Both the position numbers and the translations under genes were made by a program. Source: Rhodobacter sp. NTK016B (lineage in GTDB: Bacteria > Pseudomonadota > Alphaproteobacteria > Rhodobacterales > Rhodobacteraceae). Taken from it: a stretch of 64,000 nucleotides of DNA. A model generated the notes under the pieces. That model saw nothing but the letters and a program-made list of their open reading frames with translations. It had not been told where the DNA came from and did no database searches. Of this stretch, positions 1 through 64,000 are shown one piece after another (within the stretch, counting starts at the first letter, position 1; each line of letters starts with the position of its first letter). Location: the NCBI RefSeq assembly GCF_017303295.1, contig NZ_JAFKOK010000006.1:186001-250000 (forward strand), in the 5' to 3' direction.

Positions 1-314
1 GGGTGTCGTCGGCGCCGCTGGCGCTGCGCCCGGTGCTGGCGCTGATTGAGGTCATCTCGTACTTCGTGCGCCCGGTCAGCCATTCCATTCGTCTTGCAGG
101 CAACATGATGGCCGGCCATGCCGTGATCAAAGTGTTCGCCGCTTTCGCGCCGCTGATCCTGATCTCGGGGATCGGGGTTGCTGTGACGCCGCTGTCCATC
201 GTCGCCATCACCGCGATGTACGGGCTCGAAATTCTCGTGGCCTTCATTCAGGCCTACGTGTTCACCATCCTGACCTGCGTGTACCTGAAGGACGCGCTGC
301 ATCCGAGCCACTGA
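1..314 (+). CDS. atpB: F0 ATP synthase subunit a, C-terminal part (5' end cut by window)
   Basis: This is the last 103 or so residues of subunit a, the membrane stator that holds the two proton half-channels of the F0 motor. The reading frame is open from the window edge, so the start lies upstream. The family's essential stator arginine is visible in the segment [11 protein letters not shown], followed by two long hydrophobic helices and the usual short polar tail. Subunits c, b' and b follow on the same strand, so this is an F0 operon. No F1 gene follows, which matches the separate F0 and F1 operons of alphaproteobacteria. The identification is secure. Confidence 0.95.
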
Positions 315-379
315 CGGCCCGGCTGACTGGTCCCCGGATATCTCTCTATAGCCAATTCCAACCGTAAGGAGTGACGAAT

Positions 380-616
380 ATGGAAGGCTCGATCGTTCAA
401 ATGGGTGCTTATATCGGCGCTGGCCTGGCCTGCATGGGCATGGGTGGGGCTGCTGTCGGTGTGGGCAACGTTGCCGGCAACTTCCTGTCGGGCGCGCTGC
501 GCAACCCCTCGGCCGCTGCTGGCCAGACCGCGACGCTGTTCATCGGCATCGCCTTCGCCGAAGCGCTGGGGATCTTCTCGTTCCTCGTCGCTCTGCTGCT
601 GATGTTCGCCGTCTGA
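380..616 (+). CDS. atpE: F0 ATP synthase subunit c (proteolipid ring)
   Basis: A 78-residue hairpin protein with two membrane helices joined by the polar [10 protein letters not shown] loop. The ring of these subunits rotates as protons bind Glu61, in FAEALGIF of helix 2. I take the ATG at 380 as the start because AAGGAG lies 8 bases upstream. An in-frame GTG at 371 overlaps that ribosome site and would add three residues not seen in the family. It sits 65 bases after atpB and 78 bases before the b' gene. Length and sequence are typical of Rhodobacterales. Confidence 0.97.
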
Positions 617-694
617 TCCTGACCTTCCCGTGATCCTTACGGCCGGGCGGGTCTGACGACCTGCCCGGCGGATACGGTCAATCAGGAGCATCCG

Positions 695-1276
695 ATGGAA
701 GAAACAGTTCTCGAGCACGGAGCCGAGCAAGCGGCCGAACACGGGGCTGCCGCCGCACATGGTGCCGAGGCGGCGTCGGGTGGCATGCCGCAGCTCGATT
801 TTGCGACATTCCCGAACCAGATCTTCTGGCTCGTGGTTTCGCTGGTCGTGCTTTATTTCATCCTCTCGCGCGTGGCGTTGCCCCGGATCGGTTCGGTTCT
901 GGCCGAGCGGACCGGCACCATCACCAACGATATCGCCGCCGCCGAGACATTCAAACAGCAGGCCGCCGAGGCCGAGGCCGCCTATCACAAGGCCCTCGAC
1001 GACGCGCGCGCTGCGGCAGCCAAGGTGGTCGAGGAATCGCGCGCCGAGATCCAGAAGGAGCTCGACGTGGCCATCGCCAAGGCTGATGCCGAAATCGCCG
1101 CCCGCACCGCGGAATCGGAAGCGCGGATCGCCGAGATCCGGGAAAGCGCCGCCGAAGCCGTGAGCAAAGTGGCCAAGGATACGACGCAGGAAATCCTGAC
1201 CGCCTTTGGCGTTCAGGCCGATGCTGCGGCGGTTCAGTCGGCTGTCGACCAACGTCTGAACGGGGGTGCTGCATGA
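695..1276 (+). CDS. atpF2: F0 ATP synthase subunit b' (peripheral stalk)
   Basis: A 193-residue stalk subunit. An Ala/Glu/His-rich N-terminus of about 35 residues precedes one membrane helix (about 43-60), followed by a long charged alpha-helical coiled coil that reaches up to F1. Photosynthetic and many alphaproteobacterial ATP synthases use a b/b' heterodimer instead of two identical b chains. This first, His/Ala-rich paralogue fits b' (also called AtpX or AtpG). Its stop overlaps the start of the next gene by four bases (ATGA), indicating translational coupling with subunit b and equal synthesis of the two partners. Confidence 0.93.
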
Positions 1277-1830
1277 CCCGCTTTCTGACCCTGATCACGG
1301 TCTTTGCCGCGTCGCCGGCACTGGCCGCTACCGGGCCTTTCTTCTCGCTGCGCAACACCAACTTCGTCGTGTTGCTGGCGTTCCTCCTGTTCGTCGGGGT
1401 GCTGTTCTACTTCAAGGTTCCGTCGCTGATTGCGGGCCTTCTGGACAAGCGCGCCGCGACGATCCGCGCCGAGCTCGCCGAAGCGCGCAAGCTGCGGGAA
1501 GAAGCTCAGGAGCTTCGGGCGTCGTTTGAACGCAAAAAGGCTGAGGTCAAGGACCAGGCCGAGCGTATCATCGCGAAGGCCAAGGCCGATGCCGAGCTTG
1601 CGGCCCAGCAGGCTCAGTCGGATCTGGAAGCCACGATCGCGCGTCGCCTTCGTTCGGCTGAAGATCACATCGCCTCGGCCGAGGCGAGCGCGGTGAAAGC
1701 GGTTCGGGATCGTGCCATCACGGTGTCGATCGCAGCCTCGCGCGAGCTGATCGCGGCCAACATGTCGGCGGAAGCAGGCAACAAGCTGATCGAATCCTCG
1801 ATCGCGACGGTCGAACAGCGTCTGCACTGA
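1273..1830 (+). CDS. atpF: F0 ATP synthase subunit b (peripheral stalk)
   Basis: A 185-residue partner of b' in the peripheral stalk. An N-terminal hydrophobic stretch that resembles a signal peptide (residues 1-19) is followed by a membrane helix at about 31-47. The rest is a long Ala/Glu/Lys/Arg heptad-rich helix, which dimerises and contacts subunit delta. The leader-like segment is common in alphaproteobacterial b subunits. It is the last gene of the visible operon: a strong hairpin terminator follows 20 bases after the stop, and the next gene is convergent. Confidence 0.95.
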
Positions 1831-1850
1831 CGTTGATCGCCATCGCCCGA

Positions 1851-1880
1851 AAGGCCCCGCGAAAGCGGGGCCTTTTCGTT
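1851..1880 (+). terminator. Rho-independent terminator after the F0 operon
   Basis: A perfect ten-base stem, AAGGCCCCGC / GCGGGGCCTT, with a GAAA loop spans 1851-1874 and is followed by TTCGTTT. It ends the atpB-atpF transcript. On the other strand the AAGG side gives a shorter T run, so it may also stop the convergent FAD oxidoreductase gene. Confidence 0.85.
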
Positions 1881-1890
1881 TGGGCGGCGC

Positions 1891-2937
1891 TCAGCGGCGT
1901 TTGAGGTTGTCCTTGACCCTGAAACCATCGGGCACCGTATCGGCGCCATCAAGCAACAGGTCGGCGGCCAGTTCGGCCAGTTTCGGGGCCATGCCGAAAC
2001 CGATCTTGAACCCGCCATTCAACACGAAATGCCCATCACGGCCCGGCCATGCCCCCAGCATCGGCGCGCGCGACGGGCTGCGCGGACGCACGCCTGCCCA
2101 ACGCTCGATCACCGGGGCCTGCGCCAGATCGGGGGACAGCGCGCGAACCCGGGCGATGATGTCCTCAAGCTGGCTATCGACGCTGTCGGGTGTTTCGAAA
2201 TCGCGCTCGCTGGTCGATCCGATCGCCACCGTGCCATCGGCATGCGGCACGACATGCAGGCTGTCGGCGAAAAGTTGCGGCGCATCGCGGAAATCGGCCT
2301 GCAACAGCGCGGCCTGCCCCTTCACGCCCGTGCCCATCGGCTGCCCCAGATCGGCCCCCAACGCAGCCAGCCCTGCGGCGCCGGTGGCCCAGAGCACGAT
2401 ACCATCGGGCGCATCCTTGCCAAATTCGACGGCAACGCCCTTGGTGGCAAGCGCCGCCACCAGCGCCTCGGCCGCGCCGCGTGGGCGCATCCGGGCGCTC
2501 AGCGTGTCGTGGATCACCAGCCCGGTGGGCGAGGGCAAGCGCATCCCGTTGACGCTGCCCTCAGGGACCACACGCCAGTCGGCCCGCCCCTGCCACAGGT
2601 CGCGCGCGTTCTCGCCCCGCTCTCGCGCCCGCGTGACGGCGGCTTCGTCAGCCAGCGGTTGGACCCGTCCGGTCCGCGCATATCCCGGATCGCGGCCTCC
2701 TGCGTCCGCCACGTCGCGCCAGAACGCCTCGGCCATGATCAGGCTGTCGAACTGAAAGGCCTTCTTGGTGTTCCAGTTCTCGGGCACATGCGGCGCCAGC
2801 GCGCCGACGATCCCGCCGGACGAGCCCGCACCCACGCGCCGCGCCTCGATCACCCGGACCGAAGCGCCGCGCCGCGCCATTGCCCAAGCGGCGCTCAGAC
2901 CGAGGATTCCGGCACCCATGACGGTGATTTGTGGCAT
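1891..2937 (-). CDS. FAD-dependent oxidoreductase, probable stand-alone MnmC oxidase domain
   Basis: A 348-residue DAO-superfamily flavoprotein. The N-terminal dinucleotide-binding motif GAGILG is at residues 8-13, the ribose-binding acidic residue follows in RVIEARR, and a typical C-terminal half contains GGFKIGFG. MnmD, the methyltransferase half of MnmC, starts 54 bases away on the other strand. The most economical reading is therefore that this is the oxidase half. That enzyme removes the carboxymethyl group from cmnm5(s2)U34 of tRNA so that MnmD can methylate the product. A glycine oxidase or other amino-acid oxidase cannot be excluded from sequence alone. Confidence 0.65.
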   Translation of the reverse strand: MPQITVMGAGILGLSAAWAMARRGASVRVIEARRVGAGSSGGIVGALAPHVPENWNTKKAFQFDSLIMAEAFWRDVADAGGRDPGYARTGRVQPLADEAAVTRARERGENARDLWQGRADWRVVPEGSVNGMRLPSPTGLVIHDTLSARMRPRGAAEALVAALATKGVAVEFGKDAPDGIVLWATGAAGLAALGADLGQPMGTGVKGQAALLQADFRDAPQLFADSLHVVPHADGTVAIGSTSERDFETPDSVDSQLEDIIARVRALSPDLAQAPVIERWAGVRPRSPSRAPMLGAWPGRDGHFVLNGGFKIGFGMAPKLAELAADLLLDGADTVPDGFRVKDNLKRR

Positions 2938-2991
2938 TGCGTTTCCCCTTCAGGCGCGTAAAGGTCGCCCGTCCTAATCCTTCACACGCGT

Positions 2992-3663
2992 ATGACCCAT
3001 CCCGATCTGTCCCGGCCCGATCTGTCCTGGCTCGACGGCGATACGCCGGTTGCCACCGCGTTCGACGATCCCTACTTCACCGGCGGGCTCGAGGAAACGC
3101 GTCATGTCTTCCTGCAGGGCAACGATCTGCCCGCGCGGCTGAGGGACGGCTTTCGCGTGGCCGAGCTGGGCTTTGGCACCGGGCTGAACCTGCTGGCGCT
3201 GGCGCAGATCTGGGACGGGCCCGGAACCGTGCATTTCACCTCGTTCGAAGCCTTCCCGATGGCCCCCGCCGATATGGCCCGCGCGCTGAAACCCTTCGCG
3301 CAGCCGATGGCCGAGGCGCTGGTCGCGGGCTGGGCGGCGTCTGAGGGGCCCGTGCGGCGTTTCAGACTGGGGCAGGTGGACGCCGAGATCCGCATCGGCG
3401 ACGCGCGCATCGTGTTGCCCGGCTGGACCGACAGGGCGGATGCGTGGTTCCTTGACGGTTTCGCCCCGGCCCGCAATCCCGAGCTATGGGACGAGGGGCT
3501 GTTGGCCGAGGTCGCGAACCACACCCGCCCCGGCGGCACATTTGCCACCTATACCGCCGCAGGCCATGTCCGCCGCGCGTTGGAACAGGCGGGCTTTGTC
3601 GTCAGCCGCGTGCCGGGCTTCGGGCGCAAGAAACACATGAGCATCGGCAGGATCCCGGCATGA
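2992..3663 (+). CDS. mnmD: tRNA (5-methylaminomethyl-2-thiouridine) methyltransferase MnmD
   Basis: A 223-residue class I SAM-dependent methyltransferase with the hallmark motif AELGFGTGLNLLALA near residues 57-71. It also carries the conserved acidic FLDGFAPARNPELW segment of the MnmC N-terminal domain. It makes the last methylation of mnm5(s2)U at the wobble position of tRNAs. In enterobacteria this domain is fused to the FAD oxidase; here it is a separate protein lying back-to-back with the probable oxidase. Its stop codon overlaps the start of the EamA permease (ATGA), so the two are probably cotranscribed, although their functions look unrelated. Confidence 0.88.
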   Translation: MTHPDLSRPDLSWLDGDTPVATAFDDPYFTGGLEETRHVFLQGNDLPARLRDGFRVAELGFGTGLNLLALAQIWDGPGTVHFTSFEAFPMAPADMARALKPFAQPMAEALVAGWAASEGPVRRFRLGQVDAEIRIGDARIVLPGWTDRADAWFLDGFAPARNPELWDEGLLAEVANHTRPGGTFATYTAAGHVRRALEQAGFVVSRVPGFGRKKHMSIGRIPA

Positions 3664-4538
3664 GCGCCAAGCAGAACACCACGCTGGGCATCTGGCTGAT
3701 GGTCGCGGTGACCTTCATCTTCGCGGTGCAGGACGGCATCTCGCGCTATCTGGCCGACGAATACAACGTCTTCATGATCGTGATGATCCGCTACTGGTTT
3801 TTCGCGCTGTTCGTGGTGACGCTGGCCAGCCGCATGGCAGGCGGGGTCCGCAACGCCGCGCGGTCCGGCGTGACCAAGACGCAGATGTTCCGCGCTGCTT
3901 TGCTGGCGCTGGAAATCTACGTCGCGATCATTTCCTTTGTCGTGCTGGGGCTGGTCGAGGCGCATGCCGTCTTCGCGACCTATCCGCTGCTGATTGCCGC
4001 TTTGTCCGGGCCGGTTCTGGGCGAAAAGGTCGGTTGGCGGCGCTGGGTGGCGATCGGCATCGGCTTTACCGGGGTTCTGGTGATCCTCGAGCCCGGGATC
4101 GGCGTGTTCCGGCCCGAGGCGCTGATCCCGCTTCTCGCCGCGCTGATGTTTGCGCTGTACGGGTTGATCACCCGCTATGTTGCGCGCTTCGATTCCGCCG
4201 CTGTCAGCTTTTTCTGGACCGGGGTGATCGGCGCGGCGGTAACGACCGCCGTGGGTGTCTGGTACTGGGAGCCGATGAGCGCCCCGCACTGGATCTGGAT
4301 GGGTGCGCTGTGCCTGACCTCGGCCAGCAGTCATTTCCTGCTGATCCGCGCCTATGAGGTCGCCGAGGCCAGCGCGATCCAGCCCTTCGCCTATCTGCAG
4401 CTTGTTTTCGCGGCGACGATCGGCCTGACCGTGTTTGGCGAGACCTTGCGCCCCAATGTCGCCGTGGGCGCGGCTATCGTCGTCTGCGCGGGTCTGTTCA
4501 CGCTATGGCGCGCGCGGGTGGCCGAAGTCCGCGACTGA
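3660..4538 (+). CDS. EamA/DMT-family permease
   Basis: A 292-residue membrane protein with about ten hydrophobic helices in two homologous halves, the drug/metabolite transporter architecture. Each half ends in a helix with a GE or GET motif (GPVLGEKVGW and TVFGETLRP), typical of EamA repeats. The start is the ATG at 3660, which overlaps the mnmD stop; a longer in-frame extension upstream only reads through mnmD. The substrate cannot be told; relatives export amino acids or metabolites or import guanidinium-type compounds. A strong terminator follows 22 bases after the stop. Confidence 0.85.
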   Translation: MSAKQNTTLGIWLMVAVTFIFAVQDGISRYLADEYNVFMIVMIRYWFFALFVVTLASRMAGGVRNAARSGVTKTQMFRAALLALEIYVAIISFVVLGLVEAHAVFATYPLLIAALSGPVLGEKVGWRRWVAIGIGFTGVLVILEPGIGVFRPEALIPLLAALMFALYGLITRYVARFDSAAVSFFWTGVIGAAVTTAVGVWYWEPMSAPHWIWMGALCLTSASSHFLLIRAYEVAEASAIQPFAYLQLVFAATIGLTVFGETLRPNVAVGAAIVVCAGLFTLWRARVAEVRD

Positions 4539-4560
4539 CCCCGTTCCCGACTGCACAACG

Positions 4561-4596
4561 CAAAAGGGGTGCTCTGCAGCACCCCTTTTGTTGTCT
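4561..4596 (+). terminator. Bidirectional Rho-independent terminator
   Basis: A perfect 13-base stem, CAAAAGGGGTGCT / AGCACCCCTTTTG, with loop CTGC lies at 4561-4590. T-rich sequence follows on the plus strand and an A-rich arm precedes it. It lies between convergent genes (EamA permease and the small secreted protein), so it probably serves both. Confidence 0.88.
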
Positions 4597-4614
4597 GTCC
4601 GGATTGTCGCCGTC

Positions 4615-4920
4615 TCAGCCGCACATCTGTTCGGCGCGGGCACCGAAAGCGCGGTAGCGGGTCCAGAATTCGTTGTCGCGGGCGCTCGGCGACATGCGCA
4701 CGTCCTGCGCTTCGTCGGGATTGGCGAAGAACCGCGCGGCACGGCGTTGTTCGCTGCGCGTCAGCGTGTCGTCTGCGGCGGCCTCGATGCAGCGGCAAAG
4801 CTGGCGCGAGGCACCGGGACGGTCCGAACGGTTGCAGGCGGATTCGATGGGTCCGGCGAAAGCAAGCGACGGAGCCATCGTCGCGAATACGAGCACGGAC
4901 GCAGTGATAAGATGTTTCAT
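4615..4920 (-). CDS. Small secreted four-cysteine protein of unknown function
   Basis: A 101-residue protein whose first 22 residues form a clean signal peptide (MKHLITASVLVFA..., cleavage after AFA). The mature part is acidic to neutral and has four cysteines, one near the start (ACNRS), a CxC pair (LCRC) and one at the C-terminal end (QMCG). Two periplasmic disulfides are therefore likely. The start at 4920 is chosen because the signal peptide begins there; a frame extension upstream has no leader character. I recognise it only as a conserved small protein of Rhodobacterales. Its function is unknown. Confidence 0.75.
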   Translation of the reverse strand: MKHLITASVLVFATMAPSLAFAGPIESACNRSDRPGASRQLCRCIEAAADDTLTRSEQRRAARFFANPDEAQDVRMSPSARDNEFWTRYRAFGARAEQMCG

Positions 4921-5172
4921 TCTTGCCTCTGTCCAGGAAGGTGCGACCTTTCGCGGCCGTCTTAACAATGGTTTATAACCCGTTCGTAATCATAGCAAAA
5001 AGATGTCGTTCCGCCAACCGCTACGCATGGTGTCGGCGGGCCTGCCCGGCCCAAGATGCACGCATCATGACACAGCCGTGATCGCCCTGTGAAGTCACAT
5101 CTCGGCGCGTCGGCGGATTGCGTGCGAATCGCCCGACCGCTATCGTCGCGCCCGGGTGGAGGAGACAGCAGC

Positions 5173-6756
5173 ATGGCGGATTGGGACTATATCATCGTCG
5201 GAGCGGGCAGCGCCGGCTCGCTTCTGGCCAATCGTCTGAGCCGGAAGCACCGGGTGCTGCTGCTCGAAGCGGGCGGGTCGGACAATTACATCTGGACGCA
5301 TATCCCGGTCGGCTATCTCTATTGCATCGACAACCCGCGCGCCGACTGGCAGCTGAGAACGGCGCCCGAGCCCGGGCTGAACGGCCGCTCGCTGCTCTAT
5401 CCGCGCGGCAAGATGCTGGGCGGGTGTTCGTCGATCAACGGCATGCTGTATCTGCGCGGGCAGGCGGCGGATTACGATCAGTGGCGGCAGATGGGCAATA
5501 CCGGCTGGGGCTGGGACGACGTATTGCCGCTGTTCAAACAGCACGAAGACTACGCCGCCGGCGAACCCGGCGAGATGCATGGTACCGGCGGCGAATGGCG
5601 GGTCGAAAATCAGCGCCTGCGCTGGCAGGTTCTCGATGACTGGGCCCGTGCAGCGCAGGAAACCGGCATTCCCGACACCCCGGATTTCAACACCGGCGAC
5701 AACGAGGGCGTGGCCTATTTCAAGGTCAATCAGCGCGCGGGTTGGCGCTGGAACACGTCCAAGGCCTTCCTGCGCCCCGCGCGCCGGTCGGGCAATCTGG
5801 AGATCCACACCCAGGCCCAGGCGACTGGCCTGATCATCGAGGACGGCACCTGCACAGGCGTGCGCTACCTGCGCGACGGCCATCCCGCCGAGGCCCGCGC
5901 GGCGGCCGAGGTGATCCTGTCCGCGGGATCGGTCGGGTCGACCCAGTTGCTGCAACTGGCCGGGATCGGCCCGGCGGGGCGGCTGAAGGATCTGGGCATC
6001 GTCCCGCGGCACGATTGCGACGCGGGCGAGAATCTGCAGGACCATCTGCAATTGCGGCTGTGTTTCAAGATCACCGGCGGCAAGTCGCTGAACACGATGG
6101 CCAATTCGCTGGTCGGCAAGGCGCTGATCGGCGCCGAATACGCGCTGTTCCGGCGCGGGCCGATGTCGATGGCCCCGTCGCAGCTGGGGGCCTTCGCGCG
6201 GTCCTCGGAGGATGTCGAGCGCGCGGATCTGGAATACCATGTGCAGCCGCTAAGCCTCGATGCGTTCGGCCAGCCGCCGCACCGTTTTCCGGCGATCACC
6301 GCGTCGGTCTGCCATCTGCGGCCCGAAAGCCGGGGGTCGATCCGCATCCACAGCGCCGACCCGCGCGAAGCCCCCGTCATCGCGCCCAATTACCTGACCG
6401 CCGAGAGCGACAAACACGTCGCCGCCAACGCGATCCGGCTGACGCGGCGGATCATGCAGGCGCCGTCGATGGCGAAGTACCGGCCCGAGGAATTCAAACC
6501 GGGCCCGGACGCGCAGACCGAAGACGAACTCATTCGCGCGGCGGGCGATATCGGCACGACGATCTTCCACCCGGTCGGCACCTGCCGCATGGGCACCGAT
6601 CCGCGCGCGGTGGTGGGGCCCGATCTGCGGGTCAACGGAGTGCGGGGGTTGCGGGTGGCGGATGCCTCGATCATGCCGGTCATTACCTCGGGCAACACCA
6701 ATTCCCCCACCATCATGATCGCCGAGAAAGCGGCGTCGATGATTCTGGGCGGTTAG
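5173..6756 (+). CDS. GMC-family FAD oxidoreductase (choline/alcohol dehydrogenase-like)
   Basis: A 527-residue glucose-methanol-choline flavoenzyme. The FAD motif GAGSAG is at residues 10-15. GMC signature 1 (around KMLGGCSSINGM) lies near residue 80, signature 2 around SAGSVGSTQLLQLAGIG, and the C-terminal active site HPVGTCRMG places the catalytic base at His466. Such enzymes oxidise primary alcohols such as choline, or polyethylene glycols. Without betaine-aldehyde dehydrogenase or a transporter nearby, the substrate is open. The start at 5173 has GGAGG about 10 bases upstream; the longer open frame from 5089 lacks family similarity. Confidence 0.9.
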   Translation: MADWDYIIVGAGSAGSLLANRLSRKHRVLLLEAGGSDNYIWTHIPVGYLYCIDNPRADWQLRTAPEPGLNGRSLLYPRGKMLGGCSSINGMLYLRGQAADYDQWRQMGNTGWGWDDVLPLFKQHEDYAAGEPGEMHGTGGEWRVENQRLRWQVLDDWARAAQETGIPDTPDFNTGDNEGVAYFKVNQRAGWRWNTSKAFLRPARRSGNLEIHTQAQATGLIIEDGTCTGVRYLRDGHPAEARAAAEVILSAGSVGSTQLLQLAGIGPAGRLKDLGIVPRHDCDAGENLQDHLQLRLCFKITGGKSLNTMANSLVGKALIGAEYALFRRGPMSMAPSQLGAFARSSEDVERADLEYHVQPLSLDAFGQPPHRFPAITASVCHLRPESRGSIRIHSADPREAPVIAPNYLTAESDKHVAANAIRLTRRIMQAPSMAKYRPEEFKPGPDAQTEDELIRAAGDIGTTIFHPVGTCRMGTDPRAVVGPDLRVNGVRGLRVADASIMPVITSGNTNSPTIMIAEKAASMILGG

Positions 6757-6762
6757 CGGGCA

Positions 6763-6823
6763 GGGGGCTTTGCCCCCTCGGCCTTGCGGCCTCACCCCCA
6801 GGATATTTGTGGATCAAAGATGC
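6763..6823 (+). repeat. Dispersed intergenic repeat, copy 1
   Basis: Just after the GMC oxidoreductase stop come a GC hairpin (GGGGGC TTT GCCCCC), a C-run, then GGATATTTGTGGATCAAAGATG-type sequence. The same module occurs at 12914, 37520, 37613, 58133 and 62815. The GC-hairpin end faces the preceding stop codon, so the element is read as the 3' end of the transcript. Confidence 0.75.
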
Positions 6824-6827
6824 GCGC

Positions 6828-7514
6828 TTAGCGGAACCAAGCCAGCGGGTCGGGGCCGATGACGACCGGATGCAGGGCGATCAGCGCAGCCCAGACGAGA
6901 ATCGCGATAAGGGCGGGTGCGATACGGGGAGGGCCCGGGCGCCAGCGTCGGGTGACCAGCGCCGAGAGCGGGACAAGCGAGGTGTTGCGTGCAAGATCGG
7001 CCCAGCCGGGCAGGGCGCGGCGCTTGCGGCGGTCGATTGCCAGTATCCCCACCAGCGCGAAGAGGCCGAGCGGAACGAAGAGCGCGAGATGCGCCAGATC
7101 GCCATTGGCGACCACATGCGCGAAGGCCCAGAGCGCCAGCGCCAACAGCACGGGATGGCGCGACAGCCCGGCGATGCCGGGGCGCGCCGGGTCGAAAGGG
7201 GCGGCGCGTGAGCCGAAGCTGAGCGGATTGGTTCCCGCCGCCGCATAGGCGACCAGCAGGCAGGCCGCGAGCATCAGCGCCAGGGCCAGCGCGGCCTGCC
7301 AAGGGGCCGGATCCCACAGCGGGACATAGGGCGCGCGCCCGGCAGCGGCGATGAGCCAGGCCAGAAGCGCGAGCGACAACGCGGAATAGGCCAGCGTGAA
7401 GCCGCGCGGACCGAGGACGCGGACCAGCCCGGCCTTCAGCCCCGGTCGCACGGCGAGCGCGTGCGAGATCAGGAAACAGCCCATCGCCAGCGCGAATTCG
7501 GCCCATCCGGTCAT
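6828..7514 (-). CDS. NnrU-family membrane protein
   Basis: A 228-residue membrane protein with six or so helices and the NnrU-like segment GLSRHPVLLALALWAFAH followed by NGDLAHLALF. The family is named from nitric oxide reductase clusters and is distantly related to isoprenylcysteine methyltransferases; its biochemical role is unproven. The start at 7514 (MTGWAEF) is the first with a hydrophobic N-terminus; a very long open frame upstream is a GC-driven shadow of tag. No denitrification gene lies nearby. A second family member is encoded at 58416-58970. Confidence 0.8.
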   Translation of the reverse strand: MTGWAEFALAMGCFLISHALAVRPGLKAGLVRVLGPRGFTLAYSALSLALLAWLIAAAGRAPYVPLWDPAPWQAALALALMLAACLLVAYAAAGTNPLSFGSRAAPFDPARPGIAGLSRHPVLLALALWAFAHVVANGDLAHLALFVPLGLFALVGILAIDRRKRRALPGWADLARNTSLVPLSALVTRRWRPGPPRIAPALIAILVWAALIALHPVVIGPDPLAWFR

Positions 7515-7619
7515 CGTGTCTTCCTGTCGTTTCCTGCCCGGTGGCGCATTGACGCCAGCCGGGTTTCGCCGACAATGCCCGGCAAAGGATGCCGCAACAA
7601 CGGCGAAAGGAACACAGAG

Positions 7620-8219
7620 ATGCAAACCGCGCCCGGCCCCGATGGGCGGCCCCGCTGTGGCTGGTGTCTGGCGACGCCGGAATACGTGGTCTATCACGAC
7701 GAGGATTGGGGTTATCCGGTCACGGGCGACCGGGAGTTGTTCGAAAAGCTGACGCTCGAAGCGTTTCAGTCGGGGCTGAGTTGGCGCACCATCTTGGAAA
7801 AGCGCGATAATTTTCGTGCGGCCTTCGCGGGGTTCGACCCGGTGCAGGTGGCGGGTTTTACCGAGGACGACGTGGCGCGGCTTCTGGCCGACCGGGGGAT
7901 CGTGCGTCACCGGGGCAAGATCATGGCGACCATCACCAATGCCCGTGCGCTTCTGGCGATGCAGGCGGCGGGAGAAAGCCTGTCGGCGCTGATCTGGTCC
8001 TATGAGCCCGAAAGCCCGCCCGTCTATGGCGACACGACCTCGCCGCAATCGGTTGCGCTGTCGAAGGATCTGAAGAAGCGCGGCTGGGCGTTTGTCGGCC
8101 CGACCACGGTCTATGCCTTCATGCAGGCGATGGGGCTGATCAACGATCACCACCCCGATTGCACGCATCACGCCAAGGCCGAGGCTGCGCGCGCCGCCTT
8201 CGAAAGGCCCGGGGCTTGA
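7620..8219 (+). CDS. tag: DNA-3-methyladenine glycosylase I
   Basis: A 199-residue base-excision repair enzyme that removes 3-methyladenine from alkylated DNA. The family's zinc ligands are present: CGWC at the N-terminus (Cys13) and the HHPDC motif near the C-terminus. YHDEDWG and the conserved glutamate in LTLEAFQSGLSWRTIL are also in place. The start is the ATG at 7620 after ACACAGAG; the frame is open further upstream but without similarity. Its TGA overlaps the TTG start of the CPBP protease gene, so the two are coupled. Confidence 0.93.
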   Translation: MQTAPGPDGRPRCGWCLATPEYVVYHDEDWGYPVTGDRELFEKLTLEAFQSGLSWRTILEKRDNFRAAFAGFDPVQVAGFTEDDVARLLADRGIVRHRGKIMATITNARALLAMQAAGESLSALIWSYEPESPPVYGDTTSPQSVALSKDLKKRGWAFVGPTTVYAFMQAMGLINDHHPDCTHHAKAEAARAAFERPGA

Positions 8220-9106
8220 TTCCTCCGACCTATGAACCGCTCGTGGCCCCGGCCCGCCCGCGCCGTCAGTTCTGGCGCACGATCGTGGGGCTGTGCCTTG
8301 TCGGTGGGGTGTATTTCCTGTGGATGGTGCTGACTGGGGTGGCGATCTGGCTGGTGCAGGGGCTGGCCGGGTTCGAACAAAGCCTGCAGCGCATCTCGAC
8401 CGGGGCCGATCCGTGGTCGCTGATCCTGTTGTTGTCGACCTTTCTCGGCGGCTGGCTGGGCGTGTGGATCACAGTGCATCTGCTGCATGGGCGGCGGTTG
8501 CGCAGCCTTCTGGGCCGCGCGCCGGTCGTGCTGCGGGATTTCACGCTGGGGGTGGCGGCAATGGTTCTGGTGGGCGGCGGGCTGACGCTGGCGGCCTCGC
8601 CGCTGTTGCCGCCGCTGGCGCTGACGCCCGATCCGGCGCAGTGGCTGGCCTTCCTGCCGCTGGCACTGCTGGGGATCCTGATCCAGACCGGCGCCGAAGA
8701 GCTTGTGTTTCGCGGCTATCTGCAGAGCCAGCTTGCCGCGCGTTTCGCCGCGCCGCTGGTCTACATGACCGTGCCCGCCCTGCTGTTCGGCTTTGCGCAT
8801 TTCGACGCTGCGGCGCTGGGGGATACCGTGTGGTACGTGTTCGCCGCGACGGCGCTGTTCGGGCTGATCGCATCGGATCTGACGCAGCGCAGCGGGGCGC
8901 TGGGACTGGCCTGGGGTCTGCATTTCGCCAATAACGTGATCGCCATCCTGATCGTCAGCGTGATGGGTGGTCTGGGCGGGCTGGCATTGCTGCGCGCACC
9001 CGAAGGCGCCTTGCCCGAAGCGGTGCTGCGGCCGATCCTGCTGGCCGATATGGGGCTGATGATCGCCGTCTGGGTGGCCTGTCGGCTGTGGATCCGGCGT
9101 CGGTGA
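8216..9106 (+). CDS. CPBP-family intramembrane metalloprotease
   Basis: A 296-residue polytopic membrane protein. The CPBP (Abi/CAAX) motifs are visible: Glu161-Glu162 in AEELVFRGYLQ, the FGFAHFD motif, and HFANN further on, which together form the intramembrane metal site. Members process prenylated or bacteriocin-related proteins or have unknown substrates. I place the start at TTG 8216, which overlaps the tag stop (TTGA). No later ATG or GTG precedes the first membrane helix without cutting into it. The start is the least certain part of the call. Confidence 0.82.
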   Translation: MIPPTYEPLVAPARPRRQFWRTIVGLCLVGGVYFLWMVLTGVAIWLVQGLAGFEQSLQRISTGADPWSLILLLSTFLGGWLGVWITVHLLHGRRLRSLLGRAPVVLRDFTLGVAAMVLVGGGLTLAASPLLPPLALTPDPAQWLAFLPLALLGILIQTGAEELVFRGYLQSQLAARFAAPLVYMTVPALLFGFAHFDAAALGDTVWYVFAATALFGLIASDLTQRSGALGLAWGLHFANNVIAILIVSVMGGLGGLALLRAPEGALPEAVLRPILLADMGLMIAVWVACRLWIRRR

Positions 9107-9161
9107 TGTTGCATTCCCGTAAAGCCCGGCCTATCTGGACCCAAGCGCAAGGGGAGACCCG

Positions 9162-10175
9162 ATGAACTGGATCACGAACTACGTCCGCCCAACGATCAAT
9201 TCGCTGTTCTCTCGCCGCGAGGTGCCCGAGAACCTGTGGTCCAAGTGCCCCGAATGCGGCACGATGCTGTTCCACCGCGAGTTGACGGACAATCTGCAGG
9301 TCTGCTCGAACTGCAATCACCACATGGCGATTTCGCCGCGTGAGCGTTTCAAGACGCTGTTCGATGCCGGAACCTTCAGCGAGGTGTCGGTGCCCGAGCC
9401 GGTCGCCGACCCGCTGCAATTCCGCGATCAGAAGAAGTATCCCGACCGTCTGAAAGGGGCCCAGAAAGCCACCGGCGAGAAGGAAGCGATGCTGGTCGCC
9501 GAGGGCGAGATCGGGCGCATGCCCGTCGTCTGCGCGGGTCAGGATTTCAGCTTCATGGCCGGGTCGATGGGGATGTATGTGGGCAATGCCTTCATCGCCG
9601 CCTGCGAACGCGCGATCCAGCGCCGGGCGCCGCTTGTGGTGTTTGCCGCTGCGGGCGGGGCGCGGATGCAGGAAGGTATCCTGTCGCTGATGCAGATGCC
9701 GCGTACCACGGTCGCGATTCAGATGCTCAAGGATGCGGGCCTGCCCTATATCTGCGTGCTGACCCATCCGACGACCGGGGGCGTGACCGCGTCCTATGCG
9801 ATGCTGGGCGACGTGCAGATCGCCGAGCCCAACGCGCTGATCTGCTTCGCCGGGCCGCGCGTGATCGAACAGACGATCCGCGAAAAGCTGCCCGAAGGGT
9901 TCCAGCGCGCCGAGTACCTGCTCGATCACGGGATGCTCGACCGGGTGACCAACCGCAAGAACATGCGTACCGAGCTGATCACCATCCTGCGCATGCTGAC
10001 CGGGTTGCCCCCCGCGACGATGGGCGATCTGCCCGCGCCCGAAGCCGAGGTCGAAGCGGCCGCCGAGCCCGCCGCGATCCCGCAGACGCCCGCGCCCGAA
10101 GCCGCGCCGGTTCCCGCGAAACCGGCCGCAAAGGCAGGCGCGAAACCGGCTGCAAAAGGCGACGCCAAGCCGTGA
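9162..10175 (+). CDS. accD: Acetyl-CoA carboxylase carboxyltransferase subunit beta
   Basis: A 337-residue beta subunit of acetyl-CoA carboxyltransferase, which makes malonyl-CoA for fatty-acid synthesis. The N-terminal zinc ribbon has Cys29, Cys32, Cys48 and Cys51. The crotonase-fold core carries the glycine-rich AAGGARMQEG and the HPTTGGVTASY motif. After about residue 285 the protein carries a low-complexity Ala/Pro/Glu tail ending in Lys/Ala repeats, which is not part of the catalytic fold. Its GTGA overlap with folC indicates a two-gene operon, as in many proteobacteria. The start follows AAGGGGAGACCCG. Confidence 0.96.
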   Translation: MNWITNYVRPTINSLFSRREVPENLWSKCPECGTMLFHRELTDNLQVCSNCNHHMAISPRERFKTLFDAGTFSEVSVPEPVADPLQFRDQKKYPDRLKGAQKATGEKEAMLVAEGEIGRMPVVCAGQDFSFMAGSMGMYVGNAFIAACERAIQRRAPLVVFAAAGGARMQEGILSLMQMPRTTVAIQMLKDAGLPYICVLTHPTTGGVTASYAMLGDVQIAEPNALICFAGPRVIEQTIREKLPEGFQRAEYLLDHGMLDRVTNRKNMRTELITILRMLTGLPPATMGDLPAPEAEVEAAAEPAAIPQTPAPEAAPVPAKPAAKAGAKPAAKGDAKP

Positions 10176-11461
10176 GCGCCGCGACATCGAGCGTTCCGGG
10201 CTCTGACGTCATCCTCGAGCGGATGATGGCGCTGCATCCGAAGATCATCGACCTGACGCTTGACCGCGTCTGGGCGCTGCTCGACAAGCTGGGCAATCCG
10301 CAAAACGACCTGCCGCCGGTGATCCATATCGCCGGAACCAACGGCAAGGGATCGACACAGGCGATGATCCGCGCCGGTCTGGAAGCGGCGGGCAAGCGCG
10401 TTCATGCCTATACCTCGCCGCATCTGGCGCGGTTTCACGAACGCATCCGGATCGCCGGCTCGCTGATCACCGAGGAAGCGCTGACCGAGGTGCTCGACGA
10501 GTGCTACGCCGTCAATGGCGGCACACCGATCACCTATTTCGAGATCACCACCGTCGCCGCCATCCTCGCCTTTTCGCGCGTGCCAGCGGACTTCCTGCTG
10601 CTCGAAGTGGGGCTTGGCGGGCGGCTCGATGCCACCAATGTCGTAGCCAAGCCCGCGCTGACGATCATCACGCCGGTGTCGATCGACCATCAGCAATTTC
10701 TGGGTGATACGCTGGCCGAGATCGCGGGCGAAAAGGCCGGGATCATCAAACGCGGCGTGCCCTGCGTGGTCGGCCCGCAGGAAGACGCGGCTCTCGACGT
10801 GATCGAGGCCCGCGCAGCCGCGCTTGGCGCACCGGTTCTTGGCTTCGGGCAGCACTGGCATTGCTTCGAAGATGCCGGTTCGCTGGTGTTTCAGGATGAA
10901 AACGGGCTTCTCGACTTGGCGCTGCCGAACCTGCCCGGCCCGCATCAGATCCAGAATGCTGGCGCCGCTCTGGCCGCCTTGCGCGCGCTGGGCTTCGATG
11001 CCGATGCCTGCGAGGCGGCGGTGACGCAGGCCCAATGGCCCGCCCGGATGCAGCGCCTGCGCGAAGGGCCGCTGCCCGACAGCGCGCCCGAGGCTGAGCT
11101 ATGGCTCGACGGCGGCCACAACCCGGCTGCGGGAACCGCGATTGCCGCCACGCTTGACCGGCTGCCGCCGCGCCCGACCTGGCTGATCTGCGGGATGCTC
11201 AACACCAAGGATATCGGCGGTTTCATGCGCCCGCTCGCCGGCCATGCCGAGGCGCTCTATGCGGTGTCCATCCCCGGTGAAACGGCGACCCTGACGGCCG
11301 AGGCCACGGCGAAAGCCGCGACCGAGGCCGGGCTTGCCGCGCATTTTGCCGAGGATGTGCAGGCGGCGCTGGACACGATCACAAGCGCCACGCCGCATGC
11401 TCGCGTGCTGATCTGCGGCTCGCTCTATCTTGCGGGCGGCATCCTGCGCGAGAACGGCTGA
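10172..11461 (+). CDS. folC: Bifunctional folylpolyglutamate / dihydrofolate synthase
   Basis: A 429-residue Mur-ligase-family enzyme that adds glutamate to dihydropteroate and then to folates. The ATP-binding P-loop GTNGKGST is at residues 55-62. The omega-loop region and the ligase motif VGLGGRLDATNVV follow. ITPVSIDHQQFLGDTLAEIAGEKAGI carries the metal- and substrate-binding residues, and LDGGHNPAA is near the C-terminal domain. The start is the GTG at 10172, overlapping the accD stop by four bases. Length is normal for the family. Confidence 0.96.
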   Translation: MSAATSSVPGSDVILERMMALHPKIIDLTLDRVWALLDKLGNPQNDLPPVIHIAGTNGKGSTQAMIRAGLEAAGKRVHAYTSPHLARFHERIRIAGSLITEEALTEVLDECYAVNGGTPITYFEITTVAAILAFSRVPADFLLLEVGLGGRLDATNVVAKPALTIITPVSIDHQQFLGDTLAEIAGEKAGIIKRGVPCVVGPQEDAALDVIEARAAALGAPVLGFGQHWHCFEDAGSLVFQDENGLLDLALPNLPGPHQIQNAGAALAALRALGFDADACEAAVTQAQWPARMQRLREGPLPDSAPEAELWLDGGHNPAAGTAIAATLDRLPPRPTWLICGMLNTKDIGGFMRPLAGHAEALYAVSIPGETATLTAEATAKAATEAGLAAHFAEDVQAALDTITSATPHARVLICGSLYLAGGILRENG

Positions 11462-11493
11462 GCGCAAGCGCTCAGCCCCTTGCAGTACGGGGT

Positions 11494-12033
11494 TTACCCG
11501 CCGGTCAGCTTGCGGAACCAGCCCTTGCGCGGCGCGTCCTCGCTCTCTTCGGCCTCCGCAGCCGCCTCGTCGGGTTTCGGCCCTTCCACCGCGTCGGTGA
11601 AGCGGTCGAAGAAATCATCCGCCATCTTGCGCGCGAAACCGTCGATGATGCGGCTGCCCAGCTGCGCCAGCTTGCCGCCCACCTTGGCGTCGACCTCGTA
11701 GCTCAGCACGGTGCCCTCGGCGCCACTCTCCAGTGTCACGGCTTCCAGCGACACATGCGCCTCGCCCTTGGCAAAGCCCGCCGCGCCGCCCTTGCCTTCG
11801 CCGATCAGCGTCAGGCTCTGGCCTTCGACCACATCGGCAAAGCTGACCACGCCCTTGAACGTGGCCTTCACCGGACCGACCTTCTGCACAACCGTCGCCT
11901 CGAACCCGTCCTCGGGATTGCCGGTCAGCTCCTGGCAACCGGAAACGGCATCTTTCAGCACGTCGGGGCTCTGCAAAGCGGCCCAGACCACCGGAACCGG
12001 CGCTGCGATCGTGCGGGTATCTTTCATCTGCAT
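11494..12033 (-). CDS. CoxG-like SRPBCC-domain protein
   Basis: A 179-residue protein of the carbon-monoxide-dehydrogenase subunit G (CoxG) family, a START/SRPBCC lipid-binding fold. The opening MQMKDTRTIAAPVPVVWAAL and the segment around KVGPVKATFKGVV are typical. The C-terminus ends in an acidic Ala/Glu linker and the amphipathic GWFRKLTGG, which could touch the membrane. True CoxG helps membrane anchoring of CO dehydrogenase, but no cox genes are here, so it is a stand-alone paralogue of unknown role. The start at 12033 is supported by GGGAGG about 7 bases upstream. Confidence 0.8.
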   Translation of the reverse strand: MQMKDTRTIAAPVPVVWAALQSPDVLKDAVSGCQELTGNPEDGFEATVVQKVGPVKATFKGVVSFADVVEGQSLTLIGEGKGGAAGFAKGEAHVSLEAVTLESGAEGTVLSYEVDAKVGGKLAQLGSRIIDGFARKMADDFFDRFTDAVEGPKPDEAAAEAEESEDAPRKGWFRKLTGG

Positions 12034-12204
12034 GACATGTGCCTCCCTCTCGCGGCGCAGGATAGGCCAGCCACGCGGAAGGCGAAAGCAGGCTTTGGTC
12101 TGTGAGACCTTGGTCGCAACGGCGGTCTTCAGGCCCGACACCTTGGTGGCGGTTCCGGGACGGCGCCGCGGCTGCTATTCTCACAACCGAACACGGAGAT
12201 CGCC

Positions 12205-12906
12205 ATGGCCGCAGCCTCGCCAATCGTGCCCCAGAGCCCGGATCACAACCGCGCCCGCGGTTTCGCCCGCGCGCTGATCGTCGATGACCACCCGCTGTTT
12301 TGCGACGCACTCGCGCTTACCCTGCGCGCGGTATCCGGCGTGATCGAGATCGACACCGCGCATTCCCTGACTGACGCGCTGGCCCGGCTCGACACGGCAC
12401 CGCCGCCCGACCTGCTGCTGCTCGATCTCGACCTCCCGGATATCGACGGGCTCGACGGGCTGTTGCGGCTGCGTGCCGCGCATCCCGACCTGCCGGTGCT
12501 GGTGGTCTCGTCGATGACCGAGCCCCGGCTGGTTCAGGCCACCATCGCCGCCGGCGCGCGCGGTTTCGTGCCCAAGCATTCCGGGCGCGACAGCTTCCGC
12601 GCCGCGCTCGATGCGCTGGCCCGGGGCGAGATCTGGCTGCCCGAAACCGCGCAGCAGGCAGCAGGGGACGAGGCCGCCGACAGCGTCGCGCGCCTCGCCC
12701 AGCTTACCCGTCAGCAGGCGCGCATCCTCGACCTTCTGTGCCAAGGACGGCTCAACAAACAGATCGCCTTCGAACTCTCGATCGCCGAAACGACGGTCAA
12801 GGCGCATGTCACCGCGATCATGCGCAAACTCGGGGTGCAAAGCCGAACGCAGGCGGTCCTGATCGCGCAGCAGGCCCGGTTCACCAGCTTCGTTCCCGAA
12901 GGCTGA
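12205..12906 (+). CDS. NarL/LuxR-type response regulator (orphan)
   Basis: A 233-residue two-domain regulator. The receiver domain shows the acidic pair Asp27-Asp28, the phosphoacceptor Asp74 in LLLDLDLPDIDG, and the conserved lysine in VPKHS. The GerE-type helix-turn-helix is near the C-terminus (LTRQQARILDLLCQGRLNKQIAFELSIAE, then VKAHVTAIMRKLG). An N-terminal extension of about 20 residues precedes the receiver. There is no histidine kinase next to it, and both neighbours point elsewhere, so its signal and targets are unknown. Confidence 0.88.
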   Translation: MAAASPIVPQSPDHNRARGFARALIVDDHPLFCDALALTLRAVSGVIEIDTAHSLTDALARLDTAPPPDLLLLDLDLPDIDGLDGLLRLRAAHPDLPVLVVSSMTEPRLVQATIAAGARGFVPKHSGRDSFRAALDALARGEIWLPETAQQAAGDEAADSVARLAQLTRQQARILDLLCQGRLNKQIAFELSIAETTVKAHVTAIMRKLGVQSRTQAVLIAQQARFTSFVPEG

Positions 12907-12913
12907 ACCCGCC

Positions 12914-12985
12914 GCATCTTTAATCCGGAAATATCCTCGGGGGGTGAATTTGGCGTAGCCAAAGAGAGGGGCAGACAGCCCCCCG
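12914..12985 (-). repeat. Dispersed intergenic repeat, copy 2
   Basis: Read on the minus strand from the smc stop: a GC-rich inverted segment (GGGGGGC...GCCCC), a C-run, GAGGATATTTCCGGATTAAAGATG-type sequence. Its core is almost identical to the copy at 62815. It fills most of the gap between the convergent response regulator and smc. Confidence 0.75.
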
Positions 12986-12989
12986 CCCG

Positions 12990-15900
12990 CTACGCCACCA
13001 GCGACTCGGCGTCCTTGAGGTTCACGCTCACCAGCTGGCTCACGCCCTGTTCGGCCATGGTCACGCCGAACAGCCGGTCCATCCGCGCCATGGTCAGCGC
13101 GTTGTGGGTGATGATCAGGAAGCGCGTCTCGGTGCGGCGGGTCATCTCGTCCAGCAGCTCGCAGAACCGCACGACGTTGGCGTCGTCGAGCGGTGCGTCC
13201 ACCTCGTCGAGAACGCAGATCGGCGCCGGGTTGGCCAGAAACACGCCGAAGATCAGCGCCAGCGCGGTCAGCGTCTGCTCGCCCCCCGACAACAGGCTCA
13301 GCGAGGCCAGCTTCTTGCCCGGTGGCTGGCACAGGATTTCCAACCCGGCTTCCAGCGGATCGTCGGATTCCACCAGAACCAGCCGCGCCTCGCCCCCGTT
13401 GAACAGATGGGTGAACAGCGTGGCGAAATTGGCGTGGACCTGATCGAAGGCGGCCAGCAGCCGCTCGCGTCCCTCGCGGTTGAGCGCGGCGATGCCGCCG
13501 CGCAGCTTCGCCACGGCGGCTTCCAGATCGGCCTTTTCCGTTACCAGCGTGCCGTGCTCTTCCTCGACCTGTCGCGCGTCTTCCTCGGCGCGCAGATTGA
13601 CCGCGCCCAGCGCGTCGCGGGCCCGGCGCAGGCGGGCGATCTCGGTTTCCAGCGTGGTCGAATCGGGGATGTCGTCTGAGGCGATGCCCAGTTGGTTCAG
13701 CAGCCCTTGCGGGGTCGCGTCCAGCTCGTCAGCGATGCGGTTGGCGGCCAGCGTGACCGCTTCGCCTGCCGCATCGACACGGGCCTCGGCGCGGGCGCGG
13801 GCTTCGCGCGATTCACCGGCGGCGCGTTCGGTGGTGCGTTCGGTCTCCTGCGCGGCGCGCAGCGCGCTTTCCGCCGAGAGCAGCGCCTCGACGGCGGCGG
13901 TGCGGCGTTCCTCGGCCTCGGCAATCGCTTCGGAAAGCTCTTCGCGGCGGGCAAGGATTTCCTCGGGCGCGGCATTCGCTTCCGAGAGTTCGTCCTGCGC
14001 GTCGTCGGCGCGGCGCTCAAGATCGGCGATGCGCTCGGCGGCGTTGGTCTTACGCGCGGTCCAGCTCTGGATATCGCGTGCCACTTCTTGCGAGCGGGTG
14101 CGCCGCGCCGCACCTTCACGGCGGATCTCTTCCTGTGCGGCCCGGCGCGACAGCATCGCCACACGCGCGGCCTCGACACGGGTGCGGATGGTTTCCAGCG
14201 CGCCGCGCGCGGCGTCGATATCCTCGAGCTCTGACAGCGCCTCTTCGGCCTCGGCGCGGCGCGACTGCGCGTCCTCGGCCTCGGCCTGCATCCGTTCCAG
14301 CGTCAGCCCGGCGCTTTCGCGTTTCGACTGTGCAAGGCTTGCGGCGGCTTCGGCGCGGGACTGCGCGCGGGTGGCTTCGGTCAGGCGCTGTTCGGCGGCG
14401 CGGCGGGCATCGCGCGCCATGCGGTCGGCCTCGGTCCGCTGGGCGAGTTCCGATTGCAGCTCTTCATGCGTCTCGCGCGCGTTGTCCTGACGTTCCTCGG
14501 CTTCATCCAGTTCGGCGCGCAGGGCATCCAGCCGGTTGCGCTGCGTCAGGCGGATCGCAGCGGCCGAGGGCGCATCCTCGCCGCGTTGCATCAACCCGTC
14601 CCAGCGCCACAGATCGCCCTCGATCGTCACCAGCCGCTGACCGGGGCGCAGATCGGCATGCAGGGCCTCGGCCCGCGCGGCGTCGGTAAGGCCGATCTGC
14701 GACAGGCGACGGGCCAGCTCGGCGGGGGCGGTCACCTTGGCGGCGAGCGGGTCGACGCCCGCGGGCAGCGGCGCCGTGTCGTCATAGCCCGGCAGCGCGC
14801 GCCAGCCCGAACCCGCCTCGGCCGGAGCCGCGCGCAGATCGTCGCCCAAAGCGGCGCCCAGCGCGTGTTCGAAGCCCGGCGCCACGCGCAGCTTGTCAAG
14901 GATGCCGCCCGCCTGATCCTTGTCGCGGTCGATGAGCCGCTGCAGCGCGGTCAGCTCGGCGGACAGGGCTGAAACCTCGCCCTCGGCCCCGGCGCGGGCG
15001 GCGCGGGCTTCGACCTCGGCGGCCTGCGCCTCGGCGCGGGCGGCTTCAGCATCGGCCAGCGCTTCTTCGGCGGCGTCCAGCATGTCCTGCGCGGCTTCCA
15101 GCGCTTCGCGCGCGGCGTCCTGCTCGGCTTCGGCGGCTTCCAGATTGGTTTCAGCCTGCGCGGCTTCGTCGGCGGCGCGCTGGGCGCCTGCGGAAGCCTT
15201 GTCACCCTCGGCGCGGGCATCGGCGGCCTGCCGGGTCAGCGATTGGTGGCGCGCGGACAGGCGGGCGACATCCTCGGTCGCCTCGGTCAGATGCGCCTCG
15301 ACATCGGCCAGAACGTCCGAGGCCTCATGCGCGGCTTCGACCGCTTCGGCCAGTTTCTCGTCATAGCCTTCGGACGCCCGGGCAAGCTGTTCCTCTTCCC
15401 ATTGCAGCCGCTCGATGGACTCGTCGGCATCGGCGGCCAGACCGGCCTCGCGCTGAGCGTCGAGCCTGAGCTGCTCGATCCGCGCCATCAGGGTCTGCAC
15501 CGCCTCGCGCGCACGGTTTTCCTGATCGCTCAACGTATCGCGCTGAACATGCAGGCGCTGCAGGATGGCGCCGGCGATCGATTCCTCTTCGCGCAGGGGC
15601 GGCAGCGCATCCTCTCGCCCCTCGCGCTCGGCGCGGGCTTCGCGCGCGGCGCGTTCGGCGGCGGCGGCCTGCGTGACGGCTTCGGCCAGAGCCGATTGCA
15701 CCTCGGCCCGGGCCTGCGCGGCTTCGCGCCAGCGCTTGTACAGGATCATCCCTTCGTTCTTGCGCAGCGAGGTGCCGATTTCGCGATACCGCGCCGCCTG
15801 CTTGGCCTGCCGGTTCAGCACCGTCAGCTGCTGGGCCAGCTGATCGACCGTATCGCCCACGCGTTCGAGATTGGTCTCGGTCGCGTTGAGCCGCAGCTCG

Positions 15901-16439
15901 GCCTCGTGCCGGCGCTGATAAAGCCCCGAGATGCCGGCGGCCTCTTCGAGGATCCGCCGGCGCGCCTTGGGCTTGGCGTTGATGAGTTCCGAAATCTGTC
16001 CCTGCCGCACCAGCGCGGGCGAATGCGCCCCGGTCGAGGCATCGGCGAACAGCATCTGCACGTCGCGCGCGCGCACATCCTTGCCGTTGACCTTGTAGGC
16101 CGACCCCGCGTCGCGGGTGATGCGCCGCGTCACGTCCAGCGCGTCGCTGTCGTTGAAGCCTGCGGGCGCCAGCCGGTCGGAATTGTCGAGGCTGAGCGCC
16201 ACTTCGGCAAAGGCCCGCGCGCTGCGCGACTTGGTCCCGGCAAAGACCACGTCTTCCATCCCCGAACCGCGCATCGCCGTGGGCCGGTTTTCCCCCATGA
16301 CCCAGCGCAGGGCCTCGAGAAGGTTCGACTTGCCGCAGCCATTCGGCCCGACAACGCCGGTCAGCCCTTCGCGGATCACCAGTTCGGTGGGATCCACGAA
16401 GCTCTTGAACCCGTTCAGGCGCAGGCGGGTGAAATGCAA
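12990..16439 (-). CDS. smc: Chromosome segregation ATPase SMC
   Basis: A 1149-residue SMC protein that organises and compacts newly replicated chromosomes with ScpA and ScpB. The Walker A motif GPNGCGKS is at residues 31-38. Two very long Ala/Glu/Arg coiled coils flank a hinge at about 490-620, and the C-terminal head has LSGGEQTLTALALIF and the Walker B segment ICVLDEVDAPLDDAN. Length and domain order are normal. The start at 16439 gives the canonical MHFTRLRLNGFKSF. It is a single-gene unit; no scpAB is adjacent. Confidence 0.97.
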   Translation of the reverse strand: MHFTRLRLNGFKSFVDPTELVIREGLTGVVGPNGCGKSNLLEALRWVMGENRPTAMRGSGMEDVVFAGTKSRSARAFAEVALSLDNSDRLAPAGFNDSDALDVTRRITRDAGSAYKVNGKDVRARDVQMLFADASTGAHSPALVRQGQISELINAKPKARRRILEEAAGISGLYQRRHEAELRLNATETNLERVGDTVDQLAQQLTVLNRQAKQAARYREIGTSLRKNEGMILYKRWREAAQARAEVQSALAEAVTQAAAAERAAREARAEREGREDALPPLREEESIAGAILQRLHVQRDTLSDQENRAREAVQTLMARIEQLRLDAQREAGLAADADESIERLQWEEEQLARASEGYDEKLAEAVEAAHEASDVLADVEAHLTEATEDVARLSARHQSLTRQAADARAEGDKASAGAQRAADEAAQAETNLEAAEAEQDAAREALEAAQDMLDAAEEALADAEAARAEAQAAEVEARAARAGAEGEVSALSAELTALQRLIDRDKDQAGGILDKLRVAPGFEHALGAALGDDLRAAPAEAGSGWRALPGYDDTAPLPAGVDPLAAKVTAPAELARRLSQIGLTDAARAEALHADLRPGQRLVTIEGDLWRWDGLMQRGEDAPSAAAIRLTQRNRLDALRAELDEAEERQDNARETHEELQSELAQRTEADRMARDARRAAEQRLTEATRAQSRAEAAASLAQSKRESAGLTLERMQAEAEDAQSRRAEAEEALSELEDIDAARGALETIRTRVEAARVAMLSRRAAQEEIRREGAARRTRSQEVARDIQSWTARKTNAAERIADLERRADDAQDELSEANAAPEEILARREELSEAIAEAEERRTAAVEALLSAESALRAAQETERTTERAAGESREARARAEARVDAAGEAVTLAANRIADELDATPQGLLNQLGIASDDIPDSTTLETEIARLRRARDALGAVNLRAEEDARQVEEEHGTLVTEKADLEAAVAKLRGGIAALNREGRERLLAAFDQVHANFATLFTHLFNGGEARLVLVESDDPLEAGLEILCQPPGKKLASLSLLSGGEQTLTALALIFGVFLANPAPICVLDEVDAPLDDANVVRFCELLDEMTRRTETRFLIITHNALTMARMDRLFGVTMAEQGVSQLVSVNLKDAESLVA

Positions 16440-16604
16440 GGGGTGAAGTCCTGTCTCTGCTCTGTCTATCCAGTCTTTGCACAGCCTTACCGAGTGTCAA
16501 GAAACCCTGCCGGATCTTGCTGAGGTTGCACGGATATCCACAAGATGTTGGGGCATTGTCGCCACACATCGAGCATTCTAGGGTGTGGGGAAAAGAGGTC
16601 CCGG

Positions 16605-17057
16605 ATGGCTGTCACGATTTCCCCCGATACCCCGCGCGATCCGGCGGTGGCCGCGCTATTGCAGGCCTCGCATGCCTATCTGCAAAGCCTCTACGACCCC
16701 GAGGACAACCATTTCCTGTCCATCGATGCGCTGTGCATGCCCGATATCCGCTTTTTCACCGCGCGCCTTGACGGCAAGCCGGTCGGCACCGCCGCGCTGG
16801 CGCTGAGGTCCGGCTATGGCGAGATCAAGTCGATGTATGTGGACCCCGACGCGCGCGGCCATGGCGCCGCCAAGGCATTGATGGCCCGGCTGATCGACGA
16901 AGGCCGCGCGCTGGGCCTGCCCGCGCTCAAGCTGGAAACCGGTCCGCGCAATACCGAGGCGATGGGGCTTTATGCCCGCCATGGCTTTGTCGTCTGTGGC
17001 CCGTTCGGCGATTACCCCGAAAGCCCGGCGTCGGTCTTCATGGCGCGCAGGCTGTGA
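16605..17057 (+). CDS. GNAT-family N-acetyltransferase
   Basis: A 150-residue acetyltransferase with the GNAT acetyl-CoA-binding segment at KSMYVDPDARGHGAAKALMARLI (motif A, R/Q-x-x-G-x-G/A). The C-terminal strand (KLETGPRNTEAMGLYARHGF) is also typical. The start at 16605 follows AAAGAGG; upstream frame extension has no similarity. The last codons overlap the GTG start of the second GNAT gene, so the two form an operon. The acceptor substrate cannot be predicted. Confidence 0.85.
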   Translation: MAVTISPDTPRDPAVAALLQASHAYLQSLYDPEDNHFLSIDALCMPDIRFFTARLDGKPVGTAALALRSGYGEIKSMYVDPDARGHGAAKALMARLIDEGRALGLPALKLETGPRNTEAMGLYARHGFVVCGPFGDYPESPASVFMARRL

Positions 17058-17518
17058 CGCCGGTCCCGCGCCGGGTGTCCCCGGATGAGGACATGAAACC
17101 GGTCCACGCGCTGCTGACGCAGGCTTTCGCCTATATGGACGCGGTGATCGACCCGCCCTCGTCGCTGGGCCGGATGACCATCGCCGACCTTGCGGCCGAG
17201 GCCCGCGCGCAAGAGCTCTGGGTTCTGGACCCCGGCCCCGTCGCCTGCATGATCCTGACGGACAAGGGCGATACGCTGTATCTGGGCAAGCTGGCCGTGG
17301 CGGCGTCGCATCGCGGGCAGGGGCTGGCGCGGGTCATGGTCGATCACGCCGTGGCGCGCGCCCGGGCGCTGAGCCGCCCCTCGGTCACGCTGCAGACGCG
17401 GGTGGAGCTGACGGCGAATCAGGCGGCGTTTCAGGCGATGGGCTTTGCTGAGATCGGGCGCACTGCGCATAAGGGTTACGACAGACCGACCTCGATCACC
17501 TATCGCCGGTTTCTCTGA
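17054..17518 (+). CDS. GNAT-family N-acetyltransferase (second of a pair)
   Basis: A 154-residue GNAT enzyme. Motif A is visible as GKLAVAASHRGQGLARVMVDHAV, and motif B as the ELTANQAAFQAMGFAEIGRT segment. It starts with GTG at 17054, overlapping the previous stop by four bases. The two neighbours share the fold but little sequence, so they are not a recent duplication. The C-terminal TSITYRRFL resembles acetyltransferases annotated as acting on small molecules or peptides. The substrate is unknown. Confidence 0.83.
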   Translation: MTPVPRRVSPDEDMKPVHALLTQAFAYMDAVIDPPSSLGRMTIADLAAEARAQELWVLDPGPVACMILTDKGDTLYLGKLAVAASHRGQGLARVMVDHAVARARALSRPSVTLQTRVELTANQAAFQAMGFAEIGRTAHKGYDRPTSITYRRFL

Positions 17519-17560
17519 TCCGCGCATCGAACCGTTGCACCTGCGACAATCAGGCCCTTC

Positions 17561-17605
17561 ACATTCCAAAAACGGAATGTTAGATGCATTCCGTAAAGTG
17601 AATGT
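17561..17605 (+). promoter_or_regulatory. Two tandem ATTC-N8-GAAT palindromes (SqrR/BigR-type operator candidates)
   Basis: Site 1 (17561-17580) is a perfect palindrome with seven-base arms, ACATTCC-N6-GGAATGT. Site 2 (17586-17605) is CATTC-N8-GAATG. Both contain ATTC-N8-GAAT, the pattern reported for the sulfide/persulfide-responsive repressor SqrR of Rhodobacter. The centres are 25 bp apart and the second site ends 13 bases before the start codon at 17619, so a bound repressor would block transcription or clearance. The downstream genes are also sulfur-family candidates. The motif match is seen directly; the identity of the regulator is inferred. Confidence 0.65.
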
Positions 17606-17618
17606 ATGGAGCCGACAG

Positions 17619-18824
17619 ATGACCCCTTCCCGCCCCTCCGACACCTATTCACCGATGTATTTCCTGTCCTCGCTGGGCGCGGGCGGATTGTCGGTGACCT
17701 TTTTCATGTGGCTGATGTTCTGGGTGCCGCATCCCGGAAAGACCGTGCCCGTCTTCGAAGACATCATGGCCGCGTTCCAGTCCGGCGACACGCTGATGCA
17801 GGCGATGATCGTGGGCGCTTGGGCCGGCATCGCGCTGTTCGTCTTCCTCAACCTGAAATCGCTGGTCTGGAACCTGACGCATTTCCGCGCCTGGTCGCGG
17901 ACCGAGGCCTATCGCGCCTTCCTGAAAACCAACGCGCAGAGCCAGCTCATGGCGATGCCGCTGGCGCTGGCCATGTCCGTCAACGGGCTGTTCATCGCGG
18001 GGCTCGTCTTCGTTCCGGGCCTGTGGAACGCAGTCGAATACCTGTTCCCGCTGGCGCTTGTGGCTTTCGCGGGGATCGCGATCCACGCGTTCCGCACCTA
18101 TGGCCACTTCATCGCCCGCATCAAGGTCGAGGGCGGGTTCAACCATGCTGCCAATAACAGCTTCGGCCAGATCCTGCCCGCCTTCGCCTTCGCGATGATC
18201 GGCGTCGGCATGGCCGCTCCGGCGGCGATGAGCACCAATCCCGCCGTGGTCGGGCTGTCGATCTTTGCGTCGACCTTCTTGATGGTGACGGTGCTGCTGA
18301 TCGCCAGTGTGGCGCTGATCCTCGGGATCCGCTCGATGCTGGATCACGGCACGAATGCCGAAACCGCGCCGACGCTGATGATCCTGATCCCGCTGATGAC
18401 GATCCTCGGTATCCTGATGATGCGTCAGTCGCACGGTCTGGGCGTCCATTTCGAAGCCCATGCCGCCGCCGCCGAAACCTTCACCTTCCTCGCCCGCATG
18501 GTGTCGATCCAGCTTGTCTTCGCGCTGTTCGGCTGGCTGATCCTTGCCCGCCACAATTACGGCAAGCGCTTCATCTGGGGCCGTGAAACCTCGGTCATGA
18601 GCTATGCGCTGGTCTGCCCTGGTGTCGGTTTCGTGGTGCTGATGCAGTTCTTCATCCACAAGGGGCTGGTCGCCACCCATCTGGTCGACAAGTTCTCGCC
18701 GGCTTATTGGGGCTTCATCGCCATCGCCCTGATCGTGCAGGCCGCGATGATCGCGCTGGTCTTCACCCTGAACCGCCGCCATTTCGGCGCCCCGCGCGCT
18801 GTGGCCGCCGTTCCGGCCGAATAA
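17619..18824 (+). CDS. Polytopic membrane protein, probably TsoY-like
   Basis: A 401-residue integral membrane protein with about ten hydrophobic helices and no soluble domain. The N-terminal YSPMYFLSSLGAGGLSVTFF followed by WVPHPG, and the conserved histidines in NHAANNSFGQ and RQSHGLGVHFEAH, match my recollection of the TsoY family, linked to thiosulfate or sulfur oxidation. Some TsoY members contain selenocysteine; no in-frame TGA is seen here. The start at 17619 has GGAG seven bases upstream. It lies directly behind the two operator-like palindromes and ahead of a DsrE-like gene. The membrane topology is certain; the family name is moderately so. Confidence 0.6.
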   Translation: MTPSRPSDTYSPMYFLSSLGAGGLSVTFFMWLMFWVPHPGKTVPVFEDIMAAFQSGDTLMQAMIVGAWAGIALFVFLNLKSLVWNLTHFRAWSRTEAYRAFLKTNAQSQLMAMPLALAMSVNGLFIAGLVFVPGLWNAVEYLFPLALVAFAGIAIHAFRTYGHFIARIKVEGGFNHAANNSFGQILPAFAFAMIGVGMAAPAAMSTNPAVVGLSIFASTFLMVTVLLIASVALILGIRSMLDHGTNAETAPTLMILIPLMTILGILMMRQSHGLGVHFEAHAAAAETFTFLARMVSIQLVFALFGWLILARHNYGKRFIWGRETSVMSYALVCPGVGFVVLMQFFIHKGLVATHLVDKFSPAYWGFIAIALIVQAAMIALVFTLNRRHFGAPRAVAAVPAE

Positions 18825-18851
18825 CCCCGTCCCTTGCGTAACGAGTATCGG

Positions 18852-18875
18852 CGGTCCCTTCGGGGGCCGTCTTTT
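18852..18875 (+). terminator. Rho-independent terminator
   Basis: A seven-base stem, CGGTCCC / GGGGCCG with one T-G pair and loop TTCG, is followed by TCTTTT. It lies 27 bases after the membrane-protein stop. It separates that gene from the DsrE-like gene, which would then need its own promoter or read-through. Confidence 0.7.
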
Positions 18876-18982
18876 CATTCGTACATGCATATGATTGCGT
18901 ATTGTGGCGAAGTGTCGCATGCTGCCCACGGGCCAAGGCCCCGCGCGTTTGGGAGGACGCGCGCCACCAAGGGAGGAACCGA

Positions 18983-19423
18983 ATGCTCAAGAGATCCCTG
19001 CGCGCCGCCGCGCTTGCCGTGCTGACCGCCCTCGCGCCGATGGCCGCGATGGCCGAGGCGAATCGCGTCGCCATTCATGTCGATGAAAACGACCCGGCGC
19101 GGATGAACATGGCGCTGAACAATGCTGCCAATATCATCAGCTATTACCACGATCAGGGCGAAGAGGTCGCGGTCGAGATCGTCACCTATGGCCCGGGCCT
19201 GCACATGCTGCGCGCCGATACCTCGCCCGTTGCCGACCGCATCGCGCAGATGTCGCTCGAATACGAGACGCTGGCTTTCTCGGCCTGTAACAACACGCTG
19301 CAGGGCATGACACGGCAGGCCGGGCATGAAGTCCCGCTGCTGTCCGAGGCTGAGGTCGTGCCGTCGGGCGCCGTCCATCTGATGGAACTGCAACAACAAG
19401 GCTGGGCCTATCTGCGCCCCTGA
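18983..19423 (+). CDS. Exported DsrE-like protein
   Basis: A 146-residue protein with a signal peptide (residues 1-24, cleavage after AAMA) and a DsrE/YchN-like alpha/beta domain (RVAIHVDENDPARMNMALNNAANI). A single cysteine, Cys102 in FSACNNTLQGM, sits where sulfur-carrier DsrE proteins hold their active cysteine. DsrE-family proteins pass sulfane sulfur between partners; periplasmic versions are found in sulfur-oxidising bacteria. The start at 18983 is supported by GGGAGG seven bases upstream. The position after the TsoY-like gene supports a sulfur role, which remains an inference. Confidence 0.75.
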   Translation: MLKRSLRAAALAVLTALAPMAAMAEANRVAIHVDENDPARMNMALNNAANIISYYHDQGEEVAVEIVTYGPGLHMLRADTSPVADRIAQMSLEYETLAFSACNNTLQGMTRQAGHEVPLLSEAEVVPSGAVHLMELQQQGWAYLRP

Positions 19424-19477
19424 CCCTTTGCGCCGGCGGCAGCCCGCGCTGCCGCTGGCGCGATCCGGGCGCCGTGT

Positions 19478-20380
19478 TCAGGTGAACGACACCCCGTCGG
19501 CCCAATCAACCCCGCGCCGCAATTCGCCGGGCTCCATCACCCGTTTGCCCTCGCGCTGGGCGCGGTCGATGGCGACAGCGCCCACGCCGCAGGCCACGGT
19601 CATGTCGTGCAGCAGCGTGCCGGGGATGCCTGATTCGCTCACCGGCGCCGCGCCCAGCAGCTTCAACCGCCCGCCCGGCGTCTCGCACCATGCGCCCGGA
19701 AAGGGCGACAGGCCGCGGATCTTGCGCGCCACGGCCTCGGCGGGCTGGGTCCAGTCGATGCGCGCCTCGGCCTTGTCGATCTTGGCGGCATAGGTGACGC
19801 CGTCCTCGGGCTGCGGCTCGGGTGTCAGCCGGTCGATCTGCGCCAGCGCCGCGCCGATCAGCCGCGCGCCCATTGCTGACAGCCGGTCGTGCAGCACTTC
19901 GGTGGTTTCCGTGGCGCCGATGGGCGTCGTTTCCCGCAGCAGCACTGGCCCGGTATCGAGCCCCGCCTCCATCTGCATGATGCACACGCCCGTCTCGGCA
20001 TCGCCCGCCATGATTGCCCGGTGGATGGGCGCAGCCCCCCGCCATCGCGGCAGAAGCGAGGCGTGGATGTTCAGGCAGCCATGCTTGGGAGCATCCAGAA
20101 CCGGCTGCGGCAGGATCAGCCCATAGGCCACGACCACCGCGACATCGGCCCCGAGCGCGGCGAAAGCCGCCTGTTCGTTCGCGCCTTTCAGCGAGACCGG
20201 ATGGCGTACCTCCAGCCCCAGTTCCAGCGCGCGGGCATGGACCGGCGTGGGGCGCTCCTGCTTGCCGCGTCCGGCACGGCGGGGCGGCTGGCAATAGACG
20301 CAGATCACCTCGTGCTCGGCGTGAAGCGCCTCCAGCACCGGCACCGAGAAATCCGGGGTTCCCATGAAGATGACGCGCAT
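19478..20380 (-). CDS. fmt: Methionyl-tRNA formyltransferase
   Basis: A 300-residue enzyme that formylates initiator Met-tRNA. The N-terminal Rossmann domain begins [19 protein letters not shown]. The formyl-donor site is clear in [21 protein letters not shown], with the catalytic Asn and His, and in GLDTGPVLL with its Asp. A C-terminal OB-like tRNA-binding domain follows. Downstream of three deformylase-family genes on the same strand, it completes the classic formylation/deformylation pair. Gap to the preceding gene is 89 bases. Confidence 0.96.
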
Positions 20381-20469
20381 CCGATAGCTCCTGACCTGCC
20401 TGTGGGCCGGAATGATCCGGCGCGGGGTTCAGCTACACAAGGACCGGCGGTCGGTGCAACAGGGCTGGG

Positions 20470-20964
20470 TCAGCCTTGCGCCTTCTTTGCCTTGCGCAAC
20501 AGCATGTCGCGCTTCACCTTGCTGAGCCGGTCGAAATACATCCGCCCGTTCAGATGGTCGATCTGATGCTGGACCGAGGTCGCCCAGAGCCCGACGAAAT
20601 CGCGCTCCTCAATCTCGCCATCCGCGTTGAGAAAGCGCACCGTCACCGCACGAGGCCGCTCGATCCGGGCGTGGACGCCGGGCAGATTAGGGCTGGCCTC
20701 GTCATGCGCGCGCAGCTGGACCGAGGCATGCAGCACCTCGGGATTGGCCATCCGCACCGCCTGTCCGCGCGCTTCCGAGGCATCGACCACCGCAAGCCGC
20801 TTCATCACGCCGATCTGCACGGCGGCAAGGCCCACGCCGGGCATCGCTTCCATCGTGTCGATCATGTCGTCCCAGATCGCGCGGATCTCGTCGGTGATGG
20901 CCTCGACCGGCTCGGCCGGGCTGCGCAGGCGGCGGTCGGGCCATGGCAGGCAGGGTCGGATCAT
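20470..20964 (-). CDS. Peptide deformylase paralogue with degenerate active site (copy A)
   Basis: A 164-residue PDF-fold protein. Motif 1 is nearly normal (GVGLAAVQIG, residues 43-52). Motif 2, normally EGCLS with the metal-binding cysteine, is replaced by EASPNLP from residue 89, with no cysteine. Motif 3 reads QHQIDHLNG: both histidines are kept, but the catalytic glutamate is Gln134. True deformylase activity is therefore unlikely. It overlaps copy B by four bases and lies immediately upstream of fmt. It may have taken a binding or regulatory role, or be decaying. Confidence 0.85.
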   Translation of the reverse strand: MIRPCLPWPDRRLRSPAEPVEAITDEIRAIWDDMIDTMEAMPGVGLAAVQIGVMKRLAVVDASEARGQAVRMANPEVLHASVQLRAHDEASPNLPGVHARIERPRAVTVRFLNADGEIEERDFVGLWATSVQHQIDHLNGRMYFDRLSKVKRDMLLRKAKKAQG

Positions 20965-21467
20965 CGCATCCTCAGTTTCGATAGCTGCGCCTCGGCCGCG
21001 TCGCGGCTCACGGCATCCATGCGGTCTATCAACAGCCTTCCGTCCAGAAGGTCCAGCCCGTGCTGCGCCGCGATCCCGTCGAAATCGGACAACAGCTCAG
21101 TATGCTGCAAGCCGTCAAGATCGAGCCAGCGCAGCACGATCCAGTCGGGCCGTGCGATCCACGCGGTCAGTTCGGGGATGGACAGGCAATGCTCTTGATT
21201 GACGACCAGCGATTGCGCGCTTTCCATGATCGCCGGATTGACGCAGATCCTCGGATCCCGCCCCCGCCGCTGCCAGTCGTCGTCGATCACCAGAACCCGG
21301 CTTGTTCCACCGATCTGCGGCGCCGACAGCGAGCCGGCCCCACAGGCATACATCGTATCGAGAAGGTCACGCGCCAGAGAGCGGAGCGTATCGTCCACCT
21401 CGGTGATCGCGCGTGACACCCGGCCGAGCCGCGCGTCGGGATACTGGATAAGGGATTTCACGGGCAT
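20961..21467 (-). CDS. Peptide deformylase paralogue with degenerate active site (copy B)
   Basis: A 168-residue PDF-fold protein (MPVKSLIQYPDARL...). Motif 1 has drifted (AGSLSAPQIG). Motif 2 keeps the cysteine (EHCLSIP, Cys94). Motif 3 is QHGLDLLDG: the catalytic glutamate is Gly137 and the second metal histidine is Leu140. It cannot form the usual Cys-His-His metal site. I start it at ATG 21467, which aligns with the functional copy; a GTG at 21485 would add six residues. The losses differ from those in copy A, so the two degenerated independently. Confidence 0.85.
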   Translation of the reverse strand: MPVKSLIQYPDARLGRVSRAITEVDDTLRSLARDLLDTMYACGAGSLSAPQIGGTSRVLVIDDDWQRRGRDPRICVNPAIMESAQSLVVNQEHCLSIPELTAWIARPDWIVLRWLDLDGLQHTELLSDFDGIAAQHGLDLLDGRLLIDRMDAVSRDAAEAQLSKLRMR

Positions 21468-21532
21468 GTCCCAAGGCGCTATCACCGCCGGGCATGTCCG
21501 TCCATTGCGCAGATGTCACGCCCTGCGCCGGG

Positions 21533-22054
21533 TCAGCCCCGCGCGCGGTCGCGTTTCAGCTTTTCCATCTTGCGGGTGATCATCTGCCGTTTCATCGGCC
21601 CCAGATAATCGATGAACAGCTTGCCGTTCAGATGGTCCAGCTCGTGCTGCGCGCAGGTCGCCCACAGCTGATCGAATTCTTCCTCATGGGTCTTGCCGTC
21701 GAGCCCCAGCCACCGCATCCGCACCGAGGCCGGGCGCGACACTTCGGCGAATTGATCGGGAATCGACAGGCAGCCTTCTTCGTAGCTTTTACGCTCTTCC
21801 GAGGTCCATAGGATCTCGGGATTGATCAGTACCATCGGCTGCTGCGCCGTGTCCTCGTCCTTGACGCAATCCATCACGAACAGGCGCTGCATCACGCCGA
21901 TCTGCGGCGCGGCCAGACCGATGCCCGGCGCCTCGTACATGGTTTCCAGCATGTCCTCGGCCAGCTTGCCGATCTCGGGCGTGACGCTGTCGATCGGATC
22001 GCAGACCTTTTTCAGGCGGGAATCGGGGTGCAGAAGGATGGATCTCAGGCTCAT
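21533..22054 (-). CDS. def: Peptide deformylase (functional copy)
   Basis: A 173-residue metalloenzyme that removes the formyl group from nascent proteins. All three motifs are intact: GIGLAAPQIG (44-53), EGCLS with Cys95, and HELDH with His137, Glu138 and His141. It is the first gene of the def-def-like-def-like-fmt series on the minus strand. It is therefore the only copy in the cluster expected to be catalytically competent. Confidence 0.96.
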   Translation of the reverse strand: MSLRSILLHPDSRLKKVCDPIDSVTPEIGKLAEDMLETMYEAPGIGLAAPQIGVMQRLFVMDCVKDEDTAQQPMVLINPEILWTSEERKSYEEGCLSIPDQFAEVSRPASVRMRWLGLDGKTHEEEFDQLWATCAQHELDHLNGKLFIDYLGPMKRQMITRKMEKLKRDRARG

Positions 22055-22206
22055 TTCGCTGATCTAGGCGATCCTCGGGCGTCGCGCAACGGCGCCGATG
22101 CGACAAACCGGCTGCAACCTTGGGGTATTGCCCCGCGCCGCGTCATTTGTGGGGTTGATCCTGCCGTTCGCGGCGGCATTCTACCACACATGTTAAGGAG
22201 AGCCTG

Positions 22207-23379
22207 ATGAACTTCGACGAAATCATCGACCGACGCGGAACGCATTCGGCAAAATGGGACATGATGGAGCCGATGTTCGGCGTCTCTCCCGAAGACGGGA
22301 TCCCGATGTGGGTCGCGGATATGGATTTCCGCCCGCCAGCTTCGGTCACACGCGAATTGCAGGCGATGATCGACCACGGGGTGTTCGGCTATTTCGGCGA
22401 CGATGCGTCCTACAAGGCGTCGATCGATTGGTGGATGAGCAACCGCCACGGCTGGCATGTCGAACCGGAATGGATCTTCACCACCCACGGGTTGGTGAAT
22501 GGCACCGCGCTGTGCATCCATACCTGGACCCAGAAGGGCGACGGCGTCGTGCTGTTCACGCCTGTCTACCATGTCTTCGCCAAGATCATCAAAGCGGCCG
22601 GTCGCACCGTCACGGAATGCCCGCTTGCCTTCCGCGACGGCCGCTACGAGATGGACTTCGAGGACGCCGCCAAACGCCTGACCGGCAACGAGAAGATGGT
22701 GGTGATCTCGTCGCCGCATAATCCCGGTGGCCGCTGCTGGAGCGATGCCGAGCTCAAGGCGCTGGGCGCGTTCTGCGAGGCGCATGACCTGCTGCTGGTC
22801 TCGGACGAGATTCACTGCGACCTCGTCTTTCCCGGCCAGACCCATACCCCCGCGATCAACGCGCTGCCCGACATGCTGGACCGGCTGGTGATGATGACCG
22901 CGCCGACCAAGACCTTCAACATTGCCGGCGCCCATAACGGCAACGTCATCATTCCCGATCCCGCGCTGCGCGAAGCCTTCGGCGAGACGATGATGGGGCT
23001 GGGCATGTCGCCCGGCTCGTTCGGTCTGCGGATGGAGACTGCCGCCTATACCCCCGAGGGCGCGGCCTGGGTCGATGAATTGATGACCTATCTCGATGGC
23101 AACCGGCAGCTTTTCGACGACGCGGTCAACCGGATCCCCGGCCTGCGCTCGATGCCGCTCGAAGCGACCTATCTGGCCTGGGTCGATTTCTCGGGAACGG
23201 GGATGGACAGCGCCGAGGTGATCCGCCGGATCGAATCCGAGGCCCGGATCGCGGTCAATCACGGCTCGACCTTCGGCACCGGCGGCGAAACCTTCATGCG
23301 CTTCAACATCGCCACGCCGCGCGCGCAGGTGCAAGAAGCCGTGTCGCGCCTTGCCGCCGCCTTTGGTGATCTGCAGTAA
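22207..23379 (+). CDS. patB: MalY/PatB-type cystathionine beta-lyase (PLP enzyme)
   Basis: A 390-residue fold-type I PLP enzyme of the MalY/PatB family, which cleaves C-S bonds of cystathionine or cysteine conjugates. The opening FDEIIDRRGTHSAKWD is a family hallmark. The PLP lysine is Lys235 in APTKTFNIAG, and the SSPHNPGG and VSDEIHCDL motifs are present. The start at 22207 follows AAGGAG. It stands alone, with a strong terminator 24 bases after its stop. Whether it serves methionine biosynthesis or sulfur scavenging cannot be read here. Confidence 0.9.
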   Translation: MNFDEIIDRRGTHSAKWDMMEPMFGVSPEDGIPMWVADMDFRPPASVTRELQAMIDHGVFGYFGDDASYKASIDWWMSNRHGWHVEPEWIFTTHGLVNGTALCIHTWTQKGDGVVLFTPVYHVFAKIIKAAGRTVTECPLAFRDGRYEMDFEDAAKRLTGNEKMVVISSPHNPGGRCWSDAELKALGAFCEAHDLLLVSDEIHCDLVFPGQTHTPAINALPDMLDRLVMMTAPTKTFNIAGAHNGNVIIPDPALREAFGETMMGLGMSPGSFGLRMETAAYTPEGAAWVDELMTYLDGNRQLFDDAVNRIPGLRSMPLEATYLAWVDFSGTGMDSAEVIRRIESEARIAVNHGSTFGTGGETFMRFNIATPRAQVQEAVSRLAAAFGDLQ

Positions 23380-23403
23380 GCGGACAGACGCGCGTAAACG
23401 AAC

Positions 23404-23431
23404 AAGGGCCCGGTGACGGGCCCTTTTTTAT
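23404..23431 (+). terminator. Rho-independent terminator after patB
   Basis: Stem AAGGGCCCG / CGGGCCCTT with loop GTGA (23404-23425), followed by a run of T. It lies between convergent genes. Confidence 0.88.
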
Positions 23432-23462
23432 TCGGATATTTCCGAAATGTGGCGGTTGCTGA

Positions 23463-23816
23463 TCAGGCCGGGCTGGGCAGGAAGCCGCCATGTTCGGGCC
23501 GGTCGATGGCATAGTCGCGCACCGGCCTGTCGGTGATCGTGGTTTCGCGCTTGAACTCGTAGCGCATTTCGCCGTTCTCGTCTTCTACGGCAATGATCAG
23601 CGCCTGACTGATATGGCGCGGGCCGTCATAGATATCGACGAAGCCCCGCAGCGGCGGAATGCGCTCGGCGTCGACGGCAAAGCCCGTCTCCCAAAGGCGC
23701 AGGATCGGAAAGACGTCGTCGCCGACATGAACCGACAGCCGCGAGCCCTTGCGCTTGTCGCGCGCCTGCGCGGCGTGCAGACCTTTGAGCACGTCCTCTG
23801 GCAAAAACTCGAACAT
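23463..23816 (-). CDS. Conserved hypothetical protein, 117 residues
   Basis: A soluble 117-residue protein starting MFEFLPEDVLKGL, with a central strand-rich segment (RLSVHVGDDVFPILRLWETGFAVDAE, then LRGFVDIYDGP). The pattern is reminiscent of a PilZ-like or other small beta-barrel domain, but I do not recognise a named family. The start at 23816 is fixed by GGGAGG seven bases upstream. It is divergent from the glutathione transferase gene. Codon use matches its neighbours. Confidence 0.7.
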   Translation of the reverse strand: MFEFLPEDVLKGLHAAQARDKRKGSRLSVHVGDDVFPILRLWETGFAVDAERIPPLRGFVDIYDGPRHISQALIIAVEDENGEMRYEFKRETTITDRPVRDYAIDRPEHGGFLPSPA

Positions 23817-24007
23817 GACCGGACCTCCCGATTCCCGATGCCTGGCATCCTTGTCGTCAACCATACGAAAAACAAGTTACCGATATGTGGCAGCGCGGTT
23901 TTTTTCCGGGTGTGTGACCCTGCACAGACGCTGCGCAGGGCGCATCCCCAGTGTTTGATTGACCATCTGCTGTGAACACCCACCTTTACTCAAAAGGAGA
24001 TAGAGTG

Positions 24008-25003
24008 ATGGGTAGACTTGTCGACGGCCGCTGGCATGACGAATGGTACGACACCGAAAGTACCGGCGGAAAATTCCAACGCAGTGAAGCAAGCTGGCGC
24101 AACTGGGTCACGGCGGACGGCTCGGCCGGGCCGTCGGGCGAGGGCGGTTTCAAGGCTGAAAGCGGGCGCTACCATCTGTATGTGTCCTATGCCTGTCCGT
24201 GGGCGCACCGGGCGCTGATCTTCCGCAGCCTCAAGGGGCTCGAAGATCACATCGACGTCTCGGTCGTGCATCCCGACATGCTGTCCAACGGCTGGGAATT
24301 GCGGGACGATTTTCCCGGCGCGACGGGCGATACCCTGTTCGATTTCGACTATCTGCATCAGGTCTATACCCGCGCCGATCCGCTGATGACCGGGCGCGTG
24401 ACGGTGCCGATCCTGTGGGACAAGGAACGCGCGACCATCGTGTCGAACGAAAGCTCGGAAATCATCCGCATGTTTAATTCGGCTTTCAACGAAATAACCG
24501 GCAACACGCTGGATTTCTGGCCCGAAGACCTGCGTGAGGCGATCGAGCCGGTCAATGCGCGGATCTACGACACGGTCAATAACGGCGTCTACAAATCCGG
24601 CTTTGCCACCTCGCAAGAGGCGTATGAAGAGGCCGTCCACCCGCTGTTCGACTCGCTCGACTGGCTGGAAGAGCGGCTGTCGGAAAACCGCTTCCTGATG
24701 GGCGACCGCGTGACCGAGGCTGACTGGCGTCTGTTCACCACGCTGGTGCGGTTCGACGCGGTCTATCACGGTCACTTCAAGTGCAACCGCCGGCGCATCG
24801 TCGACTATCCTAACCTGTGGGATTACACGCGCGCGTTGTATCAGGTGCCGGGCGTGGCGGGGACGGTCTTCATGGACCACATCACGCGCCACTATCATTA
24901 CAGCCACGATACGATCAATCCGCACCGGATCATCCCGATCGGGCCGATTCTGGATTTCGAAGCCCCGCATGAACGCGGCGACGTACTGGCCTCGGTCGGG
25001 TGA
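24008..25003 (+). CDS. Glutathionyl-hydroquinone reductase (Xi-class GST)
   Basis: A 331-residue Xi-class glutathione transferase (YqjG/ECM4 type) that reduces glutathionyl-hydroquinones with a second glutathione. The catalytic cysteine is Cys63 in SYACPWAHRAL. The long N-terminal region (DGRWHDEWYDTESTGGKF) and the C-terminal RHYHYSHDTINPHRIIP signature are family hallmarks. The start at 24008 has AAGGAG eight bases upstream. It stands alone between a divergent gene and a strong terminator. Confidence 0.92.
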   Translation: MGRLVDGRWHDEWYDTESTGGKFQRSEASWRNWVTADGSAGPSGEGGFKAESGRYHLYVSYACPWAHRALIFRSLKGLEDHIDVSVVHPDMLSNGWELRDDFPGATGDTLFDFDYLHQVYTRADPLMTGRVTVPILWDKERATIVSNESSEIIRMFNSAFNEITGNTLDFWPEDLREAIEPVNARIYDTVNNGVYKSGFATSQEAYEEAVHPLFDSLDWLEERLSENRFLMGDRVTEADWRLFTTLVRFDAVYHGHFKCNRRRIVDYPNLWDYTRALYQVPGVAGTVFMDHITRHYHYSHDTINPHRIIPIGPILDFEAPHERGDVLASVG

Positions 25004-25035
25004 TTTAGGTGGGCTGAAGCTGCCCGGAAACGACA

Positions 25036-25068
25036 CAGGCGCCCCGGATCGGGGCGCCTGTTTTCGTT
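25036..25068 (+). terminator. Bidirectional Rho-independent terminator
   Basis: An eleven-base perfect stem, CAGGCGCCCCG / CGGGGCGCCTG, with loop GAT (25036-25060), is followed by TTTTCGTT. It lies between the convergent GST and tannase-family genes. Confidence 0.88.
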
Positions 25069-25083
25069 AATACGCCTGTCGTC

Positions 25084-26739
25084 TCAGCGGCATTCGAAGC
25101 TGGTCGCGACAGCGGGATCGTCACCGACATAATGGGCGACCTGCGGATAGACGCAGAGCGGCCGGGTCCGTCCCGCATTCGCCGCCGATTCGGCATCGTC
25201 TTCGGGGAAGGCCGCGTCCAGCGTGCCGGGCGCCTCGCCCTCTTCGACCCAGGCCACCAGCGCGTCGAGCAGATCGAACTGGCTGGCCGAGTTGCCGCCC
25301 GGACCATGCGGCATGCCGGGCACCAGATAGAGGCGCAGGAAGTCGTCGGCCTCGGGGTTGTTGGCCTGCACACGCCCGACATAGTCGATCGTATCCTTGA
25401 CCGAAAACACCGAGTCCGCCGCGCCGTGGAAGATGATCAGCCGCCCGTTCTCGGCCTCGAAAGCGTCGAGCGAGGGGTCATCCACATTCGGCACCGCGAT
25501 CAGCGACATCGCGCTTTCGGGGAAATCGCCGGTCCGCGCGAAGATTGCCTGACTGCCCGCCTCGATGTCGAAATTGGCCATGAAATCCAGCAGATCCTGC
25601 GGCGAACCCCCCACATCGTTCGGTGGAGTCGAAAAGATCTGCGCCGTCGCGCCCGCCGCCATCGTGGCGATCAGCGGGTGGTGGTCCCATGGCGGGATCG
25701 GGCTTTCCAGATTCCAGAACCGCCAATTGCCCGAGGCAATGCCCGGATCCCAGTACCAGCTGTTGTAAAGCTGCTCGCCCTCGGCGCTGATCGGCCCGGC
25801 ATGTCTGGTCACCAGCACGTCAACCTGCTCGGCGCTCAGGCAGTCGCTGTTCTGCCCCTCGGCGCAGACCATGACCTGAGGGTCGAATTCCTGCTGGCAT
25901 TCCATCAGCGCGTTGACGACGCCGTCCTCCAGCCCGTCCAGCGCGTCGCAGGCATTCAGGATCGATTGCGCGACGACGGTCAGATCCTCGCGGCTGAAGG
26001 CGTCGGCCAGCGTGCCGCCCAGCGACAGGAAGATCTGGATGTCCAGCGCGCTCTGCAGACCGGTGCGCGGCAGGTTGAAACCGGGATACCCCGCCAGAAT
26101 GCCGTCGAAAGCACCGGGCATGCGCTCGGCCTGAACCAGACCGTGACGCCCGCCGTTCGAGCGGCCGTAGCCGTAGACGTGATGCGGGGCCTCGCCGTAA
26201 TAGGCTTCGGTCAGGGCCATCGCGGCGGGTTGCAGCGTCTCGACCGCGCCATAGCCATACATGCGCCGCGCCTCGAAATCGTGCCCGAACGCCGTGGCAC
26301 CCGCCAATCCCAGATCGGGCCGTCCCGCGCCGTCATGCCCGGCATCCGAGCTGACCACGGCAAAGCCGCGCCCCAGCGCCGAAACGCTGCCGGTTCCGGC
26401 GCCGCCGCCAAGGGCCGGGACGACCTCTCCATCTGCGCCGCCGTTGAACTGGTGCAGGAAGCGCCCGGACCAGTCATCGGGCAGGCGCAGCTCGAAGCGC
26501 AGCGCATAGGGCTGACCATCGGCGCCGGTGCGTTCGGCCATCACGCCGCGCAGGATGCAATGATCGGTGGGCGAATCCTCGCCCGCCGCGCTATAGCTGG
26601 CTTCGGTCAGCCGCACGCCGTCGACGGCAAGATCCATGGCAGCGGCGCAGCGCGCGTCGGCATCCATATCCTGTGCCTGAGCGGGCAGGGCTGCGAGCAT
26701 GGCAAGCGACGCCACCGCGATCCGTGTGAGTCTCGACAT
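25084..26739 (-). CDS. Secreted tannase/feruloyl-esterase-family hydrolase
   Basis: A 551-residue exported hydrolase with a signal peptide (1-22, cleavage after AQA). The alpha/beta-hydrolase nucleophile is Ser194 in GYGRSNGGRHG, the tannase-family GxSxGG. A catalytic Asp is likely in FHGAADSVFS and the His in VPGMPHGPGG. A large lid domain with cysteines follows the nucleophile, as in feruloyl esterase B. It would release phenolic or aliphatic esters outside the cell. The start at 26739 is preceded by GGGAGG. No neighbouring aromatic-degradation genes identify the ester. Confidence 0.85.
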   Translation of the reverse strand: MSRLTRIAVASLAMLAALPAQAQDMDADARCAAAMDLAVDGVRLTEASYSAAGEDSPTDHCILRGVMAERTGADGQPYALRFELRLPDDWSGRFLHQFNGGADGEVVPALGGGAGTGSVSALGRGFAVVSSDAGHDGAGRPDLGLAGATAFGHDFEARRMYGYGAVETLQPAAMALTEAYYGEAPHHVYGYGRSNGGRHGLVQAERMPGAFDGILAGYPGFNLPRTGLQSALDIQIFLSLGGTLADAFSREDLTVVAQSILNACDALDGLEDGVVNALMECQQEFDPQVMVCAEGQNSDCLSAEQVDVLVTRHAGPISAEGEQLYNSWYWDPGIASGNWRFWNLESPIPPWDHHPLIATMAAGATAQIFSTPPNDVGGSPQDLLDFMANFDIEAGSQAIFARTGDFPESAMSLIAVPNVDDPSLDAFEAENGRLIIFHGAADSVFSVKDTIDYVGRVQANNPEADDFLRLYLVPGMPHGPGGNSASQFDLLDALVAWVEEGEAPGTLDAAFPEDDAESAANAGRTRPLCVYPQVAHYVGDDPAVATSFECR

Positions 26740-26815
26740 CCATTCCTCCCTCTGGACAACGATCAACAGCGGGAGTGTTCACCAAAACCGTTGGCATGGC
26801 TACCCACAGCCGCGC

Positions 26816-27871
26816 TTACAGCGCCGGGATTTCCCAGACCTCTGCGGGCTCCATTGCGCGGAAGCGGGCGGGGTCGACCGCGTGGCGGTCCAGCACCTCG
26901 GCCAGCCGGTCCCGGGGTTCGTCGCGGGCCTCGTTCGTCAACTGGATCGTGCCCCAGTGATGGCCCACCGCATGAACCGCCCCCGAGGCGAGGAAGCCCT
27001 GCACCGCCTCGTCCGGGTCCTGATGCTGATCGGCCATGAACCAGCGCGGATCATAGGCGCCGATCGGCAGGATCGCCGCGCGGATCGGGCCGAAACGCTC
27101 GAGCCCCTGATAGGGGCGGCCCTGATCGAAGCCGGTATCGCCGATGAAATGCACGGCCCCGCCGGGCGCGGTCAGCATGAACGCCGCCCACAGCGCCATC
27201 GACCGGTCGGTCACGCCGCGCGCGCTCCAGTGATGGCAGGGCAGGCAATGCACGCCCAGCGGGCCGAACGTGGTCTCGTCCCCCCAATCCATCACCTCGC
27301 TCCGCAGCCCGGTTCCGGCGATGATCGTATCGTTGCCCAGGGGCGTGATGACATGCGGATCATGCGCCTCTTTCAGCCGGTGCAGCGTGGCGAGGTCGAG
27401 ATGATCGTAGTGGCAATGCGACAGCACGATCAGGTCGATGGGCGGAAGATCGGAAAAGGCGATGCCGGGCGCGATAACCCGTTTCGGCCCGGCAAAGGAT
27501 ACCGGCGAGACGCGGTCGGACCAGACCGGATCGGTCAGGATGTTCAGCCCCTGCATCTGGATCAGCAGTGTTGCGTGGCCGACCATGGTGATGGTCAGGT
27601 CCTGTACACGCTCAGCGGGCACGGCCGGGCGGATCATCGGGATCGAGTCGGGCCATTCGGCGGGTTTGGGGCCAAAACGCCAGCGCAACGCATCGGTAAG
27701 GCCCTTGGGGCTCGACCCGTCGGGATTGAAAAACCGCACGCCGTCGAAATGGTCGCTTTCGGGGCCGTCGTAATAGCGGTTGCGCCCCCGCCGGACGATT
27801 GTGGTCGCGCCCCCGGCGGCGGTGACGCCTGCAAGTCCGGCAGCGGTTCGAAGAAGGGTGCGGCGCTTCAT
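26816..27871 (-). CDS. Exported MBL-fold metallohydrolase (NAPE-PLD/UlaG-like)
   Basis: A 351-residue metallo-beta-lactamase-fold protein. An N-terminal MKRRTLLRTAAGLAG segment looks like a Tat or Sec signal or anchor. The metal motif HxHxDH is SHCHYDHLDL (His152, His154, Asp156, His157), with further ligands in PCHHWSAR and IGDTGFD. This layout is that of NAPE-type phospholipase D and related lactonases, which act on phospholipids or similar esters. The start at 27871 is chosen for the signal peptide; the frame is open 66 bases further upstream. Confidence 0.82.
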   Translation of the reverse strand: MKRRTLLRTAAGLAGVTAAGGATTIVRRGRNRYYDGPESDHFDGVRFFNPDGSSPKGLTDALRWRFGPKPAEWPDSIPMIRPAVPAERVQDLTITMVGHATLLIQMQGLNILTDPVWSDRVSPVSFAGPKRVIAPGIAFSDLPPIDLIVLSHCHYDHLDLATLHRLKEAHDPHVITPLGNDTIIAGTGLRSEVMDWGDETTFGPLGVHCLPCHHWSARGVTDRSMALWAAFMLTAPGGAVHFIGDTGFDQGRPYQGLERFGPIRAAILPIGAYDPRWFMADQHQDPDEAVQGFLASGAVHAVGHHWGTIQLTNEARDEPRDRLAEVLDRHAVDPARFRAMEPAEVWEIPAL

Positions 27872-27973
27872 CTGGATCCCGTATGGCAAGGGAAGGGCGG
27901 GCGCGCCTGCGGCCCGCCTGTCAGACAGATAGCGCACCCCGAAGCGCGAACCAGCCTTTCTTTCTTGGCGCTC

Positions 27974-28522
27974 TTACCGGCCCTGAGACAAGGCAGGATA
28001 GGCGCGGCGCACGGTTCGGGTGATGGCGATCACCACCGCGATCTTGACCAGATCGCCGGGAATGAAGCCGATCGAGCCGACAAGCGCTTGCCACAGGCTG
28101 AGCCCCGCAACCGCCGAGATCCACGGCACACCGATCAGATAGACCAGTCCGATGCCGAAGATCACCAGAATCGCCACCTCGCCCGGCAGTCCGGGATTGA
28201 AGCGCGCGCGCTGATAGGCCCAGCCGATGGCAAAAGCCGCAAGCGGCCATGCCAGCACGAACCCGCCAGAGGCGCCCAGCAGAACGCCCATGCCGCCCCG
28301 CCCGCCGGCCAGAAGCGGCATACCCACGGCGACCAGCACATAGAACAGCGCCAGCGCCAGCCCGCCGCGTTTCGCGCCGACCAGCGCCCCGGCCAGCATC
28401 GGGCCCATGCTTTGCGCGGTGATGGCGACACCGACGGCGGGCAGGGTGAGCGGCGGGAAAAGACCCAGCGCGGCGGTCAGCGCGGCGAACAGCGCGATAT
28501 GGACGATCTCACGGGTGGTCAT
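27974..28522 (-). CDS. bioY: Biotin transporter substrate-binding membrane subunit BioY
   Basis: A 182-residue S component of an ECF transporter, with six membrane helices and the BioY pattern (LPAVGVAITAQSMGPMLAGALVG; RGGMGVLLGASGGFVLAWPLAA). It captures biotin in the membrane. Its start overlaps the stop of bioN by four bases. It is the last gene of the bioM-bioN-bioY operon on the minus strand, the complete alphaproteobacterial biotin uptake system. Confidence 0.95.
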   Translation of the reverse strand: MTTREIVHIALFAALTAALGLFPPLTLPAVGVAITAQSMGPMLAGALVGAKRGGLALALFYVLVAVGMPLLAGGRGGMGVLLGASGGFVLAWPLAAFAIGWAYQRARFNPGLPGEVAILVIFGIGLVYLIGVPWISAVAGLSLWQALVGSIGFIPGDLVKIAVVIAITRTVRRAYPALSQGR

Positions 28523-29157
28523 GGTCGGGTCTCTCCTGTCGAGCGGGACGTCTCATTGCCGGGGTCATAGCCGCGCGCTTCGATCGCGTCGGCGATATCA
28601 TCGGCCATCTTCAGCAGGCGCACGATGACCGGAACGGCGGTGGCGATCACGCTGCGTTCCAACCCTCGGGCGCGCTGGGCCTCGCGCACCTCGGCGGTGA
28701 TCGAGCCCAGAACGGGGATGAAGCGCAAGGCAAGCGACAGTGCAAGGCTGACCTTGGCCGGGTTCACCCTGAGCGGACGCAGCCAGAACAGCGCCCGCTC
28801 CAGCGCGGCGATCATGTCCGAGGCCCGCGTCGTCAGCGTCACCAGCGACGCGAACAGCAGCAGGGCCGCCAGCCGCAACGCCACCATCAGCGCCGACAGC
28901 GCGTCGAACAGCCACCATTGTGCGCCCGCGACGATGGCAAGGATCAGCAGCATGGGCCGAAGAATGCCCCAGATCACCCGCCAGCCCAGACCCGAGCCCA
29001 GATAAAGCGCGATCACGGCGACAAAGGTAATCGCCGCCAGATCCAGCAGGGGCACAGCCAGCAAAAGCGTGCCCAGAGCGGCCAGCGCCAACAGCTTGAT
29101 ACCGGGCGGTAAGCGCCACAACAGGCCGGTGCCGGGGAGGTAATCCGACAGGATCAC
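28519..29157 (-). CDS. bioN: Biotin ECF transporter transmembrane protein BioN
   Basis: A 212-residue T component with about five helices and the two cytoplasmic Ala-Arg-Gly signatures typical of EcfT proteins (EAQRARGLE and [10 protein letters not shown]), which couple the ATPase to BioY. It starts with GTG at 29157, overlapping the bioM stop by four bases, and in turn overlaps bioY. Confidence 0.93.
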
Positions 29158-29828
29158 GCCATGCGCCTTTCATAGAAATCGATCGCCGGACCGGGCCGGT
29201 CGTCTGCGACGATGCGGCCTTCGTCCAGCACAATGACGCGGTCGAAATCGCGCAGCAATTCCAGATCGTGCGAGATCATCACCACGTTCTGCGGCAGCTC
29301 GGCGATGGCGCGGGCGACCCGGCGCTTGTTGCGCAGGTCCAACAGCGTGGTGGGTTCGTCAAACACGATATGCGCGGGCTCCATCGCCATCACACCGGCA
29401 ATCGCCAGAAGCTGTTTCTGCCCGCCCGACAGCAGATGCGCGGGATGCTCGCGAAGCTCGGTCAGGTCGTAACGCGCCAGCGCCGCATCGACCCGCGCGC
29501 GGATCTCGTCGCGCGGCAGGCGCAGGTTCTTCAGTCCGAAGGCGAGGTCTTCCTCGACCACGGGAAAGACGATCTGGTTGTCGGGGTTCTGAAACACGAA
29601 GCCCACGCGGCGGCGCACTGCCTTGCCGTCGCTGCGGGTGTCGAGGCCGTCGATCAGAACCTGTCCGGCGCTGGGCAGCTGCAACCCGTTGAGCAGCCGC
29701 GCGAACGAGGATTTGCCGGAACCGTTGCCGCCGATCACCGCGACGCGCCGTTCTTCCAGCCGCAGGGACAAGTCGCGCAGGACCACGCGCTCGCCATAGC
29801 GATGGGTGACATCGCGCAGTTCGATCAT
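29154..29828 (-). CDS. bioM: Biotin ECF transporter ATPase BioM
   Basis: A 224-residue ABC ATPase powering BioN/BioY. Walker A GGNGSGKS lies at 33-40, the signature is LSGGQKQ, and Walker B is HIVFDEPT. I start it at ATG 29828 ([12 protein letters not shown]), the usual ABC beginning; a 20-residue frame extension has no similarity. The leader at 29829-29950 shows no clear BioR-type palindrome (TTATMKATAA), so the way biotin controls this operon is not visible. Confidence 0.93.
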
Positions 29829-29950
29829 CGCGCGGCTCTTTCCGCCTGCATTCGCCGGTCCATCCCTCGCCCCGAGCGCGTCAACCATGCCGCGCGCCCC
29901 TGCACTGCCCCGAAGTCAGGCGTTTTGCAAGCGTCGGGCGGTGGCGCGGC

Positions 29951-30952
29951 TCAGCCGATCCAAAGCGCGGCGCCCAGCCCCAGCGCGGCGATCATCGCGA
30001 AAGCCGCACCGCTTTGCACCAGCGGGGCCAGCCCCAGCGCGCGCAGGCGGGCGAAGCGGGTGTTCAGCCCCAGCCCGGCCAGCGCCGCAGCCAGCAAGAC
30101 CGGCGTGATCTGCGCCGAGGCCATGCGCAGCGGCTCGGCCAGCATCCCGAGCGTGTTCAGCACCACCAGCGCCATGAAAACCCAAAGGAAACCCGGCACG
30201 CCCGCGCCCTGTCCGCGCGCTTCGCCGCGATGGCCGCGCGCCAGCACCGCGACGACGCCCGCCAGCATCAGTACCCGGCCCAGTTTCATCGCCAGCGCCG
30301 CCTGCCCCGAAACCTCGCCCCCCGCGAATCCAGCGCCGACCGCCTGCGCCACCTCGTGCAGCGACAGACCGGCCCACAGCCCGGATTGGACCGGCGTCAG
30401 GCCCAGAAGGCCCGAGGCCAGCGGCACTGCGAACAGCCCGATCGTGCCCCACAGGGTGATCGTCGCCACGGCATAGCTGACGACCTCGTCACGGGCGCGG
30501 ATCACGCCGTTCGCCCCGGCAATGGCCGAGGCTCCGCAGACCGCGCTGCCTGTGGCGATCAGCAGCGACAGATCGGGCGCAACGCCCAGACGTCGCCCGA
30601 CTGCGTGGCTGACGGGAAGGGTGATCGCCACGGCCGCCAGCACCGCCAGTCCACCGCCGATCCCGAAGGCGCCCAGATCGCCCAGCGTGATCTGGGCGCC
30701 CAGCAGGGCCACGGCGGCGCGCATCAACCCCTTGCCCGCAAAGGCGATACCGGGCTGCGCGGCCTCGGCAGGCGCGCGCAGATTGCTCAACGCCATGCCC
30801 AGAAGGATCGCCACGATGACCGGGCTCAGCGCGTTCAGCCCCGGCAGCAGGCGCAGCACGAAGGCGAGGGCCGTCACCCCGGCCACCAGGACCAGTCCGG
30901 GCAACAGGGGGATCAGGCTTTTGCGGGTGGCGAGCGGAAGGGTGGCGATCAT
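29951..30952 (-). CDS. yeiH: YeiH-family putative sulfate exporter
   Basis: A 333-residue protein with about ten helices, of the UPF0324/YeiH family, with the characteristic SAVCGASAIAGANGVIRA and LWAGLSLHEVAQAVGAGF segments. It has been suggested to export sulfate or related anions, without firm proof. The start at 30952 (MIATLPLATRKSL) has GGAG upstream; an extension to 31036 would reach into the shared promoter. It is divergent from a LysR regulator, the same pairing as yeiH and yeiE in enterobacteria. Confidence 0.87.
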   Translation of the reverse strand: MIATLPLATRKSLIPLLPGLVLVAGVTALAFVLRLLPGLNALSPVIVAILLGMALSNLRAPAEAAQPGIAFAGKGLMRAAVALLGAQITLGDLGAFGIGGGLAVLAAVAITLPVSHAVGRRLGVAPDLSLLIATGSAVCGASAIAGANGVIRARDEVVSYAVATITLWGTIGLFAVPLASGLLGLTPVQSGLWAGLSLHEVAQAVGAGFAGGEVSGQAALAMKLGRVLMLAGVVAVLARGHRGEARGQGAGVPGFLWVFMALVVLNTLGMLAEPLRMASAQITPVLLAAALAGLGLNTRFARLRALGLAPLVQSGAAFAMIAALGLGAALWIG

Positions 30953-31013
30953 CGGGACTCCGTGGCCCGGGGCGTGGCGGGCGATGAAGGGAGGATAGCG
31001 CGCGGCGAAAAAC

Positions 31014-31040
31014 CATTCCAACCGAATGTTTTTCATGAAA
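31014..31040. promoter_or_regulatory. Adjacent palindromes in the yeiH/LysR divergent promoter region
   Basis: CATTC-N5-GAATG (31014-31028) is followed directly by the ten-base palindrome TTTCATGAAA (31031-31040), 31 bases before the LysR start codon. LysR-type regulators usually bind such dyads between divergent genes. The symmetry is seen directly; the binding is inferred. Confidence 0.45.
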
Positions 31041-31071
31041 TGATCGCGGTAACTGATTGAAAGGGCCGCTT

Positions 31072-31947
31072 ATGACGCTGGAGCAATTGCGCATCTTCCT
31101 TGCCGTGGCGCGGCTCGAGCATGTCACCCGTGCCGCCAAGCAGCTCAATCTGACGCAATCGGCGGTCAGCGCGGCGCTGTCGGCTCTGGAAACGCAGCAT
31201 GGCGTTCCGCTTTTCGACCGGGTCGGACGCGGTATCGCGCTGAACGAGGCCGGGCGCGGATTTCTGCCCCGCGCCGAAGAGGTGATGCGCCGGGTCGAGG
31301 ACGCAGCGCGCTGGCTGGCCGATCTGCGCGGGGGCGAGACCGGCAGCCTGCGTCTGCAGGCCAGCCAGACCGTCGCCAGCTATGTGCTGCCGCGCCACCT
31401 GATGCGATTTCGCGCGCGTCATCCCGGCATTGCGCTGAGCTTCCGGCAGGGCAACACTGCACAGGTCCTGGCCGCCTTGCGCGCGGGCGAGGCGGATCTG
31501 GGGCTGGTCGAGGGTCGGATCGACGGCGCCGATTTCGAGACCGAGATGATCGGCGGCGACCGGCTGGTCCTGCTGACCGCGCCCGACCATGCGTGGCAAC
31601 GCGCGTCGGGTCTGACGGCGGCGGAGCTTGCGCGGGGCGACTGGGTGCTGCGAGAGCCGGGTTCGGGCACCCGCGCTCAGTTCGATGAGGCCATGCAGGA
31701 TCAGGGCATCGCGCCGATCCGCCCGGTGCTGGAACTGCCGTCGAACGAGGCCTGCATCGCCGCCGTTGAAACCGGCCATGGGGCAACCGTGCTGTCAGCG
31801 CTCGCGGCCGCGCCGCATCTGGATCGCGGCCATATCCGTGCCGCGCCCTTCGCTTTTCCCGAGCGGCTGTTCCACGCCGTGCGCCATCGGGCCCGCCATC
31901 AAAGCCGCGCCGCCGGCCTGTTTCTGGACCTGCTGCACGAAAGGTGA
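31072..31947 (+). CDS. LysR-type transcriptional regulator (YeiE-like)
   Basis: A 291-residue LysR regulator. The winged helix-turn-helix (MTLEQLRIFLAVARLEHVTRAAKQLNLTQSAVSAALSALE) covers residues 1-60, followed by the LysR substrate domain. In enterobacteria the regulator next to yeiH is YeiE, reported in sulfite tolerance; gene order supports the same pairing here. The start at 31072 fits the standard N-terminus. A hairpin terminator follows its stop. Confidence 0.88.
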   Translation: MTLEQLRIFLAVARLEHVTRAAKQLNLTQSAVSAALSALETQHGVPLFDRVGRGIALNEAGRGFLPRAEEVMRRVEDAARWLADLRGGETGSLRLQASQTVASYVLPRHLMRFRARHPGIALSFRQGNTAQVLAALRAGEADLGLVEGRIDGADFETEMIGGDRLVLLTAPDHAWQRASGLTAAELARGDWVLREPGSGTRAQFDEAMQDQGIAPIRPVLELPSNEACIAAVETGHGATVLSALAAAPHLDRGHIRAAPFAFPERLFHAVRHRARHQSRAAGLFLDLLHER

Positions 31948-31960
31948 ATGGCGCAAAGAA

Positions 31961-31991
31961 AAAGCGGCGCGAGAGACCACGCCGCTTTCGG
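31961..31991. terminator. Terminator hairpin between LysR and gyrB
   Basis: Stem AAAGCGGCG / CGCCGCTTT with a ten-base loop (31961-31988), between convergent genes. AAAGAAAA precedes it, giving a T run on the minus strand for gyrB, while the plus-strand tail is short. It most likely ends gyrB. Confidence 0.7.
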
Positions 31992-32011
31992 ATTGTTCGT
32001 GGTCCTGGCGA

Positions 32012-34549
<2,538 letters not shown>

Positions 34550-34936
34550 CTATCCGCGCCCAAGACGGGCGATTGCCACCGGCACCCCGCCCTCGCCGCG
34601 CCATTCCACCACCAGCGCACCGTCCGTGCCGAGGCGCAGAAACACCCCCAGCCCGTCGATGCAATGGTCCTGTCCGGTGACGATCTCTTCGTGCCCGACG
34701 GCGGTGAAAAAGCTGAAGGTTTCAAGCCCGGTCTGGAAGCGCCAGCGCGCGGTGCACGGAGCGTCGCCGGGATAGAACGCAACCCCGCTGTCCGACCCCA
34801 GATCGATATCCACGCGCCATGCCGACCCGCCCCGTTGTGATCCCTCTCCACTCCATTGGCCCTGAAGCTCGGCCGGAACGGTCTGTGCGGTCAGGGGGCT
34901 GGCGGCGAGACACAGCAGGGCAAGGAAAGCACGCAT
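34550..34936 (-). CDS. Small secreted protein of unknown function
   Basis: A 128-residue protein with a signal peptide (1-18, cleavage near LTAQT) and a mature beta-rich domain (LQGQWSGEGSQRGGSAWRV; APCTARWRFQTG; DHCIDGLGVFLRLG) that looks lipocalin-like. Two cysteines could form a disulfide. I do not recognise a named family. It lies between gyrB and the DUF6958 gene on the same strand. Confidence 0.72.
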   Translation of the reverse strand: MRAFLALLCLAASPLTAQTVPAELQGQWSGEGSQRGGSAWRVDIDLGSDSGVAFYPGDAPCTARWRFQTGLETFSFFTAVGHEEIVTGQDHCIDGLGVFLRLGTDGALVVEWRGEGGVPVAIARLGRG

Positions 34937-34996
34937 CGGCAGGCTCCGGCAAAAGCGGGGTTCAAGAGCCGATGCTGAACCCGTGCCCCGGTGCCG

Positions 34997-35287
34997 TCAA
35001 GCGCGCCACAGCCGGACCGGGGATTTCGGTGCCCGTGTGATCACGCCCTTCGCCTCAAGGTCGAGCTGCACGCATTTCATCCACCAGCCGACCTTGTCGC
35101 CGCCGGGAAACAGATCCTCGGGCAGATGCGCGACCATCGCCGCCTGTGCCTCGCGCGGCATCATTCCCGGCGCTTCGCCCGGCAGGACGGCCATCAACGC
35201 CGCGCGCGCGGCTTCGTATTTCGCCCGGTCCACGCGCGTGGTGCGGCCCGGGGAATTGACGTTCTCGACCTCGATCTTCTCGCTCAT
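34997..35287 (-). CDS. DUF6958-type small protein
   Basis: A 96-residue soluble protein with the pattern MSEKIEVENVNSPGRTTRV...AAMVAHLPEDLFPGGDKVGWWMK, which I associate with the DUF6958 family of Rhodobacterales and some pathogens. The function is unknown. Helical segments around PREAQAAMVAHLP followed by VGWWMKCVQLDLEAKGV suggest a winged-helix-like fold. Its start overlaps the stop of the GFA-like gene by four bases, so the two are cotranscribed. Confidence 0.72.
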   Translation of the reverse strand: MSEKIEVENVNSPGRTTRVDRAKYEAARAALMAVLPGEAPGMMPREAQAAMVAHLPEDLFPGGDKVGWWMKCVQLDLEAKGVITRAPKSPVRLWRA

Positions 35288-35823
35288 CCTGCATCCTCCA
35301 GCGGTGGCATCGGTTCCAGAGGGAAGCGCCGGAAGCCGGTCGCCGCCCAGGACAAAAGGAGTTTTCCCATGAAACGCGCCGTCTGCCGTTTCGCGCCTGG
35401 AACATCGTCATCGGGCCACGGACCCTCGACATCCATCAGCATCGTTCGCAATCCGGGCGGCGGCGGATCGTCAAAGCGCACGGCATAGAGCGACAGCCAG
35501 TGCCCGCCGGGAAAGTTCAGATAGAGCGGGCTGTTGCAACACCGGGCCACCACACGACGCGATCCTTTGGGCCGGCGCGATCCTTTGGGACTGAGCCGGT
35601 GTTCGCGCAGATGACCCGCGCCACGAAGAACCTTCACCCGGTCCTTGCGCCACATCACATAGGGCGTACCGCCATAGGCATCCACGACCGGCGCCGCGCC
35701 GGGACGCGCGGTCAGCTCCGCCGCCGCTCTCCGGCAGGACGTGCAATGACAGGTCGCGGTCATGATCGGCGCGCCGGTCAGTTCCAGCGCCGTGTCGCCG
35801 CAACGGCAGGTGATCGTGCTCAT
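35284..35823 (-). CDS. GFA-like (DUF6151) zinc-ribbon protein
   Basis: A 179-residue protein related to glutathione-dependent formaldehyde-activating (GFA) proteins. Zinc-binding cysteines are seen in CRCGD, ATCHCTSCRR and VARCCN. The family's enzymatic role is doubtful. A perfect in-frame repeat, PKGSRR-PKGSRR, comes from an 18-base duplication (35561-35589) in the middle of the domain, which may make the loop longer than in relatives. The start overlaps a possible 41-codon upstream ORF. Confidence 0.78.
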   Translation of the reverse strand: MSTITCRCGDTALELTGAPIMTATCHCTSCRRAAAELTARPGAAPVVDAYGGTPYVMWRKDRVKVLRGAGHLREHRLSPKGSRRPKGSRRVVARCCNSPLYLNFPGGHWLSLYAVRFDDPPPPGLRTMLMDVEGPWPDDDVPGAKRQTARFMGKLLLSWAATGFRRFPLEPMPPLEDAG

Positions 35824-35945
35824 GTCTCTCTCCCGAAGATCAGCGTGACATAGCGTGCCAGATGGTCGATCGACTCGCGCGCCGCTTCAAGGAAGCGCAG
35901 ACGCGCGGCGCTACGCTCGGGCGAGTGTCTGGTGGACCGAGGCAT
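35820..35945 (-). CDS. Possible 41-residue small protein upstream of the GFA-like gene
   Basis: An ATG-started frame of 41 codons whose TGA overlaps the ATG of the GFA-like gene (ATGA). The product begins MPRSTRHSPERSAARL and ends in a plausible amphipathic helix, FLEAARESIDHLARY, then VTLIFGRET. Codon choice in the second half is like that of neighbouring genes. There is no strong ribosome site. It may be a real coupled small gene, or the last piece of a decayed regulator. Confidence 0.35.
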   Translation of the reverse strand: MPRSTRHSPERSAARLRFLEAARESIDHLARYVTLIFGRET

Positions 35946-35972
35946 CAACAAACCATGCCGCCCGGTCGGCAT

Positions 35973-36389
35973 TCAGGCAAGCGCCCCCTCGGAATCGAGC
36001 GCCCAGAACGGGTTATGCGCCACTTCCCAGACATGCCCGTCCGGATCGGTGTAATACCCGGAATACCCGCCCCAGAACACCGCTTCGGGCGCCTTCAGCG
36101 GTGTCGCGCCGGAATCCAGCGCCAGAGCATAAGCAGCATCCACGGCGTCGCGGCTGTCGAAATTCTGCGCCAAAGTCATCGCTCCGGTCCCCAGCGCGGC
36201 GCCCGGGCGCCCCTGATCTTTGGCCAGCGGGTCCAGCCCGAACAGCCCCATTTTCATGCCGCCCAGATCGTAGAACACCACACCCGGCGCAGTTTCCTCG
36301 GGCACCCAGCCCAGGGCGGCATAAAAGGCCTTGGCGCGGTCCAGATCGGCCACGCCCAGCGTGACAAGGGTGATGCGTTGCGCCTTCAT
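35973..36389 (-). CDS. VOC-superfamily (glyoxalase-like) protein
   Basis: A 138-residue protein with two beta-alpha-beta-beta-beta units of the vicinal oxygen chelate fold: ITLVTLGVADLDRAKAFYAALGW at the N-terminus and YSGYYTDPDGHVWEVAHNP at the C-terminus. The C-terminal Glu in WEVAHNP is a likely metal ligand, but the N-terminal histidine of true glyoxalase I is not present. The activity is therefore open. Its start overlaps the recF stop by four bases. Confidence 0.82.
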   Translation of the reverse strand: MKAQRITLVTLGVADLDRAKAFYAALGWVPEETAPGVVFYDLGGMKMGLFGLDPLAKDQGRPGAALGTGAMTLAQNFDSRDAVDAAYALALDSGATPLKAPEAVFWGGYSGYYTDPDGHVWEVAHNPFWALDSEGALA

Positions 36390-37474
36390 GCCAGATCTTC
36401 CTCCTGCAATCGTGAATCCCCGGCCTCTTCGGCTACGCGGAACACCTGCGCCCGCGTGCCCAGCGGCGAAAAAAGCTCGGGGCCCGTCCCGGTCAGGAAC
36501 GCCTGCGCGCCCAACGCGCTCAGCGCGTCGTAAAGCGCCGCGCGCCGCCCGTCATCGAGATGCGCGGCCACCTCGTCGAGCAACAGGATCGGCGCATGTC
36601 CGACCTCGGCATGAAGCGCGCGCGCATGGGCCAGAACGGTGGAAATCAGCAGTGCCTTCTGCTCTCCGGTCGAACATTGCGCCGCCGGCCAGCCTCGCGC
36701 GGCCCAGAGCGCCGACAGATCGGCTCGATGCGGCCCGACCAGCGACCGCCCTGCAGCCATGTCCCGCCGCCGTCCCTCGGCCAGCGCCGAGGCCAGATCT
36801 TCCGGGCTGTCATCGGCCAGCGTCAGGTCGGGCTGCGGGAACGGGCTGTCCGGATCGACCGCGCCCGCCAGCCGCGCCAGCGCGGCGCGGCGATTGGCGC
36901 TCATTGCACCGCCTGCCTCGGCCATCCGCGCCTCAAGCGCGGCATACCAGCGCGGATCGGTAACACCGTCGCGCAGCAGCCGGTTGCGCTGTCGCATCGC
37001 CTTTTCATAGGCCAGCGCAACCTCGGCATGGTCCGGTACAAAACCCAGAACCAGCCGGTCGAGAAACCGCCGCCGCCCCTCGGCCGCCTCGATCCACAGC
37101 CGGTCCATCGCCGGCGTCAGCCACAACATTGGCATCAGCCGACCCAGCGCGGATTGCGGTGCCGCCTTGCCATCGATGCGCACGCTGCGCGGCTGGCCGG
37201 GCGTGGCGCCGGTCTCGATTTCATGCGCAACGCCCGACCGCCCGATCTCGCCGTCGATCTTCCATCCCAGCCCCGCTGGTCGCGCGCCCAGTTCTTCGCC
37301 CGCCGCGCGCCGCAGGCCCCGCCCGGGCGACAGCAAGGACACGGCTTCCAGCAGGTTGGTCTTGCCCGCCCCGTTCGCACCGAACAGCACGACGGGCCGT
37401 CCGTCGAACGCCACCTCGGTTCGCGGATGCGAACGGAAACGCGACAGGGTGAGGCGGGTCAGGCGCAAGGACAT
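36386..37474 (-). CDS. recF: DNA replication and repair ATPase RecF
   Basis: A 362-residue SMC-like ATPase that helps load RecA at gapped DNA. Walker A GANGAGKT is at 32-39, the ABC-like signature is CSTGEQKALLIS, and Walker B is ILLLDEVAAHLDD. Only short arms separate the lobes, as expected for RecF. It is in the usual dnaA-dnaN-recF order, but the gap to dnaN is filled by two copies of the intergenic repeat in opposite orientation. Confidence 0.95.
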   Translation of the reverse strand: MSLRLTRLTLSRFRSHPRTEVAFDGRPVVLFGANGAGKTNLLEAVSLLSPGRGLRRAAGEELGARPAGLGWKIDGEIGRSGVAHEIETGATPGQPRSVRIDGKAAPQSALGRLMPMLWLTPAMDRLWIEAAEGRRRFLDRLVLGFVPDHAEVALAYEKAMRQRNRLLRDGVTDPRWYAALEARMAEAGGAMSANRRAALARLAGAVDPDSPFPQPDLTLADDSPEDLASALAEGRRRDMAAGRSLVGPHRADLSALWAARGWPAAQCSTGEQKALLISTVLAHARALHAEVGHAPILLLDEVAAHLDDGRRAALYDALSALGAQAFLTGTGPELFSPLGTRAQVFRVAEEAGDSRLQEEDLA

Positions 37475-37519
37475 GCGAAAGGGTTACGGAACAATCCCCC
37501 GCGCCGCAAGGAAGCCCGA

Positions 37520-37571
37520 CACCCGGGGGATCCTCCCCCGGACCCCCTGGGATATTTGAGGAACAAAGATG
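37520..37571 (+). repeat. Dispersed intergenic repeat, copy 3
   Basis: Plus-strand copy: GGGGGATCCTCCCCC hairpin, then a C-run, GGGATATTTGAGG and AACAAAGATG. It is the only copy not directly behind a stop codon in its own orientation; it starts 45 bases upstream of the recF start codon and faces copy 4. Confidence 0.75.
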
Positions 37572-37612
37572 GGCGGCACCGGGACGGAACAGCGAGCAAT
37601 TTGAATAAAATT

Positions 37613-37685
37613 GCGCATCTTTGTTCTACAAATATCCTCGGGGGGTGAGGCCGAAGGGCCGAGGGGGGCAGATAGCCCCCCTCTC
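37613..37685 (-). repeat. Dispersed intergenic repeat, copy 4
   Basis: Minus-strand copy after the dnaN stop: GGGGGGC...GCCCCCC-type GC segment, GAGGATATTTGTAGA and ACAAAGATGCGC. With copy 3 it makes a large inverted repeat separated by about 40 bases. Confidence 0.75.
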
Positions 37686-37711
37686 AACCCATCCGTCTTT
37701 TGCGGCGCCTG

Positions 37712-38830
37712 TCAGACGCGCATCGGCATCACAACATAGACCGCCGAGGTGTCGGACCCTTCGCGTACCAGCGCCGGTTCGCCCGAGGAATTGAACATGA
37801 ACACCGCGTTCTCGCGGTCGATCTGGCTGGCGATTTCCAGCAGGTATTTCGCGTTGAAGCCGATCTCGAGATGCTCGTCGCCGTAAGCCACGACCAGTTC
37901 TTCCTCGGCGGTGCCGCTATCGGGGGCATTGACGCTGAGCGTGAGCTTGTCTTCGTCGAGGATCAGCTTCACCGCGCGCGAGCGTTCGGACGACACCGTC
38001 GCCACCCGGTCCACCGCTTTCGAGAAATCGCTCGCATCGACTTCCAGCCGCTTGGTGTTGCCTGCCGGGATGACGCGCGAATAATCGGGGAAGGTGCCGT
38101 CGATCACCTTCGAGGTCAGGGCGATTTCCGGTGTGGCGAAGCGCACCTTGGTTTCGCTGACGGAAATGGCGATGTCGGCCTCGTCGTCATCGAGCAGTTT
38201 GCGCAGCTCGTTCACGGTTTTGCGGGGCACGATCACGCCGGGCATGCCGACCGCGTCCTCGGGCAGCGGCGCGTCGATGCGGGCCAGCCGGTGGCCGTCG
38301 GTCGCGACGCAGCGCAGGGCGCGGCCATTCTCGGTCTCGGCGACATGCATGTAGACGCCGTTCAGGTAATAGCGCGTCTCTTCGGTCGAGATGGCAAATT
38401 TCGATTTCTCGAACAGCCGCTTCAGGTCGCCCGCCTTGGCCGAGAAATTCGTCTGGTATTCCGACGAGGCCATGACCGGGAAATCCTCACGCGGGAGGGT
38501 CGCCAGGGCAAAAGTCGAGCGTCCCGCTTCCACCGTCAGCCGCCCGGTGCGCTGATCGTCGGTCAGCGAGACCAGCGCGCCATCGGGCAGTTTGCGGACG
38601 ATTTCGTGCAGCATCACCGCCGAGACAGTCGTGGCGCCCGCGCGTTCGACCATCGCCGCGGCGCGGTCGACCACTTCGATATCGAGATCGGTGGCGCGGA
38701 AGCTGACGGTGGCGTCTTCGGCCTCGATCAGCACATTGGCCAGGATCGGGATCGTGTTGCGCCGCTCGACCACTGACTGGGCCTGTGACACGGCCTTCAG
38801 CAGCGTTGCGCGTTCGATGCTGATCTTCAT
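37712..38830 (-). CDS. dnaN: DNA polymerase III beta subunit (sliding clamp)
   Basis: A 372-residue clamp that tethers polymerase III to DNA. It shows the three-domain clamp pattern, starting MKISIERATLLKAVSQAQSVVERRNTIPILANVLIEA and ending in the family's YVVMPMRV. The start at 38830 has GGAGGG eight bases upstream; a further six codons upstream are open but unlikely to be used. It is 129 bases downstream of dnaA. Length is normal. Confidence 0.97.
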   Translation of the reverse strand: MKISIERATLLKAVSQAQSVVERRNTIPILANVLIEAEDATVSFRATDLDIEVVDRAAAMVERAGATTVSAVMLHEIVRKLPDGALVSLTDDQRTGRLTVEAGRSTFALATLPREDFPVMASSEYQTNFSAKAGDLKRLFEKSKFAISTEETRYYLNGVYMHVAETENGRALRCVATDGHRLARIDAPLPEDAVGMPGVIVPRKTVNELRKLLDDDEADIAISVSETKVRFATPEIALTSKVIDGTFPDYSRVIPAGNTKRLEVDASDFSKAVDRVATVSSERSRAVKLILDEDKLTLSVNAPDSGTAEEELVVAYGDEHLEIGFNAKYLLEIASQIDRENAVFMFNSSGEPALVREGSDTSAVYVVMPMRV

Positions 38831-38959
38831 CGTCGATCCCTCCGACACGTCAGGCCGGTCCCGGCAGGCGCCGGTCCGGCCATTTTACTCTTTGTGTGTT
38901 TGTTTGCGTGGCTTTGGCACCGAGGTCAAGGTTCACGCGCTGTTCTTCGGTGCCGGGGC

Positions 38960-40351
38960 TCAGCTTTCCAGCAACCGGCGCAGCAGGTCGAGATCCTCGG
39001 CCAGTTGCGAATCCGTGCCGCGCAGTTCCTCGACCTTGCGCACGCCGTGCAGAATCGTGGTGTGATCGCGTCCGCCGAAGCGGCGCCCGATCTCAGGCAG
39101 CGAGCGGGTGGTCATGTGTTTGGCCAGATACATCGCGATCTGCCGGGGGCGGGCGATGGTGCGCAGGCGCTTGGGCCCGATCATGTCGGACAGGCGGATA
39201 TTGTAGTGATCGGCCACCTTGCGCTGGATCTCTTCGACCGTGACCTTGCGGTCCGAGGTGCGCAGGATGTCGGCCAGCGCGTCCTGCGCCATGTCCAGCG
39301 TGATCTCGCGGCCCAGAAGCGAGGCCAGCGCGAAAAGCCGGGTCAGCGCGCCTTCGAGCACGCGCACATTGGTGGTGATCCGGTGGGCGAGGAATTCCAG
39401 CACATCGGGCGCGATCGAGACATTGCCGTAATTCGCGCGGTTGAGATCGGCCTTCTGCTGCAGGATGCCCAGCCGCAGTTCGTAATCGGTCGGGTGCAGG
39501 TCGACCACGAGGCCCGATTGCAAGCGGCTCTTGATGCGGTCTTCGAGATCCTTGATCTCGCCCGGCGCACGGTCGGCCGAGATGACGATCTGCTTGTTCT
39601 GGTCGATCAGCGCGTTGAACGTGTGGAAGAACTCTTCCTGCGTCGATTCCTTGCCGGCGATGAACTGCACGTCGTCGACCATCAGGATATCGACCGAGCG
39701 GAACAGCGATTTGAAATCCATGATCTGCTTTTCGCGCAGAGCCTGCACGAAGCGGTACATGAACTGCTCGGCGCTGAGATACAGCACGCGGGCCTCGGGA
39801 TTGCGCTGCTGCAAGTCCCACGCGATGGCGTGCATCAGGTGGGTCTTGCCCAGCCCCACGCCGCCATAGAGGAACAGCGGGTTGAACGTGACCGAGGCGC
39901 CTTCGGCCACCCGGCGCGCGGCGGCATGGGCCAGCGCGTTGGGCTTGCCGACGACGAAATTGTCGAAGGTATAGCGCTGATCCAGCGGCGCGCCGGGCAG
40001 CTCTTCGCCAGCGCTGGCAGCCGTGGTCGGCGCGGCGGCGGCGGAAAGCGGGCGCGCGGGCTCGGCCTCGGCACCCTCGGTGGGCTGCGGCTGGGCCGGA
40101 CGGGCGCTTTTCGGCACGACGCGGATTTGCAGGCGGTGCACGCTGGCCCCTTCGCTGCTCATCGCGCGCTGGATGTGATCTGCGAAATTCCGGTCGACCC
40201 AGTTGGCGATGAAATTCGTCGGCGCATCAATGACGGCGAGGCCGTCGCGGATCTCGGCAAGCTCGAGCGGCGCGATCCATGTGATGAAGTTATGCTCGCC
40301 AACCGTCTCACGAAGCTTACTGCGTACTTTGCCCCACGCGTTCTTTGTCAT
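38960..40351 (-). CDS. dnaA: Chromosomal replication initiator DnaA
   Basis: A 463-residue initiator. Domain I (MTKNAWGKVRSKLRETVG) is followed by a variable Ala/Pro linker at about 85-130. The AAA+ core has Walker A GGVGLGKTHL and Walker B VDILMVDDVQFI. Domain IV ends in the DnaA-box-binding RRFGGRDHTTILHG. I use ATG 40351, the family start; an in-frame ATG at 40366 (MGRDRM) would add five residues and is just behind a 16-base palindrome. It is transcribed toward dnaN and recF. Confidence 0.96.
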   Translation of the reverse strand: MTKNAWGKVRSKLRETVGEHNFITWIAPLELAEIRDGLAVIDAPTNFIANWVDRNFADHIQRAMSSEGASVHRLQIRVVPKSARPAQPQPTEGAEAEPARPLSAAAAPTTAASAGEELPGAPLDQRYTFDNFVVGKPNALAHAAARRVAEGASVTFNPLFLYGGVGLGKTHLMHAIAWDLQQRNPEARVLYLSAEQFMYRFVQALREKQIMDFKSLFRSVDILMVDDVQFIAGKESTQEEFFHTFNALIDQNKQIVISADRAPGEIKDLEDRIKSRLQSGLVVDLHPTDYELRLGILQQKADLNRANYGNVSIAPDVLEFLAHRITTNVRVLEGALTRLFALASLLGREITLDMAQDALADILRTSDRKVTVEEIQRKVADHYNIRLSDMIGPKRLRTIARPRQIAMYLAKHMTTRSLPEIGRRFGGRDHTTILHGVRKVEELRGTDSQLAEDLDLLRRLLES

Positions 40352-40752
40352 TCTGTCCCGACCCATATCCACGCCCGGGCGTGGCAGATTTTTTTCATTA
40401 TTGTATCGCCCGGTGATTCCGGTCGACTGGTCGCGAGACAACAAGGCCGCCCGGCCCCGATGCGGGTCGGTGGTCTAAGGGGATGCTGGTGTCAGGTGGC
40501 AGCCCGACCCTTCGACACGAACGCAAACAGCCGGGTGGCAGCCCCGGCCAACGAGTCGCGCGCTCAGGAAAAACCCCCCCAGGGCTTTGTGAATCGCAGG
40601 GGCAAGCTAGCAAGGCCCGAGGCGGAGGGACAAGGACTAGATCGGGCTTGACAGGTGGCGGGCCAAAAGGAATCGCAACGGGCGTAGTTTTCCTGCCACA
40701 CTTGCCCGATTTCGGGTCACGACCCGGTCGCGCGGACGGGATAACCGCAACA
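40352..40752. other. Non-coding region upstream of dnaA
   Basis: About 400 bases with no convincing gene. Next to dnaA are the perfect palindrome at 40369 and an AT-rich stretch (TTTTTTTCATTATTGTATC, 40387-40405) containing a possible minus-strand -10 element (TACAAT). The rest is GC-rich. I find no cluster of TTATNCACA DnaA boxes, so an origin here is not supported by eye. Confidence 0.5.
40369..40384. promoter_or_regulatory. Perfect 16-base palindrome in the dnaA leader
   Basis: CCACGCCCGGGCGTGG, perfectly symmetric, ends 2 bases upstream of the possible ATG at 40366 and 17 bases upstream of the ATG at 40351. It could be an operator for a dimeric repressor or fold as a leader hairpin over the ribosome site of dnaA. 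Confidence 0.5.
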
Positions 40753-40780
40753 AAAAAGCGCACCCTGCGGTGCGCTTTTT
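40753..40780 (-). terminator. Rho-independent terminator after rpsT
   Basis: Stem AGCGCACC / GGTGCGCT with loop CTGC, extended by A6 on one side and T5 on the other. It lies 40 bases beyond the rpsT stop on the minus strand and is a strong, nearly symmetrical terminator. Confidence 0.88.
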
Positions 40781-40820
40781 CAAGGATTTACAAAATGTTA
40801 AATCCGGTCCGGGCGTCGGC

Positions 40821-41087
40821 TCAGGCGTTCAGGGCCTTCACGCGCGACGACAGGCGCGACATTTTGCGCGACGCGGTGTTCTTGTGCAGGACGCCCTTGG
40901 TCACACCGCGCATCAGTTCGGGCTGGGCAGCGTCCAGAGCGGCTTTGGCGGCAGCGGCATCGCCCGAGGCGATCGCTTCTTCGACCTTGCGCAGGTAGGT
41001 GCGGATGCGCGAGCGGCGGGCTTTGTTGACGGCGAAGCGGACTTCCGACTGACGGGCGCGCTTCTTGGACTGGGGCGTATTGGCCAT
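40821..41087 (-). CDS. rpsT: 30S ribosomal protein S20
   Basis: An 88-residue basic helical protein, [18 protein letters not shown]..., typical of S20, which binds 16S rRNA at the bottom of the small subunit. The start at 41087 is the family start; the open frame continues upstream without similarity. It is located next to dnaA, as in many alphaproteobacteria, and has its own strong terminator. Confidence 0.96.
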
Positions 41088-41273
41088 GGGTTCGGGCTCT
41101 TTCGGGTCTGTGACAATATCGTTGCGCCCAGACCCACCGATCCATTGAGACATCGTCTCGGGATCAGGTCGATTCCTGCCTTAAGCGGGCCCACGCGCAT
41201 GTGGGGGCAGGCCATACGGCAAAAACTGCCGGTTGAAAAGCCCGAATCGCCCCCGCCCGCCCGACGCGGCGGA

Positions 41274-42050
41274 TCACTTGTCGCGGAACTGCGGCTCGCG
41301 TTTTTCCAGGAAGGCGTCCATGCCCTCTTTCTGGTCCTCGGTGCTGAACAGCGCGTGGAACACCCGGCGCTCGTACAGCAGACCTTCGCGCAGCGTCGTC
41401 TCGTAGCTGCGGTTCACGGCCTCTTTCACCACCTTGGTGGCGATGCCCGATTTCGACGCGATCTTCTGCGCGGCGGCCTGAGCCTCGTCCAGCAGCTTCT
41501 TGGCCGGAACCACGCGGCTGACCAGACCCGAGCGCTCGGCCTCTTCGGCATCCATGAAGCGGCCGGTCAGATGCATGTCCATTGCCTTGGACTTGCCGAC
41601 GAAGCGCGTCAGCCGCTGGGTGCCGCCGATACCGGCGACCACGCCCAGATTGATCTCGGGCTGGCCGAACTTGGCGTTATCGGCGGCGATGATGAAATCG
41701 CACATCATCGCCAGTTCGCAGCCACCGCCCAGCGCGTAACCTGCGACAGCGGCGATGACCGGCTTGCGCACCGACAGCAGAACCTCGGTCTCGGGCGTGA
41801 AGAAATCGCTCTCGAACATGTCGACGAAGCTTTTCGACGCCATTTCGCTGATATCAGCACCGGCGGCAAAGGCCTTGTCCGAGCCGGTCAGCACGATGGC
41901 GCGCACCTTCTCGTTCTTGTCGGCGGCCTTCAGCGCTTCGGCCAGTTCCCCCAGCAACTGCGAGTTCAGGGCGTTCAACGCTTCGGGGCGGTTCAGTTTG
42001 ATCGTCGCAACATGCTGCGCGACGTCCACGACAATCGTTTCATAGGCCAT
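41274..42050 (-). CDS. Enoyl-CoA hydratase (crotonase)
   Basis: A 258-residue crotonase that hydrates trans-2-enoyl-CoA in beta-oxidation. The oxyanion hole is in AAGADISEM, and both catalytic glutamates of true hydratases are present, Glu112 in [11 protein letters not shown] and Glu132 in FGQPEINLG. The C-terminal region ([10 protein letters not shown]) is also typical. It is a single gene; the exact chain-length preference is unknown. In this group such genes often serve short-chain (crotonyl-CoA) turnover. Confidence 0.93.
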
Positions 42051-42115
42051 GAGGTGTCCCTGACATTGTCCCTGAGCCGGGAGTCCCGGCCTGTATTCCC
42101 GATGTGTCTAGCAGT

Positions 42116-42134
42116 CCTTGATGTGGGATCAAGG
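42116..42134 (-). terminator. Hairpin downstream of mutM (weak terminator)
   Basis: Perfect seven-base stem CCTTGAT / ATCAAGG with a five-base loop, 14 bases beyond the mutM stop. There is no T run, so termination by it alone would be weak. Confidence 0.4.
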
Positions 42135-42148
42135 CCTCTCTGCCCCGC

Positions 42149-43012
42149 CTAGCGCTGGCAGCGCGGGCAGAAATAGGTCGAGCGCCCCCCCTGCACGATG
42201 CGGCGGATCGTGCCGTCGCAGCCGGGTGTGGGGCAGGGCGCGCCTTCGCGGTCATACGCGCGGAACGTGTGCTGGAAATAGCCCAGCTCGCCATCGGCCT
42301 GCCGGTAATCGCGCAGGCTCGACCCGCCCGCGTCGATCGCCTCTTGCAGCACCTGCCGGATCGTCACGGCCAGCAGCTCGATCCGCGCCCGCCCGATCCG
42401 CCCGCCCGCGCGTTCGGGATGGATGCCTGCGCGGTGCAGGGCCTCGCAGACATAGATATTGCCCAGCCCCGCCACCAGCTTCTGATCCAGAAGCAGTGCC
42501 TTGATCGGCCCTTTGCGCCCCTTCAGCCGCGCGGCCAGAAGATCGGCGTTAAAGGCGTTGCCCAGTGGTTCCGGTCCCAGCGCGGCCAGCAGCGGATGCG
42601 CGTCAGCCCGCGCGGTGTCGATCAGGTCCATCGCCCCGAAACGCCGCGCATCGTTGAACGTCACGCGCGCGCCGCCCTCCATGTCGAAGACGACATGATC
42701 GTGTTTCAGCGTCAGGGGATGGGCATGGTGAAATTCGCCCGGAACATAGGCCTCGGCCAGACCCGACACGGTCATGCGCCCGCTCATGCCCAGATGGATC
42801 AGCAGCGTCTCGCCGGTGTCGAGATCGGCGAGGATGTATTTTGACCGCCGCCGCAGACGCTCGACCCGCGCGCCGGTCAGACGCTCGGCCATGCGGTCGG
42901 GCAGCGGCCAGCGCAGATCGGGCCGGCGCACATCGGCCTGAAGGATGCGTTTTCCCTCCATCGCGGGGGCAAGGCCGCGGCGCACGGTTTCCACCTCGGG
43001 CAGTTCAGGCAA
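42149..43012 (-). CDS. mutM: Formamidopyrimidine-DNA glycosylase
   Basis: A 287-residue repair enzyme that removes 8-oxoguanine and cuts the abasic site. The N-terminal catalytic proline and glutamate are in [14 protein letters not shown] (Pro2, Glu3). A helix-two-turn-helix follows, with [18 protein letters not shown]. The C-terminal zinc finger has cysteines in PCPTPGCDG and FCPRCQR. It is divergent from ubiE, the order seen across alphaproteobacteria. Confidence 0.96.
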
Positions 43013-43122
43013 TGGTGACTCCGGGTCGCAGGGCTGGAACGGGGGCTTGGATTGTGAGGGCCGCCATCCTCGGCTATGGAAGGGCTAGGCGCAAGATCGG
43101 CGCACAGGATCAGGGGACCCGC

Positions 43123-43875
43123 ATGAGCCCGGACAACCGCACGACGCATTTCGGCTTTCAGACCGTGGACGAGGATCAGAAGGCCGGCATGGTGCATGGC
43201 GTCTTCTCGTCGGTGGCGTCGAAATACGATGTCATGAACGACCTGATGAGCATGGGCATCCACCGCGTCTGGAAAGACGCGCTGATGGACTGGCTGGCGC
43301 CCCGGCCGGGCCAGCACCTGCTGGACGTGGCGGGCGGCACCGGCGACGTGGCGTTCCGCTTCCTTGGCCGGGCGGGCGATACAGCGCGTGCGACGGTGCT
43401 CGACATGACCGCACCGATGCTGGAAGAAGGCCGCAAGCGGGCCGAGGCCGAACGCATGGCCGACCGGCTCGACTGGGTAGTCGGCGACGCCATGGCGCTG
43501 CCGTTCGAGGCCAACAGTTTCGACGTCTACACGATCAGCTTCGGCATCCGGAACGTGACCCGCATTCCCGACGCGCTGAAGGAAGCCTACCGCGTGCTGA
43601 AGCCCGGCGGGCGTCTGGTGGTGCTGGAATTCAGTCAGATCCCCAACGACATGATGCAAAAGGTCTACGACCTTTATTCCTTCAATGTGATTCCGCGCAT
43701 GGGGCAGATGGTGGCGGGCGACCGCGACAGCTATCAGTACCTCGTCGAATCGATCCGCAAATTCCCCGATCAGGAAGCCTTTGCCGCGATGATCCGCACG
43801 GCAGGTTTCGAGCAGGTGAAATACCGCAACCTGTCGATGGGCATCGCCGCCCTGCATTCGGGATGGAAGATCTGA
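43123..43875 (+). CDS. ubiE: Ubiquinone/menaquinone C-methyltransferase UbiE
   Basis: A 250-residue SAM-dependent methyltransferase that methylates the quinone ring (C-2 position). It shows [22 protein letters not shown], the SAM motif [13 protein letters not shown], and the family signature [17 protein letters not shown] with NVIPRMG further on. The start at 43123 is the family start; the frame is open 280 bases upstream through non-coding sequence. ubiB follows after one base. Confidence 0.96.
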
Positions 43876-43876
43876 C

Positions 43877-45406
43877 GTGAGGGGGCCCCACAATCTCTGG
43901 CGCCTGATCCGCACCGGCGCCACGTTCGAGCGCACGGGTGCCATGCGCAGCGCGCTGGAAGCGATGAACGTGCCGCCGCGGCTGCGCTTCGTCGCCCGCG
44001 TAATGGGCTGGCCTTTTGCGTGGCTGGGACACAAGGGCGACCCGTCGCTGCCGCCGGTGACGCGCGCGATCACCGCGCTGGGCCCGGCCTATATCAAGTT
44101 CGGACAGATCCTTTCGACCCGTCCCGACATCGTCGGGTTCGAGATGGCCAACCAGCTGCGCTATCTGCAGGATCAGCTGCCGCCGTTTCCGACCGAACAG
44201 GCCCGCACCATGATCGAGGCCGAGCTGGAACAGCCGGTTGACGTGCTGTTCTCGGAATTCTCCGCCCCCGTCGCCGCCGCCTCGATCGCGCAGGTCCACC
44301 GCGCGCGGGTGCGCGAGACCGGCGAAGAGGTCGCGGTGAAGGTGTTGCGTCCGGGCATCGTCAAAGCTTTCCGCCGCGACATCGACGCGTTCTATTTTGC
44401 CGCCGGGATGATCGAGCGGCTGCTGCCCTCGACCCGCCGTCTGCGGCCCACCGATGTGATCGCGCATTTCGAAGGCGTGGTCATGGGCGAGCTGGATCTG
44501 CGGCTGGAAACCGCCGCTGCCGCCGAATTCGCCGCAAACACCGAAGACGATGCGGGCTTCCGCGTGCCGCGCCCGGTCTGGGACCTGTCGGGCCGCTCGG
44601 TGATGACGCTGGGCTGGGCCGAAGGCGTATCGCTGGGCGATAACGACGCCATCGACGCGCTGGGCGTTGACCGCACCGAGCTGGGCGAGCGTGTGCTCGA
44701 GCTGTTCCTCAAACACGCCCTGCGCGACGGGTATTTCCACGCCGACATGCATCAGGGCAACCTGAAGGTCGGCGCCGGGGGCGAGATCATCGCCTATGAT
44801 TTCGGCATCATGGGCCAGATCGACGAATATACCCGCCGGGTCTATGCCGAGATCCTCTACGGCTTCATCCGCAAGGATTACCGCCGCGTCGCCGAGGTGC
44901 ATTTCGAAGCGGGCTACGTCCCCGCCGACCGCGATGTCGAGGAATTCGCCCGCGCCCTGCGCTCGGTCGGCGAGCCGATTTTCGGGATGGAGGCGAGCCG
45001 GATCTCGATGGCGCGGCTGCTGAATTATCTGTTCGAAGTGACCGAGCGTTTCGGCATGGAAACCCGCACCGAGCTGATTCTCCTGCAGCGCACCATGGTC
45101 GTGGTCGAGGGCGTCGCGCGTTCGCTGAACCCGTCGATCAATATCTGGCGCGTCGCCCAGCCGGTGGTCGAGGATTACATCCGCACCTCTCTGGGTCCGG
45201 CCGCGCTGATGCGCGACCTGGGCCGCGCGGCGATGGTGCTGTCGCGCTTCGGTCCGCATCTGCCGGGCGCGGTGGAAGCCGCGCTGATCCGTGTCCGCCA
45301 GCCGCAAACACCACCGCCGATGCGCCTGTCCTTCGCACCCGTTGCATGGTTCGTCGCCGGTGCGGCGGTGGCCTGGGCGGTGGCGGTGACGCTGTTGCTG
45401 GTGTGA
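43877..45406 (+). CDS. ubiB: Ubiquinone biosynthesis atypical kinase/ATPase UbiB
   Basis: A 509-residue member of the ABC1/ADCK/UbiB family, which supports coenzyme Q assembly at the membrane. The family KxGQ motif is in YIKFGQILSTRPD. The unusual Ala-rich loop is visible as APVAAASIAQVHRA and the catalytic region as FHADMHQGNLKV and IAYDFGIMGQI. Two C-terminal membrane helices (RLSFAPVAWFVAGAAVAWAVAV) anchor it. GTG 43877 is the start. The frequent third gene coaBC is absent; non-coding sequence and flgD follow. Confidence 0.95.
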   Translation: MRGPHNLWRLIRTGATFERTGAMRSALEAMNVPPRLRFVARVMGWPFAWLGHKGDPSLPPVTRAITALGPAYIKFGQILSTRPDIVGFEMANQLRYLQDQLPPFPTEQARTMIEAELEQPVDVLFSEFSAPVAAASIAQVHRARVRETGEEVAVKVLRPGIVKAFRRDIDAFYFAAGMIERLLPSTRRLRPTDVIAHFEGVVMGELDLRLETAAAAEFAANTEDDAGFRVPRPVWDLSGRSVMTLGWAEGVSLGDNDAIDALGVDRTELGERVLELFLKHALRDGYFHADMHQGNLKVGAGGEIIAYDFGIMGQIDEYTRRVYAEILYGFIRKDYRRVAEVHFEAGYVPADRDVEEFARALRSVGEPIFGMEASRISMARLLNYLFEVTERFGMETRTELILLQRTMVVVEGVARSLNPSINIWRVAQPVVEDYIRTSLGPAALMRDLGRAAMVLSRFGPHLPGAVEAALIRVRQPQTPPPMRLSFAPVAWFVAGAAVAWAVAVTLLLV

Positions 45407-45473
45407 GTAGATGGGGGCGGGCTTTCCCGCTTCGGACATCCCGCAGGAAACGGGGGTGTTTCGCCCTCGTGCA

Positions 45474-45529
45474 AGGTGGCTCCGCCACCTGGCTCTCGCG
45501 CGACCGGGCGCGCCGCTGTCGCGGCGCGC
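45474..45529. terminator. Two hairpins between convergent ubiB and flgD
   Basis: AGGTGGC / GCCACCT with loop TCC (45474-45490) and the perfect nine-base GCGCGCCGC / GCGGCGCGC with loop TGTC (45508-45529). Neither has a T run. They sit in the 252-base convergent gap and may act together as a transcription barrier; nothing else is visible there. Confidence 0.4.
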
Positions 45530-45658
45530 AAAGGGGCGGGGGTGGCAACGTCGCTTCCGGCTTTCGCATCGTTTGTCTGCGACACCGTCAGTGTCCTGAA
45601 AGGGTCGCGATGGCAGACAGCCTGCGCGGTTCCGGGGCGCTTCTGAACCCTGCCGTCA

Positions 45659-46324
45659 CTACATCGTGTCGGCCGCGTCCGGTTCGCTCGGGGGGCGCAG
45701 GCCCGTGACCTGCCCGCTTTCCACGAACAATCCGCCCGGCAGGACCAGCATGGTCATGCCATCCTCGTAGCGTGCTTCGAGGATCGGCACATAGGCGGCG
45801 ACCGGCTGGGTATCGAGCTCTTCGCCATCGAGCCGCGATTCGACTTCGAACCGGTAGGTGCCGTCGGGCAGCGGATTGCCGTCGGTATCCTGCCCGTCCC
45901 ATACATAGCTCTGCGTTTCGGGGTCGAGGCTACGGGTATCGACGATCTCGTCATTGTCGTTGCGCACGATGAGCACGACCTCGTCCGCGCCAAGGGCCGG
46001 ATCGGGTGTCAGCTCGATCGGGTCGCCGCTGAAATGCGCGCCGCCATAAAGTCGCGCTTCCATCCCGACCCAGCCGCCGAGATCGGACAGGCCGGTCTGG
46101 CCGATCATCGTCGCCAGAAGCTGGTTGGTATAGGTCTGCTGCTCGACCCCGGCGAAGGTGGCGAGCTGCACGGCGAAATCCGAGGCCTCCATCGGGTTGA
46201 GCGGGTCCTGATTCTGCATCTGCGTGGTCAGCATCTGCAGAAAGGTCACGAAGTCGGATTGCCCGGGCGAGCCACTGCCCTCCGCACCCCCGGTGAAATT
46301 GCCAAAACTCGAATTGATTTCCAT
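45659..46324 (-). CDS. flgD: Flagellar hook assembly protein FlgD
   Basis: A 221-residue hook-cap scaffold. The N-terminal export/assembly segment (FVTFLQMLTTQMQNQDPLNPMEASDFAVQLATFAGVEQQ) is unmistakable. Tudor and fibronectin-like domains follow, with YVWDGQDTDGNPLPDGTYRFEV. It is downstream of fliK on the same strand with a gap of 9 bases, so the hook cap and the hook-length ruler are made together. Confidence 0.95.
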   Translation of the reverse strand: MEINSSFGNFTGGAEGSGSPGQSDFVTFLQMLTTQMQNQDPLNPMEASDFAVQLATFAGVEQQTYTNQLLATMIGQTGLSDLGGWVGMEARLYGGAHFSGDPIELTPDPALGADEVVLIVRNDNDEIVDTRSLDPETQSYVWDGQDTDGNPLPDGTYRFEVESRLDGEELDTQPVAAYVPILEARYEDGMTMLVLPGGLFVESGQVTGLRPPSEPDAADTM

Positions 46325-46333
46325 TCTGTCCTC

Positions 46334-48844
46334 TCAAAGCCGAAGGTCGAGGTGATCCAGCGGGCCGGTCATGGCCGGGCTGCGCTGAGCGGGCGGCGCG
46401 GCGCTATCGGGCATCTGCGGCTGCAGGGCTGGCTGCGTAGCACGGTCTGAAGACGTGCCGGTGCCACCGCCGCCCGGATGGCCGGCCTCGCCGCCAGAGA
46501 ATCGCAGCGACAATGCGTCATGGCCCATCGAGCGCAAATCCTGTTCCAGAAGCGCGATATGACGGCGCATCAGGTCCAGCGTTTCGGGACGGTCGGCATG
46601 GACCATCAGCACGCTTGCGGCTTCGTGATTCACCAGCGTCAGGCGCACATGGCCCAGTTCCTCGGGGTCGAGCGCGAGCGAGAATCCACCCGGACCGGAC
46701 AGGGCGGGCTGCTGGATCTGCGCGGCGATCTGTTGTCCGATTCGCTGCGCCTGCGCGGACGGGGGAAGGGTCTGGCTGTGCTGGGTGCTGGCATGGGGGA
46801 TTGCCGCGCGGCTGTCGCCCGGTGCCTCGTCACGTGGCGAAAGCTCGATCCGGTCAGCCCGCGTATCGGTTTGCTGCTCGGCCATGACAGGCGGGATCTC
46901 GGGCTGCGCGGCGGGTACGGGCGTCGGTGTTTGGGCCACGGGGGCCGCGGCAGGTGCAGACGAGGTCTGGATCGGTGTCGGATCCGCCTTTGCGCGTGGG
47001 GTGTCGGGTGTGTCGGGGCGCTCGGAGTTCTGGGTAGGGGGCTGAACAGGCGCGCGGTCGGTCACGGACGCCTCGCGGCGCGCGGGAGCGATCGGTGGAG
47101 CTGGTAACGGGCCGGGCAGAGGGATTTCGCCCTGCGCCACGGGCTGTTGGAGCAGGGTTTGAGCCCGCGCAGGAAGGGCGTTTGATGCTGGCGGCAGAGC
47201 CATCATCGGGGTTTCGCTGAAGGCCACGACGGTAGCGGAAGGCGAAGCGGGGGTCGCGGAGGCGACCTGTGTCGACGCCGGGGCGTCGACCGGCGCCGCG
47301 ATGGGCGCAGTTGCTTTCGGCGCGTCGCGGGTTGTGGGGCTGGCGGTCATGGGGCGCGTGTCGGGCATGGAGAAAGGCACCAACCGAGGCTGCCCGGCTG
47401 GTTTGTCGGCTGACGGGGTGACAGGCGCCGAGCCTGGCATAGCTGTCGCCAGAGCGGCTGTTGTGAAGGCGCGACTCTCCGTACCGGGCGATGCCAGTGC
47501 TTGCAGAGACGGCGCCTGCACGCCAGGAATCGCGGCGCTTATGGCGCTCGGAACAGAAGGCTTTACGTCAATGCCCGTATCGGGAACCGGCATAATGGAG
47601 GGCATCGGTGCGGCGCCGGGCGTGGCAACGACCGGCTGGGCCTGAGCAGGCCCCTCTACCGGTACCGAAACTACCGGCACCGAAACCGGATCAAGCGATT
47701 TCCCCGACCCGGCATCCGCCATCGGTGTCGCCGCCACCTCAGGCTCTGCGACAGGCGCAACAAGCGTCGAGCTCGTAGCTTCCGCGTCTGCGGGGGGCAT
47801 CGCGGCCACAGCCTCATCGGCGCCGGTCAGGCGCGCAGGGGAAGGCCCCGATGGGTGCGAGGGGCTTTCGTCGTCACCTCCGATTCCCGGCGTGCCGGGA
47901 ACGCCCGGCGTGCGCCCCGCCACGGGAACGGCGCGTCCTTCCCGTGCGCTGGCGGCCTGTCCGGGCGTCAGGGCGATCATCCCGTCATGACGCGGGGCAT
48001 CGATCGGGCGGGGCTGCGTCTCGGGTCCGCCAAAAGGTGCCCGCGCCATCCCATTGTCCATCGGCGCAGCCTGCAGGGCGAACCGGGCGCGCAGCAGTGC
48101 CGCGCCGGCAGAGGCGTCGGTTGTCACCCGGGTGTCAGCCCTGCGCTGCGCGACGGGCAGCGGCATAGCCGGTTCGGCGGGCGGAATGCGCTCTGGTGCT
48201 ACGGTCAGGGGGGCTTCGATCGACGGGTCCGAGACCACGAGCGGTTCGGCGTCAGGGGACCAGCCGGGGGCAGCGACAGGCCGGGTCGCGACAGGGTCTG
48301 CGGGCGGCATTGGCGCGTCGATGGCGTCATCCGCGTCGCCCGCCTGCAATTCCATTGCGATCCGGGTCGTATCCGGCGCCTGTTCAGGCGTATCGGGCAT
48401 CGGCATATCGCGTCCGGCGGGCTGGATGTCATCGGGCAATGTCGACAGATCCACCGGGTCAAGCTCACCCGATGTCGGAATACCAGGCGCATCGCCCTCG
48501 GGACCGGTGGGGTCATCATCGGGCGGGGGCGTATCGAGCTCGGGGAGGTCGATATCGTAGGGATCGTCGCCCGCGCCGGTATCGGCCGCGCCCGTATTGC
48601 CAGCGTCTGAAGTCTCGGCCTCGATACCGCCGCCGCGCGTGTCTTTCGCCTTCTGACCATCAGAGCGAATCGCTCTGTCGACGGTCGCGGCTTGTTGCGG
48701 TGCGATATCCGAGGCAGTGCCGCGCAAACCGGCCAGAACCGCCCGGAAACTCTGCGTTTCCTGCGTAACAGGGGCCGCTGGCGGTGCCAGGCGCGGGGTG
48801 GAGATCGAGGTGAAAACAGGGTCGAGCGACGGGACTTGGCGCAT
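46334..48844 (-). CDS. fliK: Flagellar hook-length control protein FliK
   Basis: An 836-residue protein that measures the hook and switches export specificity. Residues 1 to about 690 are low-complexity, rich in Ala, Pro, Asp and Thr, as expected of the ruler. The conserved C-terminal FliK domain is clear (LALDPEELGHVRLTLVNHEAASVLMVHADRPETLDLMRRH, then LEQDLRSMGHDALSLRF). The start at 48844 has GGAGG six bases upstream. It is much longer than enterobacterial FliK (about 400 residues). Confidence 0.88.
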   Translation of the reverse strand: MRQVPSLDPVFTSISTPRLAPPAAPVTQETQSFRAVLAGLRGTASDIAPQQAATVDRAIRSDGQKAKDTRGGGIEAETSDAGNTGAADTGAGDDPYDIDLPELDTPPPDDDPTGPEGDAPGIPTSGELDPVDLSTLPDDIQPAGRDMPMPDTPEQAPDTTRIAMELQAGDADDAIDAPMPPADPVATRPVAAPGWSPDAEPLVVSDPSIEAPLTVAPERIPPAEPAMPLPVAQRRADTRVTTDASAGAALLRARFALQAAPMDNGMARAPFGGPETQPRPIDAPRHDGMIALTPGQAASAREGRAVPVAGRTPGVPGTPGIGGDDESPSHPSGPSPARLTGADEAVAAMPPADAEATSSTLVAPVAEPEVAATPMADAGSGKSLDPVSVPVVSVPVEGPAQAQPVVATPGAAPMPSIMPVPDTGIDVKPSVPSAISAAIPGVQAPSLQALASPGTESRAFTTAALATAMPGSAPVTPSADKPAGQPRLVPFSMPDTRPMTASPTTRDAPKATAPIAAPVDAPASTQVASATPASPSATVVAFSETPMMALPPASNALPARAQTLLQQPVAQGEIPLPGPLPAPPIAPARREASVTDRAPVQPPTQNSERPDTPDTPRAKADPTPIQTSSAPAAAPVAQTPTPVPAAQPEIPPVMAEQQTDTRADRIELSPRDEAPGDSRAAIPHASTQHSQTLPPSAQAQRIGQQIAAQIQQPALSGPGGFSLALDPEELGHVRLTLVNHEAASVLMVHADRPETLDLMRRHIALLEQDLRSMGHDALSLRFSGGEAGHPGGGGTGTSSDRATQPALQPQMPDSAAPPAQRSPAMTGPLDHLDLRL

Positions 48845-48943
48845 TCTTGGCCTCCGGTTTGAACGCCTCAGCAATAGCAGCCGGTGGTTACCGCTTCTTT
48901 ACCGCGATCCGGGATGCTGAGCGCCGATCCACAGGAGGTTTCC

Positions 48944-49297
48944 ATGACGCAACCACTGACTGCCCTTGGCGCCACATCCGTTCCGATTCAGGCGCGGTCC
49001 CGGCCCGAAACCCCCCAGGCCGACCCGTCCCGCGCCGATCCGGCGATTCGCCACAGCGCCGAGGCGCTCGAGGCGACGTTCCTTGCGGAAATGTTCAAAA
49101 GCGCCGGCCTGTTCCGCCCGACCGAAGCGCTGGGCGGCGGCGGCGAAGGCGAGCAGCAATTCACGTCGTTTCTGGCCGATGAACGGGCGCGCGCGATCGT
49201 CGCGCAGGGGGGGATCGGGCTGGCCGACGCCATCGAATCGAGCCTGCGCCTGCGGGCGGGGCTTACGCCGCAACAGGGGCCGGAGGGGACGTCATGA
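48944..49297 (+). CDS. Rod-binding protein (FlgJ N-terminal type)
   Basis: A 117-residue protein with the rod-binding domain of FlgJ (SAEALEATFLAEMFKSAGLFRPTEALGGGGEGEQQFTSFLADERARAIV). The peptidoglycan hydrolase half is absent, as in many alphaproteobacteria. It would cap the rod during assembly. AGGAGG lies just upstream of the start at 48944. Its stop overlaps the FlgN-like gene by four bases. It is divergent from fliK. Confidence 0.85.
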   Translation: MTQPLTALGATSVPIQARSRPETPQADPSRADPAIRHSAEALEATFLAEMFKSAGLFRPTEALGGGGEGEQQFTSFLADERARAIVAQGGIGLADAIESSLRLRAGLTPQQGPEGTS

Positions 49298-49647
49298 GCC
49301 GCAAGGATCTGCGCCGGCTCGCGGCGATTCTGGCGCAGGAACGCGAGGCGCTTCTGCACGGCGATATTGCGCGGCTCGAACGGCTTGCGCCGCGCAAAGT
49401 GGCCATCCTGGAGCGGGTCGAAGGCGCACTGCCCGAGCTCGCGCGCGCCGATACCGGCCTTGCGCGCGCGGTTCAGCAGGCGGCAGGCCGCAATGCCGGC
49501 CTGTTCGAGGCGGCGATAACCGGCATCAAGGATGCGCGCGCCCTCATGGCGAGGGCGCGCAAGGGCGGAACGGCCAAGACCTATGGACGCGACGGCATTC
49601 GCGCCGATCTGAACCCGCCGCATGGCAGCCTGCATCGGCGGGCCTGA
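49294..49647 (+). CDS. FlgN-like export chaperone
   Basis: A 117-residue, almost wholly helical protein (MSRKDLRRLAAILAQEREALLHGDIARLERLAPRKVAILERVE...) with the heptad pattern of FlgN, the chaperone of the hook-filament junction proteins. The C-terminal KGGTAKTYGRDGIRADLNPP matches the short tail seen in alphaproteobacterial FlgN-like proteins. It is coupled to the rod-binding gene. The fold call is fair, and the client proteins are inferred. Confidence 0.75.
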   Translation: MSRKDLRRLAAILAQEREALLHGDIARLERLAPRKVAILERVEGALPELARADTGLARAVQQAAGRNAGLFEAAITGIKDARALMARARKGGTAKTYGRDGIRADLNPPHGSLHRRA

Positions 49648-49888
49648 AGTACCTGCAATCGGCGGTAAAATCTGTAGAACTGGTTAATGGTTTTGAGTAA
49701 CAAGTCTATGAAAATTATAAGGAAAATGAGGATCTGCAATGGGTCCATCCGGGCTGATCTTAAGAGCTTGTTAAGGGAAAGATCCGAGATTGGCCTCGCA
49801 CTGACAAAGCACTGTTGTTGATGATGCACTGACTCGGTGGCGCGACATCCGTGAAGCGGACAGCCGCAGGTCCAGAACGGGCTTGGTC

Positions 49889-49927
49889 GCCGTGATTCCA
49901 CGGCACGTACCGGCGTGAAACCACGCC
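49889..49927 (+). promoter_or_regulatory. Two consecutive perfect hairpins in the flagellin leader
   Basis: GCCGTG-ATTC-CACGGC (49889-49904) and GGCGTG-AAAC-CACGCC (49912-49927) share the core CGTG-A-N2-C-CACG, lie 23 bases apart centre to centre, and end 19 bases before the flagellin start codon and 8 bases before its AAGGGA ribosome site. They could be RNA stem-loops controlling translation or stability, for example by FlbT, or a tandem operator. The symmetry is seen; the role is inferred. Confidence 0.6.
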
Positions 49928-49946
49928 TTTCAATAAGGGAAAATCC

Positions 49947-51224
49947 ATGTCCTCGATTCTGACGAACAACACCGCGATGGTGGCGCTTCAGACCCTGAAG
50001 AGCATCAACGCCAATATGGCGAAGACCCAGAACGAGATCTCGACGGGCAAATCGGTTGCGACCGCCCGCCAGAACTCGGCCGTCTGGGCGATTTCCAAGA
50101 CCATGGAAAGCGACGTCAAGGGCTTCAAGGGGATTGCCGATTCGCTCGCTCTGGGCTCGTCGACCATCGCCGTGGCCCGCTCGGCCTCCGAGCAGATCAC
50201 CGACTTGCTGACCGAAATCAAAGGCAAGGTCGTCGCGGCGCAGGAAGACAACGTCGACCGCGAAAAGATCCAGACCGACCTGTCGGCGCTGCGCAACCAG
50301 ATCTCCTCGGTTGTGGGTGCCGCGCAGTTCAACGGTCTCAACCTGCTCTCGAACCGCGAAGGCGGGGCCTCGGTTGCGGACATCGTCGGCAATACCGGCA
50401 CCGGCGCCGGCGTTCTGGGTTCGGGCTCGGTCAGCATCCTGTCTTCGCTCGACCGGGATAGCTCGGGCGCCGTATCGGCTGCCTCGATCCAGGCGGCCAA
50501 AGCCGACCTTGGCACGCAAGCCTCGGCGGCGGGTACCGGCACCGATCTCGCGGCGACCGCGTTCACCGGTGCGGGCGCCATCGCGGTCGGTGCGACCGGC
50601 ACGATGACCGTCGTCGGCGATACCGGTACGGCGGCGCGCGCGGGTAACGCGGTGCTGGCGGGTGATGGCTACACGATCGGGGGTCTGACCGGCGTGACCG
50701 GCACCGTGCGCTACGTCGCGCGCGATGGCGATACGGTCAACGACATCGCCAAGGGCCTGACCGATATGCTGAACTTCCAGGCGCAGACCTCGGGGATCGG
50801 GATTTCGGCCACGGTTTCGGGTGCGGCGATCACGATCACCAACAACACCGCTGCCGGTATCACCACCACCTCGACGCTCAATACGGGCGGCACGGCGGGC
50901 GGCGGGCTGGAAATCCTGTCCAGTGTTGACGTCTCGACCGCAGAAGGCGCGGCCGCCGGTCTTGCCGCGATCGAAGGCCTTACCCAGACGGCCATCGAAG
51001 CTGCCGCCAACTTCGGTTCGGTCCAAGGCCGTATCGAGATCCAGAGCGAATACGTCTCCAGCCTGATGGATTCCCTCAAGTCGGGGATCGGCGCGCTGGT
51101 CGATGCCGATATGGAGGCGACCTCGGCTCGCCTGCAGGCGCTTCAGGTGCAGCAGCAGCTGGGCATTCAGGCCCTGTCGATCGCCAACCAGGCGCCGCAG
51201 AACATCCTGGCGCTGTTCCGCTAA
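49947..51224 (+). CDS. Flagellin
   Basis: A 425-residue filament protein. The N-terminal D0/D1 region (MSSILTNNTAMVALQTLKSINANMAKTQNEISTGKSVATARQNSA) and the C-terminal helix (ALVDADMEATSARLQALQVQQQLGIQALSIANQAPQNILALFR) pack the filament core. The middle, about 150-330, is a Gly/Ala/Thr-rich variable domain exposed on the filament. The 5' region is about 300 bases long and AT-richer than average at its upstream end. flaF and flbT follow. Confidence 0.95.
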   Translation: MSSILTNNTAMVALQTLKSINANMAKTQNEISTGKSVATARQNSAVWAISKTMESDVKGFKGIADSLALGSSTIAVARSASEQITDLLTEIKGKVVAAQEDNVDREKIQTDLSALRNQISSVVGAAQFNGLNLLSNREGGASVADIVGNTGTGAGVLGSGSVSILSSLDRDSSGAVSAASIQAAKADLGTQASAAGTGTDLAATAFTGAGAIAVGATGTMTVVGDTGTAARAGNAVLAGDGYTIGGLTGVTGTVRYVARDGDTVNDIAKGLTDMLNFQAQTSGIGISATVSGAAITITNNTAAGITTTSTLNTGGTAGGGLEILSSVDVSTAEGAAAGLAAIEGLTQTAIEAAANFGSVQGRIEIQSEYVSSLMDSLKSGIGALVDADMEATSARLQALQVQQQLGIQALSIANQAPQNILALFR

Positions 51225-51231
51225 GGCCTCG

Positions 51232-51256
51232 GGGCCGGGGGATACTCCCTCGGCCC
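51232..51256 (+). terminator. Strong hairpin between flagellin and flaF (attenuator-like)
   Basis: An eleven-base stem, GGGCCGGGGGA / TCCCTCGGCCC with one G-T pair and loop TAC, starts 7 bases after the flagellin stop. Without a T run it is more likely to stabilise the flagellin mRNA 3' end or attenuate read-through into flaF-flbT than to terminate fully. Confidence 0.55.
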
Positions 51257-51291
51257 TTCCCACCCATGACTTCGCACCATGAGGCCTTGAT

Positions 51292-51672
51292 ATGAGCGTC
51301 GCAGCCCACGCGCGCACCCATTACGGGCACCACGCCCGCGCGCTGAAAACCCCCCGGGACATCGAATACGATGTCCTTGCCCAGATCACCGGGCGCATCC
51401 AATCCCAGCTTCCCCACGAACCCGGGAAAGTCAGCGGTCGCCTGACGGTCGCGTTGAACGACAATCGCCGGCTATGGGCCGCCTTTGCCGCCGATCTCGC
51501 CCATCCCAGCAATGGTTTCCCCCAGCCCTTGCGTGCGCAACTCTTCTATCTCGCTGAATTCACCCTCAAACACACGACTCAGGTTCTGACGGGCGCGGCC
51601 ACGGCCGATATCCTTGCCGAGATCAACACCTCGGTGATGCGGGGTCTCAAAGGGCAGGGGGGCGAGCCATGA
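51292..51672 (+). CDS. flaF: Flagellin synthesis activator FlaF
   Basis: A 126-residue helical protein of the FlaF family, with KTPRDIEYDVLAQITGRI and NDNRRLWAAFAADLAHPSNGFPQPLRAQLFYLAEFTLKHT. In Caulobacter FlaF is needed for flagellin translation and secretion and works against FlbT. It lies 67 bases after the flagellin gene and overlaps flbT by four bases, the standard alphaproteobacterial order. Confidence 0.92.
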   Translation: MSVAAHARTHYGHHARALKTPRDIEYDVLAQITGRIQSQLPHEPGKVSGRLTVALNDNRRLWAAFAADLAHPSNGFPQPLRAQLFYLAEFTLKHTTQVLTGAATADILAEINTSVMRGLKGQGGEP

Positions 51673-52076
51673 GCGGTCTGATTCTCAAGCTCGCGCCGCG
51701 CGAAAGGGTCCTTATCAATGGCGCGGTGATCGAGAATGGTGAGCGGCGCAGCCGCCTGTCCATCGTCACCCCCAACGCGAATATCCTGCGCCTGCGCGAC
51801 GCCATTCATCCTGCCGAAGTCAGCACGCCGGTGCGCCGCGTCGCTTACATCGCCCAGCTGGTCCTGTCGGGCGACGCCGACCCGGACGACGCGAGCCCGC
51901 AGCTTCTGCGCGGGATAGAACAGCTGAGCCAGGTGCTGACCGATGCCGACAGCCGGGCCATGCTGGACAAGGCAACACAGGCGGTGATGACCGGCGATTT
52001 CTATCCCGCGATGCGGAATTTGCGGGCCTTGATTCCGCGGGAGGAGCGGCTCTTCGCGGCCGCGACCCGGCAATGA
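51669..52076 (+). CDS. flbT: Flagellin post-transcriptional regulator FlbT
   Basis: A 135-residue protein with the FlbT pattern MSGLILKLAPRERVLINGAVIENGERRSRLSI and LLRGIEQLSQVLTD further on. In Caulobacter it binds the 5' leader of flagellin mRNA and lowers its stability. The hairpins in the flagellin leader of this window are a natural candidate target. It overlaps flaF and the DUF1217 gene by four bases each. Confidence 0.92.
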   Translation: MSGLILKLAPRERVLINGAVIENGERRSRLSIVTPNANILRLRDAIHPAEVSTPVRRVAYIAQLVLSGDADPDDASPQLLRGIEQLSQVLTDADSRAMLDKATQAVMTGDFYPAMRNLRALIPREERLFAAATRQ

Positions 52077-52897
52077 GCTTTCAGCCGATCCTTCCCCTCG
52101 ACGGGTATGTGGGCTGGCGGTTCTTGCAACGCACGCTCGACAAGCAGCAGGAAGCCCATGCCAGCACGAGCCTGTCAAAACGCGATCAGGCGTATTTCCG
52201 CGAGAACATCGCGTCGGTGACAAGCGCTGAAGAGCTGGTCGCAGACCGGCGCCTTCTGAATGTCGCGCTGACGGCATTCGGTCTTCAGGACGATCTGCCC
52301 AACCGAGCCTACGTCCAGAAAGTGCTGGAAAGTTCCCACAAGGATGACAGCAGTTTCGTTAATCGGCTGTCGGACAAACGCTATCTGCAGCTCAACAAGG
52401 CCTTCGGCTTCGGCGATACCTATATTTCGTGGAATCAGCTCGACGGGTTCACCGACTCGCTGCTCAGCGACTATCGCGACCGTTCGTTCGAAGTCGCCGT
52501 GGGCGCGCAGAACGAATCGATGCGGCTGGCGCTTGCGCTCGAACGGGACCTTGCAGACCTTGCCGCGCAGAACAGCAGCGAGGCGACGCGTTGGTACACG
52601 ATCCTCGGCACGCCTTCGATGCGACGGGTTTTCGAGACGGCCTTCATGCTGCCCAGCAGCTTCGGCGCGCTGGATCTCGACCGACAGGTCGAAATCCTCA
52701 AGACCCGGACCGAGAAGCTGACGGGCTCTGACGAAGTCGCGCAATTCACGGATCCTGAAGCAATGGAGAGCCTGATTCGCCGCTTCTTCCTTGGCGAGCA
52801 GGTGCAGCAGATCAACGCTGCCACCGTCGCGGGAAGCGGGGCTCTGACACTGTTGCAGCAAGGACAAACCAGCCTGAGAACCGTGCTGGGGCGCTGA
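52073..52897 (+). CDS. DUF1217 flagellar-cluster protein
   Basis: A 274-residue protein of the DUF1217 family, found in alphaproteobacterial flagellar clusters. It begins MSFQPILPLDGYVGWRFLQRTLDKQQEAHA and contains the repeated-looking YFRENIASVTSAEELVADRRLLNVALTAFGL and YVQKVLESSHKDDSSFVNRLSDKRY segments. Mostly helical, no signal peptide. It may be an exported flagellar structural or assembly protein. It is the last gene of the flagellin-flaF-flbT unit. Confidence 0.82.
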   Translation: MSFQPILPLDGYVGWRFLQRTLDKQQEAHASTSLSKRDQAYFRENIASVTSAEELVADRRLLNVALTAFGLQDDLPNRAYVQKVLESSHKDDSSFVNRLSDKRYLQLNKAFGFGDTYISWNQLDGFTDSLLSDYRDRSFEVAVGAQNESMRLALALERDLADLAAQNSSEATRWYTILGTPSMRRVFETAFMLPSSFGALDLDRQVEILKTRTEKLTGSDEVAQFTDPEAMESLIRRFFLGEQVQQINAATVAGSGALTLLQQGQTSLRTVLGR

Positions 52898-53459
52898 GGG
52901 TCCGAGCGACGTCAGCGCTTAGGTGGTGCGCGTCGCCGCGTTGTTCACCGGAGTCCCTGCGTGTCGCGAGGGCATAGGGTCCGAAAGGCTCCGGTCTTGA
53001 GACGTGGTGTTTCCGGGGAAATCAGACGAATCAGCGCTGAGCCGGAATGTGAACGCTGCGCTCAACGGTGCCGACCGAGAGGCCACAGAAATTCGATCTC
53101 GGACGGAAAAACCACTGAGTAGCCAGCCGTAAGCAGACATTTGCGCCGTCGCAATCGAGGCGTCGCGTGACACCCTAGCGTTGCCGGTCGGTTGAAGGCT
53201 GCCGAGTCAACAGGGTCTTGCGGCTTGGAATTGTGCCCAGTGGTCAGAGCGACAAAGTCCAACAGACGCTGTGGCGTCGCGGAGCTTAGATGGCCAACGA
53301 TCGGACTGTCGACGGATGCCTCCGGCGAGAAAAATCCCTGCGAGACAACAGACTATCCAGCCCGTTCTTAACTGGCGGGAACAGGTCGTTGCTCGGTCGC
53401 CAAACTCTGTTAGCGAACAGAACCTGCTAGGCAAAGGGGCTCTCGCACCCAAAGGAAAA
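52898..53459. other. Gene-free stretch of about 560 bases
   Basis: Between the flagellar unit and the sdhB terminator no reading frame has recognisable content. The base composition is less GC-rich and stop-rich compared with the surroundings, and words such as GTAAGCAGACATTTGCGCC recall decayed non-coding segments that I have seen in other Rhodobacterales. It looks like a relic of lost genes or a decayed insertion. No terminal inverted repeats or target duplication were found by eye. Confidence 0.5.
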
Positions 53460-53481
53460 GGGCCGCGTCATCACGCGGCCC
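53451..53481 (-). terminator. Rho-independent terminator after sdhB
   Basis: Nine-base stem GGGCCGCGT / ACGCGGCCC with loop CATC (53460-53481). On the minus strand it is followed by TTTTCCTTT. It ends the sdhCDAB transcript. Confidence 0.85.
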
Positions 53482-53504
53482 CTGTTTAACTCTGTTTCGA
53501 CGAA

Positions 53505-54284
53505 TCAGACGACCCGCTCGACCATCATCTTCTTGATCTCGGCAATTGCCTTGGCCGGGTTCAGATGCTTGGGGCAGGTCGAGGTGCAGTTCATGATCGT
53601 GTGGCAACGATATAGTTTGAACGGATCGTGCAGACCGTCCAGACGCTCGCCCGTCGCCTCGTCCCGCGAATCGATGATCCAGCGATAGGCATGCAGCAAC
53701 GCGGCCGGGCCCAGATACCGATCGCCGTTCCACCAATAGCTGGGGCACGACGTCGAGCAACAGGCGCACATCACGCATTCATAAAGACCGTCGAGCTTTT
53801 CGCGGTCCTCGATCGATTGCCGCCACTCCTTGGCCGGGGTGTTCGACTTGGTTTCCAGCCACGGCATGATCGATTCGTGCTGGGCGTAGAAATGCGTCAG
53901 ATCCGGCACCAGATCCTTGACCACCGGCATGTGCGGCAGCGGATAGATCTTCACGTCGCCCTTGATCTCGTCCATGCCGAAAATGCAGGCCAGCGTGTTC
54001 GTCCCGTCGATATTCATCGCGCAGGAGCCGCAGATCCCCTCGCGGCAGGACCGGCGGAAGGTCAGCGTCGGGTCGATCTCGTTCTTGATCTTGATCAGCG
54101 CGTCCAGAACCATCGGGCCGCAGCTGTCCATGTCGACGAAATAGGTATCGACACGGGGGTTTTCGCCATCATCCGGGGACCAGCGGTAAATCCGGAAGGT
54201 GCGCAGGGTCTTCGCGCCTTCGGGCTTTGGCCAGGTCTTGCCGGTGCGGATCTTCGAATTCTTGGGAAGCGTGAGCTGTACCAT
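53505..54284 (-). CDS. sdhB: Succinate dehydrogenase iron-sulfur subunit
   Basis: A 259-residue subunit carrying the [2Fe-2S], [4Fe-4S] and [3Fe-4S] clusters. The first is held by [15 protein letters not shown] and LAC, the others by [13 protein letters not shown] and [17 protein letters not shown]. It passes electrons from SdhA to the membrane quinone. The start at 54284 gives [12 protein letters not shown]; a much longer open frame continues through sdhA in another frame and is not used. It is last in sdhC-D-A-B. Confidence 0.97.
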
Positions 54285-54298
54285 GTCTGCGTCCCTTC

Positions 54299-56104
54299 TC
54301 AGTACACGCGCGCTTTGGGCGCGATTTTCTTGAGTTCGATCCCGCCCTGATCCTGCGGGGTCAGCGGATCGACGACGACCGCGCGATAATCCAGCGTCAC
54401 ATTCGCCCCATCGACCCAGGACAGCGTGTGCTTGCGCCAGTTCTCGTCGTCGCGATTCGGATAATCCTCGTGCGCATGGGCGCCGCGCGATTCCTTGCGG
54501 GCTTCGGCACCGGTGATGGTGGCCATCGCGCAGGGCATGAGGTTTTCCAGCTCGAGCGTCTCCATCAGGTCGCTGTTCCACACGAGCGAGCGGTCGGTGA
54601 CCTGAATGTCGGCCATCTTGCCGGCGACGACCTTCATCTTCTCGACACCTTCGGCCAGCGTCTTGTCGGTGCGGAAGACAGCGGCATCGGCCTGCATGGT
54701 CTTCTGCATCTCCATCCGCAGCTCGGCGGTGGGGATCGAGCCGCTGGCATTGCGCAGACGGTCGAAACGCGCGAGCGCCTTGTCGACCGAAGCCTTCGAC
54801 GATTCGCGGTTGGCCGAGGCCGGATCGACGATCTCGCCCGCGCGAATCGCCGCCGCGCGGCCGAAGACCACAAGGTCGATCAGCGAGTTCGACCCAAGCC
54901 GGTTCGCGCCGTGAACCGAAGCGCAGCCCGCCTCGCCCACCGCCATCAGGCCGGGGGCCACGCGGTTGGGGTTTTCGGCATCGGCATTCAGCACTTCGCC
55001 CCAATAGTTCGTGGGGATGCCGCCCATATTGTAGTGAACGGTCGGCAGAACCGGGATCGGCTCTTTCGTGAGGTCAACGCCCGCGAAGATCCGCGCCGAT
55101 TCCGAGATGCCGGGCAGCCGCAGCGCCAGCGTTTCAGGCGGCAGGTGGTTGAGGTGCAGGTGGATGTGATCCTTGTTCGGGCCGACGCCGCGGCCTTCCC
55201 GGATCTCCATCGTCATGCAGCGCGACACCACATCGCGCGACGCAAGGTCCTTATAGGTCGGTGCGTACCGCTCCATGAAGCGCTCGCCTTCCGAGTTGGT
55301 CAGGTAACCGCCCTCGCCGCGCGCGCCTTCGGTGATCAGGCAGCCCGAGCCGTAGATCCCCGTCGGGTGGAACTGCACGAATTCCATGTCCTGCAGCGGC
55401 AGACCCGCGCGGGCCACCATGCCGTTGCCGTCGCCGGTGCAGGTATGCGCCGAGGTCGCGCTGAAATAGGCACGGCCATAGCCGCCGGTCGCCAGAACCG
55501 TCATCTTCGCGTTGAACTGGTGCAGCGTGCCGTCATCCAGTTTCCACGCCAGAACGCCGGTGCATTCACCGTCTTCCGACATCAGCAGGTCGATGGCGAA
55601 ATACTCGATGTAGAACTGCGCCTTCTCTTTCAGCGAGCGACCGTAGAGCGTGTGCAGGATCGCGTGCCCGGTCCGGTCCGCCGCCGCGCAGGTGCGCTGC
55701 ACGGGCGGGCCTTCGCCGAATTCGGTCGTGTGGCCGCCGAAGGGGCGCTGATAGATTTTGCCCTCTTCGGTACGCGAAAACGGCACACCGTAATGTTCCA
55801 GCTCATAGACCGCGGCGGGCGCCGAGCGCGCGAGGTATTCCATCGCATCCGTGTCGCCCAGCCAGTCCGACCCTTTCACGGTGTCGTACATGTGCCATTG
55901 CCAGTTGTCGGGGCCCATGTTGCTCAGGCTGGCGGCGATCCCGCCCTGGGCGGCGACCGTGTGCGAGCGGGTGGGGAAAACCTTGGTGATGCAGGCCGTT
56001 TTCAGCCCCTGCTCGGCCATGCCCAGCGTCGCGCGCAGACCGGCCCCGCCGGCGCCCACGACCACCACGTCATAAGTATGTTGTTCGATTTCATATGCAG
56101 ACAT
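54299..56104 (-). CDS. sdhA: Succinate dehydrogenase flavoprotein subunit
   Basis: A 601-residue flavoprotein that oxidises succinate to fumarate. The dinucleotide motif [10 protein letters not shown] is near residue 16. The covalent FAD histidine is in [18 protein letters not shown]. The active-site regions [30 protein letters not shown] and NYWGEV follow, and the C-terminus has the [23 protein letters not shown] signature. It lies 10 bases after sdhD and 14 bases before sdhB. Confidence 0.98.
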
Positions 56105-56114
56105 TGGGTCGTCC

Positions 56115-56492
56115 TCAGGCGCTGAACAGGATTTTCGCGACGGCCAGAACGCCGGCGGCGCCCAGCACGAAGCTGAAGAATTTGCTCAGAACGATCAGCA
56201 CCAGCCGGGTGCCACCTTGGGTGTAATCTTCGATCACCACCTGGATGCCGATCGAAAAGTGCCAGCTCGCCACCAGAATGAAGAGCGCGGCGGTCAGCGC
56301 GTTGCCGAACTGGCTATAGGTCGCGACCAGCGCTTCGTAGCCACCGCCCAGCGCATTGGCAAAGGGGATCAGGAACAGGATCGCCAGCGGCACCAGCGCC
56401 ATCGCGGTGACGCGCTGAATCCAGAAATGACCGACGCCCTCACCGGCGCGGCCCAGACCCTGAACGCGGTTGTAATCGGTCTTGTAGCTCAT
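56115..56492 (-). CDS. sdhD: Succinate dehydrogenase membrane anchor SdhD
   Basis: A 125-residue anchor with three membrane helices. It starts [33 protein letters not shown], with the conserved heme/quinone-site residues in [15 protein letters not shown]. The start at 56492 is fixed by family alignment; the frame upstream crosses sdhC. It forms the quinone site with SdhC. Confidence 0.94.
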
Positions 56493-56503
56493 GTCCGCCC
56501 CCC

Positions 56504-56893
56504 TCACAGAATGACGATCAGCAGCGTCAGGATCGTCATCAGCACCGAGGCGCCGATCACGTACCAGTTCGACCGCGCAACGCTGCTCAGCTCGAATCCC
56601 TTGCCGAGATCGAAAACGAAATGGCGGATGCCGTTGGCGAGGTGGAACCACAGCGTCCAGAGCGCCGCCACCATCACCACAATGCCCAGCCAGCTCGACA
56701 GCAGCCAATCGGCGGTTGCGAAATAATCGGGCGAATAAGCGCCCGCGACAAACCACCAGACGATCAGCAGCAGCGCACCGCCAAGGGCGACGCCGGTGAT
56801 CCGGGTCATGATGGAAATCACCGCGACCAGCGGAAGACGATAAATCTGCAGGTGCGGGGAAAGCGGCCGGTTGCCCCGGTTCACGTCAGCCAT
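56504..56893 (-). CDS. sdhC: Succinate dehydrogenase cytochrome b556 subunit SdhC
   Basis: A 129-residue anchor with three helices and the SdhC signature NRPLSPHLQIYRLP near the start. The heme-ligand region is LWFHLANGIRHFVFDLGKGF. It is the first gene of sdhCDAB. The start at 56893 follows GAGAGGG; a strong hairpin stands 25 bases upstream in the leader, and two GTGATCAC palindromes are further upstream. Confidence 0.95.
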   Translation of the reverse strand: MADVNRGNRPLSPHLQIYRLPLVAVISIMTRITGVALGGALLLIVWWFVAGAYSPDYFATADWLLSSWLGIVVMVAALWTLWFHLANGIRHFVFDLGKGFELSSVARSNWYVIGASVLMTILTLLIVIL

Positions 56894-56917
56894 GGGTATC
56901 CCTCTCTCTTGGCGCGC

Positions 56918-56947
56918 CCGGCCTTGGCGCACTCCGCCAAGGGCCGG
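56918..56947 (-). promoter_or_regulatory. Stable hairpin in the sdhC leader
   Basis: CCGGCC-TTGGCG pairs with CGCCAA-G-GGCCGG around a five-base loop, leaving one bulged base. It ends 25 bases before the sdhC start and just before its ribosome site. It may protect the mRNA or attenuate transcription; there is no T run, so it is not a plain terminator. Confidence 0.5.
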
Positions 56948-57047
56948 CTGGCTCACGCCTTCAATAGCGGATTTTTCGCTCAAGTCACGCAGGCATTTGC
57001 TGCAATGCCGCAGGAATCCCGCCGCAATTGGTAAAAATCCGGTCATT

Positions 57048-57076
57048 GTGATCACGCCGGGAAATGGTGTGATCAC
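57048..57076. promoter_or_regulatory. Pair of GTGATCAC palindromes upstream of sdhC
   Basis: GTGATCAC at 57048-57055 and again at 57069-57076 (within TGTGATCACA), with centres exactly 21 bp apart, two turns of the helix. They lie between the mch stop (57094) and sdhC, 155-183 bases upstream of the sdhC start. The same octamer lies upstream of mdh. A dimeric regulator bound on one helix face is the natural reading; its identity is unknown. Confidence 0.55.
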
Positions 57077-57093
57077 ATGATACCGGTATCAGC

Positions 57094-58119
57094 TCAGGCC
57101 GGGATCAACGCCCAGTAATCGAGGTCCAGCAGCACATCGGGGGCGTATTTCCCGTCCGCGCCGCGCAAAACATGGCCCGGTCCCGCACTCGCCACCAGCC
57201 GCAACCGGATCGCGCCGACACCCGGCACGGCGGTCTCGGCCTTGTCCAGAACTTCGGACCAGGCCCGGACGGTCATGCCGCTGAAACAGGGATTGGCATG
57301 AGCGCCGCCATTGATCGCGACGATCATCTGCGCATTGGCCAGCCCGTTGAAGGATAGAGCGCGCGCAAGGCTGATGACATGCCCGCCATAAATCAGCCGC
57401 TTGCCGTCCTCGCGATGCGTGGCGTCGAAATGCACCTTCGCGGTGTTCTGCCACAGGCGCGTCGCCAGCATATGCTCGGCCTCCTCGACGGTGACGCCGT
57501 CGACATGCTCGATCACCTCGCCCAATGCGTAATCGCCCATCCGATAGCGCTCGCCCGCCAGCTCGGCATCGTAGTCATCAAAGCGCAGCCCCTCGGGCAC
57601 GATCAGGTCACCGGGCGCCACCGCCTTGGCCAGCTCAGGCACCAATGTCGCGGGCGCCGGCGCGTCCGGGTCGCGCTTGCGCACCATCACCCAGCGCACG
57701 TAGTCCAGCACCGCCTCGCCGCGCTGGTTCGTGCCGGTCGTGCGCACATAGACCACGCCCGATTTGCCGTTTGAATTCTGCTTGAGCCCGATCACTTCCG
57801 AGGCCGAGCTCAGCGTGTCGCCGGGATAGACCGGCTTCAGGAAACGCCCCTCGGCATAGCCCAGATTGGCCACCGCGTTGAGGCTGATGTCGGGCACGGA
57901 CTTGCCGAACACGGTATGGAAAACGATCAGGTCATCCAGCGGGCTTTGCGGCAGACCACAGGACCGCGCGAAGTCATCCGAGGAATAAAGCGCCCCGCGC
58001 GCCGGATAAAGCGCATGATAAAGCGCGCGCTCGCCCCCCGACAACGTGCGCGGCACCGCGTGCCGGATCACCTGCCCGATCGCGTAATCCTCGAAAAACC
58101 GCCCCGGATTCGTCTTCAC
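57094..58119 (-). CDS. mch: Mesaconyl-CoA hydratase (beta-methylmalyl-CoA dehydratase)
   Basis: A 341-residue double MaoC-like hydratase that hydrates mesaconyl-CoA to beta-methylmalyl-CoA in the ethylmalonyl-CoA pathway. The first half (KTNPGRFFEDYAIGQVI) and the second half (RYRMGDYALGEVIEHVDGVTVEEAEHM; YGGHVISLARALSFNG) match the Rhodobacter enzyme as I recall it. Two GTG starts are possible. I use 58119 because AAGGGGG precedes it; the one at 58137 overlaps the intergenic repeat. Location beside malyl-CoA thioesterase, sdh and mdh supports the call. Confidence 0.88.
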   Translation of the reverse strand: MKTNPGRFFEDYAIGQVIRHAVPRTLSGGERALYHALYPARGALYSSDDFARSCGLPQSPLDDLIVFHTVFGKSVPDISLNAVANLGYAEGRFLKPVYPGDTLSSASEVIGLKQNSNGKSGVVYVRTTGTNQRGEAVLDYVRWVMVRKRDPDAPAPATLVPELAKAVAPGDLIVPEGLRFDDYDAELAGERYRMGDYALGEVIEHVDGVTVEEAEHMLATRLWQNTAKVHFDATHREDGKRLIYGGHVISLARALSFNGLANAQMIVAINGGAHANPCFSGMTVRAWSEVLDKAETAVPGVGAIRLRLVASAGPGHVLRGADGKYAPDVLLDLDYWALIPA

Positions 58120-58132
58120 GGCCCGCGCCCCC

Positions 58133-58192
58133 TTCACTTTGTCTCAAATACTCCACGGGGGTCCGGGGGTGTGAAACCCCCGGTTCCGCCCT
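58133..58192 (-). repeat. Dispersed intergenic repeat, copy 5 (degenerate)
   Basis: Minus-strand copy between the DUF1737 stop and mch. It contains GGGGGTTTCACACCCCC, then a C-run, GTGGAGTATTTGAGA and CAAAGTG. The core differs (GGAGTATTT for GGATATTT), but the layout is the same. Confidence 0.6.
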
Positions 58193-58195
58193 GTC

Positions 58196-58399
58196 TCATT
58201 GCTCGCCCAGCTTGGTTTCGGGCGTGTAGGTGCCGGGCGCATCCTTCACCACCGCCTGCGCGCAGCGCATCACGCCGCGTTGGGTGTCGAAGGCGTAAGA
58301 GGGCGAGCCGTGCAGAACCCATCCCTTGTTCAGCGCCGCCGTGACCTTGTGGCAAAAGGCCGAGGTGTCGTCCTCGGTCAGCAACCGATAGAGTTTCAT
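58196..58399 (-). CDS. DUF1737 small protein
   Basis: A 67-residue protein, MKLYRLLTEDDTSAFCHKVTAALNKGWVLHGSPSYAFD..., of the DUF1737 family: one helix and a beta hairpin with the conserved GW-x-LHG-P segment. The function is unknown; relatives are often encoded beside metabolic enzymes. It lies 16 bases after the NnrU-type gene in the mcl2-mch strand-run. Two cysteines are not in a metal motif. Confidence 0.78.
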   Translation of the reverse strand: MKLYRLLTEDDTSAFCHKVTAALNKGWVLHGSPSYAFDTQRGVMRCAQAVVKDAPGTYTPETKLGEQ

Positions 58400-58415
58400 C
58401 GCATGCTATCCTTCC

Positions 58416-58970
58416 TCAGCCCCAGGGCTGATAGCCCAGCAGGATGTGGATATAGCCGACCACACCGACAAGCAGCACCGCGCCGACGATGGCGCCGATT
58501 TCCTTGCCCTTGTTGGTGGGGGCGGTGGACTTCACCCAGACCGGTTCCTGACGGTTGATATAGCCGACCTCGACCTGCGCCCAGATGAACAGACCGCCGA
58601 ACAGGATCAGGCTGGCCAGATCACCGTTCACCATGAGATGCGCGATCGACCACAGCCGCACGCCCCAAAGCTGCGGGTGGCGCACGATCTTGGTGGCGTT
58701 GGTCTTCATCCCCGACGCGGCGAACAGATAGAAGGCCAGCAGCATCAGCAGGTTATTGAGGTGCACCAGGCTGCGCGATTCCGGCCAGATCTGGTCATAG
58801 GGCGCCCAGCGATAGCCCAGCACCATCAGCACGATGCCGATCAACGATACCAGCGCGACGATCCCGCGCCCGGCATTCCCGGCCCGCGCACGGCTTTCCG
58901 GCGCGGCCCGCTTCCACAAATGGCTTCCCGACCAGGCCAGAAGGCCCAGTATCAGTAGCGTATATCCCAT
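58416..58970 (-). CDS. NnrU-family membrane protein (second copy)
   Basis: A 184-residue membrane protein with about five helices and the family segment KIVRHPQLWGVRLWSIAHLMVNGDLASLILFGGLF. Its ATG overlaps the mcl2 stop by one base (TGATG), so it is tightly coupled to a CoA-ester enzyme. It is shorter than the copy at 6828-7514 and only distantly similar. The link to central carbon metabolism is by position only. Confidence 0.83.
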   Translation of the reverse strand: MGYTLLILGLLAWSGSHLWKRAAPESRARAGNAGRGIVALVSLIGIVLMVLGYRWAPYDQIWPESRSLVHLNNLLMLLAFYLFAASGMKTNATKIVRHPQLWGVRLWSIAHLMVNGDLASLILFGGLFIWAQVEVGYINRQEPVWVKSTAPTNKGKEIGAIVGAVLLVGVVGYIHILLGYQPWG

Positions 58971-59845
58971 CAGCCCATAGCCTTCTGCAATTGTTCAATC
59001 GCCTCGGCACGCGACAGCACCTGCCGGGCGGTGACAATATGCAGGTTCTCGACGATCTTGCCATCCACTACGGCGACGCCCTCGCCCCGCGCGGTCGCGG
59101 CGTCGAAGGCCTCGATCTGGCGGCGGGCAAGCGCGATGGCCGCATCGTCGGGCGCAAAGACCGTATTGGCGATCTCAAGCTGCGCGGGATGGATCAGCGT
59201 CTTGCCGTCAAAGCCCAGATCGCGCCCCTGTTCGCATTCAGCGCGCAGACCCGCGTCATCCTTGAAGGCATTATAGACGCCATCGACCGCGACGATGCCC
59301 GCCGCGCGCGCTGCCATCAGGCAGGTCTGCAGGGCGTATTGCATCGGAAGCCGGTCGGCGCGGAACCGGCAGCCCAGCTCTTTCGCCAGATCGTTGGTGC
59401 CCATCACGAAGCCCGCCATCCGCGGCGCACGGGCAATCGCGCCCGCATTGAGCACGCCGTCGGGCGTTTCCATCATCGCCCATATAGAGGTGTCGGCGGT
59501 TTCGGGCCGGGCATCGAGGATCTTCGCCACCGCTTCGACATCGCCGGGCGCGTTCACCTTGGGCAGCAGCAACGCCTCGGGCCGGGCGGCGGCGAGCGTG
59601 TCGAGATCGGCGCGCCCCCATTTGGTGTCCATCCCGTTCACCCGCACCAGCTTGGCGCGCGGGCCGTAATCGGTACTGGCCAGCGTTTCGGCCAGCAGGG
59701 TGCGGGCCTTCGCCTTTTCCTCGACCGCGACTGCGTCTTCCAGATCGAAGATGATCGCATCGGCGGCAAGCCCGCGCGCCTTTTCCAGCGCGCGCTCTTT
59801 CGAGCCGGGGATATAAAGGACGGAACGAAACGGGCGGCTGTCCAT
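58970..59845 (-). CDS. mcl2: (3S)-malyl-CoA thioesterase (Mcl2-type, CitE-like)
   Basis: A 291-residue CitE/HpcH-like TIM-barrel protein, MDSRPFRSVLYIPGSKERALEKARGLAADAIIFDLEDAV..., with conserved metal/CoA residues in IWAMMETPDGVLNAGAI and GFVMGTNDLAKELG. In Rhodobacter the close homologue hydrolyses malyl-CoA to malate, the last step of the ethylmalonyl-CoA route, and lies near mdh and mch as here. A CoA-ester lyase activity is the alternative. The start at 59845 has GGAG upstream. Confidence 0.82.
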   Translation of the reverse strand: MDSRPFRSVLYIPGSKERALEKARGLAADAIIFDLEDAVAVEEKAKARTLLAETLASTDYGPRAKLVRVNGMDTKWGRADLDTLAAARPEALLLPKVNAPGDVEAVAKILDARPETADTSIWAMMETPDGVLNAGAIARAPRMAGFVMGTNDLAKELGCRFRADRLPMQYALQTCLMAARAAGIVAVDGVYNAFKDDAGLRAECEQGRDLGFDGKTLIHPAQLEIANTVFAPDDAAIALARRQIEAFDAATARGEGVAVVDGKIVENLHIVTARQVLSRAEAIEQLQKAMG

Positions 59846-60007
59846 GGTGGTCTCCGGGTCTCTTTGAAACAATCTTGCGCGCAAACCACCAGATTCGGAC
59901 ACATTAGGCAAGTGTTAAAATTCTGCGGCGCAGAGAGGGCGATCGCGTAGCCATTCTTTATCCATGATCGGCCACGCTGAGCGGGTCGCAACCGAAAGGA
60001 CCCGATC

Positions 60008-60294
60008 ATGCGCCTTCTCCTGCTTCTTTCGTTTCTGCTGCCGGTCCCCGCTTTGGCGCAGGTGCTTCCCTGCGCCCCGCGCGAGCGCGTGCTGGAATTC
60101 GTGATGGATCAGCGCGGCGAAAGGCGGCTCGCCACCGGCGACGCGCGCGGCAACGCCACGATCGAACTGTTCGCCAGCGACGACGGGGGCTGGAGCCTGT
60201 TGTTGAACCTGCCCGATGGCCGCAGCTGCCTGCTGGCCAATGGCGGTAATTTCCGCGCCCTGCCCGAATTGCAGCCCGCACGCGGGAACCCAAC

Positions 60295-60298
<4 letters not shown>
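60008..60298 (+). CDS. Small secreted protein of unknown function
   Basis: A 96-residue protein with a signal peptide (MRLLLLLSFLLPVPALAQ, cleavage after LAQ) and a short mature beta-rich domain, with two cysteines in LPCAPRE and GRSCLLANGG that could pair. The pattern resembles other small periplasmic proteins of Rhodobacterales, but I know no name. Its TGA is embedded in the GTGATCAC palindrome that lies upstream of mdh. Confidence 0.72.
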
Positions 60299-61408
<1,110 letters not shown>

Positions 61409-61430
61409 GCCACACGACCTGATCGCATGA

Positions 61431-61462
61431 AGGGGCGCGTCCGGCCGGGCGCGCCCTTTTGC
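61431..61462 (+). terminator. Rho-independent terminator after mdh
   Basis: Stem GGGCGCG / CGCGCCC with a GC-rich ten-base loop, followed by TTTTGCGTT. It lies 23 bases after the mdh stop. Confidence 0.78.
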
Positions 61463-61569
61463 GTTGAGGCGGGCGGTGTGACCGCAGGCTCCGGCCCGTG
61501 CGGCGTTGACAGCGCCGGTCCGCTGGGCTCACATAAGCCCGCGACACGGGAGAGGAGGCCCGTTCCGCC

Positions 61570-62757
61570 ATGTCCCAGACCCTGACCGCCGATGCCCGCC
61601 CGGCCCCCGTTTTCGAGATCGATCCGGCGGCCTTCTGGCACGATCCCTATCCGACGCTCAGACGTATGCGCGACGAGGCCCCGGTGGCCTTCGTGCCACA
61701 GCTGGGCGCGGTGCTGATGACCCGGCGCGACGATATCTTCGTCAACGAGAAGAAAACCGAGATCTTCTCGTCCGATCAGCCCGGCGGGCTGATGAATGTG
61801 CTGATGGGCCAGAACATGATGCGCAAGGACGGCGAGGCGCATAAGGCCGAACGCGCGGCGATCTTTCCGACCGTCTCGCCCCGGACGGTGCGCGACGTAT
61901 GGAAAGCGCAGTTCGAAAGCGCCACCGAGGCGGTGCTCGAGCGCGTCCGCCCGCTGGGCCGTGCCAATATGGTGACCGATATCGCCATGCCGATCTCGGG
62001 CGAGGCGCTGAAATGCATCACCGGCCTGACGCAGATCGGCTGGGCCGAGATGGACCGCGTAAGCCAGGGCATGATGGACGGCATCGCCAATTACGCCGGC
62101 GACCCTGAGGTCGAGGCGCGCTGCAACGACTGCACCGCCGCCATCGACCGCTATATCGACGAACGCATGCCCGCGCTGCAGGCCGCACCCGACCATTCGC
62201 TTCTGTCGGTCCAGATGCAGGCGGGACTGCCTGAGCGGCAGATCCGCGCCAATGTGAAGCTGGCGATCTCGGGCGGGCAGAACGAGCCGCGCGACGTGAT
62301 CGGCGGCGCGGCATGGGCGCTGCTGACCCATCCCGAGGCGTTGCGCAGCGTGATGGCGGGTCAGGTGGGCTGGATACAGGTCTTTGACGAATACACCCGC
62401 TGGATCGCGCCCATTGGCATGTCGCCCCGCCGCATCGCGCGCGCGCACGTGGTAGAGGGCGTTGCGCTGCAGCCCGAGGACCGGCTGTTCTTCATGTTCG
62501 GATCGGCCAATCGCGACGAGCGCATCTTCGACGATCCCGACCGCTTCGACCTGACCCGCGATTGCGGGCCTTCGATCGCCTTCGGCGCGGGTCCGCATTT
62601 CTGCGCCGGCGCCTGGGCCGCGCGCTGCCTTGTTGCCGAGGTGGCGCTGCCGATGATCTTCGACCGTCTGCCGGGCCTGCGTCTGGACGGCGCGGTGCCG
62701 TTCGGCGGCTGGGCGTTCCGTGGCCCGCTGCGGATGCCGGTGGCCTGGGACGTATAG
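61570..62757 (+). CDS. Cytochrome P450 with atypical I helix
   Basis: A 395-residue soluble bacterial P450. The heme-binding loop is FGAGPHFCAGAWAAR, with Cys345 as the iron ligand, and the K-helix ExxR is in FDEYTRW. In the I helix, where most P450s have A/G-G-x-D/E-T, this one reads SGGQNEPRD (about 234-242), so the acid-alcohol pair that protonates bound oxygen is replaced by Asn238-Glu239-Pro240. No ferredoxin or reductase is nearby. The substrate is unknown. Confidence 0.9.
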   Translation: MSQTLTADARPAPVFEIDPAAFWHDPYPTLRRMRDEAPVAFVPQLGAVLMTRRDDIFVNEKKTEIFSSDQPGGLMNVLMGQNMMRKDGEAHKAERAAIFPTVSPRTVRDVWKAQFESATEAVLERVRPLGRANMVTDIAMPISGEALKCITGLTQIGWAEMDRVSQGMMDGIANYAGDPEVEARCNDCTAAIDRYIDERMPALQAAPDHSLLSVQMQAGLPERQIRANVKLAISGGQNEPRDVIGGAAWALLTHPEALRSVMAGQVGWIQVFDEYTRWIAPIGMSPRRIARAHVVEGVALQPEDRLFFMFGSANRDERIFDDPDRFDLTRDCGPSIAFGAGPHFCAGAWAARCLVAEVALPMIFDRLPGLRLDGAVPFGGWAFRGPLRMPVAWDV

Positions 62758-62814
62758 AGAGGGGTTTCGCCCTCGGACCCGCCTGCCTGCGGCAGACGAC
62801 CCCTCGGACGACCG

Positions 62815-62868
62815 GCCGGGGGGCGCTGCCCCCCGGACCCCCCGGGATATTTCCGGATTAAAGATGAG
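62815..62868 (+). repeat. Dispersed intergenic repeat, copy 6
   Basis: After the P450 stop: GGGGGGC-GCT-GCCCCCC hairpin, then a C-run, GGGATATTTCCGG and ATTAAAGATG. The core is nearly the same as copy 2. It precedes pepT. Confidence 0.75.
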
Positions 62869-62952
62869 GGCTGGGCGCGCGCCGAATTCGGGCGGATGCT
62901 TGACTTGCTTACCGTGGGCGGGCCTGATCGGCGGAAAACCGGAGGCCCTGAC

Positions 62953-64000
62953 ATGACCGATCTCACCGAGGAACTGATCGAGCGGCTGGTCCGTTACTGC
63001 GCGATCGACAGCCAGTCGGATGCCGATAGCCCCCGCGCGCCCTCGACCGCGATCCAGCTCGACATGCAGCGGTTGCTGGTGGAGGAGCTGACCGCCATGG
63101 GCGCCGAGGACGTCACCCTGACCGATTACGGCGCGGTGCTGGCCACGATCCCGGGCACGGCCGAGGGGCCGGTGGTGGGATTTCTGGCCCATGTCGATAC
63201 CGCGCCGCAATTCAATGCCACCGGCGTGAAGCCGCGCGTCATCCGGGGTTATAATGGCGGGGCGATCACCTATCCCGACGATCCGTCGCTGAGCCTGACG
63301 CCCGACGCGTTTCCCTATCTGGGCGAGAAGCGGGGCCATGACATTGTCACCGCCTCGGGGCTGACCCTGTTGGGGGCGGACGACAAGGCGGGCGTGGCGA
63401 TCCTGATGAGCGCCGCGCGGCAGATGCTGGCCGATCCGTCGATTCGCCGTCCGACCCTGCGGCTGGCCTTCACCCCGGACGAAGAGATCGGGCGCGGCGT
63501 GGATGCGCGGCTGCCCGCGGATCTGGGGGCGGAATTCGCCTATACCTTCGATGGCGGCAAGGTAGGGGAGATCGAGGACGAGACCTTCTCGGCCGATGGT
63601 GCTGTGGTGACGATCAAGGGCGTGTCGATTCATCCGGGATATGCGACCGGAAAGCTGGTGAACGCGATTCATCTGGCCGCACGGATCATCGAGACCCTGC
63701 CGCAGGCGACGATGACGCCCGAGACCACGGGGGGCCGCGACGGCTTCATCCATGCCACGGATATGGAGGGCGGCGCGTCCGAGATGCGCCTCAAGCTCAT
63801 CATCCGCGATTTCGAACGCGACGGGCTCGAACAGAAAGGGGCGATTCTGCGCAAGGTCTGCGAGGCCGTCGCCGCGACCGAGCCCCGCGCCACGATAACC
63901 TGCGAGATCACGCCCCAGTACCGGAATATGCGCTACTGGCTGGAAGACGACATGACCCCGGTCGACCTGGCCCGCGATTCTGCCCGCGATATCGGTCTTG
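62953..64000 (+). CDS. pepT: Peptidase T (tripeptidase), 3' end cut by window
   Basis: The first 349 codons of an M20-family aminotripeptidase, open to the window edge. It starts MTDLTEELIERLVRYCAIDSQSD after GGAGG. The di-zinc site is visible as HVDTAP (His80, Asp82), GADDKAG and TPDEEIGRG, with the later FDGGKVGEIEDETFSADGA and KGVSIHPGYA segments typical of PepT. It releases the N-terminal residue of tripeptides. The frame is on the plus strand; long minus-strand open frames across it are compositional shadows. Confidence 0.94.
   Translation, partial: MTDLTEELIERLVRYCAIDSQSDADSPRAPSTAIQLDMQRLLVEELTAMGAEDVTLTDYGAVLATIPGTAEGPVVGFLAHVDTAPQFNATGVKPRVIRGYNGGAITYPDDPSLSLTPDAFPYLGEKRGHDIVTASGLTLLGADDKAGVAILMSAARQMLADPSIRRPTLRLAFTPDEEIGRGVDARLPADLGAEFAYTFDGGKVGEIEDETFSADGAVVTIKGVSIHPGYATGKLVNAIHLAARIIETLPQATMTPETTGGRDGFIHATDMEGGASEMRLKLIIRDFERDGLEQKGAILRKVCEAVAATEPRATITCEITPQYRNMRYWLEDDMTPVDLARDSARDIGL

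Follow-up and report, generated by a model that had tools for sequence, protein, structure and literature searches.

In the 64,000-nucleotide stretch of DNA that we analysed (the window, part of contig C65 in a genome of 4.84 Mb), two copies of the palindrome ATTC-N8-GAAT stand in tandem before tsoY, a gene for a membrane protein of the TsoY family (Table 1). The two boxes are real and recur at tsoY in many related bacteria. Since they match the operator of a sulfide switch, the repressor SqrR, and recur at this gene, tsoY is probably part of bacterial sulfide defence, of which it probably encodes a channel-like component. We put the probability of the statement as a whole, that SqrR regulates tsoY and that TsoY has a channel-type fold, at about 0.78.

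The NCBI family library lists TsoY by name, as does a table in the available part of a selenoprotein review (PMC13188914). A literature search by the protein's name revealed no function for it, and among the titles listed that review alone clearly concerned the protein. Our results group tsoY with persulfide genes in a single alphaproteobacterial family and, within the same phylum, in two distant genomes. Together, the tie through the operator, the predicted channel fold and a Cys or Sec residue at the likely gate provide a testable hypothesis of sulfur-anion transport.

A model for tsoY induction and TsoY function

In the model that we propose, reduced SqrR dimers would occupy both boxes when sulfide is absent and keep tsoY off, with box 1 probably positioned between the two promoter hexamers (-35 and -10) and box 2 at about the start of transcription. 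In the SqrR of R. capsulatus, the two cysteines reportedly become joined by a polysulfide cross-link. In the same way, oxidation of sulfide to persulfide would lead to polysulfide cross-linking of the SqrR cysteines and release of the DNA, and tsoY would then be transcribed together with the other genes that have this operator (SQR-like, PDO-like, rhodanese, peroxiredoxin and trxC). The resulting protein, predicted to have a SLAC1/TehA-type membrane fold with Cys333 on TM9 near the gate, would most likely pass a sulfur anion of the persulfide pathway out of the cell. Sulfite, the expected product of the co-regulated PDO, is the first candidate, and we regard export of sulfite or a related sulfur oxyanion as possible rather than probable. 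TsoY could thus fill the exporter step after PDO, a step that the available text on Acinetobacter assigns to TauE, a putative sulfite exporter (PMC7315123).

Table 1. Features at the tsoY locus and operator sites at other genes
Feature	Position	Strand	Description
Putative tsoY promoter	17558-17586	+	TTCACA 17558-17563, 17 bp, TAGATG 17581-17586; read from the sequence
Operator box 1	17563-17578	.	ATTCCAAAAACGGAAT, exact ATTC-N8-GAAT; between putative -35 and -10 hexamers
Operator box 2	17588-17603	.	ATTCCGTAAAGTGAAT, exact ATTC-N8-GAAT; just 5′ of the ribosome-binding site
GGAG before the tsoY ATG	17608-17611		
tsoY	17619-18824	+	401 aa TsoY-family membrane protein; predicted SLAC1/TehA fold, invariant Cys333
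Terminator-like hairpin, then TTTT	18850-18871	+	9 bp stem, 7 G-C; between tsoY and the DsrE-like gene
Exported DsrE/DsrF-like protein	18983-19423	+	PF02635, 27.4 bits (cut-off 22.7); signal-peptide-like N-terminus by eye
DUF442-SQR fusion	site about 90 bp upstream		exact ATTC-N8-GAAT
Two PDO/Blh-like metallohydrolases	one box touches the annotated start		exact ATTC-N8-GAAT
Rhodanese	site about 60 bp upstream		exact ATTC-N8-GAAT
Exported rhodanese	promoter site		exact ATTC-N8-GAAT
Peroxiredoxin	promoter site		exact ATTC-N8-GAAT
trxC	promoter site		exact ATTC-N8-GAAT
G303, ATTAG-N6-CTAAT	two sites before tsoY		
G303, ATTAG-N6-CTAAT	pair before YeeE/YedE-type pair		24 bp apart
G303, ATTAG-N6-CTAAT	one site before PDO-like gene		gene 64% identical to the window genome's PDO-like L186
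G303, ATTAG-N6-CTAAT	one site before rhodanese-ChrB gene		
G303, ATTAG-N6-CTAAT	three sites elsewhere		

TsoY is predicted to adopt a SLAC1/TehA-type fold

TsoY scored 505.4 bits against the NCBIfam family NF047644 (cut-off 150) and 67.3 bits against the selenoprotein TsoY family NF047643, below its cut-off of 250. The available part of the selenoprotein review puts the Sec of the latter family probably at UxxV (PMC13188914), a place that Cys333-Pro-Gly-Val fits here; unlike selenoprotein TsoY, the protein of the window is thus a Cys form, with Cys333 in place of Sec and an invariant Cys-Pro in its membrane part. From its name alone, we would guess that the ArsR-type NCBIfam family TsoR (NF045707) belongs to the same selenoprotein systems. 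Pararhodobacter marinus has the most similar named TsoY (94% identity) among the best 80 of 580 relatives. One contig labelled Syntrophorhabdus sp. (L166) carries a Rhodobacteraceae-type tsoY (56% identity), which is probably a binning error.

A structure model predicted from the single sequence was poor (pLDDT 49) and was replaced by an alignment-based model. This model is nearly all membrane helix, lacks a separate domain and displays the ten-helix SLAC1/TehA channel fold. Foldseek alone matched TehA at E 1.5e-3 at best, and VIA-align matched the whole model to SLAC1/TehA anion channels over about 300 residues, leaving the fold clear. Sequence comparisons differed: a search of solved structures returned one chance-like match (E 0.51) and a profile search of them none, no Pfam family was matched at E 0.1 or better, PF03595 (SLAC1) included, and profile comparison of TsoY with SLAC1 proteins detected no kinship (probability 1.2%). 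The PF03595 match in the same genome belongs to a different gene. TsoY thus differs from the SLAC1/TehA (TDT) channels in showing neither a Pfam SLAC1 match nor detectable profile kinship. The channel reading rests on the predicted fold, and as a prediction a SLAC1/TehA channel-like fold is well supported. SLAC1/TehA channels carry a gating phenylalanine, Phe262, on TM9. In each of three windows, the register pairing it with Cys333 came second among about 310; within TM9 it was the best, so that, as judged by register, TsoY has a Cys at the best-matching position there.

The main competing explanation accepts SqrR control and holds that TsoY is a membrane enzyme that handles thiols or persulfides, or an importer, built on a SLAC1-like scaffold and using Cys or Sec chemistry. 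Sec usually marks redox or nucleophilic chemistry. The single invariant membrane Cys-Pro, probably Sec in selenoprotein TsoY according to the available part of the review (PMC13188914), may thus point to redox chemistry rather than plain conduction, and some genomes have this operator type also at YeeE/YedE-type transporters, which belong to an uptake class. Against an enzyme or importer stand the match of the whole predicted model to anion channels and the near absence of anything other than membrane helix, and we therefore consider this explanation a serious one that is probably wrong. Keeping the channel reading, one may combine it with the cysteine: in a SLAC1-fold channel whose gating Phe is replaced by a reactive Cys (Sec elsewhere), persulfide would both induce the gene through SqrR/BigR and act on the gate or be carried. 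We think this combined version unlikely; if true, TsoY would be a shared component of bacterial persulfide defence that has been overlooked.

The tsoY operator marks other persulfide genes

The whole genome contains 37 exact ATTC-N8-GAAT sites, nine of which lie at the promoters of eight genes: tsoY, with two sites, and seven others (Table 1). The gene calls around the 35 sites outside the tsoY promoter came from a simple script, a rough caller, and were inspected by eye for start codons. The Blh-like and SQR-like proteins are shorter, cut or fused and did not reach the respective equivalog cut-offs, and the SQR-like protein is incomplete at the end of its locus. That sulfide:quinone reductase-like protein (L009, G000:C6, near 3667, with ATTC-N8-GAAT upstream) is fused to a DUF442/TIGR01244 sulfur-transferase domain. 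The other 28 sites fall within genes, one of them within the peroxiredoxin gene itself, or near genes that have no evident role with persulfide.

These targets resemble the SqrR regulon of R. capsulatus. ATTC-N8-GAAT is the SqrR site deduced in that species, and the available text of the same report gives no such site in katG, one of the E. coli promoters bound by YgaV (PMC9774250). In the available parts of two further reports, peroxiredoxin, sqr, sulfurtransferase, rhodanese and disulfide reductase genes of R. capsulatus rise more than 10-fold with sulfide and with loss of sqrR, trxC responds to both, and a published trxC primer contains ATTCGCGTTGCGGAAT beside the start codon (PMC9995734, PMC10044876). 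Shared between the two organisms are thus the operator pattern, an orthologous repressor with both cysteines, and SQR, rhodanese, peroxiredoxin and TrxC as overlapping targets. Three features differ here: tsoY is not among the targets named in the available R. capsulatus texts, PDO-like genes also carry a box, and tandem boxes 23-26 bp apart surround one promoter.

The preliminary description of this DNA had proposed that SqrR controls tsoY and had named the absence of a SqrR/BigR homologue as grounds for rejecting the idea. We found such a homologue. The product of its gene (L018, on contig C11) shares 67.6% identity with R. capsulatus SqrR over 102 aa; both sensor cysteines align, and the putative DNA-reading helix is nearly unchanged. 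It scored 90.4 bits against the NCBIfam BigR equivalog NF040642, below the cut-off of 155, and is closer to SqrR. The genome thus has the operator, the orthologue with both cysteines, and the motif at seven other persulfide genes. Across a sample of 149 genomes, SqrR-like matches (E <= 0.001, counted irrespective of cysteine content) occurred in all 43 genomes with tsoY and in 93 of the 106 without.

We asked how well another ArsR-family repressor would account for the boxes, leaving tsoY without direct sulfide control. There are ten HTH_5 matches in the genome, among them a paralogue (L021, G000:C5, about 146827-146961, minus strand) about 54% identical to SqrR. It has nearly the same helix-turn-helix, keeping the helix core RQAAVSQQLARLR, and lacks a cysteine at either sensor position; L021 could thus rival SqrR for its operators while being insensitive to persulfide. 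However, the motif marks gene classes that in R. capsulatus respond to sulfide and to deletion of sqrR, and each of the 43 sampled tsoY genomes has a SqrR-like match, cysteine content disregarded. We therefore judge control by a different repressor improbable. It is mainly because the target gene classes match the known regulon that we name SqrR as the regulator, and with the conservation of the motif, the L018 orthologue and the sharing of the motif with persulfide genes, SqrR-type control of tsoY is well supported and, in our estimate, very likely.

The DsrE-like neighbour probably lies outside the tsoY transcription unit

The genes next to the boxes had been described as encoding a TsoY-like membrane protein and an exported DsrE-like protein, together proposed as a small candidate sulfur-handling system. 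Both family assignments held (NF047644, 505 bits, and PF02635), and the two genes are same-strand neighbours whose families each have ties to sulfur, which speaks for a two-gene unit. The proposed system did not fare as well. A terminator-like hairpin separates the genes; the segment 18822-18885 folds with -22.6 kcal/mol (z -2.43), and 16400-20500 contains six terminator-like sites, this hairpin included, compared with 2.7 in shuffled sequences. No ATTC-N8-GAAT site precedes the DsrE-like gene. Among the best 80 of 580 relatives, only three loci, from Pararhodobacter and a close MAG, have a DsrE-like gene near tsoY, with at least 1 kb of downstream sequence available at 74 and at least 2 kb at 65 of the 80 named loci, and none was found at the P. 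marinus locus, despite its 94% identical TsoY. Since a hairpin lies between the genes and linkage is rare, the two-gene unit is not supported and appears very improbable; the DsrE-like gene probably lies outside the tsoY transcription unit.

Upstream of tsoY are two genes for GNAT acetyltransferases and a divergent SMC gene (PF02463); the latter is the conserved neighbour, found at 56 of the 80 named loci (the best 80 of 580). When these same loci were searched for SqrR, PDO, SQR, rhodanese, Prx and YeeE/YedE genes, only one weak SQR match and two weak TrxC matches were recovered. As linkage is nearly absent, the tie of tsoY to persulfide genes runs through the operator and not through gene clusters. 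Elsewhere in the window (20470-22054, minus strand), three consecutive peptide deformylase genes (PF01327) adjoin a formyl transferase gene.

The boxes recur upstream of tsoY

Both palindromes that had been reported 25 bp apart before the tsoY start proved exact (start to start, with the ATG at 17619). Statistics confined to the window were uninformative and were set aside: 0.89 matches are expected, and two or more occurred in 21 of 100 shuffles, so that two matches are unremarkable. Across the genome, the twelve other spacings from N2 to N14 gave 338 sites (mean 28), and because the excess of the 37 N8 sites over them is only weak, counting sites across the genome is not enough to prove the motif. 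Apart from the pair at tsoY, nowhere in the genome do two boxes stand in tandem with a gap of 4-16 bp.

The significance of the boxes comes instead from comparison across tsoY loci, which derive from related sequences and are hence not independent events; their start codons were set by script. We counted the motif within 130 bp upstream of the tsoY domain, with a first-order Markov control. Our family sample comprised 149 genomes of 149 genera, 43 with tsoY, and loci were kept from 30 of these, one per genus, the window's own included. An exact site was present at 22 of the 30 loci and two or more at 11, compared with 0.19 loci with an exact site in the control (largest 2). A second set, of named loci, consisted of the best 80 of 580 relatives and so leans to close kin; 78 of these had at least 200 bases upstream. 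Here 49 of 78 had an exact site and 66 a site with at most one mismatch, with control values of 0.31 (largest 3) and 6.2 (largest 14), respectively, and the stretch 130-260 bp upstream had the motif at none of the 78. When all inverted repeats of 4-, 5- and 6-mers with spacers of 0-19 were scanned upstream of these 78 loci (from the best 80 of 580), ATTC-N8-GAAT ranked first with 49, followed by a runner-up with 22. The exact site is missing from eight of the 30 family-sample loci and 29 of the 78 named loci (best 80 of 580), and is present at three of ten phylum-sample loci (L088-L097). Chance matches in an AT-rich intergenic stretch, which the window shuffles and the small genome-wide excess (37 against a mean of 28) would allow, are practically negligible as an explanation given the recurrence in many genera and the first rank in an unbiased scan.

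The arrangement of the boxes is also conserved. Across 23 distinct tandem promoters, in which the box 1 position is present, the spacing is 23-26 bp. In 14 of the 23, the start of box 1 overlaps a TTTACA or TTCACA. All 23 have an A+T-rich TAT, TTA or ATA between the boxes, a weak count because AT-rich DNA is full of such triplets. This placement suggests that box 1 lies between the -35 and -10 elements and box 2 near the transcription start. The putative tsoY hexamers, TTCACA and TAGATG, only weakly resemble the sigma-70 consensus, and because a strict consensus scan of 16400-20500 called no promoter, their assignment is tentative. Five promoters of the Pararhodobacter group keep identical half-sites, with spacers that have changed over much of their length.

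Two other elements were seen upstream of tsoY. The heptamer TGCGACA, located 5′ of box 1 at 17542-17548, occurs in 37 of the 78 named upstream regions (from the best 80 of 580 relatives) and four of the 30 in the family sample, with none in the control stretches. At the 18 loci that also have an exact box, its distance to the box clusters at 21-22, 32-34, 41-43 and 57 bp, hinting at helical phasing of a second regulator. Perfect FNR-type boxes (TTGATN4ATCAA) are present in four of the 78 named regions (best 80 of 580) and two of the 30 (L037, L051, L158, L164, L169 and L171), which suggests that low oxygen may activate tsoY in some relatives.

Tandem boxes and a second operator type in other genomes

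Scanning the 149 genomes of different genera for tandem boxes (gap 4-16 bp) revealed 28 places in 22 genomes, and none with a reversed control. By coordinates, 14 of the 28 are at tsoY. Three precede YeeE/YedE-type sulfur transporters (L068, L070 and L072), with PF04143 matching both halves of two of these pairs and only the first half of L068. One place (L062, G005:C2) precedes a DUF1203 gene and another (G120:C7) was left outside the classification; neither is counted as support. A further place (L056, G120:C3) was rejected as a promoter pair, as it sits in an open frame. The remaining eight, found in five genomes (three in G099; loci L061, L065, L069, L071 and L074), were rejected, since they differ in build from SqrR-type pairs: they are pairs of a different, 16 bp inverted repeat joined by ATTTGCAAAT.

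In a phylum-wide sample, tsoY was present in 12 of 398 genomes, three of them outside the family of the window. Two of these three, G303 and G158, have another palindrome, ATTAG-N6-CTAAT, before tsoY. G303 contains nine such sites, compared with three for a reversed-pattern control, and shares the operator of tsoY with a YeeE/YedE-type pair, a PDO-like gene and a rhodanese gene (Table 1). G158 contains three, compared with one in the control: besides the site at tsoY, one precedes an ArsR-type gene that has rhodanese and thioredoxin genes behind it, and the third lies elsewhere. Thus, despite the different operator sequence, tsoY shares an operator with persulfide genes in two further lineages, which is independent support, in small numbers, for its place among them.

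The G303 arrangement can be compared with Acinetobacter baumannii, where BigR, a persulfide-sensing ArsR repressor, controls yeeE-yedE-pdo2 according to the available part of the report (PMC7315123). In G303, a YeeE/YedE-type pair and a PDO-like gene likewise have an operator type in common, with tsoY as an added member. We found no published BigR operator sequence with which to compare ATTAG-N6-CTAAT. BigR-like ArsR proteins that score below the equivalog cut-off are encoded in G303, G158 and the third genome, G334, and likewise in 14 control genomes. The ArsR protein of G303 has both cysteines; that of G158 has no Cys at the first SqrR position.

The tsoY gene of G334 has neither the ATTC-N8-GAAT nor the ATTAG-N6-CTAAT operator. 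It lies directly 3′ of a true SLAC1/TDT gene (PF03595, 191 bits; L095/L226) and adjoins a 1-Cys peroxiredoxin gene and an ORF resembling a multihaem cytochrome. In G303, the rhodanese behind ATTAG-N6-CTAAT (L235) is fused to a ChrB C-terminal domain.
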